A model generated the notes under the pieces. The model saw only the letters and a program-made list of their open reading frames with translations. It was not told the DNA's origin and did no database searches. From Clostridiales bacterium (lineage in GTDB: Bacteria; Bacillota; Clostridia; Christensenellales; Aristaeellaceae), in the NCBI GenBank assembly GCA_012523405.1, contig JAAYIN010000089.1, positions 1 through 43,176 on the forward strand: a stretch of DNA of 43,176 nucleotides, written 5' to 3'. Both the position numbers and the translations under genes were made by a program. Below are positions 1 through 43,176 of the stretch, piece after piece (the stretch's first letter is position 1; every line of letters starts with the position of its first letter).

Positions 1-306
1 GTCCATGGCACGAATCAGAGGCTCTTTCTTGAAGAAATCGCCATCTAAAATATCTTTAGTGATGCGGGTTAGTTCCTGATAGACAATGCGGCCGGCACCG
101 ATGTTTAGGTGACCTACTTCACTATTGCCCATCTGTCCGTCCGGCAGACCAACATCCATGCCGCTTGCGCCAAGCTGAGTATGAGGGTATTTTGCCATAA
201 ATGCATCGATTTTGGGGGTTCCTTGTTGATAAATCGCGTTACCTTCATGGGCAGGATTGATACCAAAACCATCCATGATGATAAGCGCCGTCATGGTTTT
301 ATCCAT
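1..306 (-). CDS. gpmI: 2,3-bisphosphoglycerate-independent phosphoglycerate mutase, N-terminal part (cut by left edge)
   Basis: Interconverts 3- and 2-phosphoglycerate in cytosolic glycolysis. The first 102 codons are in the window and the rest lies off the left edge. The protein starts [15 protein letters not shown], with the metal-binding Asp at residue 12. The segment [17 protein letters not shown] at 58-73 holds the phosphorylated active-site Ser62 of the alkaline-phosphatase superfamily. The ATG at 306 follows an AAGGAG ribosome binding site. The gene lies 19 bp downstream of tpiA and is the last visible gene of the cggR-pgk-tpiA-gpmI transcription unit. The reading frame is open to the window edge, so the truncation is an edge effect, not a broken gene. 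The family assignment is firm. Confidence 0.95.
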
Positions 307-325
307 ACTATTTGTTTGCTCCTTC

Positions 326-1078
326 TTACTTGTTGTACATTACAACTGCTGTGAAATCGGGTGCCTTCAAAGAAGCGCCGCCAATCAAACCGCCGTCGAT
401 TTCTGGCTGAGACATCAAACCCTTGACATTGCCCGGGTTCATGCTTCCGCCGTATTGGATGCGAACAGCGTCGCTGACGTTCTTGCCATACTTGCGCTCG
501 ATCGCACCGCGGATCACGCCGATGGTTTCGTTTGCTTGCTCATCGGTAGCCACAAGGCCTGTGCCGATTGCCCAAACGGGCTCGTATGCAACAACAACAT
601 CCTTTACCTGATCGCCCGATAGACCGTTAAGACCGATCAAGGTCTGGTATTCTACGATTGCATTGGTATAGCTATTTTCACGCTCGTCCTTGAGCTCGCC
701 AACGCAAAGCAGCGGAATAAGACCTGCTTCAACAGCAGCCAAAACGCGCTGGTTGACCGTCTTGTCAGTCTCGCCAAAATATTGACGGCGCTCACTATGA
801 CCAATCACAACGTATTCAACGCCGCAAGCCTTGAGCATGTCAGCGCTTAGCTCGCCGGTATATGCACCGCTTTTTGCAAAGTGGACATTCTGTGCACCAA
901 GCTTTACATTGGTGCCAGCTACTGCTTCTTTAACTGCTGCAAAATCCACAGCAGGAACGCATACAACTACGTCGCAATCTGCGTCCTTCACCATGGGCAC
1001 AAGTGCGCTCACGAGCTCGCGAGCTTCATCGGGGGTCTTATTCATCTTCCAGTTTCCTGCAATAATCGGTTTACGCAT
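326..1078 (-). CDS. tpiA: triosephosphate isomerase
   Basis: Interconverts dihydroxyacetone phosphate and glyceraldehyde 3-phosphate. The 250-residue length is standard for this TIM barrel. Visible motifs are GNWKMN at 8-13 (substrate lysine K11), VIGHSERRQ at 91-99 (electrophilic His94), [11 protein letters not shown] at 164-174 (catalytic Glu166 and the mobile loop), and the phosphate-binding YGGSMNPGN near the C-terminus. I chose the ATG at 1078 because it begins the canonical [13 protein letters not shown] and follows an AAAGAGGT site; an ATG 36 bases upstream would only add residues with no homology to the family. A 99 bp spacer with a GC-rich hairpin separates it from pgk upstream. Confidence 0.97.
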
Positions 1079-1138
1079 ATTATAGTACCTCTTTCTTTGC
1101 CTTGAGCACATCAAAGCACACTAATTTGTACAATAGTA

Positions 1139-1168
1139 TGCGCAGGCCACCATCAAGCAGCCTGCGCA
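1139..1168 (-). other. intergenic hairpin between pgk and tpiA
   Basis: A perfect 9-bp inverted repeat (TGCGCAGGC / GCCTGCGCA) with a 12-nt loop lies in the 99-bp pgk-tpiA spacer. No T-tract follows on the minus strand, so it does not look like an intrinsic terminator. It could be a processing or stability element that sets pgk and tpiA message levels separately (inference). Confidence 0.5.
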
Positions 1169-1177
1169 AAATCATTC

Positions 1178-2365
1178 TTACTTTTCGTTCAAAGCTGCAA
1201 CGCCAGGAAGGATCTTGCCTTCGAGGAACTCTAGGCTTGCACCGCCGCCTGTTGATACATGGGTTACTTTATCAGCAAAGCCCATCTGCTCAACAGCTGC
1301 TGCGCTATCGCCGCCGCCGATGATCGTAACGCCGTCGCACTCTGCCATTGCTTTTGCAATTTCACGGGTGCCTTCAGCGAAGTTTTCAAATTCAAATACG
1401 CCCATTGGACCATTCCAGATCACTGTTCCAGCATTGGCGATTTCGTTTGCAAAGATAACACGGGTCTTAGGACCGATATCCATGCCTTCGAATCCATCTG
1501 GAATCTCCTTGGAATGAACGGTAATGCGCATTGCGTCATTGGAGAATTTATCGCCCGCTTCGTTATCAACAGGAAGCAGCAGCTTAACCTTCTTCTCCTT
1601 TGCCTTTGCCATCAGCTCTTTTGCAAGCTCAACTTTGTCGGGCTCAAGCAAGCTCTTGCCGATTTCGCCGCCAAGTGCCTTCTGGAAAGTATAGCTCATG
1701 CCGCCGCCGATGATAAGCGTGTCAACCTTTTCAAGTAGGTTGTTAATAACGCCGATCTTATCGCTGACCTTTGCGCCGCCAAGGATGGCAACGAAGGGAC
1801 GAGCAGGATCGTCAAGTGCTTTGCCCATGATGCTAAGCTCTTTGCCGATCAAATAGCCAGCAACAGCAGGTGTCAGCAAGTGAGCAACGCCTTCAGTGGA
1901 AGCATGTGCGCGGTGAGCAGTACCAAAAGCGTCGTTTACATAAACTTCTGCCAAGGATGCAAGTTCCTTGGAGAATTCCACGTCGTTCTTCTCCTCTTCC
2001 TTATGGAAGCGGACATTTTCAAGAAGCATTACGTCGCCGTCATTGAGCTCAGAAGCCAATTTCTTTGCAGAAGGTCCGATAACATCCTCAGCCATCTTCA
2101 CATCTGTAGCGAGTAGTTGGCTCAAACGAGCAGCAACGGGCTTCAAGGAATACTTCATGTTGAATTCGCCCTTTGGACGACCAAGATGAGAGCATAGGAT
2201 GATTTTTGCGCCATGCTCCATTAGGTACTTAATGGTGGGCATTGCGCCGCGCAGACGGTTTTCATCAGTAATTACCTTGTTTTCGTCCATGGGTACGTTA
2301 AAATCGCAACGGACAAGCACTTTTTTCCCAGTTACCTGAATGTCCTCAATGGTTTTCTTAGCCAT
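1178..2365 (-). CDS. pgk: phosphoglycerate kinase
   Basis: Transfers the acyl phosphate of 1,3-bisphosphoglycerate to ADP. The 395-residue length is normal for bacterial PGK. The N-terminal substrate domain shows [14 protein letters not shown] near residues 16-29 and [11 protein letters not shown], with the basic-patch segments CSHLGRPKG and [12 protein letters not shown]. The C-terminal nucleotide domain shows [12 protein letters not shown] and the terminal [11 protein letters not shown]...STGGGASLE signature. The ATG at 2365 follows AAGGAG by 8 nt; a GTG 9 bases upstream would sit inside that site. The gene follows cggR by 43 bp. In many Bacillota gap lies between cggR and pgk, but here there is no room for it. 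Confidence 0.97.
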
Positions 2366-2408
2366 AATGCACACTCCTTAATCGTTTGGATCTATTATTG
2401 CAAAGCCC

Positions 2409-3458
2409 TTATTCTTGGGCGAGCAAACTTTGGTTAGGGGGTAAGTTTAGAATAGCTCTTGCCGCCCCCTCATCGGTGACAAGCATTGCGTGGGGTCGAT
2501 ACTTCATAACGGCAATAATTGCTTGGGCTTTTCTTGTGCCAGCCGCCACTGCAATCATCGCACAATTTGGCTTTAGCGCACCAAGATCATGCGCCACCGT
2601 TGATGCGGAATAGACAAGCTTTCCCGTTTTGTCAAAGTAACAGCCATACGCTTCGGCGACTGCGCCTTTGCGCATAACCTCTGCTTCAATAGAGGAAGGT
2701 AGCTGCCTTTTTTGCGCCATTTCATCCGCACGGCCGATGCCATGCAAGACAACATCCGCGCGTTCAAGCAGCGCAAGGGTTTCATCAATCTCTTTGAGCT
2801 TGCGCATTTCAGTCAGTGCTTGCTCATCAAGGTGATCGGGCAGATGCATCAGCCTGTGATGTCCGCCAAGACGCTTAGCAATCTCGCTCGCTACAGTGTT
2901 CGCCTGTGTTTCAAGCGCTCTGCCAATGCCGCCTCTTGCAGGTACTACCATGATGTTCATCGGCGTTCCCTGCGCAACAGAAAAGGCCACTTCATGAATG
3001 GTTGACCCGCCTGTTACTGCTAAAGTAGAACCACTTTGCAAAAAGCTTCTGATTCTTCCCGCCGTACTTCGTCCAACTTCGTGAAGCACATGATCATCAA
3101 GATCCGCATCCCCCGCAACCACACATACCTTAGGTACGTTTAGCAGCTTGGATAATGCTGTCTCCAGCTTTGTTAGACCTCGTAAATCACGGCTAAATCG
3201 CCGTGCCATCGGCAGTATGTCGTTTGCTCTTGCAGTGAGGCTCATGCCTGCTGCATCCAGCGATACCAGCCCATGTTCCTTTAGCAATGAAGCGACGGTT
3301 CTTATCTCGCGTTCGGGAATGTTGAGCCTTGTTGCAAGCAATCGCCTACCCACGGGTTGCAGTGCGCCAATGCGTTCCAAAACCAACGCCCGACGTTCGA
3401 TTTGTTGCGCCAAATCAGGTGCCAATTTCTGCATCAGGGTGAAATAATCATCCTGCAT
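2409..3458 (-). CDS. cggR: central glycolytic genes regulator, SorC/DeoR family
   Basis: Sugar-phosphate-responsive repressor of glycolytic genes; in Bacillus subtilis the effector is fructose-1,6-bisphosphate. The 349-residue protein has an N-terminal winged helix (residues 12-75, including QPVGRRLLATRLNIPEREIR) and a C-terminal SorC sugar-binding domain with GGSTIHEVA and a run of GIGRADEM-type glycines. I chose the ATG at 3458: it follows GGAGTGAGG and its N-terminus matches the start of B. subtilis CggR as I remember it. Upstream starts at 3515 and 3494 would place coding sequence over the promoter and operator. It heads the operon containing pgk, tpiA and gpmI and probably represses its own promoter. 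Confidence 0.93.
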   Translation of the reverse strand: MQDDYFTLMQKLAPDLAQQIERRALVLERIGALQPVGRRLLATRLNIPEREIRTVASLLKEHGLVSLDAAGMSLTARANDILPMARRFSRDLRGLTKLETALSKLLNVPKVCVVAGDADLDDHVLHEVGRSTAGRIRSFLQSGSTLAVTGGSTIHEVAFSVAQGTPMNIMVVPARGGIGRALETQANTVASEIAKRLGGHHRLMHLPDHLDEQALTEMRKLKEIDETLALLERADVVLHGIGRADEMAQKRQLPSSIEAEVMRKGAVAEAYGCYFDKTGKLVYSASTVAHDLGALKPNCAMIAVAAGTRKAQAIIAVMKYRPHAMLVTDEGAARAILNLPPNQSLLAQE

Positions 3459-3475
3459 AGCCTCACTCCAGTTGG

Positions 3476-3510
3476 GTCGTTTTTTGTCCCGCATGACAAA
3501 TTTTATCCCG
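3476..3510 (-). promoter_or_regulatory. putative CggR operator (direct repeat)
   Basis: On the minus strand CGGGAT-N6-TGTC-N3-CGGGAC-N6-CGAC lies between the -10 box and the cggR start. It closely resembles the tandem CGGGAC-N6-TGTC operator known for B. subtilis CggR, with a 19-nt instead of about 20-nt repeat period. The position, just downstream of the -10, suits autorepression. The link to CggR is by motif resemblance and context. Confidence 0.7.
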
Positions 3511-3516
3511 CTCATG

Positions 3517-3545
3517 ATTATACAACATTCAAGAATAACCCGCAA
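3517..3545 (-). promoter_or_regulatory. sigma-A-type promoter of the cggR-pgk-tpiA-gpmI operon
   Basis: The -10 TATAAT (3517-3522) is perfect. It is preceded by a 17-bp spacer and a weak -35 TTGCGG (3540-3545). The CggR-like repeats begin 6 bp downstream of the -10. Confidence 0.7.
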
Positions 3546-3648
3546 CCCTTTTTGATATTTTCTTCACAATATTCATATCATTCTTCAGTTACTGGCATCA
3601 TCAATTGAACTTTTGCTGCATACTATGCATTATAAGGAGTGAACTACT

Positions 3649-3912
3649 ATGCTTCAAATGTTGTTAATTATGACCGGATTTGCAATACTCATCGGTATCC
3701 TTTGGTTCTTAACCATGCGCGCAACACCTAAAAAAGGAATGATGCGTGTCATTGAGCATATTTGCATGGGGATCATCCTATGCTACCTTTGCAGTGCATT
3801 TTTATCACCTTTGGGCATTCATTTTGTGGATGGTCCCATATCCGCACTATCCGCCGGCTATTTAGGTCTGCCAGGCGTAGCGCTGTCAGCCATTGCGCAG
3901 CTGTGGCCTTAA
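3649..3912 (+). CDS. bofA: BofA-like pro-sigma-K processing inhibitor
   Basis: Small membrane protein of 87 residues. In B. subtilis BofA sits in the outer forespore membrane and holds the SpoIVFB protease inactive until the sigma-K checkpoint. The sequence has two hydrophobic segments (about 5-24 and 38-55). The C-terminal block SPLGIHFVDGPISALSAGYL (53-72) followed by GLPGVALSA matches the family pattern LGIH-x-N-x-TA-x-G-LGIPG-x-A. The start follows AAGGAG by 9 nt. It is divergent from cggR and converges with thiI, the stop codons being 1 nt apart with no terminator between them. Together with SpoIIP it suggests a spore-forming ancestry. Partner proteins SpoIVFA/FB are not in the window. 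Confidence 0.85.
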   Translation: MLQMLLIMTGFAILIGILWFLTMRATPKKGMMRVIEHICMGIILCYLCSAFLSPLGIHFVDGPISALSAGYLGLPGVALSAIAQLWP

Positions 3913-3913
3913 C

Positions 3914-5059
3914 TTACAGATCAACAACTTCGGTATTCTCAATCGCAGCAGCGATGAGCGCCTCAGAATCAAGTTTGCTTTCGCCATCTAGAATGATATC
4001 CATCTTAGGCTTTGTTGCCGGATGGCGAGGGGTGAACACCGTACAGCAATCTTCAAAGGGCAGACTTGACGTTTCATAAGTGTCTATCTTTAGGGCTATG
4101 TCGATAATCTCCTGTTTATCAAAACCAATCACCGGTCTGAAAACAGGGAGCTCGGTCACAGAATCGGTGCAGCTGAGTGCGTGCATGGTTTGGCTTGCGA
4201 CCTGACCGATGCTCTCGCCTGTAATTAGTGCCTGTGAGTGCTCTCTTTTGGCGATCTGATCAGCAATACGCATCATATATCTGCGCATAATAATCGTCGT
4301 ATAGTCCTCATGGCATTTCTCGTGAATCTGCATTTGAATGTCCGTAAAAGGTACCACATGCACTCGAATGCCGCAAAGGCTCTCGCTTAGGATGCGAGCA
4401 AGATCGAGTACTTTTTCCTTTGCACGTTCGCTTGTATAAGGAAACGAATGAAAGTGAACAGCGTCTACTTTTACGCCGCGTTTTGCGATCATCCAGCCTG
4501 CCACAGGGCTATCAATGCCGCCCGAAAGCAAGAGGGTTGCACGTCCGTTTGTTCCAACCGGCATACCGCCTACCGCTAAAATCGGTTTGGTATACAGATA
4601 GGCTTGGTCACGGATTTCAACGGAAAGCACGACCTCAGGCTTGCGAACATCCACTTTCAGATTGGGCAGATGCTCAATCAAATAATAGCCGATCTCGCCG
4701 TTGATTTTGGGAGAATCCATCGGATAGCGCTTATCGCTCCTGCGGGCGCTCACTTTGAATGTTCCATTGTGATCCTTCATCAGTTCAGCAGCCTGCACGC
4801 AAATTGCTTCAAAATCATCCTTAGGCATTTCGATTGCACGACATACGCTGTGCACCCCAAATACCTTCGTCACGCGGCGGATGGCTTCGTCCATATCCCC
4901 CACATCGCTGACGTAAACTCGACCGTCACTCAGCCATGTATGGCCGCCAACCTCTTTCACCGCCGAACGCACGCGCTCTACGAGCATGCGTAAAAAATGG
5001 GGCCTGTTAAGCCCCTTCAAAAATATTTCACCAAAGCGAACCTGCAAAACTTCACGCAA
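3914..5059 (-). CDS. thiI: tRNA 4-thiouridine sulfurtransferase ThiI
   Basis: Adenylates U8 of tRNA and inserts sulfur to make 4-thiouridine. The 381-residue protein has an N-terminal ferredoxin-like plus THUMP region (about 1-165), then a PP-loop ATPase with SGGIDSP at 179-185. The near-C-terminal DCCTVFTPRHP carries the catalytic cysteine. It lacks the rhodanese domain of E. coli ThiI, as is usual in Gram-positives, where the cysteine desulfurase passes sulfur directly. The start is TTG at 5059, 8 nt after AGGAGG; no ATG fits. It is the last gene of the long minus-strand run and lies 15 bp after the cysteine desulfurase, its likely sulfur donor. Confidence 0.95.
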   Translation of the reverse strand: MREVLQVRFGEIFLKGLNRPHFLRMLVERVRSAVKEVGGHTWLSDGRVYVSDVGDMDEAIRRVTKVFGVHSVCRAIEMPKDDFEAICVQAAELMKDHNGTFKVSARRSDKRYPMDSPKINGEIGYYLIEHLPNLKVDVRKPEVVLSVEIRDQAYLYTKPILAVGGMPVGTNGRATLLLSGGIDSPVAGWMIAKRGVKVDAVHFHSFPYTSERAKEKVLDLARILSESLCGIRVHVVPFTDIQMQIHEKCHEDYTTIIMRRYMMRIADQIAKREHSQALITGESIGQVASQTMHALSCTDSVTELPVFRPVIGFDKQEIIDIALKIDTYETSSLPFEDCCTVFTPRHPATKPKMDIILDGESKLDSEALIAAAIENTEVVDL

Positions 5060-5074
5060 AGGGTATGCCTCCTT

Positions 5075-6229
5075 CTATCTCCGTTTGAATTTACGGAGCA
5101 TCTGAACATGTTTTATGATTTGATCTGCCGTATAGATCATTTCTTCTTGTGTGTTACTTGGACAAAAGCTGATACGTATCGCGCTGTCCATCACTTCTGG
5201 ACTTTGCTTCATGGCCGTTAGGACCACGGAGCGCTTTCCCTTTTTGGAGGAACAGGCAGAACCCGTACCCACGCATATGCCATCGCCTTCCAGCGCATGC
5301 AATAGCGTTTCAGCCCGCACTGGCGGGAATGCAACGCTTAAAATATGCCCTGCACTGTTTTTGTCATCAACAGGAAGTCCGATCACGGTGGTTTCCGCAA
5401 GCGCGGCAGTTAGTAGCTCGTGCAGCTTTACCTTCAGGCTTCGCATATGCGCTGCCCCATCCTTAGGGTAATGCATCACCGCCGCACGCAAGCCGGCAAT
5501 GCCGGTTGTGTTTTCTGTGCCGCTTCTGATATTCCCTTGCTGACCGCCGCCAAATAGCTGCGGCACAATCCTCAATCCATTTTGAAAAACCAATGCACCA
5601 ACGCCTTTGGGTCCATTGATTTTGTGTCCGCTCAATGCATACGACTGGACGGATAGCTGCTTCATAGAAAAGGGCTCTCTTGCATACCCCTGTACGCCGT
5701 CAACGTGAATAGCGGCTTTAGGCGCAAGCCTATCGCGGAGTTTACAAACCTCATCAATCGGCATGATTACGCCTGTTTCGTTTGATACCTGCATCACGCA
5801 GATCATCTGTACAATTGGCGAAAGCATGGCTTCAAATGCATCCAGATCAATGCTGCCATTGGGTAGCAGCGGGATTTCTTTGGCTGCACATCCGAAGCGT
5901 TTTTCTGCCTCCATACATGTATTTTTGACAGCAGGATGCTCAGCCGCGGAATACAGGATTTCGCCCTTCTCATGATGCGACTGCATATGCCCCATAATCG
6001 CTAGGTTGTTGCTTTCCGTACCACCCGAAGTGAAAATGACATTCTTCTCATTTGCATGCAGACTTTTCGCGATCTCGCGGCATGCTTCCACCATATCACG
6101 CTCTGCATACATGGCAGACGAATAGAGCGCAGAAGGATTATGATAGCCCTCGCGCATGCTTTGTGACATGGCATCAATGACATACTCACTTGGTTTGGTC
6201 GTTGCACTATTATCAAGGTAAACTTGCAT
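5075..6229 (-). CDS. cysteine desulfurase (NifS/IscS family), ThiI partner
   Basis: PLP enzyme converting cysteine to alanine with a persulfide on an active-site cysteine. The 384-residue protein starts MQVYLDNSATT. It shows TSGGTESNNLAI at 67-78, AAEHPA with His98, HVDGVQ with Asp177, SGHKINGPKG with the PLP lysine K203, and GTGSACSSKKG with catalytic C326. No scaffold (iscU) or regulator (iscR) gene is nearby. The pairing with thiI, 15 bp downstream, mirrors the nifZ-thiI arrangement of B. subtilis and argues for a dedicated tRNA thiolation role. The start ATG follows GGAG by about 10 nt and begins 7 bp after the upstream stop. Confidence 0.93.
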   Translation of the reverse strand: MQVYLDNSATTKPSEYVIDAMSQSMREGYHNPSALYSSAMYAERDMVEACREIAKSLHANEKNVIFTSGGTESNNLAIMGHMQSHHEKGEILYSAAEHPAVKNTCMEAEKRFGCAAKEIPLLPNGSIDLDAFEAMLSPIVQMICVMQVSNETGVIMPIDEVCKLRDRLAPKAAIHVDGVQGYAREPFSMKQLSVQSYALSGHKINGPKGVGALVFQNGLRIVPQLFGGGQQGNIRSGTENTTGIAGLRAAVMHYPKDGAAHMRSLKVKLHELLTAALAETTVIGLPVDDKNSAGHILSVAFPPVRAETLLHALEGDGICVGTGSACSSKKGKRSVVLTAMKQSPEVMDSAIRISFCPSNTQEEMIYTADQIIKHVQMLRKFKRR

Positions 6230-6236
6230 TCTTCAT

Positions 6237-6767
6237 TTACTCCTGATAAGCACCGCGCGGAAGATACTTGCGGATCAAAGTAACCAGTTCGTCTGATGGT
6301 TCACATACGATCATCGTTCTGTTGCTTTCCTTCTGATAGTAGAAGAAATAAAGTGCAGCATCACGGTTCAGGAACCAATTTTTACGCTTCAAGCCCTGCA
6401 TATTGATCATCTTGCGGAAGCTATTGCTGTCAACAGGACCGAAAGCTTCTACATTCTGCACGCGCATTGTGCCAAGGCTCTTGCGCTTTTGGTTGTTAAA
6501 TACCTGAGCGAAGTCAAGCTCGCCGTTTGTAAAGGTATACTCATACTCTGTGCGAAGACGATCCTTACGCAAAAATAGAAAGGCTGCGCCGCCAAGCATA
6601 AGGAGTGTCAGCACCAATACAATTACATTAAATTCGCCAAAAAGCAGCGAAATGAGCATCATGCCAAACAACGCCATAACAACCATCATTACATTTGACA
6701 ACATATACAGCACTTCATTAAGCCCTCTGCGCTGTTTGACAACTACTTCTTCCATAAAATGATCCAT
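6237..6767 (-). CDS. conserved two-TM membrane protein, function unknown (possibly DUF6106-type)
   Basis: A 176-residue protein that I cannot assign a function. The N-terminal 16 residues are charged. Two hydrophobic helices follow (about 20-43 and 48-67) with only a short turn between them. A cytosolic domain of about 105 residues, rich in beta and aromatic residues, contains LRTEYEYTFTNGELDFAQVF, and its end has DAALYFFYY and LVTLIRKYLPRG. The layout resembles the DUF6106-type proteins of Clostridia, from memory only. The start follows GGAGG by 7 nt. It sits between a yuiD-like gene and the cysteine desulfurase with short gaps, so it is co-transcribed, but nothing ties it to either pathway. 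Confidence 0.8.
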   Translation of the reverse strand: MDHFMEEVVVKQRRGLNEVLYMLSNVMMVVMALFGMMLISLLFGEFNVIVLVLTLLMLGGAAFLFLRKDRLRTEYEYTFTNGELDFAQVFNNQKRKSLGTMRVQNVEAFGPVDSNSFRKMINMQGLKRKNWFLNRDAALYFFYYQKESNRTMIVCEPSDELVTLIRKYLPRGAYQE

Positions 6768-6782
6768 ATGAATACCTCCATC

Positions 6783-7253
6783 TTATTGAGCTAGAAACAT
6801 GATATAAATACATGAAACTAGAATACCAAGCACTGCACCTGCCGCCACTTCGACCGGCTTGTGCCCTACCAGCTCTTTGAGTTCGTTATCCGAAATAGGT
6901 TTTCCATCAAGCAATGCATCCCTGATGATCTGATTGATGACCGTTGCTTGCCGGCCGGTTTCACGCCGAACGCCTGCCGCATCGTACATAACGATCGTTG
7001 CGAACACCGCACCTAGTGCAAATTCAGTTGTAGCAAAGCCTTTGATTGCACCTACAGTTACCGCAGCCGAAACGACCATTGCTGAGTGGGAACTAGGCAT
7101 GCCGCCCGAACCGTGGAATCGGTGAATATCCCATTCCTTTTCTACAAGATAGTGAATTGGGATTTTCAATGCCTGTGCGACAAACCACCCTATAAACGCA
7201 ACAATAAGGACAGGGTTATGTACTATTTCTAAAACCGAATGCAAGCGAGTCAT
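6783..7253 (-). CDS. divergent PAP2-family membrane protein (YuiD-like)
   Basis: A 156-residue integral membrane protein of the divergent PAP2 family, whose members resemble acid phosphatase/vanadium peroxidase enzymes; no substrate is established. The family features visible are FHGSGGMPSSHSAMVV (45-60), with the SGGMPSSHSA motif that includes the candidate catalytic His, and YDAAGVRRETGRQA (about 89-102). Hydrophobic helices lie at about 13-30, 57-72, 78-90 and 135-153. It lies 36 bp after ispA, a polyprenyl diphosphate synthase, so a role on an isoprenyl phosphate is conceivable but unproven. The ribosome binding site AGGAGAGG lies very close (3-4 nt) to the ATG. Confidence 0.88.
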   Translation of the reverse strand: MTRLHSVLEIVHNPVLIVAFIGWFVAQALKIPIHYLVEKEWDIHRFHGSGGMPSSHSAMVVSAAVTVGAIKGFATTEFALGAVFATIVMYDAAGVRRETGRQATVINQIIRDALLDGKPISDNELKELVGHKPVEVAAGAVLGILVSCIYIMFLAQ

Positions 7254-7289
7254 CCTCTCCTAGTTGAATGCCTATTTATCATACAACAT

Positions 7290-8213
7290 TCACATCGTGC
7301 GTACAAGGGTTTGCTTGGCTAAGTTGGACAGAAAATCCGCTTTTTCTCCGAAACAGGAAAGCGCATTGACCGCATGATCAATTGCTTCTTTCGCGTCCTC
7401 GCGTGATTTTTCCGTGCCAAAAACCGTTGGCCAAGTCATTTTTCCGCGCTGCACATCCATTCCCGTTTCCTTGCCCAACGTCACTGCATCGCCTTCCAGA
7501 TCGAGTAAATCGTCAACGATTTGGAATGCACATCCAACATTTTGTCCATAAACGCGTCCAGCTTCGATCATTTCGTCACTCGCACCTGCGAGCATGAGTC
7601 CAGCCACAAGCGGTGCGGTAAACAGATCGGCAGTTTTATGCAAATGAATATAGCGAACGCTTTGGGGGGTTGGCTCGTGACCTTCCAGCTTCACATCCAG
7701 CGTCTGCCCAGCGATCATGCCGCGTACGCCTGCACGCATTGCCATCTCTCGCGTTGCTCTGAGTGCATTTTTGGGATCAGCATCCGAAATGGGCGCGCAA
7801 AGCATGGTTTCATAAGCAAAGTTGAGAAGTCCATCACCTGCCAGAATCGCCATATCCTCGCCATAAACCAAATGATTTGTTGGTTTTCCGCGGCGAAGTG
7901 CATCATTATCCATCGCAGGCAGATCATCGTGGATCAGCGAGTAAGTATGGATCATTTCAAGCGCGCATGCAAAAGGAAGCGCACTTTCCCAATCTTCCTT
8001 GACCATGTGATAGGCTGCCAAAAGCATGATGGGGCGAAGGCGTTTGCTTGGCAGCACAAGGCTGTAGCGCATGCTGCTTCGAAGCGGCTGAGGAATCGTC
8101 CCCTCATCAGGGCTTGCACAATCAGGCTGCGTAATCGGCGCTTCCTGCTCTTGATGCAAAAAAGGATTGTTTGCAAGTGCATTTTCAACTGCATCACGAT
8201 AGGCATTCATCAT
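7290..8213 (-). CDS. ispA: polyprenyl (farnesyl/geranylgeranyl) diphosphate synthase
   Basis: Condenses isopentenyl diphosphate with allylic diphosphates to make C15/C20 prenyl chains for quinones and undecaprenyl carriers. The 307-residue all-helical protein has the first aspartate-rich motif DDLPAMD at 96-102 and the second, DDLLDLEGD, near 235. The usual GGKRLRP of the substrate pocket reads PSKRLRP at 55-61, so the glycines are replaced but the lysine and arginines are kept. The N-terminus is about 20 residues longer than in E. coli IspA. The ATG is 2 nt after the xseB stop. The xseA-xseB-ispA order is common in bacteria; a dxs gene often follows but is absent here. Chain length cannot be fixed by eye. 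Confidence 0.92.
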   Translation of the reverse strand: MMNAYRDAVENALANNPFLHQEQEAPITQPDCASPDEGTIPQPLRSSMRYSLVLPSKRLRPIMLLAAYHMVKEDWESALPFACALEMIHTYSLIHDDLPAMDNDALRRGKPTNHLVYGEDMAILAGDGLLNFAYETMLCAPISDADPKNALRATREMAMRAGVRGMIAGQTLDVKLEGHEPTPQSVRYIHLHKTADLFTAPLVAGLMLAGASDEMIEAGRVYGQNVGCAFQIVDDLLDLEGDAVTLGKETGMDVQRGKMTWPTVFGTEKSREDAKEAIDHAVNALSCFGEKADFLSNLAKQTLVRTM

Positions 8214-8215
8214 GG

Positions 8216-8497
8216 TTATTCCCCTCCCATTTGGTCAAGCATACTTCCCTGCTCGACTAGCTCCGTATGGCTAACGCTCGGCTTGCCGTCCTTGCCTTGC
8301 TTGACCTCAAGCATACGCCCGCGCGCGTCTTCAAGTTTCTTCATCAGTTCGGCTGACAGCTTGGTGCCTTCCTCGTAAATGCCAAGCATCTCTTCAAGCG
8401 GAAGATCATTGGACTCCATTTGCTGCGCGATTTCTTCCAGACGGATCAGTCCGTCCTCAAAGCTCAAGTTCTTCTTTTTCACTGTTTTAGAAGCCAA
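8216..8497 (-). CDS. xseB: exodeoxyribonuclease VII small subunit
   Basis: Small subunit of exonuclease VII, which degrades single-stranded DNA from both ends into oligonucleotides. The 93-residue protein has the family core LSFEDGLIRLEEIAQQMES, then LPLEEMLGIYEEGTKL, forming two helices that wrap the XseA coiled coils. The start is TTG at 8497, preceded by AAGGGGGAACATTC. It overlaps the end of xseA by 19 bp, implying translational coupling that keeps small-subunit supply matched to XseA. The C-terminal 25 residues are polar and probably disordered. Confidence 0.93.
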   Translation of the reverse strand: MASKTVKKKNLSFEDGLIRLEEIAQQMESNDLPLEEMLGIYEEGTKLSAELMKKLEDARGRMLEVKQGKDGKPSVSHTELVEQGSMLDQMGGE

Positions 8498-9708
8498 GAA
8501 TGTTCCCCCTTACTTTCAATAGCCGTTACGCCTGCACGAATGCTGCCGCCTGAAAGCATAATACTCAGGTCGTCGCCAAGCTGCAATTGATCGACATTTT
8601 TGATGGCCTTGCCATCCTTTTGAATGATCGCATAGCCCTGGGATATGGCGCTTAGCGGTCCGGATGACTTAAGGCGAAGCACTAGCTGCTCAAGCGCATG
8701 TTTGCGCCGTTGAAGCTGCGTTTCTATTTGCGAATCCATTCGGCTTGACAGCTCGCGAATTTGCGACTGCATCCGTTCACTGCGCTGGGACGGCGAGTTC
8801 TCTACGAGCCGCTTTTGGAGCTGAGTGAGCGAAAGCCGCTTTGCCGATAAATCATTCTCGAGCATTCGATTCATTCGTTCTTGCAGGCTGCTCACGCTGT
8901 TTTTGAGCGCTGACAGCTCAGGCACTGCAATTTCAGCAGCGGCTGACGGCGTTGCCGCTCTAACATCCGCTACAAAATCCGCAATGGTGAAATCCGTTTC
9001 ATGCCCAACAGCACTTATCACAGGGTTCTTGCATTTGGAGATAGCTCGCGCAACGATTTCCTCGTTAAACGCCCATAAATCCTCCATGCTTCCGCCGCCG
9101 CGCCCAACAATGAGGACATCCACGTCATCCAGCTTGTCCATGAGCCCGATTGCCTTGGCAATCTCTTGTGCCGCACCATCGCCCTGTACATTCACAGGGC
9201 ATAAATACAGAGACACGGAAGGATTGCGCCGCCACGCGACACGCGTAATATCATGCACGACTGCGCCTGTTTTGCTGGTAATCACGCCAATGCCTTTGGG
9301 CAATAGCGGTAATGGTTGCTTGAGCGATGCGTCAAACAAGCCTTCACCCGCAAGTTTCTCTTTGAGTGCCTCAAAGCGCAGGTACAGATCACCAAGCCCA
9401 TCTCGCTCCATCGCATCCGCATAAAACTGATAGGAGCCCGTTTTTCCATAGAGACCAACGCTGCCAAAAAGCCGCACTTGCTGACCATTTTGCGGTGTGA
9501 AACGTACGGTTTGCGCTGCTTGCCGAAACATTGCGCAGTTAATCGCCGCATCCTCGTCTTTAAGCGTAAAGTATAAATGTCCGGATACATGACGCTTGAA
9601 ATTGCTGATCTCGCCACGCAAACAAATGCTGCGCAGCATGGGGTCGGACGCAAGCGTCTTCCTGACGTATTCGTTTAGCTGGGTAACGCTCAGTGTTAAC
9701 CCTTTCAT
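8479..9708 (-). CDS. xseA: exodeoxyribonuclease VII large subunit
   Basis: Catalytic subunit of exonuclease VII. The 409-residue protein has an N-terminal OB-fold (about 1-100, with LRGEISNFKRHVSGHLYFTL), then the nuclease domain with GVITSKTGAVVHDI, LIVGRGGGSMEDLWAFNEE and SAVGHETDFTIADFVADVRA. A coiled-coil stretch follows at about 245-345, and the C-terminal beta segment reads GYAIIQKDGKAI. The ATG overlaps the folD stop as ATGA, and the 3' end overlaps xseB. The length is slightly short of the E. coli protein (about 456), mostly in the coiled coil, as in other Bacillota. Confidence 0.95.
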   Translation of the reverse strand: MKGLTLSVTQLNEYVRKTLASDPMLRSICLRGEISNFKRHVSGHLYFTLKDEDAAINCAMFRQAAQTVRFTPQNGQQVRLFGSVGLYGKTGSYQFYADAMERDGLGDLYLRFEALKEKLAGEGLFDASLKQPLPLLPKGIGVITSKTGAVVHDITRVAWRRNPSVSLYLCPVNVQGDGAAQEIAKAIGLMDKLDDVDVLIVGRGGGSMEDLWAFNEEIVARAISKCKNPVISAVGHETDFTIADFVADVRAATPSAAAEIAVPELSALKNSVSSLQERMNRMLENDLSAKRLSLTQLQKRLVENSPSQRSERMQSQIRELSSRMDSQIETQLQRRKHALEQLVLRLKSSGPLSAISQGYAIIQKDGKAIKNVDQLQLGDDLSIMLSGGSIRAGVTAIESKGEHSWLLKQ

Positions 9709-10553
9709 TTTGCAGCCTTCTCCGCTGCTGCGACGGTATTGTCCATCAGCATAGCAATCGTCATTTTACCCACGCCGCCGGGCACAGGTGTGATATAGCT
9801 TGCTTTCTTGGCTACTTCTTCAAAGTCAACATCGCCGCATAGCTTGCCGTCAACGCGGTTGATGCCCACATCGACCACCACTGCGCCATCCTTCACCATA
9901 TCAGCCGTAATAAACTTGGGCACGCCAATGGCTGCCACCAGAATATCCGCGCGCTTTGTATGCGCCTTTAGGTCAGCCGTTCTGCTATGGCAAACCGTAA
10001 CGGTTGCATTTTCCTGCAAAAGCAAGAGAGCCATGGGTTTACCCACGATATTGCTTCTGCCGACGATTACAGCTTCCTTGCCGGAAATATCTATGCCAGC
10101 GCTCTTGAGCATATAAAGCGCACCCTTCGGCGTGCATGCAACAACGCAATCCAGGCCGCGTGATAGTCTACCCGCATTGATGTCATGGAATCCATCGACA
10201 TCCTTCTGCGGCAAAATCAATGACAACGCACGATCTCCATCTAGATGCTTGGGCAAAGGCAGCTGCACTAAAATACCGTTAACAGCTGGATCAGCATTTG
10301 CCTCTTCAATGGCAGCTTCCAATACTTCTTGGGTCGTATCTGCAGGCATGCGAATGGTGGTAGAAGCGATGCCGAGCCTGTCGCATGCCTTTCCCTTGTT
10401 ATTTACATAGGTTTGACTAGCGGGATCCTCGCCCACCAAAATAACCGTAAGACCCGGGGTATAGCCCTTTTCTTTGAGTGCATCCACGCGCACCTTGAGG
10501 TTCTCCTCAAGCTCTGCCGCCATGATTTTTCCATCAAGTAATCGTGCTGCCAT
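9705..10553 (-). CDS. folD: bifunctional methylenetetrahydrofolate dehydrogenase/cyclohydrolase
   Basis: NADP-dependent oxidation of 5,10-methylene-THF followed by hydrolysis to 10-formyl-THF. The 282-residue protein has the catalytic SQTYVNNKGKACDRLGI (46-62), with Tyr49 and Lys53. It also shows GILVQLPLP, DVDGFHDIN, the Rossmann motif VGRSNIVGKP, and the C-terminal TPVPGGVGKMTIAML. I chose the ATG at 10553 because a perfect AAGGAGG lies 8 nt upstream. An ATG at 10571 would place that site inside the gene. It begins 1 nt after the Kae1-like gene ends and overlaps xseA by 4 bp. Confidence 0.96.
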   Translation of the reverse strand: MAARLLDGKIMAAELEENLKVRVDALKEKGYTPGLTVILVGEDPASQTYVNNKGKACDRLGIASTTIRMPADTTQEVLEAAIEEANADPAVNGILVQLPLPKHLDGDRALSLILPQKDVDGFHDINAGRLSRGLDCVVACTPKGALYMLKSAGIDISGKEAVIVGRSNIVGKPMALLLLQENATVTVCHSRTADLKAHTKRADILVAAIGVPKFITADMVKDGAVVVDVGINRVDGKLCGDVDFEEVAKKASYITPVPGGVGKMTIAMLMDNTVAAAEKAAK

Positions 10554-10554
10554 T

Positions 10555-11535
10555 TCATTTGCCTCCTTCATAGTCGCTCTGTGCTATCAGTTGTTTCATC
10601 CCAATTGCTGCAACGCCCGCAGCGTTATCCGCACTATAGCAGGGTTGTCCAAAAAGTATCTGCGCTCCTATGCACTGTTTTTTCATTCTCGCATTGAGCC
10701 AGTCTCTTAGCAGGGTTGAAGACGCAACACCGCCCACAATCAGCACTTGCTTTGCATTGGTGCGCTTGCAAGCAGCCGCCAAAAGCCGCGCAATGGTTCT
10801 GCTCAGCAGGTCAAAAATCTCCGCCGCGATCTGCTCGTTGCTAAGCTCCTGCTTCTCAATGAGCTGCATCGCGCGCGTCTCCGCACCTGATAGATGACAG
10901 CTCAAATCGTTATCATCCATGCTCACAGGAAAAATCGCCTGTGTTTCACCTGCAAACCGCATGGCAAGTTGCTCGAGTGCAGGACCTGCGGGAAATGACA
11001 AACCCATCGCCACGCCTACCCGATCCACCAGCTGACCTGCGTGTAAATCTAGCGAACTGCCAAGAAGTGTGATTTTACCACTATCATACAGCATTAAGTC
11101 GGTTGTTCCTCCGCTGATATGAAGAGCAATGAAGCGCTTGTCCATCTGTTGATTGCCTATTTGTCCTGCATGTATATGCCCTTGCTGGTGTGATGTTTCC
11201 ATCAGCGGTACATTTAGTGTTTGCGCAATGACCTTTGCATGCCCCAGTCCAACCATGAACACAGGCATATAGCTATCCTGATCATCACGCGGATGAGATG
11301 AGGCACAAACACCGATCACTTCCGCATTGCTCTTTGCCAGTGCTTCCGCCACCAATTCCATCACCTGCGGCATTTGCCTTACATGCACAAAAACGGCCTC
11401 GCTTTGGCGAAGGCCGCGTTGCCCCTGCGCCACAGGCAAGAGCATGCGAGAAGAGCATATAACCTCTCCTCGTTCATTGACTACTGAAGCAGAGGTTGTA
11501 TAGCAGCTGGTATCAAAACCCAAAACAACCTTCAT
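10555..11535 (-). CDS. Kae1/TsaD-like protein (ASKHA family), TsaD paralog
   Basis: A 326-residue relative of TsaD/Kae1, the ATPase of tRNA t6A synthesis, but not TsaD itself. It starts GFDTSCYTTSASVV where TsaD has ETSCDET. It keeps the metal-binding HxxxH (SHQQGHIHAG, His116 and His120), the phosphate loop as HISGGTTDLML instead of VSGGHT, LVDRVGVAMGLSFPAGP (169-185), and a late DNAAGVAAIGM aspartate (about 303). Clostridia often carry such a copy, annotated as O-sialoglycoprotein endopeptidase or Kae1-like; the function is not known to me. It lies 2 bp after nusB and 1 bp before folD, so expression is tied to them. Altered catalytic motifs argue against it being the only t6A enzyme. Confidence 0.85.
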   Translation of the reverse strand: MKVVLGFDTSCYTTSASVVNERGEVICSSRMLLPVAQGQRGLRQSEAVFVHVRQMPQVMELVAEALAKSNAEVIGVCASSHPRDDQDSYMPVFMVGLGHAKVIAQTLNVPLMETSHQQGHIHAGQIGNQQMDKRFIALHISGGTTDLMLYDSGKITLLGSSLDLHAGQLVDRVGVAMGLSFPAGPALEQLAMRFAGETQAIFPVSMDDNDLSCHLSGAETRAMQLIEKQELSNEQIAAEIFDLLSRTIARLLAAACKRTNAKQVLIVGGVASSTLLRDWLNARMKKQCIGAQILFGQPCYSADNAAGVAAIGMKQLIAQSDYEGGK

Positions 11536-11537
11536 CT

Positions 11538-11981
11538 TTAGCTATCCTGTTTACCGCGATGCATTGCACCCAATACGCCATTGATATAGCGGCTGCTCTT
11601 GGGCTCGCTGTATTGCTCAGCCATGTCCATCGCTTCGCTAATCGCCACGTTATCCGGCACATCTTCACGGTGATAAATCTCATATGCAGCCAATCTCAGA
11701 ATGCTCAAATCAACATACGGCACACGGTTTAACGTCCATGAGCCCGTACTGTATTCCTTGATGCTATCATCAAGCTGAGCTTCATTTTCAGTGACACCAA
11801 CAAGTACATCATCAATGTACTTGCGCTCTGCCTTGCTTGGGTTTAGCTGTTCGCTTCCCTCTGGCTGTGCCATGGATAGTTGTTCATAGATCAAGTCGAG
11901 GGATTCATCGTCTGCATCTCCACCCGACAGGCGTTCGTATAGTAACTGCATCGCAGCCTGTCTGGCAATTGAACGCGCCAT
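11538..11981 (-). CDS. nusB: transcription antitermination factor NusB
   Basis: Binds boxA RNA with NusE (ribosomal protein S10) to protect rRNA transcription from termination. The 147-residue all-helical protein starts MARSIARQAAMQLLYE (the family has RRxARExAxQxLY). It contains VPYVDLSILRLAAYEI and DVPDNVAISEAMDMAEQYSEPKSSRYINGVL, split here only for description. The length is typical. It follows the DUF2273 gene by 49 bp and precedes the Kae1-like gene. The ribosome binding site GGAG is 12 nt upstream, a little distant. The combination asp23-amaP-DUF2273-nusB is common in Clostridia. Confidence 0.95.
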   Translation of the reverse strand: MARSIARQAAMQLLYERLSGGDADDESLDLIYEQLSMAQPEGSEQLNPSKAERKYIDDVLVGVTENEAQLDDSIKEYSTGSWTLNRVPYVDLSILRLAAYEIYHREDVPDNVAISEAMDMAEQYSEPKSSRYINGVLGAMHRGKQDS

Positions 11982-12030
11982 TGTATATCAACACTCCGTT
12001 TCATTCTAATATCTGTTGTAAAGTAAGTAT

Positions 12031-12267
12031 TTACTCGCCCTTTGGCGGAAAAATCCTATTAATGAAGGCTTTTATTTTCTCCGTTTTTTCGGTAAAAGCT
12101 CCAAAACCATATCCAAGGCCGAAGAGCAACGCCACAAAAAGCGTTTTCCACAGTCCGAGGAATAGCAGCATCAACGCTATCAAAGCGCCGACAATCCCTG
12201 ATGCAATACCACATTGAGGGGTTCCAACTTTGAAAAAGTCACTCCATTTGTTATCGCGCTCGTCCAT
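12031..12267 (-). CDS. DUF2273 small membrane protein
   Basis: A 78-residue protein with a hydrophobic core made of two closely spaced helices (about 19-37 and 41-55, including GIASGIVGALIALMLLFLG) and a basic C-terminus ending FINRIFPPKGE. It matches the DUF2273 pattern of small membrane proteins coded beside Asp23 and AmaP in Bacillota, where they are thought to help anchor or organise Asp23 at the membrane. The start overlaps the amaP stop by one base (TAATG), so translation is coupled. No catalytic residues are visible. Confidence 0.88.
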   Translation of the reverse strand: MDERDNKWSDFFKVGTPQCGIASGIVGALIALMLLFLGLWKTLFVALLFGLGYGFGAFTEKTEKIKAFINRIFPPKGE

Positions 12268-13121
12268 TAGTCCTCGTCCTCCTCAATTGCTATCTCATCA
12301 ACCATCTGAATATCATCACTTTGAGGTTCTTGACTTATTGGGGAAGCGTCATCCTCAATTTCTGTATCCTCTGAAACATGAGTAGCTTCTTCTTGAATAA
12401 CGGCTGTTTCTTCCTCGTGAGGCACTTCAACCGCTTCAGGCTTGGGGCACTGTTCAGGCTCTTCAGTATGGCTGAAAATAAGATGTGCACCATTCTCAGG
12501 AGCTGACGCTGTGGGCTGAGCTGTTTGAGCGGACTGCTCCGGTTCGATCGGAACAAATACCTCAGAAACGCTCGCCTCGCCTAGCTTCGCAGGCTGTGCC
12601 GTACTGGTTTCAACCATTACACGAACCTGCTGCACATCCACACCGCTGCAAGATGTAATATACTGCTTGATTTGCTTTTGCAGCGCATTAACTGTCAATG
12701 GAATATTGACACCGCTAAGCAGCGTAATCTTGATATCCACCACAATGCCATCGCGCCCTTTGTGGATTTTGGTTGAACCCACGGATAGCTCCGGATGAGA
12801 ATCAACGCATTTTTTGACCATGTTTTCAAGTGCATTCATAGAAATGCTCATATTGCCATATTCCGTACGCTGGATGATAAAGCCTTTGTCCTTGCGACGG
12901 CGGAACAGCATGAAAATATTATGGATGCTAAGCGCGAACAAAACAAGCGCAACCGCAACAATTGCAATCCGCTGCCAAAGTTCAAACGAGCGGTCCAGGA
13001 AGGAAAGATCCAACTGGAACGGAAAAATGCCAGTTCCAACAACAAATACGCAGATGGATACAAAGAGTACCAACAAACCTGATAGGGCGATCAAAATTCG
13101 ATCCCAGATTCTAAGTCTCAT
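12267..13121 (-). CDS. amaP: alkaline shock response membrane anchor AmaP
   Basis: Anchors Asp23 to the membrane in the envelope stress response (established in Staphylococcus aureus). The 284-residue protein has two TM helices (about 8-30 and 50-70), then an Asp23-like domain with VKITLLSGVNIPLTVNALQ and VQQVRVMVETS. A C-terminal tail of about 115 residues is acidic and rich in Pro/Ser/Gln and probably disordered. I chose the ATG at 13121 because AAGGAGG sits 7 nt upstream; the open frame extends 30 bases further without a better site. The acidic tail is much longer than in S. aureus AmaP, and Asp23 next door carries a similar one. Confidence 0.88.
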   Translation of the reverse strand: MRLRIWDRILIALSGLLVLFVSICVFVVGTGIFPFQLDLSFLDRSFELWQRIAIVAVALVLFALSIHNIFMLFRRRKDKGFIIQRTEYGNMSISMNALENMVKKCVDSHPELSVGSTKIHKGRDGIVVDIKITLLSGVNIPLTVNALQKQIKQYITSCSGVDVQQVRVMVETSTAQPAKLGEASVSEVFVPIEPEQSAQTAQPTASAPENGAHLIFSHTEEPEQCPKPEAVEVPHEEETAVIQEEATHVSEDTEIEDDASPISQEPQSDDIQMVDEIAIEEDED

Positions 13122-13222
13122 TCTAAAGCCTCCTTGTCTGGTTAAAAACACCTATCGAAAGGAAAAGCAATGCCAATTCAGAGTAATATTCGTCTCTAAA
13201 TGGGTATCGCTTTTCATTTTCG

Positions 13223-13891
13223 TTAGTTATTCTCTTCTATAGTTTCAACTTCATCCTCCGCCGCAACTTCTTCAGATGTCTCATCTGCAGGCTCTGCGTC
13301 TTCGGTTTGCATCGGTAGTTCTTCTTGAGATACTTCCTCAATAACCACGTCATTAATAACTGCATCTTCAATTGGCCCATGCTCTTCAGCCGGTGTCGGC
13401 GTTCCTTCGAACTCTACCTTCACAGGCTCAATTGGCTTTTGCTCATATTGAGCAGCATTTTCGCTCTCTAGGGCGCTGAGTGATTCAAGACCCACAAGTG
13501 CTTCCTTTTGTTCCTTTTCAAAGCTGACGCCCTGCACATGCACATCAACGCGAACCACATGCAGTCCAGTCATGGACTCTATGGCTTTGCGCACGTTCTC
13601 CTGAACATTGCCAGCAACTGTCTGAATCGGCATGCCGTATTCGATGATCAAATAAATATCAATCGAAGTCTCTTCTGTGCCGAGTTCTACCTTAACACCC
13701 TTGGTAATGTTCTTATTGCGTCCAAAAACCTCCGAAATACCACCGCCAGAGATCATTCCTGCAACGCCTTCTACTTCATTGGTAGCAACGCCTGCAATAA
13801 TCGCAATGACTTCATTGGCATATGTAATGGTACCCGTGGAATCGATGTCCTGGTCTAGGGTCAACGGCAAATTGTCTTTTTTAGTGGCCAT
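13223..13891 (-). CDS. asp23: Asp23/Gls24 family envelope stress protein
   Basis: Cytosolic protein that associates with the membrane through AmaP. The 222-residue protein has the Asp23 domain at about 15-130: GTITYANEVIAIIAGVATN, EGVAGM, GVKVELGTEETSIDIYLIIE, QENVRKAIESMTGL and VRVDVHVQGVSF. A tail of about 90 residues then carries many Glu/Asp and few hydrophobic residues, ending in VETIEENN. The start follows AGGAGG by 8 nt. It is the first gene of the 13-gene minus-strand run. A 101-bp gap to amaP could hold processing signals, though I see no hairpin there. Confidence 0.93.
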   Translation of the reverse strand: MATKKDNLPLTLDQDIDSTGTITYANEVIAIIAGVATNEVEGVAGMISGGGISEVFGRNKNITKGVKVELGTEETSIDIYLIIEYGMPIQTVAGNVQENVRKAIESMTGLHVVRVDVHVQGVSFEKEQKEALVGLESLSALESENAAQYEQKPIEPVKVEFEGTPTPAEEHGPIEDAVINDVVIEEVSQEELPMQTEDAEPADETSEEVAAEDEVETIEENN

Positions 13892-13960
13892 ATCCCATAC
13901 CTCCTATGGTTTAGCTTGCTTGGCATTCGTGCAAGCATTTCAATGCATAACTCAGATCAT

Positions 13961-13989
13961 AGTATAACAGAAATTGCAACCGTTGACAA
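13961..13989 (-). promoter_or_regulatory. sigma-A promoter upstream of asp23
   Basis: The -35 TTGTCA (13984-13989) and -10 TATACT (13961-13966) are spaced exactly 17 bp. The predicted leader to the asp23 start is about 63 nt. This is the strongest visible promoter for the run extending to thiI. Confidence 0.8.
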
Positions 13990-14032
13990 TCAAATGATTT
14001 TCCACGCATTATTTTTCTGTTATGCCGCCTCG

Positions 14033-15310
14033 TTATTTGCTCAATCTTTCCTTTAGAGCAGCAGGTGCATCGCTTAGAGCAACTTCCCATTCTTCCTTAT
14101 TGCTCATATCGCGTAGCTTGACAACGCCTTTTGCGAGTTCATCATCGCCAAGAATCGCCATATACTGCGCGCCAAGCTTATCCGCATACTTAAACTGTGC
14201 CTTGAGGCTGCGTCCCTGATGATCCATCTCAGCGCGAAGTCCTTCGCTTCTGAACGATTCCATCATTTCAAAGGCATGGATAGCCAAAGACTTATTAAGG
14301 CATGCAACAAATACCTGCGGCTGTTCTTCCTCTAACTGAAGGAGGAGTTGCTCACTGTCCAGCTCGTCCAAAATCATCAGTACGCGCTCGATGCCCATAC
14401 CAAAGCCTACAGCAGGCATAGCAGGACCGCCAAGCTCCTTGATCAAGCCGTCATATCGTCCGCCGCCGCAAACTGTTAATTCGCCTTGCGGGGTCTTCGT
14501 GATGACTTCAAACACCGTCTTGGTGTAGTAGTCAAGTCCGCGAACAATGCGGTCTTCCACCATGAAATCGATCCCTGCATTGTCAAGGTATTTCTTGAGC
14601 AGCGTAAAGTGATCAGTGCATTCCTCGCAGAGATGCGCTAGCATAACGGGCGCATCCACCAGCTCTGCCTTGCATTTCTCTTCTTTACAATCCAGTGTAC
14701 GCATCGGATTGATTTCAATACGCTCCTGGCATGCCTTGCAAAGAACATCGTGTTTCTGATCCAAATACTCTTTGAATGTCTTTTGGTAATTTGGCCTGCA
14801 GCTCGGGCAGCCAATCGAATTGATACGGACAGATAGGTTCTTGAGACCAAAGCTCTTCAGGAGATTCACCACAAGCACAATCAGCTCCGCGTCCGCAGAG
14901 GGCTGTGATGCGCCAAAGCACTCCATGCCAAATTGGTGATGCTCGCGCAAACGACCCGACTGCGGCGCTTCGTAGCGAAAATGCGGGGCATTCACATAAT
15001 AAAGCTTCATGGGTAAAGCCTGTGCATACAAGCCGCTTTCTAAAAACGCACGTACAACACTCGCTGTACTCTCAGGCTTGAGTGTGATGCTGCGATCACC
15101 CTTGTCAAGAAAGGTGTACATTTCCTTACGAACCACATCGCTGCTTTCGCCTGCTGATCTTGCAAATAGTTCAGTCTGCTCAACAACAGGCGTACGAATT
15201 TCCTTATATCCCGCAAGCAGGGCAGCCTTGCGCATTTCACGCTCAACCGCACGCCAGCGCGCGCTCTCCGTTGGCAAGACATCCTTCATTCCCTTAAGTA
15301 CTTTATACAT
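14033..15310 (-). CDS. hisS: histidyl-tRNA synthetase
   Basis: Class II aminoacyl-tRNA synthetase charging tRNA-His. The 425-residue length is standard. It starts MYKVLKGMKDVLP and has motif 1 around EIRTPVVEQTELFAR, motif 2 with TLKPESTASVVRAF and APHFRYEAPQSGRLREHHQF, the His-specific VRGLDYYTKTVFEV and GGGRYDGLIKELGG, and motif 3 with AVGFGMGIERVLM. An anticodon-binding domain follows. Clusters of paired cysteines (CPSC, CKAC, HLCEEC) near residues 175-235 in the insertion domain look like a zinc-binding knuckle, as in some Clostridia HisRS. The start follows GAGGTG. It has its own promoter and no visible T-box in its short leader. Confidence 0.96.
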   Translation of the reverse strand: MYKVLKGMKDVLPTESARWRAVEREMRKAALLAGYKEIRTPVVEQTELFARSAGESSDVVRKEMYTFLDKGDRSITLKPESTASVVRAFLESGLYAQALPMKLYYVNAPHFRYEAPQSGRLREHHQFGMECFGASQPSADAELIVLVVNLLKSFGLKNLSVRINSIGCPSCRPNYQKTFKEYLDQKHDVLCKACQERIEINPMRTLDCKEEKCKAELVDAPVMLAHLCEECTDHFTLLKKYLDNAGIDFMVEDRIVRGLDYYTKTVFEVITKTPQGELTVCGGGRYDGLIKELGGPAMPAVGFGMGIERVLMILDELDSEQLLLQLEEEQPQVFVACLNKSLAIHAFEMMESFRSEGLRAEMDHQGRSLKAQFKYADKLGAQYMAILGDDELAKGVVKLRDMSNKEEWEVALSDAPAALKERLSK

Positions 15311-15355
15311 TTCGTCACCTCATCTAATACTGCAAAAACATTTACAGATGAAAGA

Positions 15356-15385
15356 ATTATACACGCCCGTTTCCTTGCTTGTCAA
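15356..15385 (-). promoter_or_regulatory. sigma-A promoter of hisS
   Basis: A consensus -35 TTGACA (15380-15385) and a consensus -10 TATAAT (15356-15361) are separated by 18 bp. The leader to the hisS start is about 40 nt, too short for a T-box riboswitch. Confidence 0.85.
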
Positions 15386-15508
15386 GGATGTGATCCAGTT
15401 TACACGCATGAGGTACACAAAACGCAACAGGTCGGCATATGGATCGTATACTTTTACCCGTTTAAGGGCAAAGTAGCATTATCTTTCCTAATGAAGGGAT
15501 GCGTGTTT

Positions 15509-16171
15509 ATGTCCATAGGGATGATTCTCCTTACGGTGGTAGCTATTCTGGTATTCTTTGGGGTTGCGCAGCGTGTGCTTGATAAACTGCACCTGAGTGA
15601 TCGCATGGCGCTTTTACTCATTGCGCTCATGTTCTTTGGTACTCTCATTCCAAACATCGACATTGGTAATGTCTCCATTAGTCTTGGCGGCGCAGTGATT
15701 CCCCTTGGCGTAGCAGTGTATCTGCTGATCAAGGCGGGCACAGGCAAGGAGCGTTTGCGTGCATTGATTGGGTCTGTTGTCACAGCAGGCATCATCTATG
15801 CCCTATCTGTATTCCTGCCGGACGAACCCGAAAACATGCTCATTGACCCCATGTACCTTTATGGGATCACAGGCGGTATCATCGCTTATCTGCTGGGCAG
15901 ATCAAGGCGGGGTGCGTTCATTTGCGGCGTAGTGGGTATCATGCTGGCAGACACAGCTATGGCTATTGTAAACTGGACAAACGGTATTAATCAGCCGCTG
16001 GTTCTAGGCGGCGCGGGTATCTTTGACGCGATTATCATCAGCGGGATCATCGGTGTCGTGCTTAGCGAGCTGGTTGGCGAAATCATCGAGCGCTTCGCAC
16101 GTGGCAACGACGGACCGGCTCATAGCGAAATCAAAACACCTGTTAGCAAAGGGAGAATGAACGATGAATAA
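15509..16171 (+). CDS. DUF1614 family multi-pass membrane protein
   Basis: A 220-residue protein with about six hydrophobic helices. It begins MSIGMILLTVVAILVFFGVA, then shows RVLDKLHLSDRMALLLIALM, a helix-breaking PNIDIGNVSISLGGAVIPL segment, and a C-terminal stretch GVVGIMLADTAMAI followed by GGAGIFDAIIISGIIGVVL. This matches the DUF1614 pattern of Clostridia; the function is not known. I chose the ATG at 15509 because AAGGGATG precedes it; an ATG 18 bases upstream lacks a ribosome binding site. The 3' end overlaps spoIIP by 8 bp, so the two are translationally coupled, which hints at a role in the sporulating cell envelope (inference). Confidence 0.82.
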   Translation: MSIGMILLTVVAILVFFGVAQRVLDKLHLSDRMALLLIALMFFGTLIPNIDIGNVSISLGGAVIPLGVAVYLLIKAGTGKERLRALIGSVVTAGIIYALSVFLPDEPENMLIDPMYLYGITGGIIAYLLGRSRRGAFICGVVGIMLADTAMAIVNWTNGINQPLVLGGAGIFDAIIISGIIGVVLSELVGEIIERFARGNDGPAHSEIKTPVSKGRMNDE

Positions 16172-17321
16172 GCGCAGTCTATTTGCACTTCTTTTACTGC
16201 TGATCATGCTGCCATTGGGGGCATTAGGTGAAGAAGCGGTAACGGAAGAAATCTATACCATTTCAGATGAACAGGGAAATGTCATCACCATGTATCTTGG
16301 TCAGTGTGATGCGGGTGACGAGTACATCAGTACAAATAACAAATACTACCGCGTCAAGTCGGTAGATGAAAGCCAGAAAACTGCGATTTTCGAGTTGATT
16401 GGCGACGCAGAAATGCCTGATGTGTCGTGGCTTGACATGACAGACAATAGCCTTGCGGTTAGTGCCGTTGGCAACAAGAAGGTCGCCATGTACTGCACGC
16501 ATAGCGACGAGAGCTATATCACAGGCGACGGCACAGAGAGCATTGAGGCTCATGGCGGCATTTATGATATCGCAAAAGCTCTTGCGACCGAACTTGAGGG
16601 GCTTGGCGTAACGGTCGAGCGAAGCGATGCACTGCATCACCCCCACGACGCAGGCGCTTATCGCCGAAGCAGACAGACCGCCGTGCAGCTTCTGAAAGGC
16701 CAACCCAACGCGATCTTTGACCTTCACCGCGACGGCATTCCCAATCCTGAGGAATACGCGGTGACTATCGGCAATGAAAAAATGAGTAAAATTCGCTTGC
16801 TTGTCGGCAAGGGGAATCAAAACAAAGAAGCCAATCTCAGCTTTGCAAAACAAATCAAGGCCGTTGGCGATAAGCTCTACCCCAATCTCATCAAAGACAT
16901 CTACATGGGCAAGGGCGCTTACAACCAAGACCTTGCGCCCAGAAGCGTCTTAATTGAGTGCGGAACGCATACACTATCTAAAGACCGTGTGCTTGCCTCC
17001 ATCCCTTTGCTCTCCGAAGTTCTTTATAAAGCGCTCTATGGCGGCATTACAGGTTCTGCGGGAGCTAGCGATGTAGGCGGGGGCGGCAATCAAAAAAATG
17101 CCAAGGCAGCGAATGTGACCGCTGCACCGGACGCAGCAGGCGCTGCCGAGAGCAACAAGGGTTCAGGCGCCATTGTATGGCTCATCATTGCATTGGTTGT
17201 AGGTATCGGCATATTCGCTTTTCTCTCCACAGGCGGCAAAGGCGGCATGCATAAATTTGGTCGAAGTTTCAGCGAAATGTCGGGCGGATTATTTGGTAAG
17301 AAGCCTCCTCGGGACAAATAG
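16164..17321 (+). CDS. spoIIP: SpoIIP-family sporulation amidase/endopeptidase
   Basis: Peptidoglycan amidase/endopeptidase; in B. subtilis SpoIIP works with SpoIID and SpoIIM to drive engulfment. The 385-residue protein has an N-terminal signal peptide (about 1-21, ending GALG) and a beta-rich segment (25-100). The amidase domain (105-295) has MYCTHSDESY with His113, IFDLHRDG with His188, and SVLIECGTHT with Glu265, corresponding to the zinc and catalytic residues of the family. A Gly/Ala/Asn-rich linker (294-334) leads to one TM helix at about 336-355 and a basic tail. B. subtilis SpoIIP is anchored at its N-terminus, so the C-terminal anchor is unusual. SpoIID and SpoIIM are not in the window. 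The start lies inside the end of the DUF1614 gene. Confidence 0.88.
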   Translation: MNKRSLFALLLLLIMLPLGALGEEAVTEEIYTISDEQGNVITMYLGQCDAGDEYISTNNKYYRVKSVDESQKTAIFELIGDAEMPDVSWLDMTDNSLAVSAVGNKKVAMYCTHSDESYITGDGTESIEAHGGIYDIAKALATELEGLGVTVERSDALHHPHDAGAYRRSRQTAVQLLKGQPNAIFDLHRDGIPNPEEYAVTIGNEKMSKIRLLVGKGNQNKEANLSFAKQIKAVGDKLYPNLIKDIYMGKGAYNQDLAPRSVLIECGTHTLSKDRVLASIPLLSEVLYKALYGGITGSAGASDVGGGGNQKNAKAANVTAAPDAAGAAESNKGSGAIVWLIIALVVGIGIFAFLSTGGKGGMHKFGRSFSEMSGGLFGKKPPRDK

Positions 17322-17367
17322 CAATTCACGCATGTCGTGCATTACACTTTCATTCCTTCGGAAAATG

Positions 17368-17376
17368 TGCTATAAT
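17368..17376 (+). promoter_or_regulatory. extended -10 promoter of yerC-pcrA-ligA
   Basis: TGC-TATAAT is a perfect extended -10 (TG at 17368-17369, TATAAT at 17371-17376). The -35 region is poor, as expected for this promoter class. Transcription would start about 40 nt before the yerC GTG. Confidence 0.65.
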
Positions 17377-17422
17377 GTTAGACAGGCAAGACTTTGCACT
17401 GTTTTATCGGAGGACGACAATT

Positions 17423-17734
17423 GTGTATACGCCGAAATTTCAAAACGAACAAACCGAGCTTTTAATGAACGCTCTCCTTGAGCTTCAAACTCCCCAAGAG
17501 GCGTATCGTTTTTGCGAGGATGTCCTAACTGTTCAGGAGTTAAAGAGTATTACCCAGCGACTGGAAGTGGCTGTGATGCTTAGGCAGAAGGTGACCTATC
17601 AAGAGATCGCCCACAAAACAGGAGCGTCAACTGCGACCATTAGCCGTGTAAATCGCTCATTGCAATATGGCGCGGACGGCTATCATTTGGTGCTTGACAG
17701 GCTTTCGGAAAAAGCTGAAACACAACAGAAGTAA
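17423..17734 (+). CDS. yerC: YerC/YecD family TrpR-like DNA-binding protein
   Basis: A 103-residue helical protein of the Trp repressor superfamily. It contains LTVQELKSITQRLEVAVMLR, then the helix-turn-helix TYQEIAHKTGASTATISRVN, closely like B. subtilis YerC as I recall it. The function of YerC is not settled; it is not a tryptophan-operon repressor by context. I chose the GTG at 17423 because GGAGG lies 9 nt upstream. The ATG at 17375 overlaps the promoter -10 and cannot be used. It precedes pcrA by 19 bp, and yerC lies near pcrA-ligA in B. subtilis too. Confidence 0.9.
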   Translation: MYTPKFQNEQTELLMNALLELQTPQEAYRFCEDVLTVQELKSITQRLEVAVMLRQKVTYQEIAHKTGASTATISRVNRSLQYGADGYHLVLDRLSEKAETQQK

Positions 17735-17753
17735 GTAATGAGGATAGTATAGC

Positions 17754-22024
<4,271 letters not shown>

Positions 22025-22036
22025 TATCAAAATGAA

Positions 22037-22079
22037 AACCACCGTCTATTGCTCGGAGGCAGTAGACGGTGGTTTTTTT
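22037..22079 (+). terminator. intrinsic terminator after ligA
   Basis: A 16-bp stem with one mismatch or wobble (AACCACCGTCTATTGC with GCAGTAGACGGTGGTT), a 6-nt loop and a run of seven T. It ends the yerC-pcrA-ligA unit and separates it from the convergent MATE gene. Confidence 0.92.
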
Positions 22080-22084
22080 GATTG

Positions 22085-23452
22085 CTATTCAAGCGTTGCT
22101 TTTTTCATCAATTTCCGTTTGATATACAGATAGCAGATAAAATGAGCCGCTGCTGTGATGACCCACGAAATGGGGTAGGAAATGTAAAGCGTTGCCAAAG
22201 ACCTATTGGCAGCAAAGATCGTATATACCCAGACAATGCGGAATACGCATGCACCAAGAACCGATACAATCAGCGGCATAATAGAGCTGCCCATGCCTCT
22301 GAGTGAACCCACAAGCACATCCATCCAGCCACAGAGAAAATAAGTGGTTGTAAAGATCGATAAACGGATCATGCCCATATGTACAACCTCAGGGTCTGTG
22401 GTGTAAAGCCTTAGCAGTTTGGGTCCAAGCAGGTAAAACAAACCACCAAGAGATACGCCGATCACCGTAACCGTCAGTATGCAGCGGCGCAAGATCAGAC
22501 CAATGCGGTCATACTGACGCGCACCAACATTTTGACTGGTAAAGGTTAGGTTTGCTTGATAGATCGAATTCATCGAAGTATACATAAATCCCTCAAGATT
22601 ACTTGCCGCGGCATTTCCCGCCATAACCATCGAGCCAAAGGAGTTCACGGCTGACTGAATCAAAACATTGGAAATCGAGAAGACAGAGCCTTGCAGTCCC
22701 GCAGGTATGCCAACCTTCATCATCTCGATAAATTTGTCTTTCGTGATTTTCACATGTTTGATATCCAAATGAATGCATCCGTCTGTCCTGATTAAGCAAA
22801 GCACAATCAACACAACCGATACGCACTGAGAAATCACCGTTGCAATAGCAACACCCGCCACGCCCATATGAAATACAATGACAAAGATCAAGTTGAATAC
22901 AACGTTGATCACGCCTGCAATGGACAGGTAGTACAGCGGTCTCCTGGTATCGCCCACAGCGCGCAGAATTGCAGCGCCAAAATTGTACATCATGGACGCA
23001 GGCATACCAATGAAATATATCTTCATATATAATGCTGCTTGATCAAGCACATCATCGGGTGAACCCATCAGGTGAAGCAGAGGACGCGATACGGCAATAC
23101 CGAGTATCATCACGAGAATACCGCAAACCAAGCTAAGTCCCATAGCGGTATGCACTGATTGGCTGACATCCTTCCATTTTCCCGCACCATAGTTTTGAGC
23201 AACTACAACGCTTGCACCAATGGACATACCCATGAACAAATTGACAATTAGGTTGATAAGCGAACTTGTCGATCCCACTGCTGCCAAAGCAGTGCTACCG
23301 GCAAACTGCCCCACAACAATGATATCCGCTGCATTAAATAGCAGTTGCAGGATACCTGTTAGCATCAACGGAATAGCAAACATCAGGATGGGTTTTACTA
23401 GCGGACCACTTAGCATATCGACCTCATAATTTGGACGACGCATTGATATCAT
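22085..23452 (-). CDS. MATE family efflux transporter
   Basis: A 455-residue inner-membrane protein with about twelve TM helices in two halves, of the multidrug and toxin extrusion family (cation/drug antiport). The signature N-terminal part reads PLMLTGILQLLFNAADIIVV, then GQFAGSTALAAVGST and GMSIGASVVVAQNYGAG, typical of the NorM/DinF-like bacterial branch. The second half starts near PAGLQGSVFSISNVLIQSAV. The substrate cannot be read from sequence. The start ATG at 23452 lies only 3 nt after GGGAGG; a second ATG 9 bases on is an alternative. It converges with ligA and probably has its own promoter. Confidence 0.93.
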   Translation of the reverse strand: MISMRRPNYEVDMLSGPLVKPILMFAIPLMLTGILQLLFNAADIIVVGQFAGSTALAAVGSTSSLINLIVNLFMGMSIGASVVVAQNYGAGKWKDVSQSVHTAMGLSLVCGILVMILGIAVSRPLLHLMGSPDDVLDQAALYMKIYFIGMPASMMYNFGAAILRAVGDTRRPLYYLSIAGVINVVFNLIFVIVFHMGVAGVAIATVISQCVSVVLIVLCLIRTDGCIHLDIKHVKITKDKFIEMMKVGIPAGLQGSVFSISNVLIQSAVNSFGSMVMAGNAAASNLEGFMYTSMNSIYQANLTFTSQNVGARQYDRIGLILRRCILTVTVIGVSLGGLFYLLGPKLLRLYTTDPEVVHMGMIRLSIFTTTYFLCGWMDVLVGSLRGMGSSIMPLIVSVLGACVFRIVWVYTIFAANRSLATLYISYPISWVITAAAHFICYLYIKRKLMKKATLE

Positions 23453-23480
23453 GGACCTCCCTTATATTTATACTCACTTA

Positions 23481-23509
23481 ACCATAGCACATCGGGTCAG
23501 TAACAGCAA
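23481..23509 (-). promoter_or_regulatory. probable promoter of the MATE gene
   Basis: The extended -10 TGC-TATGGT (-10 at 23481-23486) has a weak -35 TTGCTG (23504-23509) at 17 bp. It is plausible but not strong. Confidence 0.5.
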
Positions 23510-23548
23510 TCAGCTCAGGGCATGTCAGTAGCTGCTGTCATAGATGGT

Positions 23549-24220
23549 TTACGGCGCTGCATTGACGGGTTTTTTCACAGCGATTAAGAACTTGGTTGGT
23601 ACATCTTCAGTGGTAAACTTAATCTCGTATTCACTTAGGTAATTAGGCGTAAAGCCGCTGGCATGTAGATCGCGCGATAGATATTTGATATCAAAACCCG
23701 ATTCATCAAAATACTCAAGTGATGCTTCAAAGAGCATATCGTCATCCGTTTTGAACCAGATTTCGCCCTCATCCACAAGAAAGGTACGATACTGGCTCAG
23801 TTGACGGGAATGGGTCAACCTACGCTTCTCGTGCCTGGATTTTTCTGACCACGGGTTGCAAAAGCTGATGTAAATACGCTGTACACTGTCTTCTTTGCAG
23901 AAATAATCTGTGATGTATTCAATGTTGATCGCTGTTAGCACGACGTTGTCAATTTCTTCATTCTCATAAGCAGCTTCAATATTGCGCCGTGCATGTCCCA
24001 GCACATCGCGCGATAGATCAACTGCAACATAATTGATATCAAGATTGGCATGTACCATCTGAGCAGTCGATACACCCTTTCCGCATCCAAGCTCTACATG
24101 CAGCGGCCTTTGCTGTGGGAATTGCGCTTGCCACTTTCCGCGGTTTTCCCTTGGTATCATACAGTAATATGGACAAATCGCAAGCTCGGGGCGTGCCCAT
24201 TTTTTTCTTCTCATTCGCAT
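23549..24220 (-). CDS. trmB: tRNA (guanine-N7-)-methyltransferase TrmB
   Basis: Methylates G46 of tRNA with S-adenosylmethionine. The 223-residue protein has the SAM-binding VELGCGKGVSTAQMVHANLD (about 42-61), the ribose-binding acidic residue in YVAVDLSRDVL, and the family motif FCNPWSEKSRHEKRRLTHSR, where E. coli has DPWxKxRHxKRR. The C-terminal part has EIWFKTDDDMLFE and TKFLIAVKK. I chose the ATG at 24220, which begins MRMRRKKWARPEL like other TrmB proteins and follows AAGGAG; the open frame extends 45 bases further. It has a good promoter and a 22-bp dyad in the leader. Confidence 0.92.
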   Translation of the reverse strand: MRMRRKKWARPELAICPYYCMIPRENRGKWQAQFPQQRPLHVELGCGKGVSTAQMVHANLDINYVAVDLSRDVLGHARRNIEAAYENEEIDNVVLTAINIEYITDYFCKEDSVQRIYISFCNPWSEKSRHEKRRLTHSRQLSQYRTFLVDEGEIWFKTDDDMLFEASLEYFDESGFDIKYLSRDLHASGFTPNYLSEYEIKFTTEDVPTKFLIAVKKPVNAAP

Positions 24221-24244
24221 CGGTTGTGTGCTCCTTCCAAAACA

Positions 24245-24266
24245 AATGTCCGCACGAGCGAACATT
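24245..24266 (-). promoter_or_regulatory. 22-bp dyad in the trmB leader
   Basis: Minus strand AATGTTCGC-TCGT-GCGGACATT forms a 9-bp stem with one G-U pair and a 4-nt loop. It starts 5 bp after the -10 and ends about 10 nt before the ribosome binding site. It may be an operator or an RNA hairpin; no T-tract follows, so it is not a terminator. Confidence 0.55.
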
Positions 24267-24270
24267 GCTT

Positions 24271-24299
24271 ATTATAGCGCGAATCACGCTTTATGTAAA
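24271..24299 (-). promoter_or_regulatory. sigma-A promoter of trmB
   Basis: The -35 TTTACA (24294-24299) and perfect -10 TATAAT (24271-24276) are 17 bp apart. Confidence 0.8.
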
Positions 24300-24343
24300 T
24301 CACAATTGTCTACACTTTTCGCCAAAGAAAAATCTTTTGAAGC

Positions 24344-24381
24344 AATCAAAAATGGCAGTACAGGCGTTGTACATGCCATTT
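24344..24381 (-). terminator. intrinsic terminator after the response regulator gene
   Basis: Minus strand AAATGGCA...TGCCATTT, extended by GTACA/TGTAC across a one-base bulge, is followed by TTTTTGATTG. It ends the sensor kinase-binding protein-response regulator unit ahead of the trmB promoter. Confidence 0.8.
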
Positions 24382-24406
24382 AAAATTTTCTGTAATGCAT
24401 TCTCAT

Positions 24407-25159
24407 TTAGGCCGAGTGCTTCCCCGATCGGTACTCCATTGGGCTCATGCCGGTTGATTTCTTAAAATTCTTACTAAAGTGCGCGACATCACCGTATCCG
24501 ATCTTCAGCGCAATTTCATGCACCTTAAGCGAAGGATCCATCAGGAGTTCCTTGCCCTTTTGGATGCGCACTCCATTGAGAATATCAAAGAAGCTCTGCC
24601 CAAGATGTCCGTTGATCAGCTTGCTGAGATGCCACGGGCTGACATACACGCTCTCCGCCACATCGCCCAGACTAATGCGGTCCATATAATGATCTTTGAT
24701 GTACTGCATCGCTGCACGCGCTACGAAATTGCCCGCTTCACTCTGCATACCCTCATTTTCTGGCTCTGCCTCAACAGGCGGAAGCGCTTTGAGAACATTG
24801 GTCATATGCTCCATCGCTTCTCTGAGCTCATCCATTTTACTTGGTTTCAAAAGATATCTGCTCACACCCAAATGTATCGCGCGTTGCGCAAAGTCAAAAT
24901 CACGGAAGGCTGTCAAAACTGCAATTTGGAGATCAGGAAATTCCGTTTGCAGCGCTGCAATCATATTGAGTCCATCCATATTAGGCATGCAAATATCAGT
25001 CAGCAAAATATGAGGCCGTTCTTTTCGAATCAGCGATATACCTTCTTTGCCGTCTGAAGCCGTGCCAACAACCTGACAATCGTAATCCGCCCACGGAAAC
25101 ACCTTTTGAAGTCCTTGTAGGATAATCTGTTCATCATCCACTAGTACGACTCGATACAA
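24407..25159 (-). CDS. response regulator with AraC-type DNA-binding domain (YesN-like)
   Basis: Transcription factor of a two-component system. From the TTG at 25159 the 250-residue protein has a receiver domain (about 1-115) with acidic VDDE at 7-10, the phospho-acceptor in LLTDICMPNMDG (Asp55) and LLKPSK for the conserved lysine. A linker of about 25 residues precedes two AraC helix-turn-helix motifs (SLGDVAESVYVSPWHLSKLI and VHEIALKIGYGDVAHFSKNF) and the terminal TGMSPMEYR. The TTG follows GGTGGAGAG. An ATG at 25177 with a more distant AAAGG site is a close alternative. It is last in the kinase-binding protein-regulator unit and is expected to pair with the kinase at 26519-28276. Confidence 0.9.
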   Translation of the reverse strand: MYRVVLVDDEQIILQGLQKVFPWADYDCQVVGTASDGKEGISLIRKERPHILLTDICMPNMDGLNMIAALQTEFPDLQIAVLTAFRDFDFAQRAIHLGVSRYLLKPSKMDELREAMEHMTNVLKALPPVEAEPENEGMQSEAGNFVARAAMQYIKDHYMDRISLGDVAESVYVSPWHLSKLINGHLGQSFFDILNGVRIQKGKELLMDPSLKVHEIALKIGYGDVAHFSKNFKKSTGMSPMEYRSGKHSA

Positions 25160-25215
25160 ACGCTCTCCACCTTTCATTGTTCTCGCAACCTTTAGCTCAG
25201 AAATGCCCTATTCAC

Positions 25216-26421
25216 TCATTGCTCTGGAAACGGGTCCATATTCATGACCTCCGCCCACATTTCAGCTGGATCAACGCTTCCATCAGCAATTCCGGGAATC
25301 AATCCAAACCATCTGCCGCGCGCTTCTTGCTGCATCTCATCTTGAATTGGATAGTTCTTAATACGGGCATTGTTCACCATGCTTTCATAGCTCTGGAGAA
25401 ATTTTCCCGATATATTATAGACACCCAGCGCATCCGCATTTTCGCCCGTTGCCAGATGGTTTAGGAGACTTACCGCCGCATCGCGGTTAGCATCGTCCAT
25501 CCATGCAGCTCTGGTTAAATAAAAACCCATGGAAACGCCATAAATATATGCGGTTGGTTCTGCTTCTTCGCTATATGCAGGAAAGGGCAAAACCACAGTC
25601 GTTTCCATTCCCAATTCGCTTAAGCTGTTGGCAAACCAACTGCCGTCAATTTGCATCGCTGCCTTCTTGCTGCAAAAATTCTGCGTAGCTTCTGCAACCG
25701 TCGTCGCGTTCACATCATCTGAGAAAGCACCCATCAGGTACAGCTTGCGAATCAATTGCATTCCATCAATCCAGCTCTGAGGGACTTGCTCGCCCTTGCT
25801 TGGTCTGGCTTGATGATCGTCTGCACTGCCTGCACTTAAAATACAGAACTCAGCAATATAATGAGGCACATCGCTAAGACTCACGGAAATAGGCGTAATG
25901 CCTGCCTTCCTAAATGTCCTGATGGCTATTTCAAAATTTTCCCAGTTCGTTGGGAGTTCCAGTCCATATTGTGCAAATAAATCCGCATTGCAAAACAAGC
26001 CTTCCCAATACGGCCTGACCGGTATCGCATATACCGTCCCATCGGCCTCTGCAATGTTCATATCTTCTTCAAAATGATACTGAGGGTATGCTTCATTGAT
26101 TTGTGAAATTGGAATGACACGATTAAGAATCGCTGCACTATCTGCTGTCTTTGCAAAAAAGAAAAGCACATCCGCTTCATTTCCCACTGCAAAGTCATTT
26201 AAAACACTGGTTTTCCATGCTTCGTCAGAGGTTGATGATTGATCGATAATCATATTACCGGTTTCATCTTCCCACTCTTTGAGAAGCTCTGCGTAAGTAT
26301 CTGCTGCTGCATCTATGCCCGCAAATGTACTTGCAGTTTTAAGCGTAAGACCATCTGCCAGTCCATTTACAGTGACGAAACAGAATATGGTTGTCAAGAA
26401 TATCAGCCAGAGTTTCTTCAT
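25216..26421 (-). CDS. extracellular solute-binding protein (ABC family 1 type)
   Basis: A 401-residue secreted protein with a signal peptide (about 1-22, basic MKK then hydrophobic). It has no lipobox cysteine at the cleavage point, so it is probably not a lipoprotein, which is unusual for a Gram-positive binding protein. The mature part has the sugar-binding-type layout: ELLKEWEDETGN, a central ADGTVYAIPVRPYWEGLFCN with NADLFAQYGLELPTNWENF, and a C-terminal GIADGSVDPAEMWAEVM. No ABC permease or ATPase gene is nearby. The gene sits between a YesM-like kinase and its regulator, so it may present a ligand to the kinase rather than feed a transporter (inference). It has its own promoter. The ligand is unknown, a carbohydrate being most likely. 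Confidence 0.88.
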   Translation of the reverse strand: MKKLWLIFLTTIFCFVTVNGLADGLTLKTASTFAGIDAAADTYAELLKEWEDETGNMIIDQSSTSDEAWKTSVLNDFAVGNEADVLFFFAKTADSAAILNRVIPISQINEAYPQYHFEEDMNIAEADGTVYAIPVRPYWEGLFCNADLFAQYGLELPTNWENFEIAIRTFRKAGITPISVSLSDVPHYIAEFCILSAGSADDHQARPSKGEQVPQSWIDGMQLIRKLYLMGAFSDDVNATTVAEATQNFCSKKAAMQIDGSWFANSLSELGMETTVVLPFPAYSEEAEPTAYIYGVSMGFYLTRAAWMDDANRDAAVSLLNHLATGENADALGVYNISGKFLQSYESMVNNARIKNYPIQDEMQQEARGRWFGLIPGIADGSVDPAEMWAEVMNMDPFPEQ

Positions 26422-26462
26422 AGATTACGTCCTTTTCAGCTAATTAATTTCTACCAATATTC

Positions 26463-26491
26463 ATTATACACGTTTCACGTGAATTTGTCAT
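26463..26491 (-). promoter_or_regulatory. promoter of the solute-binding protein gene with palindromic spacer
   Basis: The -35 ATGACA (26486-26491) and -10 TATAAT (26463-26468) are 17 bp apart. The spacer holds the perfect palindrome TTCACGTGAA (26474-26483) and a direct ACGTG repeat, so a regulator may bind between the two boxes. Confidence 0.75.
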
Positions 26492-26518
26492 TAGTTAAGT
26501 TGTTACTTCATAAAATTG

Positions 26519-28276
26519 TTATGGGCTTTGCTTCTCAGACAAGTCGTCTTCTTCGGATATAGCAGGCATTGTAAATGTCGCAACCGTTTGCCCTCGCTCA
26601 TCCATATGAATGCTCATTGTAGCTTTATCACCAAAGAGGAGGCGTAGCCGCCTTGAAACATTACGGATGCCCATGTGTCCGCCTGCATCATCGCTCTCAG
26701 ACATTAAACGGCGAATTCGTATCAAATCATCATCCGTGAGTTTTTTACCAGTATTGGTAACTTCAACCGTCAGCATATCGTAACGCGAGTAGATGGTCAG
26801 ATAGATCCTTCCTCCGCCCATTGGCGCAATACCATGCTCAATGGCGTTCTCAACCAGCGTCTGTATCGCAATGCGTGGTACAAGCAAGTTTTCGATCCCC
26901 TCTTCCACATGCTTCCATACCGTTAGCTTCTCGCCAAAACGCAAGCCTATGAAGTAGAAATACGCATCTGCAACCGCTAAATCCTCATGAAGAGGCACGA
27001 GATGCCTTTCATTTCTATCCATAGAGGCATTGAGCAAGCAACTGAGGGCTTCTACCATTGTGCTGATCGTCTCGCTTCCCTCCATGCGCGCCTGCCAATT
27101 GATGGTCTCTAGCGCATTATTCAGGAAATGCGAGTTGATTCGGCTTTGCATCGCTTGAATGCGGGCATCACGAAGCGCGATTTCCTCTTTATAGGATTTC
27201 TCCACCATGTATTGAAGTCTTAGGCTCATGCTTGAAAACGCACTTCCCAACCTTCCCAGCTCATCATTTCCGTGCATCGGAACGGTGACGCCAAGTTTGC
27301 CATTACTGATTTCCTCAGAAGCATCGCTCAGCAGCTTGATCGGCTGCACAATTCTGCGATTGAGAAACATCGTAATCAATATGCAAATCGGGATCAGCAG
27401 CATGAAAATCCATACCATAATGGTTTTGAATGTATCCATGTCCCGAAACACTTCACGTTTATCTGCTTGAACTTGAAAACGCAATGTGTAGTCACGCGTT
27501 GAAGCATCAATGGTATATAAGAGTATTTCGCCTGCTTCGCCCATTCCTGCTTCCACGTCCATGTACTGGTCGTTGCCTAGTACAAAATCATCCAGCCTAA
27601 TGCAGCATTCTGCATTAATCTCCTCCGCTGTGCTCATCGCAGGTGCAAACAAGCGCTCGCTATTAATGCCAAGAATCAGCATGCCATACTTTTGAAGCCT
27701 CGTATTAAAGAGGTTTCTCACCATATACATGCGCTCATTGTGGGAGAAGAATAAACAGCCAGTATCCAGTTCATCGCTGATTTCCAGTACATACTTAAGC
27801 AGATTTTGCTGGAAATAAATTGCTTCGGGATAATCATCCGTCGTGTAGAAAATACCCGTAGGGTTTTGCATACGAAAAAAAAGCGAAAAATCAAGTAATC
27901 GTTCTCGTCCATGTTTTCGCTCTAAATAGCTTCGACATGCAGAAAAATACTCTTCATAGGTGATTTCATCATTATCATAGGAACTAATCGTTCCCGAAAG
28001 CACGCCGTCATACACCACTTCTTTTGCAATCGTAACGAGTGCATCCACATTTTCCTTCAGACGGACTTGTGCCTGCTCCGATGCTGTCGTCAACGAAACT
28101 TCCGTCTTTTCCCTCAATGTCGTGAAGAAACGCGTGCCTAAAAAAGAGCCTAGTACCACAGTAGGTAAGAGCCAGCAGAGAATCACAATAATTAAAATGG
28201 ATATGCGCAGTGAAAACAGCTCATTCATCCATTTTTTGATTTTTGATTTTTTCTTGGTTTTCAATTTGCTGTCCAC
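26519..28276 (-). CDS. sensor histidine kinase, YesM/LytS-like
   Basis: A 585-residue membrane kinase of the His_kinase (PF06580-type) group. It has a basic cytosolic N-terminus, TM1 at about 24-46, a large extracellular sensor domain of about 240 residues (dCache-like by size), TM2 at about 286-306, a HAMP linker, then the dimerisation/phospho-acceptor segment INSHFLNNALETI with His383 and an ATPase domain with LVENAIEHGI and MGIRNVSRRL. The family normally has INPHFLYNTL, so Pro and Tyr are changed to Ser and Asn next to the histidine. The start is GTG at 28276 after GAGGTG. It heads the unit with the binding protein and the AraC-type regulator and has its own promoter. Confidence 0.92.
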   Translation of the reverse strand: MDSKLKTKKKSKIKKWMNELFSLRISILIIVILCWLLPTVVLGSFLGTRFFTTLREKTEVSLTTASEQAQVRLKENVDALVTIAKEVVYDGVLSGTISSYDNDEITYEEYFSACRSYLERKHGRERLLDFSLFFRMQNPTGIFYTTDDYPEAIYFQQNLLKYVLEISDELDTGCLFFSHNERMYMVRNLFNTRLQKYGMLILGINSERLFAPAMSTAEEINAECCIRLDDFVLGNDQYMDVEAGMGEAGEILLYTIDASTRDYTLRFQVQADKREVFRDMDTFKTIMVWIFMLLIPICILITMFLNRRIVQPIKLLSDASEEISNGKLGVTVPMHGNDELGRLGSAFSSMSLRLQYMVEKSYKEEIALRDARIQAMQSRINSHFLNNALETINWQARMEGSETISTMVEALSCLLNASMDRNERHLVPLHEDLAVADAYFYFIGLRFGEKLTVWKHVEEGIENLLVPRIAIQTLVENAIEHGIAPMGGGRIYLTIYSRYDMLTVEVTNTGKKLTDDDLIRIRRLMSESDDAGGHMGIRNVSRRLRLLFGDKATMSIHMDERGQTVATFTMPAISEEDDLSEKQSP

Positions 28277-28411
28277 GAATAAGCACCTCGCATCACTCGC
28301 AAAGTCCTTTTCGCACTCTCTCTTTCACTTCATTTAGATGACCGTTACCGTTCTCAACATTCGTCTTTTGCAGACATATAGCAGTCCGTGCAAATTGCTT
28401 TCTGCTCTTCT

Positions 28412-28440
28412 ATTTTAATGGCTAATTGATGCTTCGTCAA
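28412..28440 (-). promoter_or_regulatory. sigma-A promoter of the sensor kinase unit
   Basis: The -35 TTGACG (28435-28440) and -10 TAAAAT (28412-28417) are 17 bp apart. The leader to the GTG start is about 130 nt; I see only short hairpins in it. The 28441-28534 stretch back to queA shows no terminator. Confidence 0.8.
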
Positions 28441-28534
28441 GATTATGCAACGCGTGGATGCATGTATATCTGCGTTTACAATTCAGACATTTCCGCGCCG
28501 CTTTACCTATATATATTTCCACTTGATATTCTCA

Positions 28535-29563
28535 TTAAAGAATCAACATACAATCTCCAAACGAGAAAAAGCGATACTGCATTTTGACCGCTTCTTGATA
28601 AATGCGCAATACCTCATCGCGTCCCATCATTGCCGAAACAAGCATCAGCAACGTGCTTTCGGGCAAATGAAAATTCGTAAGGAGCGCATCTGTGGCTCGC
28701 ATCTGATATCCAGGCGTGATAAAAATATCGGTTTCTCCGCATCCCGCCTTCACGATTCCGTCTGTACCCGTAACGCTTTCAAGCGTTCGAACGCTGGTTG
28801 TGCCAACGCAAACACAACGCCCGCCCGCTTGGCGAGCAGCATTGATTTGATCTGCAATCTCTTGGTGCACCTCGTAGTGTTCCACATGCATATGATGCTT
28901 GCTGATATCGTCCACCTTCACAGGTCTGAACGTACCAAGCCCGACATGCAGCAGCACAGGGGCAATGTCCACACCCATCTGCTGGATTTTATCGAGGATT
29001 TCAGGGGTAAAATGCAGACCCGCCGTAGGCGCAGCCGCACTGCCCTCCTGCTTTGCATAAACCGTTTGGTAGCGGCTTGGGTCTTGCAGCTTCTCATGAA
29101 TGTAGGGCGGGAGAGGCATTTGACCAAGCTGATCAAGCAACTCCTCAAAAACGCCCTCATAGTGAAAGCGAACCATGCGCCCACCATCCTCTGTTGTGCT
29201 GAGAATCTCCGCACGCAGCAGGCCATCGCCAAACGAGCAAAACACGCCCGGCATGAGCCTGCGTCCTGGACGAACAATTGCCTCCCAAACGTCTTTTTCT
29301 TTTCGCTTGAGAAGCAAAATTTCAACAGGCACACCTGTTTCTTCCTTAACGCCAAGCAAACGAGCAGGAATGACTTTCGTCTCATTCACCGCTAGTACAT
29401 CCCCTTTTTGCAAAAACCTTGGCAGATCGTAAAAATGAAGATGCTCTATGCTTTGATCCTCGCGGTGATATACCAGCATGCGGCTGTGATCGCGTGGCTC
29501 TATAGGTGTTTGGGCGATCAGTTCCTGAGGAAGATCATAATAAAAATCACTTGTCTTTACCAT
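28535..29563 (-). CDS. queA: tRNA preQ1-34 ribosyltransferase-isomerase QueA
   Basis: Transfers and isomerises the ribosyl group of S-adenosylmethionine onto preQ1-34 of tRNA, giving epoxyqueuosine. The 342-residue protein starts [20 protein letters not shown] and shows [57 protein letters not shown] and [19 protein letters not shown], a full set of family blocks. It overlaps the end of ruvB by 7 bp, and the ruvAB-queA linkage is common in Bacillota. tgt, which usually follows queA, is not here; after queA the strand has an unrelated promoter. Length and start are standard. Confidence 0.96.
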
Positions 29564-30588
29564 TTAATTTGCTCCTGATCCTCTTGAATAGTTGCCTTTG
29601 GTGTGCGCCCAAAATGCGCATACGCAGCAGGCATCACGACACGTCCGCGCGGGGTGCGCATCATAAAACCAAGCTGCATGAGATATGGTTCGTACACATC
29701 CTCAATGGTGGAAGCGTCCTCGCCTGTCATTGCGCTTAGCGTATCCAAACCAACTGGACCGCCATCAAACTTATCAATCATGGTAAGGATCATCGTGCGA
29801 TCCAGCTTATCCAGACCGAGCGGATCAACCTCCAAATTTAAAAGTCCTAAATCAGCGACTTCCTTTGTGATGATGCCATCCGCACGAATCTGCGCATAAT
29901 CACGTACACGGCGCAGCATGCGATTTGCGAGTCTGGGTGTCCCGCGGCTTCTGCGTGCGATTTCCAAAATACCGTCCTGACGAGCTTCTACATTCAAAAT
30001 GCCGGCACTGCGGCTTACGATCTGTGCCAACTCGCTTGGTGAATACATTTCCAGTCTAAAAATAATACCGAAACGATCCCGTAGCGGCGCACTTAACAGA
30101 CCTGCACGCGTAGTTGCGCCAACAAGCGTAAAATGAGGCAAATCCAAACGAATGCTTCTGGCTGTCGGACCTTTGCCAATCATGATATCGAGTGCATAAT
30201 CCTCCATCGCAGGGTACAGCACTTCTTCCACTGCGCGGCTTAAACGGTGAATTTCATCAATGAACAAAACATCGCCATCAGCGAGATTTGTCAATATGCT
30301 TGCGAGGTCGCCTGGGCGCTCAATCGCAGGACCGCTTGTAATCCGAATGCTCTGTCCCATCTCCGATGCAATAATGCCCGCAAGCGTTGTCTTGCCGAGT
30401 CCAGGGGGACCATAGAGCAAAATATGATCAAGCGATTCACGCCTCTTAAGCGCAGCCTCAATGGAAATCTGGAGGTTCTGCTTGACACTTTCCTGTCCTA
30501 TATATTCGCGCAGCGTTTTTGGGCGCAGGTTCTGCTCCTGATCGTCCTCACCCTCGCGAAAACCTGTAGTCACCATACGATCGTCCAT
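29557..30588 (-). CDS. ruvB: Holliday junction branch migration helicase RuvB
   Basis: AAA+ motor that drives RuvA-bound Holliday junctions. The 343-residue protein has N-terminal [19 protein letters not shown], Walker A GPPGLGKT at 60-67, Walker [10 protein letters not shown], the sensor 1 segment [10 protein letters not shown], and the arginine finger in APLRDRFGI. The winged-helix end reads [22 protein letters not shown] chose the ATG at 30588, which follows AGAGGAACGTTG; the TTG just before it is less likely. It follows ruvA by 15 bp and overlaps queA. Confidence 0.97.
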
Positions 30589-30603
30589 CAACGTTCCTCT
30601 TTC

Positions 30604-31227
30604 TTACCCTTGCTGCACCATATGGCGCAATGCGAGTTTAATCAGTTCATCAGTGGTCTCTGCTTTGCCGCGCACGCCCTTAAGCGCGTCAGCAGCTTCT
30701 TTGGGCGTATAACCCAATGTCTTTAGCGCCTGCATTGCCTCGCTAATCGCATCGGTCGCAGGTGCCTCACCTGTATCAATGTAGGATAGTTCATCAAGCG
30801 ATAGACCGCTTGTGAGCGCATCCTGCGTGAGTTTATCCTTTAGTTCAAGGGTGATGCGCTGTGCTGTCTTTTTGCCCACACCCGGCGCACGCGTCAGCAT
30901 CGCAATATCCCCTGTCAAAATAGCAAGCCGAAGTTCTGAAATCGGCATGCTTCCAAGCATCAAAATGGCACTTTTAGGTCCTATGCCGCTGACAGAAATG
31001 AGCTTTTGAAACATATCTCGTTCTTCTTTTTTCAAAAATCCGAATAGTTCCATGGCATCTTCCCTGATGTTCATATGCGTGTATAGCATACATTCACCAG
31101 CACTCGCCGGCAAAGCCGCAATGGTATTCATGCTGCATAGAAGCCTGAGCCCCATCCCATTAGCCGTCATGATAACGACTTCTGATTGACCCTTTTCCAC
31201 AACCGTTCCCTTCACGATTGCAATCAT
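30604..31227 (-). CDS. ruvA: Holliday junction-binding subunit RuvA
   Basis: Binds four-way junctions and recruits RuvB. The 207-residue protein has the N-terminal OB-fold (MIAIVKGTVVEKGQSEVVI), then two helix-hairpin-helix motifs: FQKLISVSGIGPKSAILML and LTRAPGVGKKTAQRITLELK. The C-terminal helical domain (ISEAMQALKTLGYTPKEAAD) contacts RuvB. The length is normal. It lies between ruvC (9 bp) and ruvB (15 bp) in one operon. Confidence 0.96.
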   Translation of the reverse strand: MIAIVKGTVVEKGQSEVVIMTANGMGLRLLCSMNTIAALPASAGECMLYTHMNIREDAMELFGFLKKEERDMFQKLISVSGIGPKSAILMLGSMPISELRLAILTGDIAMLTRAPGVGKKTAQRITLELKDKLTQDALTSGLSLDELSYIDTGEAPATDAISEAMQALKTLGYTPKEAADALKGVRGKAETTDELIKLALRHMVQQG

Positions 31228-31236
31228 GCTAGTACC

Positions 31237-31731
31237 TCATTTCATCGCGAATTGTACTTTACTCGGACCTGTAGCGGCATGCGTCAGCGCAATTGCTATC
31301 GCGTCAGCAGCATCATCTGGTTTTGCGATTTCTTCCATATGAAGAAGCATCTTCACCATCTGCTGCACCTGCTTTTTTTCTGCCCTGCCATAGCCCACCA
31401 CCGCTTGCTTTACCTGCATCGGTGTATACTCATAAAGTTGATCTGTATGCCTTGCGCAAACAGCGATGCTCACACCGCGCGCTGCGCCAACCGTCAGCGC
31501 TGTCGTAACATTTTTGGCAAAGAATAGCTCTTCAAATGCAATCTCATCAGGTTGAAAACGTGCGACAAGGTCGCTCATATCATCACTGATTTTTTTTAGC
31601 CGCTCTGGAAAGCGCTCCTTGGGTGTTGTCAAAATACAACCATATTCAATCAAGCGCTGTCTTCCGCGATCTGATTCAATGACACCCCAGCCCAGCGTCG
31701 CCAGGCCCGGGTCAATCCCTAAAATGATCAT
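31237..31731 (-). CDS. ruvC: crossover junction endodeoxyribonuclease RuvC
   Basis: Resolves Holliday junctions by symmetrical nicking. The 164-residue protein has the RNase H fold with its four acidic residues visible: Asp7 in GIDPGLATLGWG, Glu67 in AFEELFF, and Asp140 and Asp143 in KPDDAADAIAIALTH. Also present is VGAARGVSIAVC. The ATG follows GGGAGGACAACG. It is the first gene of ruvC-ruvA-ruvB-queA, under a promoter holding a 17-bp palindrome. Confidence 0.96.
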   Translation of the reverse strand: MIILGIDPGLATLGWGVIESDRGRQRLIEYGCILTTPKERFPERLKKISDDMSDLVARFQPDEIAFEELFFAKNVTTALTVGAARGVSIAVCARHTDQLYEYTPMQVKQAVVGYGRAEKKQVQQMVKMLLHMEEIAKPDDAADAIAIALTHAATGPSKVQFAMK

Positions 31732-31761
31732 CGTTGTCCTCCCTTAAATCCTAACTGTTTA

Positions 31762-31790
31762 ATGATACGGGTTTCCCGTATATTTGTCAA
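31762..31790 (-). promoter_or_regulatory. ruvCAB-queA promoter overlapped by a 17-bp palindrome
   Basis: A consensus -35 TTGACA (31785-31790) and a -10 TATCAT (31762-31767) are 17 bp apart. The perfect palindrome ATACGGG-AAA-CCCGTAT occupies 31765-31781, covering most of the spacer and part of the -10. This is a classic repressor-site position. It does not look like the B. subtilis LexA box. Confidence 0.8.
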
Positions 31791-31894
31791 TCCAGTCCAG
31801 TGATGTATGGCGCTCTCTCACCGCCCTTGGCATATGGAAAAATCAACAAATTCCCCTAGCATTCCATTCGGAAAACATGTATACTGGTACTCGT

Positions 31895-31941
31895 GTGCCG
31901 AACTGTCCGGCACTATGAAAAGCGCAATGATTCGTTGCGCT
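31895..31941 (+). promoter_or_regulatory. two tandem leader hairpins before the MFS gene
   Basis: GTGCCG/CGGCAC (31895-31900 with 31908-31913) and AGCGCAA/TTGCGCT (31921-31927 with 31935-31941) form two 6-7 bp stems with 7-nt loops, just before the AAGGAGG. Neither has a T-tract. A -10-like TATACT lies just upstream (near 31880). The 236-bp ruvC-MFS gap holds nothing else that I can see. Confidence 0.5.
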
Positions 31942-31967
31942 GATCATTCATTTTAAGGAGGTTGAGT

Positions 31968-33275
31968 ATGTCGGCATTGCTTCGACGTTTCCGCAATCAT
32001 TCACTGGTTCAGCAACTCATCGGTATCAAAGGTAACCCAAAGGTTTGTCTCGTAATCGAACCGCTTTGGGGTATTCCTTATAATCTGATTGCACCCTTTA
32101 CAAGCGTCTATATGTACGCAATGGGTGTAGATGACCAGCAAATCGGCTTGCTGCTATCCATTGCAATGGTCGCGCAGGTTTTCTTCTCATTTGCAGGAGG
32201 CATTCTCACAGACAAACTTGGCCGCCGCCTTACCACCAACATTGGCGACTTTGTTGGCTGGTCGCTCGCATGCTTCGTTTGGGCTATCTCACAAAACTTC
32301 TATTTTTTCTTGATTGCTATGCTGCTCAACTGCTTTGAGCAGGTGAACCAAACCGCTTGGTATTGCTTACTGGTTGAGGATGCAGACAAGAAAGATATTT
32401 TAGGCATTCATACATGGGTGACCATTGCAGGGCTTCTTGCTGTGTTTTTTGCCCCTATATCAGGCTGGCTTATCGGTCGTTATTCCATGGTACCCGTGGT
32501 TCGTGTGCTCTACCTTATCTTTGCGATTTTTATGCTGATCAAGGTATTCATCACTGCAAAGTATACAACTGAAACAAGGCAGGGTATCAGGCGAATGCAG
32601 GAAAGCAAGTCCATCCCTGTTAGCAGCATGATCCGTGAATACAAGGGCGTCATTCCGCTGATCACAGGCAGCAAAGCCACGATGCAAACCCTTGCGATCA
32701 TGGTGCTCTTCCAAATCACCAACCTGATCAATACGAACTTTATGTCGCTGTTTATCAATCAAAATCTGCTCATTTCAGAGCAGTACCTCGCATACTTCCC
32801 CATCCTAAGAGCAACCATTATGCTGATATTCCTCTTTACTGTGCAGAGCCTGCTTGACCGTCTGCGCATGAAAATCCCTATGGCTGCAGGTTTGCTCGTA
32901 TATATCGCTGCCCAGCTTCTGATCATCTTCCTGCCAGCCAAGCAAATCGGCGGTATTATCATCTACACAATGCTCGAGGCTTTCGCGTTTGGACTTTTCA
33001 TGCCCCGCAAAGAAGCAATGCTAAGCCTTTCTGTCAACCCCAAGGAGCGTGCAAGAATTATCAGCTTGCTCACCTCTACCATGATTTTATTGGTCGCTCC
33101 CTTTGGATACCTTGCAGGTCTTCTTTCAAGCATGGACAGACGGCTGCCCTTTGCGCTCAACATCATTTTGTACATCATCATGCTTCTGGTTATCGCTCGT
33201 TTCCACGAACCGACCTTCAAGGAAGGCGAATCGCTAGCAGGCGACGAAGATCAAGAACCCGTTTTGCAAGCATAA
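31968..33275 (+). CDS. major facilitator superfamily transporter
   Basis: A 435-residue inner-membrane protein with about twelve TM helices. The first half has VCLVIEPLWGIPYNLIAPF, then GVDDQQIGLLLS and the loop 2-3 motif GGILTDKLGRRLT, a variant of the MFS signature GxLaDrxGrk. A central loop of about 40 charged residues (KYTTETRQGIRRMQES...) splits the two halves, and the C-terminus ends with an acidic cytosolic tail (SLAGDEDQEPVLQA). The ATG at 31968 follows AGGAGG by 6 nt; the TTG 6 bases earlier is inside the ribosome binding region. It stands alone between two divergent/convergent units, ends in a strong terminator, and its substrate cannot be inferred. Confidence 0.92.
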   Translation: MSALLRRFRNHSLVQQLIGIKGNPKVCLVIEPLWGIPYNLIAPFTSVYMYAMGVDDQQIGLLLSIAMVAQVFFSFAGGILTDKLGRRLTTNIGDFVGWSLACFVWAISQNFYFFLIAMLLNCFEQVNQTAWYCLLVEDADKKDILGIHTWVTIAGLLAVFFAPISGWLIGRYSMVPVVRVLYLIFAIFMLIKVFITAKYTTETRQGIRRMQESKSIPVSSMIREYKGVIPLITGSKATMQTLAIMVLFQITNLINTNFMSLFINQNLLISEQYLAYFPILRATIMLIFLFTVQSLLDRLRMKIPMAAGLLVYIAAQLLIIFLPAKQIGGIIIYTMLEAFAFGLFMPRKEAMLSLSVNPKERARIISLLTSTMILLVAPFGYLAGLLSSMDRRLPFALNIILYIIMLLVIARFHEPTFKEGESLAGDEDQEPVLQA

Positions 33276-33286
33276 TCAATTCAATT

Positions 33287-33330
33287 AAAAGAAGCATTCA
33301 GCGTCAATTGACTCTGAATGCTTCTTTTTT
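33287..33330. terminator. bidirectional intrinsic terminator
   Basis: A 15-bp outer stem (AAAAGAAGCATTCAG / CTGAATGCTTCTTTT) encloses a palindrome (GTCAATTGAC). It has T-runs on both strands. It serves the MFS gene on the plus strand and the AAA+ gene ending at 33338 on the minus strand. Confidence 0.9.
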
Positions 33331-33337
33331 GTTATCA

Positions 33338-34489
33338 TCATGTCGTGATTTCACGATTTTCCTGTGACTGCGTTATTTCGGGCACATTTGCTTCGGACTC
33401 TGGAGCATCGTTTGATGCCAGCTCATCCTGAATTTCATCTGTCCCTCCGCCAGCTACGCGGATATCGTCGCTGGTTAGCTTCATCAGCTCATCACGCGTG
33501 ATTTGCTCGAATTTTGCCAAACGGTTTGCTTGTGCACTCACCGCACGCTCAAACATATTGCGAACCCCGCGTGCATTACCAAAGCCCTTGCAATCAAGGC
33601 TATAGAGTGCCAGCAGACTTGTCAGCAGAGTTTTTGCATCTTCCGCCAGCTCATAGCCGCTCTTTTCGCAGCGCATCGTAAAGATATCAAGCATCTCTTG
33701 AACCGTGTAGTCTGAAAAATGAAGAAAGCGGTTAAAGCGGCTTTCCAGTCCAGGGTTGGAATGAACGAATTCTTCCATCAGTTCAATGTATCCTGCCACA
33801 ATGACGATCAAGTCATCGCGGTGATCCTCCATTGCCTTGAGCAGCGTATCTACCGCTTCCTGTCCATAGTCATTGCCGCCGCGATTGGTCAGTGCATACG
33901 CTTCATCGATGAACAGCACGCCGCCAAGCGCTTTCTGAATGATCTCACTTGTCTTAATCGCCGTTTGACCGACAAATCCCGCCACGAGACCACTGCGGTC
34001 AACCTCTACCAGATGACCTTTGCTCAGCAACCCGAGGCTCTTATAGATTCTGGACATCAGGCGGGCAATCATCGTCTTACCCGTGCCTGGGTTGCCGGAA
34101 AACACCATGTGAAGCGAAACATCATTAACGGGCAAATCATTCTCTTTGCGTAGGTTCTGCACGGTCACAAGATTGATCAAGCTCTCGACTTCTTTTTTGA
34201 CCGTGTCAAGCCCAATGTACTCACCGAGTTCCTTCTTTAAATCTTCAATCTTTTCAGGTGCTTCTTCCTGCTCCTTTGCTTCCTGCTTCTCCTCTGTCTT
34301 TGTTTCAGAAGCAGTCGCTTGCGGCTTTGTCGTATCAGCAGCCAGAATAGGATCGCTTGATTCTGGTTGCTTCACAGAAGGAACGCTTGGCATTCCCCAT
34401 AAATCGTCTGCTATGCGGTTCAAATTATTTTTCGTCATTTGAGAAATGACGTCCATTTGTAGCTTGATGATCTCATCTTTGCGGTCCAT
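33338..34489 (-). CDS. CbbX/SpoVK-type AAA+ ATPase
   Basis: A 383-residue AAA+ protein of the CbxX/CfqX group, whose relatives are rubisco activase CbbX, SpoVK of Bacillus spores and EccA of type VII secretion. An N-terminal helix (1-32) is followed by a charged, disordered linker (35-85). The AAA core has Walker A SGNPGTGKT at 131-139, the pore-loop region SGLVAGFVGQTAIKT (166-180), Walker B VLFIDEA (191-197), and the arginine fingers in GLESRFNRF (248-256). It ends in an acidic disordered tail. The ATG is 1 nt past the stop of the secreted SH3 protein gene, so all three genes of the unit are co-translated. The substrate is unknown; the partners in the operon, not rubisco or spore genes, define the context. 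Confidence 0.9.
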   Translation of the reverse strand: MDRKDEIIKLQMDVISQMTKNNLNRIADDLWGMPSVPSVKQPESSDPILAADTTKPQATASETKTEEKQEAKEQEEAPEKIEDLKKELGEYIGLDTVKKEVESLINLVTVQNLRKENDLPVNDVSLHMVFSGNPGTGKTMIARLMSRIYKSLGLLSKGHLVEVDRSGLVAGFVGQTAIKTSEIIQKALGGVLFIDEAYALTNRGGNDYGQEAVDTLLKAMEDHRDDLIVIVAGYIELMEEFVHSNPGLESRFNRFLHFSDYTVQEMLDIFTMRCEKSGYELAEDAKTLLTSLLALYSLDCKGFGNARGVRNMFERAVSAQANRLAKFEQITRDELMKLTSDDIRVAGGGTDEIQDELASNDAPESEANVPEITQSQENREITT

Positions 34490-34490
34490 T

Positions 34491-36392
34491 TTATTCCTCC
34501 ATCAATGCCGCTTGAGGAATAAACAAACGGCAAACCTTTTCTTTGTACATTGTCTCGATATAAGCCCAGTCATTGCCCATAAATGCCAGCAACGTAACTT
34601 CGGTACCCTCGCTCAGTTTAACAAAAGTTGTTTTGCCGTTGATTGGATCATCTGTTGATTTTGCGCTCTTTGTCAGCGTGATTGGAATGGATGCAAAGCC
34701 AAGATGTGCTACATTCTCAACATCTTCAAGCGATGCTGCATCAATATAGCCAATCCTGCCGCGCGACCCGTCTCCAATCGAGTATGCAACAAGTGCCCAA
34801 TCACCCTCAACGCCATAAATACTAACCGTTTCATCGGTTGTTACCTGTGCTTTGCTTGCGCGATATGCGTCTGCATCAGGCGCAGTATATACTTTCTCCG
34901 TCTGAATATTCTTAAACGCCACATCACTTAATGCCGCCAGATTGGGAGCCTGCGAACGCGCAACCTCGTAGGGCGAGAGGGTCGGGGTTGGCGATGGTGA
35001 CGGGGATGGCGAGGGCGAGAGAGTCGGGGTTGGCGATGGGGAGGGCGAGGGCGAAGGCGTAGGGGTCGGCGTAGGCACAGGCGTTGGCGAGGGCGTAACG
35101 AACTCTTCCGGAGCCACAGCCTCACCTTGTCTGTTGAGCACATAGCCCTTTGCAGCAGCGTCCGCCTCACGAAGTGTAAATGCACTGTCGCTGCCGATTT
35201 CAAGCTCGCCATTCATGATCGAGCTTTGAATATTTCCCTCTGTGACAGTATAGTCGCTCACAGACACCGTTAGTAACTTGCCGTCCTCCGTAAATTGATA
35301 ATACACTCGACCATCTGTACCAAGTTCTTTCCATAGTCCATGGGTTAGCACATCAACGATGACCGCATCGCTCGCTGCCAGAGGCATCGGTGTGGGAGTA
35401 ATCACAGCTGGCAGGGCAAAGCCTGGATCCAGCGTAGCTGCTGCTTGTGGTTCCTGTATCGCATCAACTATCGGCTCTTGGGTGATCACTGGCTCCTGGG
35501 TGACAAGCGATTCTTGGGTCACGACCGGGTCCTGGGTCACACTCGGTTCCTGAGTTTGCACTTCATCGAGCTCTTCAAGTTCCATTTCCTCATAATCGTT
35601 AAATACAGGCTCATCCTCTTGCACTTCGTCAAGCGGCTCATCTGCCTGCTCAGGCAATTGCGCCGCTTCGCTTGTGAGCAAGGAAGATTGGGTAAGACTC
35701 AGTTCATCCCATGTTGAATCGATGGTTACACCATTTGTGCTAATCACACCTGCGGCATAGATACATCTGAAATGACTGCTTGTGATATAGTACGAACCCG
35801 GCATGGGCATTGCAGAGCCATCGGCAATGTCATTAAGCTGGATTCCAAGCTCTGTTGCTTTCGCAAAAGCGATGTCCTTGATAGTTGCTTCAACGTCTTC
35901 CTTAGATTCTACAAAAAGCTCGTTTACAGCAACGCTGCGCTTGTTTTGCAGGTCGAAAATGCCATAGATGAGCGCAGTTTCATACGTTGATGCATTTGCA
36001 GCCTGATTGCGAACGCTTGCCTCAATGGAAAGTATGTTCGGAAAATCATTGTTGGCAAAATAGCCGCCGCGAATCATGTCCTGCTTGCCCTGTGCATAAT
36101 CAGCCTCATCGCTTGACATCTGACCAATTTTGCGCATGGCAAGCATCAGTTGAGTGATCCTGCTATCTAGTAGTTGCTTGAGCGTCTCATCCTCTGTCTC
36201 AAAGGTTGGATAGTCCATCGATATCTTCTGTTTGCCTTCTATCACCGTTTGGTGATTTCGGATTACAGTCAATCCATCCATTTCAATATCCACTTCAGTC
36301 TGTATCTGATCTGTGCTTTGCGCAAAGGCAAACAAGGGCATTAGCATACATATTATCAAGAAGATCGCACATAAACGTTTTTTCATTTTCAT
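34491..36392 (-). CDS. secreted protein with DUF3298-like domain, Pro/Ser/Thr linker and two SH3-like domains
   Basis: A 633-residue exported protein of unknown function. It has a signal peptide (about 1-25, ending LFAFAQ) and a domain of about 200 residues that resembles the RsiV/PdaC DUF3298 fold (EASVRNQAANASTYETAL, VNELFVESKEDVEATI, SYYITSSHFRCIYAAGV; moderate confidence). Next are an acidic stretch, a repeat of T-Q-E-P/D-x-V units, and a beta-rich segment around GLWKELGTDGRVYYQFTEDG. A long Pro/Ser/Thr linker with a 14-residue repeat follows, then two bacterial SH3-like domains (EKVYTAPDADAYRASK..., VEGDWALVAYS and GNDWAYIETMYK). SH3 domains outside the cell usually bind peptidoglycan or peptides. 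The start follows GGAGG. It lies 12 bp after the repeat protein and 1 bp before the AAA+ gene. Confidence 0.82.
   Translation of the reverse strand: MKMKKRLCAIFLIICMLMPLFAFAQSTDQIQTEVDIEMDGLTVIRNHQTVIEGKQKISMDYPTFETEDETLKQLLDSRITQLMLAMRKIGQMSSDEADYAQGKQDMIRGGYFANNDFPNILSIEASVRNQAANASTYETALIYGIFDLQNKRSVAVNELFVESKEDVEATIKDIAFAKATELGIQLNDIADGSAMPMPGSYYITSSHFRCIYAAGVISTNGVTIDSTWDELSLTQSSLLTSEAAQLPEQADEPLDEVQEDEPVFNDYEEMELEELDEVQTQEPSVTQDPVVTQESLVTQEPVITQEPIVDAIQEPQAAATLDPGFALPAVITPTPMPLAASDAVIVDVLTHGLWKELGTDGRVYYQFTEDGKLLTVSVSDYTVTEGNIQSSIMNGELEIGSDSAFTLREADAAAKGYVLNRQGEAVAPEEFVTPSPTPVPTPTPTPSPSPSPSPTPTLSPSPSPSPSPTPTLSPYEVARSQAPNLAALSDVAFKNIQTEKVYTAPDADAYRASKAQVTTDETVSIYGVEGDWALVAYSIGDGSRGRIGYIDAASLEDVENVAHLGFASIPITLTKSAKSTDDPINGKTTFVKLSEGTEVTLLAFMGNDWAYIETMYKEKVCRLFIPQAALMEE
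34972..35096 (-). repeat. 42-bp-period repeat coding a Pro/Ser/Thr linker
   Basis: The block GTCGGGGTTGGCGATGG recurs at 34981 and 35023, a 42-bp (14-codon) period, inside a longer GC-rich run of SP and TP codons. It codes the linker between the beta-rich and SH3-like parts of the secreted protein. Repeat number is likely variable between strains. Confidence 0.8.
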
Positions 36393-36404
36393 TCCTCCGT
36401 AACC

Positions 36405-38348
36405 TTAAAACTCGCCGTCAAGCAGTATGGGAAAGGTTGATTCTGTTGACAGTGCTACAAGCTCCTCTTGCCCATCCTTGGTTAAGAGAAAGTAATGAGA
36501 AAGCGGCTGAGGATAAGTTGCACCTGCGACTGCGTGAACCGTAAAACTTCCCTTTGTGCCTGACAAGGTGCGCTTGTCCCACTGCATATCCGACTGAACA
36601 GGCTGAATTTGATCATACTCATAGCCATACAGCTGCTCACCGTCTACAAACAATCCATACTTGCCGTTTTCAATGTTTCTGGCAACAACTGCACTGCAGT
36701 CCAAATATACATCAACCGAATCAGCAACGCATACCGCCTCTTGGGTGTTAGGAAGTAAATACAGATTACCAGTATCCATATATGCAAAAGCGCAAGCTGA
36801 GCCTATGACTTCGCCCATCGTAGCCGCACTCTTCCACTTCGTCATGCTGCCATCCCGTCCAAGCACATACAGCAAATAACGCGTTTCAACATCAGCAACA
36901 TTGCCTGTATCCACATAGGCCACTGTCTGGTCCCCTGTGAATGGGAATTGTCTTGCAAACCATAGATTGCTGATCAACTGACCTTCAAGGTTGATGTAGT
37001 TCGCGCTCAATCCATCTTCCGTGTTGATGATCGCCCAATCATTCAAAATGGGATGAAGCACAACCTTCTGTCTCATCATCTCTACTATACCGGATGTGCG
37101 GATCAAAGCCGATCCGCCCGCGTTGAGCAGATAAGGCGATTGCTTCACATATGCATATCCGCCCTCAAGCGGCATCATATCATTAGCACCCAAGCCTTCA
37201 AAATACCCAAGCAATTTGCCTTCAGCTGCAGAAAATAGATAGAAGTCATATGTTCCGTCATCTCTAGCGTTTCTGGCGATGATCTGCGATTGTGTTACAG
37301 CGTAAGTCTCCATGTCGACCGATCCGCTGATCTCCGATATTGCCGTCTGCGCCAGACCAGCCATCGCCGTGCCCGGTGCTGCATCATATCCCTTGATCGG
37401 TTCGGGCGTGACAACAGGTGTAAATGCATCATCGGTTGGTGATTGAACACCTGTGATGGTTTGGATCGCTGCCGGAATTTTATCTCGCAGTATATATGCT
37501 GCAGCTGCACCAGCTAAAACAAGCACAATCGCAAGAATCAGCAAAACACGGATGGTTCTTTTTTTTCTGCGGCTACCATGCGGTCTATCTTGTTCATCCT
37601 GTACTTGATATCCGATATCGCCAGCGGATCCAATGGATCTCATACGCGCACTTTTTGCCCATGTTGGTTCAAGCGGCGTATATACATTGCCATGAGCCCT
37701 TTGAGAAGGATCCTGCACTTGGTCATAGTCATCATTCGTATATGCTTCATCATTTTTCAGCTTGATAGGCGGCGCAAAAAATGGCTCTGCATCACCCAAA
37801 TCCGCTGCGTCATCCTTGCGGTAATACGCAGAAAAATCCACAGGCGCTACTTGCGGGATGCTCGCTTCCGATTGCGCTTCTTCATAAGCATCTGCAATGG
37901 CCTCTGTGCGCTTGATAGGCATGTAGGCACTTGCATCATAGGAAGGCTCGTCGTATGCATCATAAGCAGGTGCAGCGTCTTCATTGGGAGCATACAACCC
38001 CTCATCGTCCAAAGGCTGATCAAACGCAGCATAAATAGGTGCTTGTCCTACTTCTTCATTGGGAGCATACATGCTTTCATCATAAGCGGGCTGCGAAATA
38101 TCACTGACGCTTTGGGGATACCCCTGGCGGTTCGCATCATCATTGGGTGTGTACATAGCAGCATCATAAGCGGGGCGCTCATTCGCATCATTCGGTGAAT
38201 ATACTTCAGCTGACGGCGGCAGCTGCGGCAATTGTGTTGCCTCCAGATTCTCAGCGGGATTCTCATCCGACTGCCAGTCACGTACTGAATACAGCGTTTG
38301 CGAACGATCTGTTCGTCTTCTTCGACGATTTTCATTATTTTCAGTCAT
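36405..38348 (-). CDS. single-pass membrane protein with repeated Y-x-P-N cytosolic motifs and an extracellular beta-rich domain
   Basis: A 647-residue protein I do not recognise. Residues 1-265 are cytosolic and polar, starting with an Arg-rich patch (NRRRRRTD), then repeats of Y-(S/T/A/M)-P-N followed by D/E: at 50-53, 66-69, 94-97, 119-122, and degenerate copies at 142-145 and 223-226. PAYD/PSYD blocks alternate with them at 59, 87, 127 and 135. A basic patch GSRRKKRTIR precedes one TM helix at about 267-287. Residues 290-647 lie outside the cell and look like a beta-propeller-type fold (repeated short strands with GxxYDFYLF, AIINTEDGLSANYI, YLLYVLGRDGS). It is first of a three-gene unit with a secreted SH3 protein and an AAA+ ATPase. 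Confidence 0.8.
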   Translation of the reverse strand: MTENNENRRRRRTDRSQTLYSVRDWQSDENPAENLEATQLPQLPPSAEVYSPNDANERPAYDAAMYTPNDDANRQGYPQSVSDISQPAYDESMYAPNEEVGQAPIYAAFDQPLDDEGLYAPNEDAAPAYDAYDEPSYDASAYMPIKRTEAIADAYEEAQSEASIPQVAPVDFSAYYRKDDAADLGDAEPFFAPPIKLKNDEAYTNDDYDQVQDPSQRAHGNVYTPLEPTWAKSARMRSIGSAGDIGYQVQDEQDRPHGSRRKKRTIRVLLILAIVLVLAGAAAAYILRDKIPAAIQTITGVQSPTDDAFTPVVTPEPIKGYDAAPGTAMAGLAQTAISEISGSVDMETYAVTQSQIIARNARDDGTYDFYLFSAAEGKLLGYFEGLGANDMMPLEGGYAYVKQSPYLLNAGGSALIRTSGIVEMMRQKVVLHPILNDWAIINTEDGLSANYINLEGQLISNLWFARQFPFTGDQTVAYVDTGNVADVETRYLLYVLGRDGSMTKWKSAATMGEVIGSACAFAYMDTGNLYLLPNTQEAVCVADSVDVYLDCSAVVARNIENGKYGLFVDGEQLYGYEYDQIQPVQSDMQWDKRTLSGTKGSFTVHAVAGATYPQPLSHYFLLTKDGQEELVALSTESTFPILLDGEF

Positions 38349-38395
38349 TATTACACCTCGTCAGGACTACATTTGAAAACATTATTTCAGCGTTA

Positions 38396-38424
38396 ACGAT
38401 AGCACGAAATCCTTGTAACGTCAA
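38396..38424 (-). promoter_or_regulatory. sigma-A promoter of the repeat protein-SH3 protein-AAA+ operon
   Basis: The -35 TTGACG (38419-38424) and extended -10 TGC-TATCGT (-10 at 38396-38401) are 17 bp apart. The leader to the ATG is about 40 nt and includes GAGGTG. Confidence 0.75.
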
Positions 38425-38460
38425 CCTTTGCTTAACTTATTATGTAAAAACTACCATATG

Positions 38461-38499
38461 AAAAATCAGGAATGCAATGCTTAATACACACTGCATTCC
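38461..38499 (-). terminator. intrinsic terminator after rho
   Basis: Minus strand GGAATGCAGTG / CATTGCATTCC (11 bp, one G-U pair) with a 9-nt loop is followed by TGATTTTTC. It separates rho from the promoter of the downstream operon. Confidence 0.8.
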
Positions 38500-38522
38500 C
38501 GATGAACATCGCGCATAGTCTC

Positions 38523-40610
38523 CTAGCGCTTCAAATATCCACTTTTCTCCCAAAGAGCAAGCCATTCATGCAAACGGTTTAACAAATCGGCGTTACATTT
38601 GGTTTTTTGCATCATGCTGATCAATTGTGCAACCGCTTCGCCATTGGTTGTTGAAGCAAGAACCTTGCGAATTGATTTTAGCGCCGTTTTTTGATCATCT
38701 GTCAGCAGCATATCATCCTTTTTGGTGCCGCTCTTTTGCATGTCAATCATAGGATAGACAGGATCATTTTCTCCGCGGGTGCAAAGAACCACTTCCATAT
38801 TGGCAGTGCCTTTGAATTCCTCAAAAATAATATCATCCACGCGAGAGCCGGTTTCTACCGCGATGGTTGCAATCATTGTTAGGCTGCCTGCATCACGCGT
38901 ATTGCGCGCTGCTCCAAAGAAACGCTTGGGGCGGATCAACGCTGCAGGGGTAACCGTATTGGTCACAGGACGACTGCCCTGTACCAAAGAGGCCTGATAG
39001 GCACGCGTAAGCTTTGTAAGACTATCCAGTAAAATAACAACATTTCTGCCGTCCTCAACCAAACGCTGCGCGCGCTCAAGCATCGTTTCACTCACTCGTG
39101 TCTGCGTTTCAGGTGAATCTGCAAACGTCGAAGCAAATACCTCTGCCTCTACTGCTTCACTGATTTCAGTTACTTCCTCAGGTGCAACATCAATCAGCAG
39201 CATCAAAACTTCCGCTGTCTTGTCATTATGCTTAATCGCAGCACTGATCTCCTTTAGCACCAGCAGCCTGCCGCTATCAGGTGGTGCAACAATCATAGCA
39301 CGCTGACCAAAGCCAATAGGAGCAACCAAATCAACAAGCCGAATGGCCATGCTGCCTTGGTGGTCAACACTTTCTAGCACGATGCGCTCACTCGGGTAAA
39401 CGGGAACCAATTGTTCAAACCCTAAACGATCAGGATTTTCTTGCGCCTCTACCCCATTGAGTTTTTCAACAAAAAGGAGTGCTGCAAATTTATCGCCGCC
39501 TCGTTGCGGACGCGCTTTACCTTCGACAAAATCGCCTGTACGCAAGTGATAGCGGCGTACCTGTGCCACTGACACATAAATATCGGTCTTGCCCGGCAGA
39601 AGTGAACGACCACGCAGGAAGCCATAACCATCAGGTAAAATTTCAAGCACACCCTGTGCTGGTTCACCTTCGGCCACTTTAAGCAAATCGGGAACCTGTC
39701 CCGCTTCTGCTTGCTGTGCGAATTGAGGATCACGACCCATGCGATATAGATTATCGTTATAATTCGCCTCAGACGGCACTTGCTGCGGCAAGCGCGGCGG
39801 ATAACTTTGATTGTTATTTGGCGGGCGATAATTACTTTGCTGATAACCGCGAGATTGATAGTTCTGTTGGTTATTATTGCGATAACCGCTCTGCTGATAG
39901 CCGCCATAATTCTGGTCGCGGTTGCCATATTCATTACGATTCTGATAGGTGTTGCGTTGAGGTGCCGCACGGTAACCCAGACGATAACCGTCTAGTTTAG
40001 GCGCAGTTTCAGGATTAATGGGCGGTTGCTCGTGAACGGGCTGCGCGCGCTCAGGTGTTCTGCTTTGCTGCATTTCCGCATGCTGAGGCGAACGCTGCTG
40101 CAAAGGCTGGACAGGCGCGGTCTGCTGGGGTCCAAAGCGGTTGACAGTACTACCCACAGGCCTTTTAGGCTGTTGCCAAGCAGGCTTGTGCGGGGTATCT
40201 TGTCCTGCGCTGCGTGCTTGCCACGCTTGACGATATGCAGGCTTATAGCCTTCCGGTTCCTGTGGTTGGTTCCAAGGACGGAACCCAGTCCCAGGCTGAA
40301 CAGAAGTCACATCTGCCGATAGCGCTGCACCTTGAAGTTTCTCTATATTCTGTTGCTTGTCTTGGATTTCTTCTGCTTGTACTGGTTCCTCTTGGGATGC
40401 ACTATGCATTACTGCCGTGCTGCCAGGGATAGCAATACTATCATCGGCAGGCTTTTCTTCGTCTGCCTTCCAATCGCTACCCAATGCCTGCCAAAGGCGG
40501 GTAACAATCCCTTCTTTGTCAATACCACTGCCCAATTTCACGCCTTTTTCCTTTGCAAGTTTGCGTAATTGAACAACAGTTAACGCTTGCAGCTCATTGT
40601 TCTGCAACAT
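38523..40610 (-). CDS. rho: Rho transcription terminator with degenerate ATPase site and N/Q-rich insert
   Basis: Rho homolog of 695 residues, much longer than E. coli Rho (419). It has a SAP-like N-terminus ([15 protein letters not shown]), a disordered insert at about 50-305 with an N/Q/Y/R-rich core (219-277), and a cold-shock RNA-binding domain (320-385) with [15 protein letters not shown], as in active Rho. The ATPase domain (430-670) keeps [25 protein letters not shown] with Asp529, [11 protein letters not shown] and FEEFKGT. But the Walker A K-x-x-K-T is D445-S-G-R448-L449, the catalytic Glu is Val475 ([11 protein letters not shown]. coli DERPEE), and the Arg finger is Lys630 (SGTKKD). 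I chose the ATG at 40610, 4-5 nt after AGGAGG. The frame is intact, so it looks expressed but possibly unable to hydrolyse ATP normally. Confidence 0.93.
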
Positions 40611-40680
40611 GAACCCTCCTAACTTTTTCACACGATCAACTATAGATGTAAGATTGTTAAATCAATCAAAAATGGTGAGA

Positions 40681-41748
40681 CTATTTACGCGCAATGACAA
40701 CATCACGCTCGACTGCTTGCTCGACCCAATGAGAAAAATCATTGTATGGTCTATTTTCCATAACTTCAAGCCCTGCATCAGCTAGCGCCTGAGCTACATG
40801 TTTTCTACTTAGTGTATAGCTGTTGAACGATAGTGCAACTGCACCGCCGCGTTTGAGTGATTTTTCAATAGCGGATGCAAGATCATTCACGAGCTTTTGA
40901 AGTGAAGAAATTCCTTTGCCTTCTTTAGGTGCATGCTGCACGCCATAGGGTAAATCGCTGATAATCAGGTCTGCACGTTCTTTTTTCACAAGCTGATCCA
41001 ATTTTGTAGCATCCCCGTTAATGAGGCTAAGAGACCTTGTATCCCCTTGTTTCATCTCATCTGCGGACTTTGCAATGGTGTAACTGATCACTTTTACACT
41101 CTTGCCTTTTACTAATGTATGAGATAGCATTTCACGCTTATGCTTCCAATGATGAAATTTTAAGTACCGAGAAAAATAAACATCCGATTCAGTAATTGCC
41201 TTTGAATCCAGCTCAACGCCAATGGCATGGTGTCCCTCTTGAAGGGCACAAAATAGCGTTGTTCCCTTGCCGCAAAGCGGATCAAGTACACACAGAGGCC
41301 TTGTCTCTGTCGCAAAGGCCGATGCTGCCTTTGCGCAATGAAGCATCATCAATGTAAAGTCTGAATTTGTCTTTCCTTTGTATTTAAGAACCTGCGGTAA
41401 ATCATCTGCCATATAACTGGAATGATTTCGCATCAAGGGTAGCAGCGTTTCGCCTTGAATTTCTGCTGTAAAGCAAACAGATGAGTGGCGAGAAATCGCA
41501 CTCCATGCAGCCTCTGTCATATTCTCTGTTTCAAACGTGAGAAAAGGTTCATCCTGAATATTTGTTATTTCCGGTATAGCATCAATACCCCATGCCTCCA
41601 GCTGACATTCAAGCTCAATTAAGGCAAGCTTTTGAAGAGATTGATAATATCTCACATTAGCATTAGGTTTTATTAGCATTGCGTAACGCACGAAGAACCT
41701 CTTTCCATCCATCGTATTTTTTTGAATATGAAGAAGCTGATAACTCAT
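40681..41748 (-). CDS. THUMP-type RNA methyltransferase, Trm11/Trm-G10-like
   Basis: A 355-residue SAM-dependent methyltransferase. The N-terminal third (1-115) is a small alpha/beta domain, possibly a THUMP variant. The methyltransferase core has VLDPLCGKGTTLFCALQEGH (about 154-173) for SAM binding, GVELDSKAI, INGDATKLD, and the catalytic SDLPYGVQH, an N/D-P-P-Y-type motif as in guanine-N2 methyltransferases. HHWKHKREM lies in a helical insert. The family relation to archaeal Trm-G10 and bacterial UPF0020 proteins is by motif only. The ATG at 41748 sits only about 5 nt from the predicted transcription start, with no ribosome binding site; an internal ATG at 41712 also lacks one. It is upstream of rho on the same strand. 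Confidence 0.82.
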   Translation of the reverse strand: MSYQLLHIQKNTMDGKRFFVRYAMLIKPNANVRYYQSLQKLALIELECQLEAWGIDAIPEITNIQDEPFLTFETENMTEAAWSAISRHSSVCFTAEIQGETLLPLMRNHSSYMADDLPQVLKYKGKTNSDFTLMMLHCAKAASAFATETRPLCVLDPLCGKGTTLFCALQEGHHAIGVELDSKAITESDVYFSRYLKFHHWKHKREMLSHTLVKGKSVKVISYTIAKSADEMKQGDTRSLSLINGDATKLDQLVKKERADLIISDLPYGVQHAPKEGKGISSLQKLVNDLASAIEKSLKRGGAVALSFNSYTLSRKHVAQALADAGLEVMENRPYNDFSHWVEQAVERDVVIARK

Positions 41749-41759
41749 CAGTTAACGCA

Positions 41760-41788
41760 ATTATAGCACACGCCAATTTCTTTTGCAA
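41760..41788 (-). promoter_or_regulatory. extended -10 promoter of the methyltransferase gene
   Basis: TGC-TATAAT (-10 at 41760-41765) with -35 TTGCAA (41783-41788) at 17 bp. The -10 is 11 bp from the ATG, which would give a nearly leaderless message. Confidence 0.75.
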
Positions 41789-41887
41789 ACTTTTTCCTTC
41801 ACCAGCATTGTACTGTTTTCGCTGTTTTTCATCAGGTATGACTTTTATTCATTACCAGCTTATGAAAGACATACCAGCGGAGATGCC

Positions 41888-41916
41888 TTGATCCTTGAGG
41901 CTTTTTGATTTATAAT
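41888..41916 (+). promoter_or_regulatory. promoter of the 41923-42123 leader
   Basis: The -35 TTGATC (41888-41893) and perfect -10 TATAAT (41911-41916) are 17 bp apart. A second TATAAT at about 41972 has no good -35. Confidence 0.6.
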
Positions 41917-41922
41917 AAGCAT

Positions 41923-42123
41923 ATGGCAACTTGTGATAGGAGATGATGAGATCCGGCGCACTTGATGTTGTATAATCGGTAATATAAGTGAAACGTGGAA
42001 AAAATTGATAGATTTAACCAAATAAAACGTAAAGCTCGCTCGAGAGCTCTGTTTTAACATTGTTAATCTTTCATTTACTTCTTTCACGCTTATCTAGTCG
42101 TGGGAGATACCACGGCTTTTTTA
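41923..42123 (+). ncRNA. candidate small RNA or attenuator leader
   Basis: This is the main gene-free stretch of the window (41749-42191). It would make a transcript of about 200 nt from the 41888-41916 promoter to the terminator at 42096-42123. It holds a dyad AGCTC...GAGCT around CTCGAG (near 42035-42050) and no gene longer than about ten codons. A 10-codon ORF near 41944 follows AGGAG but overlaps it too closely to trust. No known riboswitch or T-box signature is recognisable. It could be a free sRNA or an attenuator for the methyltransferase that follows. Confidence 0.4.
42096..42123 (+). terminator. intrinsic terminator in the leader
   Basis: AGTCGTGG / CCACGGCT (8 bp, one G-U pair) with a 6-nt loop is followed by TTTTTTA. 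It lies 70 nt before the start of the interrupted methyltransferase gene. Confidence 0.85.
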
Positions 42124-42191
42124 TTGCAAACAAGTTGCCAATCTCATTAATAAAGGAGAACATCATCATTATTCATACATTACGGAGATAT

Positions 42192-43001
42192 ATGCAAAAA
42201 CCAACTTTCTATGCACCAAGTACTGCAAAATTCTAGAATGACGAGTATATTTCAAAAGGAATGCTCAAGGCACATTTGAATCCAACGCTCGACAGCACAA
42301 CTAGAAATATTTCCTTCGTTCAAGCATCCGTTCGGTGGATCGCAACGGTTGCCCCACAGGCGCATTACCCGTCTGTGCTGGATTTAGGATGTGGTCCGGG
42401 CATATATACGTCATTGTTTGATGACGCTGGATATGAGGTAACCAGCATCGATCTATCACCGCGCTCAATAGATTATGCCCGCGATGCTGCGCTTTCAGCG
42501 CAGAAAAAGATCTCATATCAAGTCGCTGACTATCTTGCGATGGACTATGCTAATCAATTTGATTTAGCTACGTTAATATACTGCGATTTTGGCGTGCTAT
42601 CACCGCAAAGCAGAGCACAGTTGCTTAAAAATAGCCACAAAGCACTCAGACCAAACGGCTGCTTGATCTTCGATGTGTTTACGCCTATGCAATATACAGA
42701 TCAAATAGAATGTGCAAATTGGATATATGAAAACGAAGGTTTCTGGAGTGCATCGCCTTATCTCTGCCTCCATTCGCTCTACCGTTATGATGAGCAGAGC
42801 ACCTATTTAAACCAGCATATTATCATTTCGCAGGATGATCTGAATTGCTATAATATATGGGAGCATACCTTCACACCATCTGAATTAGCTGCCGATCTAA
42901 ATGATGCTGGATTTGCAGTGAAGGAGTTTTATAGAGATGTAGCAGGCGCTGAATATCGTGCAGATACAACGCAAATATGCGTTGTCGCCGAGAAAAAATG
43001 A
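42192..43001 (+). pseudogene. class I SAM methyltransferase gene interrupted by one amber codon
   Basis: A methyltransferase gene whose frame is open from 42192 to 43001 except for one TAG at 42234-42236. The start ATG at 42192 follows CGGAG. Residues 1-14 read MQKPTFYAPSTAKF; after the TAG the same frame continues NDEYISKGMLKAHLNP. Related Clostridia proteins have FW-(N/D)-DxHISKGMLEAHLNP here, so TAG stands where TGG (Trp) is expected. A shorter form could start at the ATG at 42261 (246 residues), where the SAM domain is complete: VLDLGCGPGIYTSLFDDAG, SIDLSPRSIDYA and the CDFGVLSP segment. Re-initiation, readthrough or recent decay are all possible. It has a terminator upstream and one downstream. 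Confidence 0.8.
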
Positions 43002-43029
43002 TCGTTTGCATCGGCAGAAGCCTTCTACT

Positions 43030-43066
43030 GAACCACTCGCTGGGCGAGTGGTTCGCTTCATTTTTT
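43030..43066 (+). terminator. intrinsic terminator after the methyltransferase gene
   Basis: GAACCACTCGC / GCGAGTGGTTC is a perfect 11-bp stem with a TGG loop, followed after six bases by TTTTTT. Confidence 0.85.
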
Positions 43067-43072
43067 GCGCAC

Positions 43073-43103
43073 AAAAAAACCACTCAGTTTGCACTGAATG
43101 GTT
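43073..43103 (-). terminator. intrinsic terminator after the 5S rRNA gene
   Basis: Minus strand AACCATTCAGT / ACTGAGTGGTT with a 4-nt loop (one mismatch) is followed by TTTTTTT. It is only a few bases beyond the 5S 3' end and closes the rRNA operon that continues off the right edge. Confidence 0.85.
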
Positions 43104-43110
43104 TATATGG

Positions 43111-43176
43111 AATGCGGCAGCGATCTACTCTCCCGGGCCGTCTCCAGCCAAGTACCATCGACGTGTTAGGGCTTAA
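43111..43176 (-). rRNA. rrf: 5S ribosomal RNA, 3' part (cut by right edge)
   Basis: About the last 65 nt of a 5S rRNA on the minus strand. Read 5'-3' it has CGATGGTACTTGGCTGGAGA and then a GGCCCGGGAGAGTAGATCGC block, the usual 3' half of bacterial 5S (GATGGTACT...GGGAGAGTAG...CGCTGCC). The 3' end is near 43111-43115. The 5' half, and presumably 23S and 16S, lie beyond the window edge. A terminator follows at 43073-43103. Confidence 0.9.

Follow-up and report, generated by a model that had tools for sequence, protein, structure and literature searches.

The window, by which we mean the whole 43,176-nucleotide stretch of DNA that was analysed, contains one rho gene, located on the minus strand. 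The longest frame of this gene (38523-40631, minus strand) opens with a GTG at 40631 and encodes 702 aa. An AGGAGGG sequence ends 3 nt upstream of the ATG at 40610, and we therefore prefer this ATG as the better start, which shortens the protein to 695 aa and offsets the numbering by 7. The gene, its parts and its upstream neighbour are the following:

38523..40610, minus strand: rho, encoding a putatively ATPase-dead Rho of 695 aa with an ATG start (Pfam PF07497 and PF00006; best PDB match T. maritima Rho, 4.4e-95)
40614..40620, minus strand: Shine-Dalgarno-like AGGAGGG, 3 nt before the ATG at 40610 (direct reading)
40494..40577, minus strand: N-terminal helix motif of 28 residues, with similar counterparts in the clade A sequences printed (see below) and in a number of the most strongly eroded relatives
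39663..40490 (approximate limits), minus strand: low-complexity arm, 24% Gln+Asn, probably disordered as judged by composition
39447..39656, minus strand: OB-fold primary RNA-binding domain PF07497, RNA-contact residues kept (Pfam and alignment)
38730..39344, minus strand: RecA-like ATPase domain PF00006, motor residues lost (Pfam)
39264..39284, minus strand: former Walker A motif, PPKAGKT to PPDSGRL (alignment)
39183..39188, minus strand: former catalytic Glu211-Arg212, now Val475-Ala476 (alignment)
39024..39026, minus strand: Walker B Asp265, kept as Asp529 (alignment)
38955..38960, minus strand: Q-loop Gly287-Gly288, now Asn-Thr, fixed in the aligned sequences of the window's genus (g1) and its sister genus g14 (alignment)
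38841..38852, minus strand: R-loop TGSR, secondary RNA site, kept (alignment)
38760..38762, minus strand: former Arg valve, Arg353 to Pro617 (alignment)
38721..38723, minus strand: former Arg finger, Arg366 to Lys630 (alignment)
40681..41748, minus strand: methyltransferase-like gene directly upstream of rho (Pfam), which marks the ancestral rho locus

Both Pfam domains scored above their cut-offs (PF07497, 92.9 bits versus 27; PF00006, 64.3 bits versus 29.5) and the closest solved structures were Rho proteins, namely those of T. maritima (4.4e-95) and E. coli (about 1e-90). With the full-length NCBI profiles, the protein was above the cut-off of NF006886 (442.6 versus 315) and below that of TIGR00767 (427.8 versus 509.45). 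Since one of these two cut-offs is passed, annotation pipelines probably label such proteins as plain Rho, and species that carry them could be counted as having a working Rho in surveys of Rho-dependent termination. The N-terminal helix motif is presumably Rho_N; Pfam at E 0.01 returned no Rho_N match. Between this motif and the OB fold lies the low-complexity arm of about 260 residues. An arm is also present in canonical relatives, with a median length of 242 residues, and its median Gln+Asn fraction was 0.22 in the window's genus (16 rows) versus 0.10 in the canonical rows of the family (26 rows).

Rho normally acts as a motor that uses ATP to halt transcription, and a 2013 survey by D'Heygere reportedly found that most Rho sequences keep the canonical motifs. 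The window protein resembles canonical Rho (TIGR00767; PDB 3l0o of T. maritima and 1pv4 of E. coli) in domain order, OB-fold primary site, R-loop and a conserved core consisting of an 11-residue stretch and EEFKGT, and its gene occupies the same locus as in three canonical relatives. In contrast, the Walker A Lys and Thr, the catalytic Glu-Arg pair, the Arg valve and the Arg finger are replaced. The original prediction had named K181 to D445, K184 to R448, T185 to L449, E211 to V475, R212 to A476 and R366 to K630 as changed and the Walker B Asp (D529) as kept; every one of these residues was correct in our alignment, which revealed R353 to P617, R269 to K533 and the Q-loop change of G287-G288 to Asn-Thr in addition.

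The question raised with that prediction, whether the substitutions are lineage-wide, can be answered for the genus. Among its 17 genomes, 16 rho genes were aligned, and K184, T185, E211, R212, R353 and R366 were all replaced in 16/16 rows. Position 184 was occupied by Arg, Gly or Ser, 185 by Leu or Ser, 211 by Ile, Val or Ala and 212 by Ala, Pro or Thr, while 353 was always Pro and 366 always Lys. Letters that differ between species at the lost sites are as expected once catalytic constraint is gone. All six diagnostic residues were kept in 26/26 family rows from genomes above the TIGR00767 cut-off as well as in 78 of the 80 named loci (the best 80 of the scan); the two exceptions (L104 and L114) are altered Rhos, and the residue string and ORF length of L104 are the same as those of L009 from genome G014 of the window's genus. 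In the one genome of the genus left out of the alignment (G011), rho is broken into two overlapping ORFs (contig C10, 6089-7980; L020 and L021), due to either an assembly error or a real break, and the first of these ORFs exhibited the same kind of lost Walker A as well as a DVAPED motif.

The Walker B Asp and the R-loop TGSR were kept in 16/16 rows. The new states Asn-Thr in the Q-loop, Pro353 and Lys366 were fixed in 16/16 genus rows and in 2/2 rows of sister genus g14, and as read from the aligned residues these look like remodelling more than random decay. At E. coli positions 62, 64, 66, 78, 80, 108 and 109, which we take to be the primary-site RNA contacts, all 16 genus rows carried Y, F, R, D, Y, D and K, those at 62, 108 and 109 being conservative relative to E. 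coli. We then scored positions that were at least 97% invariant in 105 canonical rows as lost when the genus majority differed. Such losses affected 0/15 positions of the RNA-binding domain, 8/12 of the ATP site (positions as given in the Rho literature) and 14/73 elsewhere in the ATPase domain (Fisher test, ATP site versus elsewhere in the domain, p=0.0016). The other altered groups had no such excess of ATP-site losses relative to the remaining ATPase domain (p about 0.7); selective dismantling is therefore demonstrated in the genus of the window alone. Median identity to L112 was 0.49 in the genus versus 0.73 in canonical family rows for the ATPase domain, and 0.57 versus 0.68 for the RNA-binding domain.

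A second, canonical rho, which the original prediction had proposed to look for, was sought by profile searches in the window's own genome and in the genus, and none was found. TIGR00767 gave one match in the own genome, which is 96% complete, and the only strong PF00006 matches besides rho in this genome were two neighbouring ones on contig C52, which look like the A and B subunits of a V-type ATPase. Across the genus, 17/17 genomes had a TIGR00767 rho match, 0 were over the cut-off (509 bits), and further matches were no better than 1e-8 except for the second half of the split gene in G011. The two single-contig relatives, G172 (3.39 Mb) and G192 (3.56 Mb), have one rho each, both altered (GKT to GKA and DERPEE to DVTPED). 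A few genomes elsewhere in the family had more than one match: G063 of the altered genus g48 had two below-cut-off rho matches (C200 16406-18412 and C225 41324-42397; 302 and 281 bits), which may represent two altered copies or a mixed assembly; G094, from a canonical genus, had one match that exceeded the cut-off and a second, partial one that fell short of it; and G186 had two pieces of one rho profile.

The altered form extends beyond the window's genus. Of 200 genomes of the family, 179 had a rho match at 1e-30 and 84 were above the cut-off. We analysed 44 below-cut-off rows from 14 genera, chosen by score; these cover part of the below-cut-off genomes of the family, some of which are fragments or borderline canonical (502-509 bits), and the residue table leaves out 12 of 30 loci returned (duplicates, fragments, one internal stop, or unchosen). 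The rows fell into clade A (g1, g14, g3, g9, g24, g26, g33, g44 and g48) and clade B (g10, g12, g15, g30 and g35). One or more of the six diagnostic residues had been lost in 43/44 rows, with L083 (g30) keeping all six. K184 or E211, whose losses most plainly end catalysis, was lost in 26/44 rows while both were kept in 18/44. By group, this loss was observed in 16/16 rows of the window's genus, 5/14 other clade A rows outside g14, 5/12 clade B rows and 0/2 g14 rows. Clade B and much of clade A thus appear milder than the window's genus, and a dead ATPase there is a candidate only; erosion of a weaker or different kind extends to 13 more genera of this family and to further families of the order. 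R353 and K181 were replaced in 32/32 clade A rows, and the P-loop lysine was kept in 2/2 g14 rows and in 14/14 other clade A rows outside the window's genus, which by parsimony suggests that the loss was stepwise, with the Arg valve disappearing earlier than the P-loop lysine that the window's genus lacks.

When the motif columns were removed before tree building, the canonical genera g19 and g29 fell next to clade B, and each of the two trees requires two changes. These trees suggest that the altered form originated twice within the family; a single clade was not rejected by the AU test (p 0.077), which allows one origin. The first tree left out 3/16 genus rows and used 8 of the 78 named canonical rows; the second left out 7/16 genus rows together with 8 rows that were long or nearly duplicates (one being canonical) and used 5 of the 78.

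Selection on the altered gene was estimated from pairs within the genus. Nine pairs with unsaturated dS had core dN/dS values of 0.02-0.18 (Nei-Gojobori type; pairs share members) and values of 0.02-0.20 for the ATPase domain alone, while two pairs, including the window's own, were saturated over the core. Ten other altered pairs gave 0.02-0.31, and three canonical control pairs gave 0.06, 0.15 and 0.36 (the last being L094-L062). This strong purifying selection on the genus Rho fits a retained function. The canonical rho of L093, L095 and L098 (3/6 canonical family loci with rho called) has the same methyltransferase gene immediately upstream as the altered rho of 14/26 loci including the window; the simple gene caller missed rho in 10/45 loci, and those were left out of this comparison. 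By this shared neighbourhood the window rho is an orthologue of canonical rho; it is vertically inherited and sits at the ancestral rho locus.

Pseudo-ATPases in general keep the fold and lose catalytic residues; the present case differs in that conversion affected the only copy in the genus, and no active paralogue was found alongside. We consider it probable that the sole Rho of this genus, having lost its ATP-site residues while its RNA-binding OB fold, R-loop and most of the ring core were retained under strong purifying selection, is a pseudo-Rho that most likely serves as an ATP-independent oligomeric RNA-binding scaffold. ATP-driven translocation is almost certainly lost, as judged from the residues and from published mutants. 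E. coli Rho E211A loses hydrolysis while its oligomers and ATP binding are unaffected, and M. tuberculosis Rho E386A loses ATPase and unwinding and does not release transcripts efficiently (PMC4499133). Because these mutants are dead and the window protein lacks that glutamate along with the two P-loop side chains, the Arg valve and the Arg finger, we infer that ATPase activity and motor-driven termination are gone. It is very likely that a selected function nevertheless remains. An RNA-binding scaffold is the most likely such function and a reasonably probable one, the chief alternative being an effect on RNA polymerase that needs no ATP; a role as oligomer, scaffold or condensate is speculative. 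The original reading as a pseudoenzyme or non-translocating Rho is supported by the genus-wide losses, the lack of a second canonical rho and the strong purifying selection, with ATPase loss deduced from the residues.

In such a scaffold, the OB folds would bind pyrimidine-rich single-stranded RNA, the Q/N-rich arm could add multivalent contacts and the inert ring would keep the array together. The array might coat or sequester untranslated RNA and perhaps slow RNA polymerase; translocation and the pulling-out of transcripts would not occur. Atypical Rhos with a long disordered or prion-like arm are reportedly covered in the 2024 survey of Rho diversity by Moreira. Bacteroides Rho shares such an arm with the window Rho, and its disordered arm drives RNA-dependent condensates (PMC13269538). 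The Bacteroides protein is an active terminator (PMC13269538), whereas the window Rho is without the motor residues. M. tuberculosis Rho also has a large N-terminal insertion and was once proposed to work without its motor (PMC4499133); its Glu386 is present and required, while the equivalent residue in the window is Val. If true, a genus-wide, motor-dead and selected Rho would separate RNA binding from the motor and offer a natural test of Rho without translocation, and the case would show the conversion of a motor into a scaffold with no active copy kept.

The effect on RNA polymerase named above would take the form of an ATP-independent terminator, in which the ring still contacts RNA polymerase and NusG and, without translocating, makes the polymerase stall or come off by an allosteric effect. 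We regard this as unlikely, though a serious possibility. Cryo-EM work of 2021 by Said and by Hao is said to show Rho trapping RNA polymerase before translocation, which counts in its favour, as does the presence of NusG over the cut-off in 28/32 genomes searched, the own genome included (17 altered-Rho, 3 g7 and 8 canonical). NusG over the cut-off was not found in G003, G018 and G039 (altered) or G077 (canonical) among these 32, and the three NusG-bearing g7 genomes have a nearly unrecognisable Rho. The inefficient transcript release by M. tuberculosis E386A Rho (PMC4499133) argues against it.

Two genome-wide comparisons addressed termination. Bacilli without Rho lose the purine bias of genes (PMC13323073). 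With longest-ORF calls, which yielded 9 to 48 kb of genes per genome, 33 altered-Rho genomes and 20 canonical family genomes did not differ in median coding purine (0.501 in 21 clade A, 0.505 in 12 clade B and 0.503 in the 20 canonical genomes; p 0.56 and 0.74). Fourfold-site purine was lower in clade A (p 0.04), where GC differs too (p 0.02). Because the canonical relatives are also without purine bias, this test cannot speak on termination. Coding purine in family f1 is about 50% even with canonical Rho, unlike in the Rho-bearing Bacilli of PMC13323073. Intrinsic terminators at convergent gene ends, again with longest-ORF gene calls, were found at 23/152 ends in clade A (15 genomes), 13/44 in clade B (4 genomes) and 18/142 in canonical genomes (16 genomes), with no difference between altered and canonical (p 0.25). 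Neither comparison points to a change in termination in the altered-Rho genomes, which counts against the pseudo-Rho reading.

Decay would mean that Rho is dispensable in the order and that the gene is being lost, the ATP site first and the rest following under relaxed selection. The broader survey has features in line with this. Among 297 genomes of the order, 243 had a rho match at 1e-15 (the matches listed include 23 family genomes) and 167 passed the cut-off; 54 were without a match at this threshold, some of which do match at 1e-12. A set of 30 order genomes was selected mostly because their scores were low or absent; 28 of them had a match at 1e-12, including 3 over the cut-off. Erosion is graded across genera, down to barely recognisable ATPase domains in g7, f14, f28 and f32. 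Several sequences from f14, f28, f32, f8, f5/g134 and f1/g7 retain one uninterrupted frame, 417-600 aa long from stop to stop, whose ATPase site is eroded; in the most extreme of them the RNA-binding domain has eroded as well. Several of L304-L321 (g7, f14, f28 and f32) keep the N-terminal LRxxA though ATPase and sometimes OB-fold residues are gone. The split rho of G011 and the faster divergence of the genus Rho compared with canonical Rho also point towards decay and, like the eroded RNA-binding domain of more distant relatives, weigh against the pseudo-Rho reading. Within the genus, however, the frame is open in 16/17 genomes, dN/dS is about 0.02-0.2, the RNA contacts are nearly invariant, the new residues are fixed and a Shine-Dalgarno sequence is present, and we consider decay improbable.

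An altered but active ATPase, in which Arg448 and other residues replace the missing lysines and glutamate, is very improbable. The Walker B Asp is kept throughout the genus, Lys at 366 and 269 conserves charge, and g14 retains GKT and DERPE; the variety at 184, 185 and 211 combined with Pro353 across the genus fits no active site, and E211A and E386A are dead (PMC4499133). A strain or assembly error has a negligible chance, as 16 genus genomes share the loss with differing letters and the two single-contig relatives also have lost residues, even though most genomes used here are multi-contig assemblies.

Returning to the ATP-independent scaffold, we lean, by a modest degree, towards a hitherto unnoticed class of Rho in which the ring motor became a passive scaffold that binds RNA, possibly forms condensates and serves as the cell's sole Rho, with no active copy kept. 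This class would have arisen more than once in one family and independently in further families of the order. Canonical Rho motifs are also present in f14 and f5, so the eroded Rhos of the order described above are probably further independent cases. In a sample of the phylum (159 genomes), 115 passed the cut-off, 16 had no match at 1e-12 and 28 matched below the cut-off. These 28 comprise the window's own match, G499 and G548 with two pieces each, and 25 with best E values of 1e-16 to 1e-21. Each of the 25 weak matches is confined to the ATPase section of the profile (about 133-392), a pattern expected of F1 or FliI paralogues, and no intact below-cut-off Rho besides that of the window was found in this sample. 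Among the matches listed from the open-access literature searched (titles and abstract starts; many subscription papers lie outside it), no ATPase-dead Rho was described.

Two large proteins with low-complexity stretches are encoded downstream of rho in the window (34491-38348); neither has a Pfam family over the cut-off, and they belong to no family common to at least 4 of the 45 rho loci. At least one sporulation gene is present in the window, encoding SpoIIP (stage II sporulation protein P) at 16164-17318.
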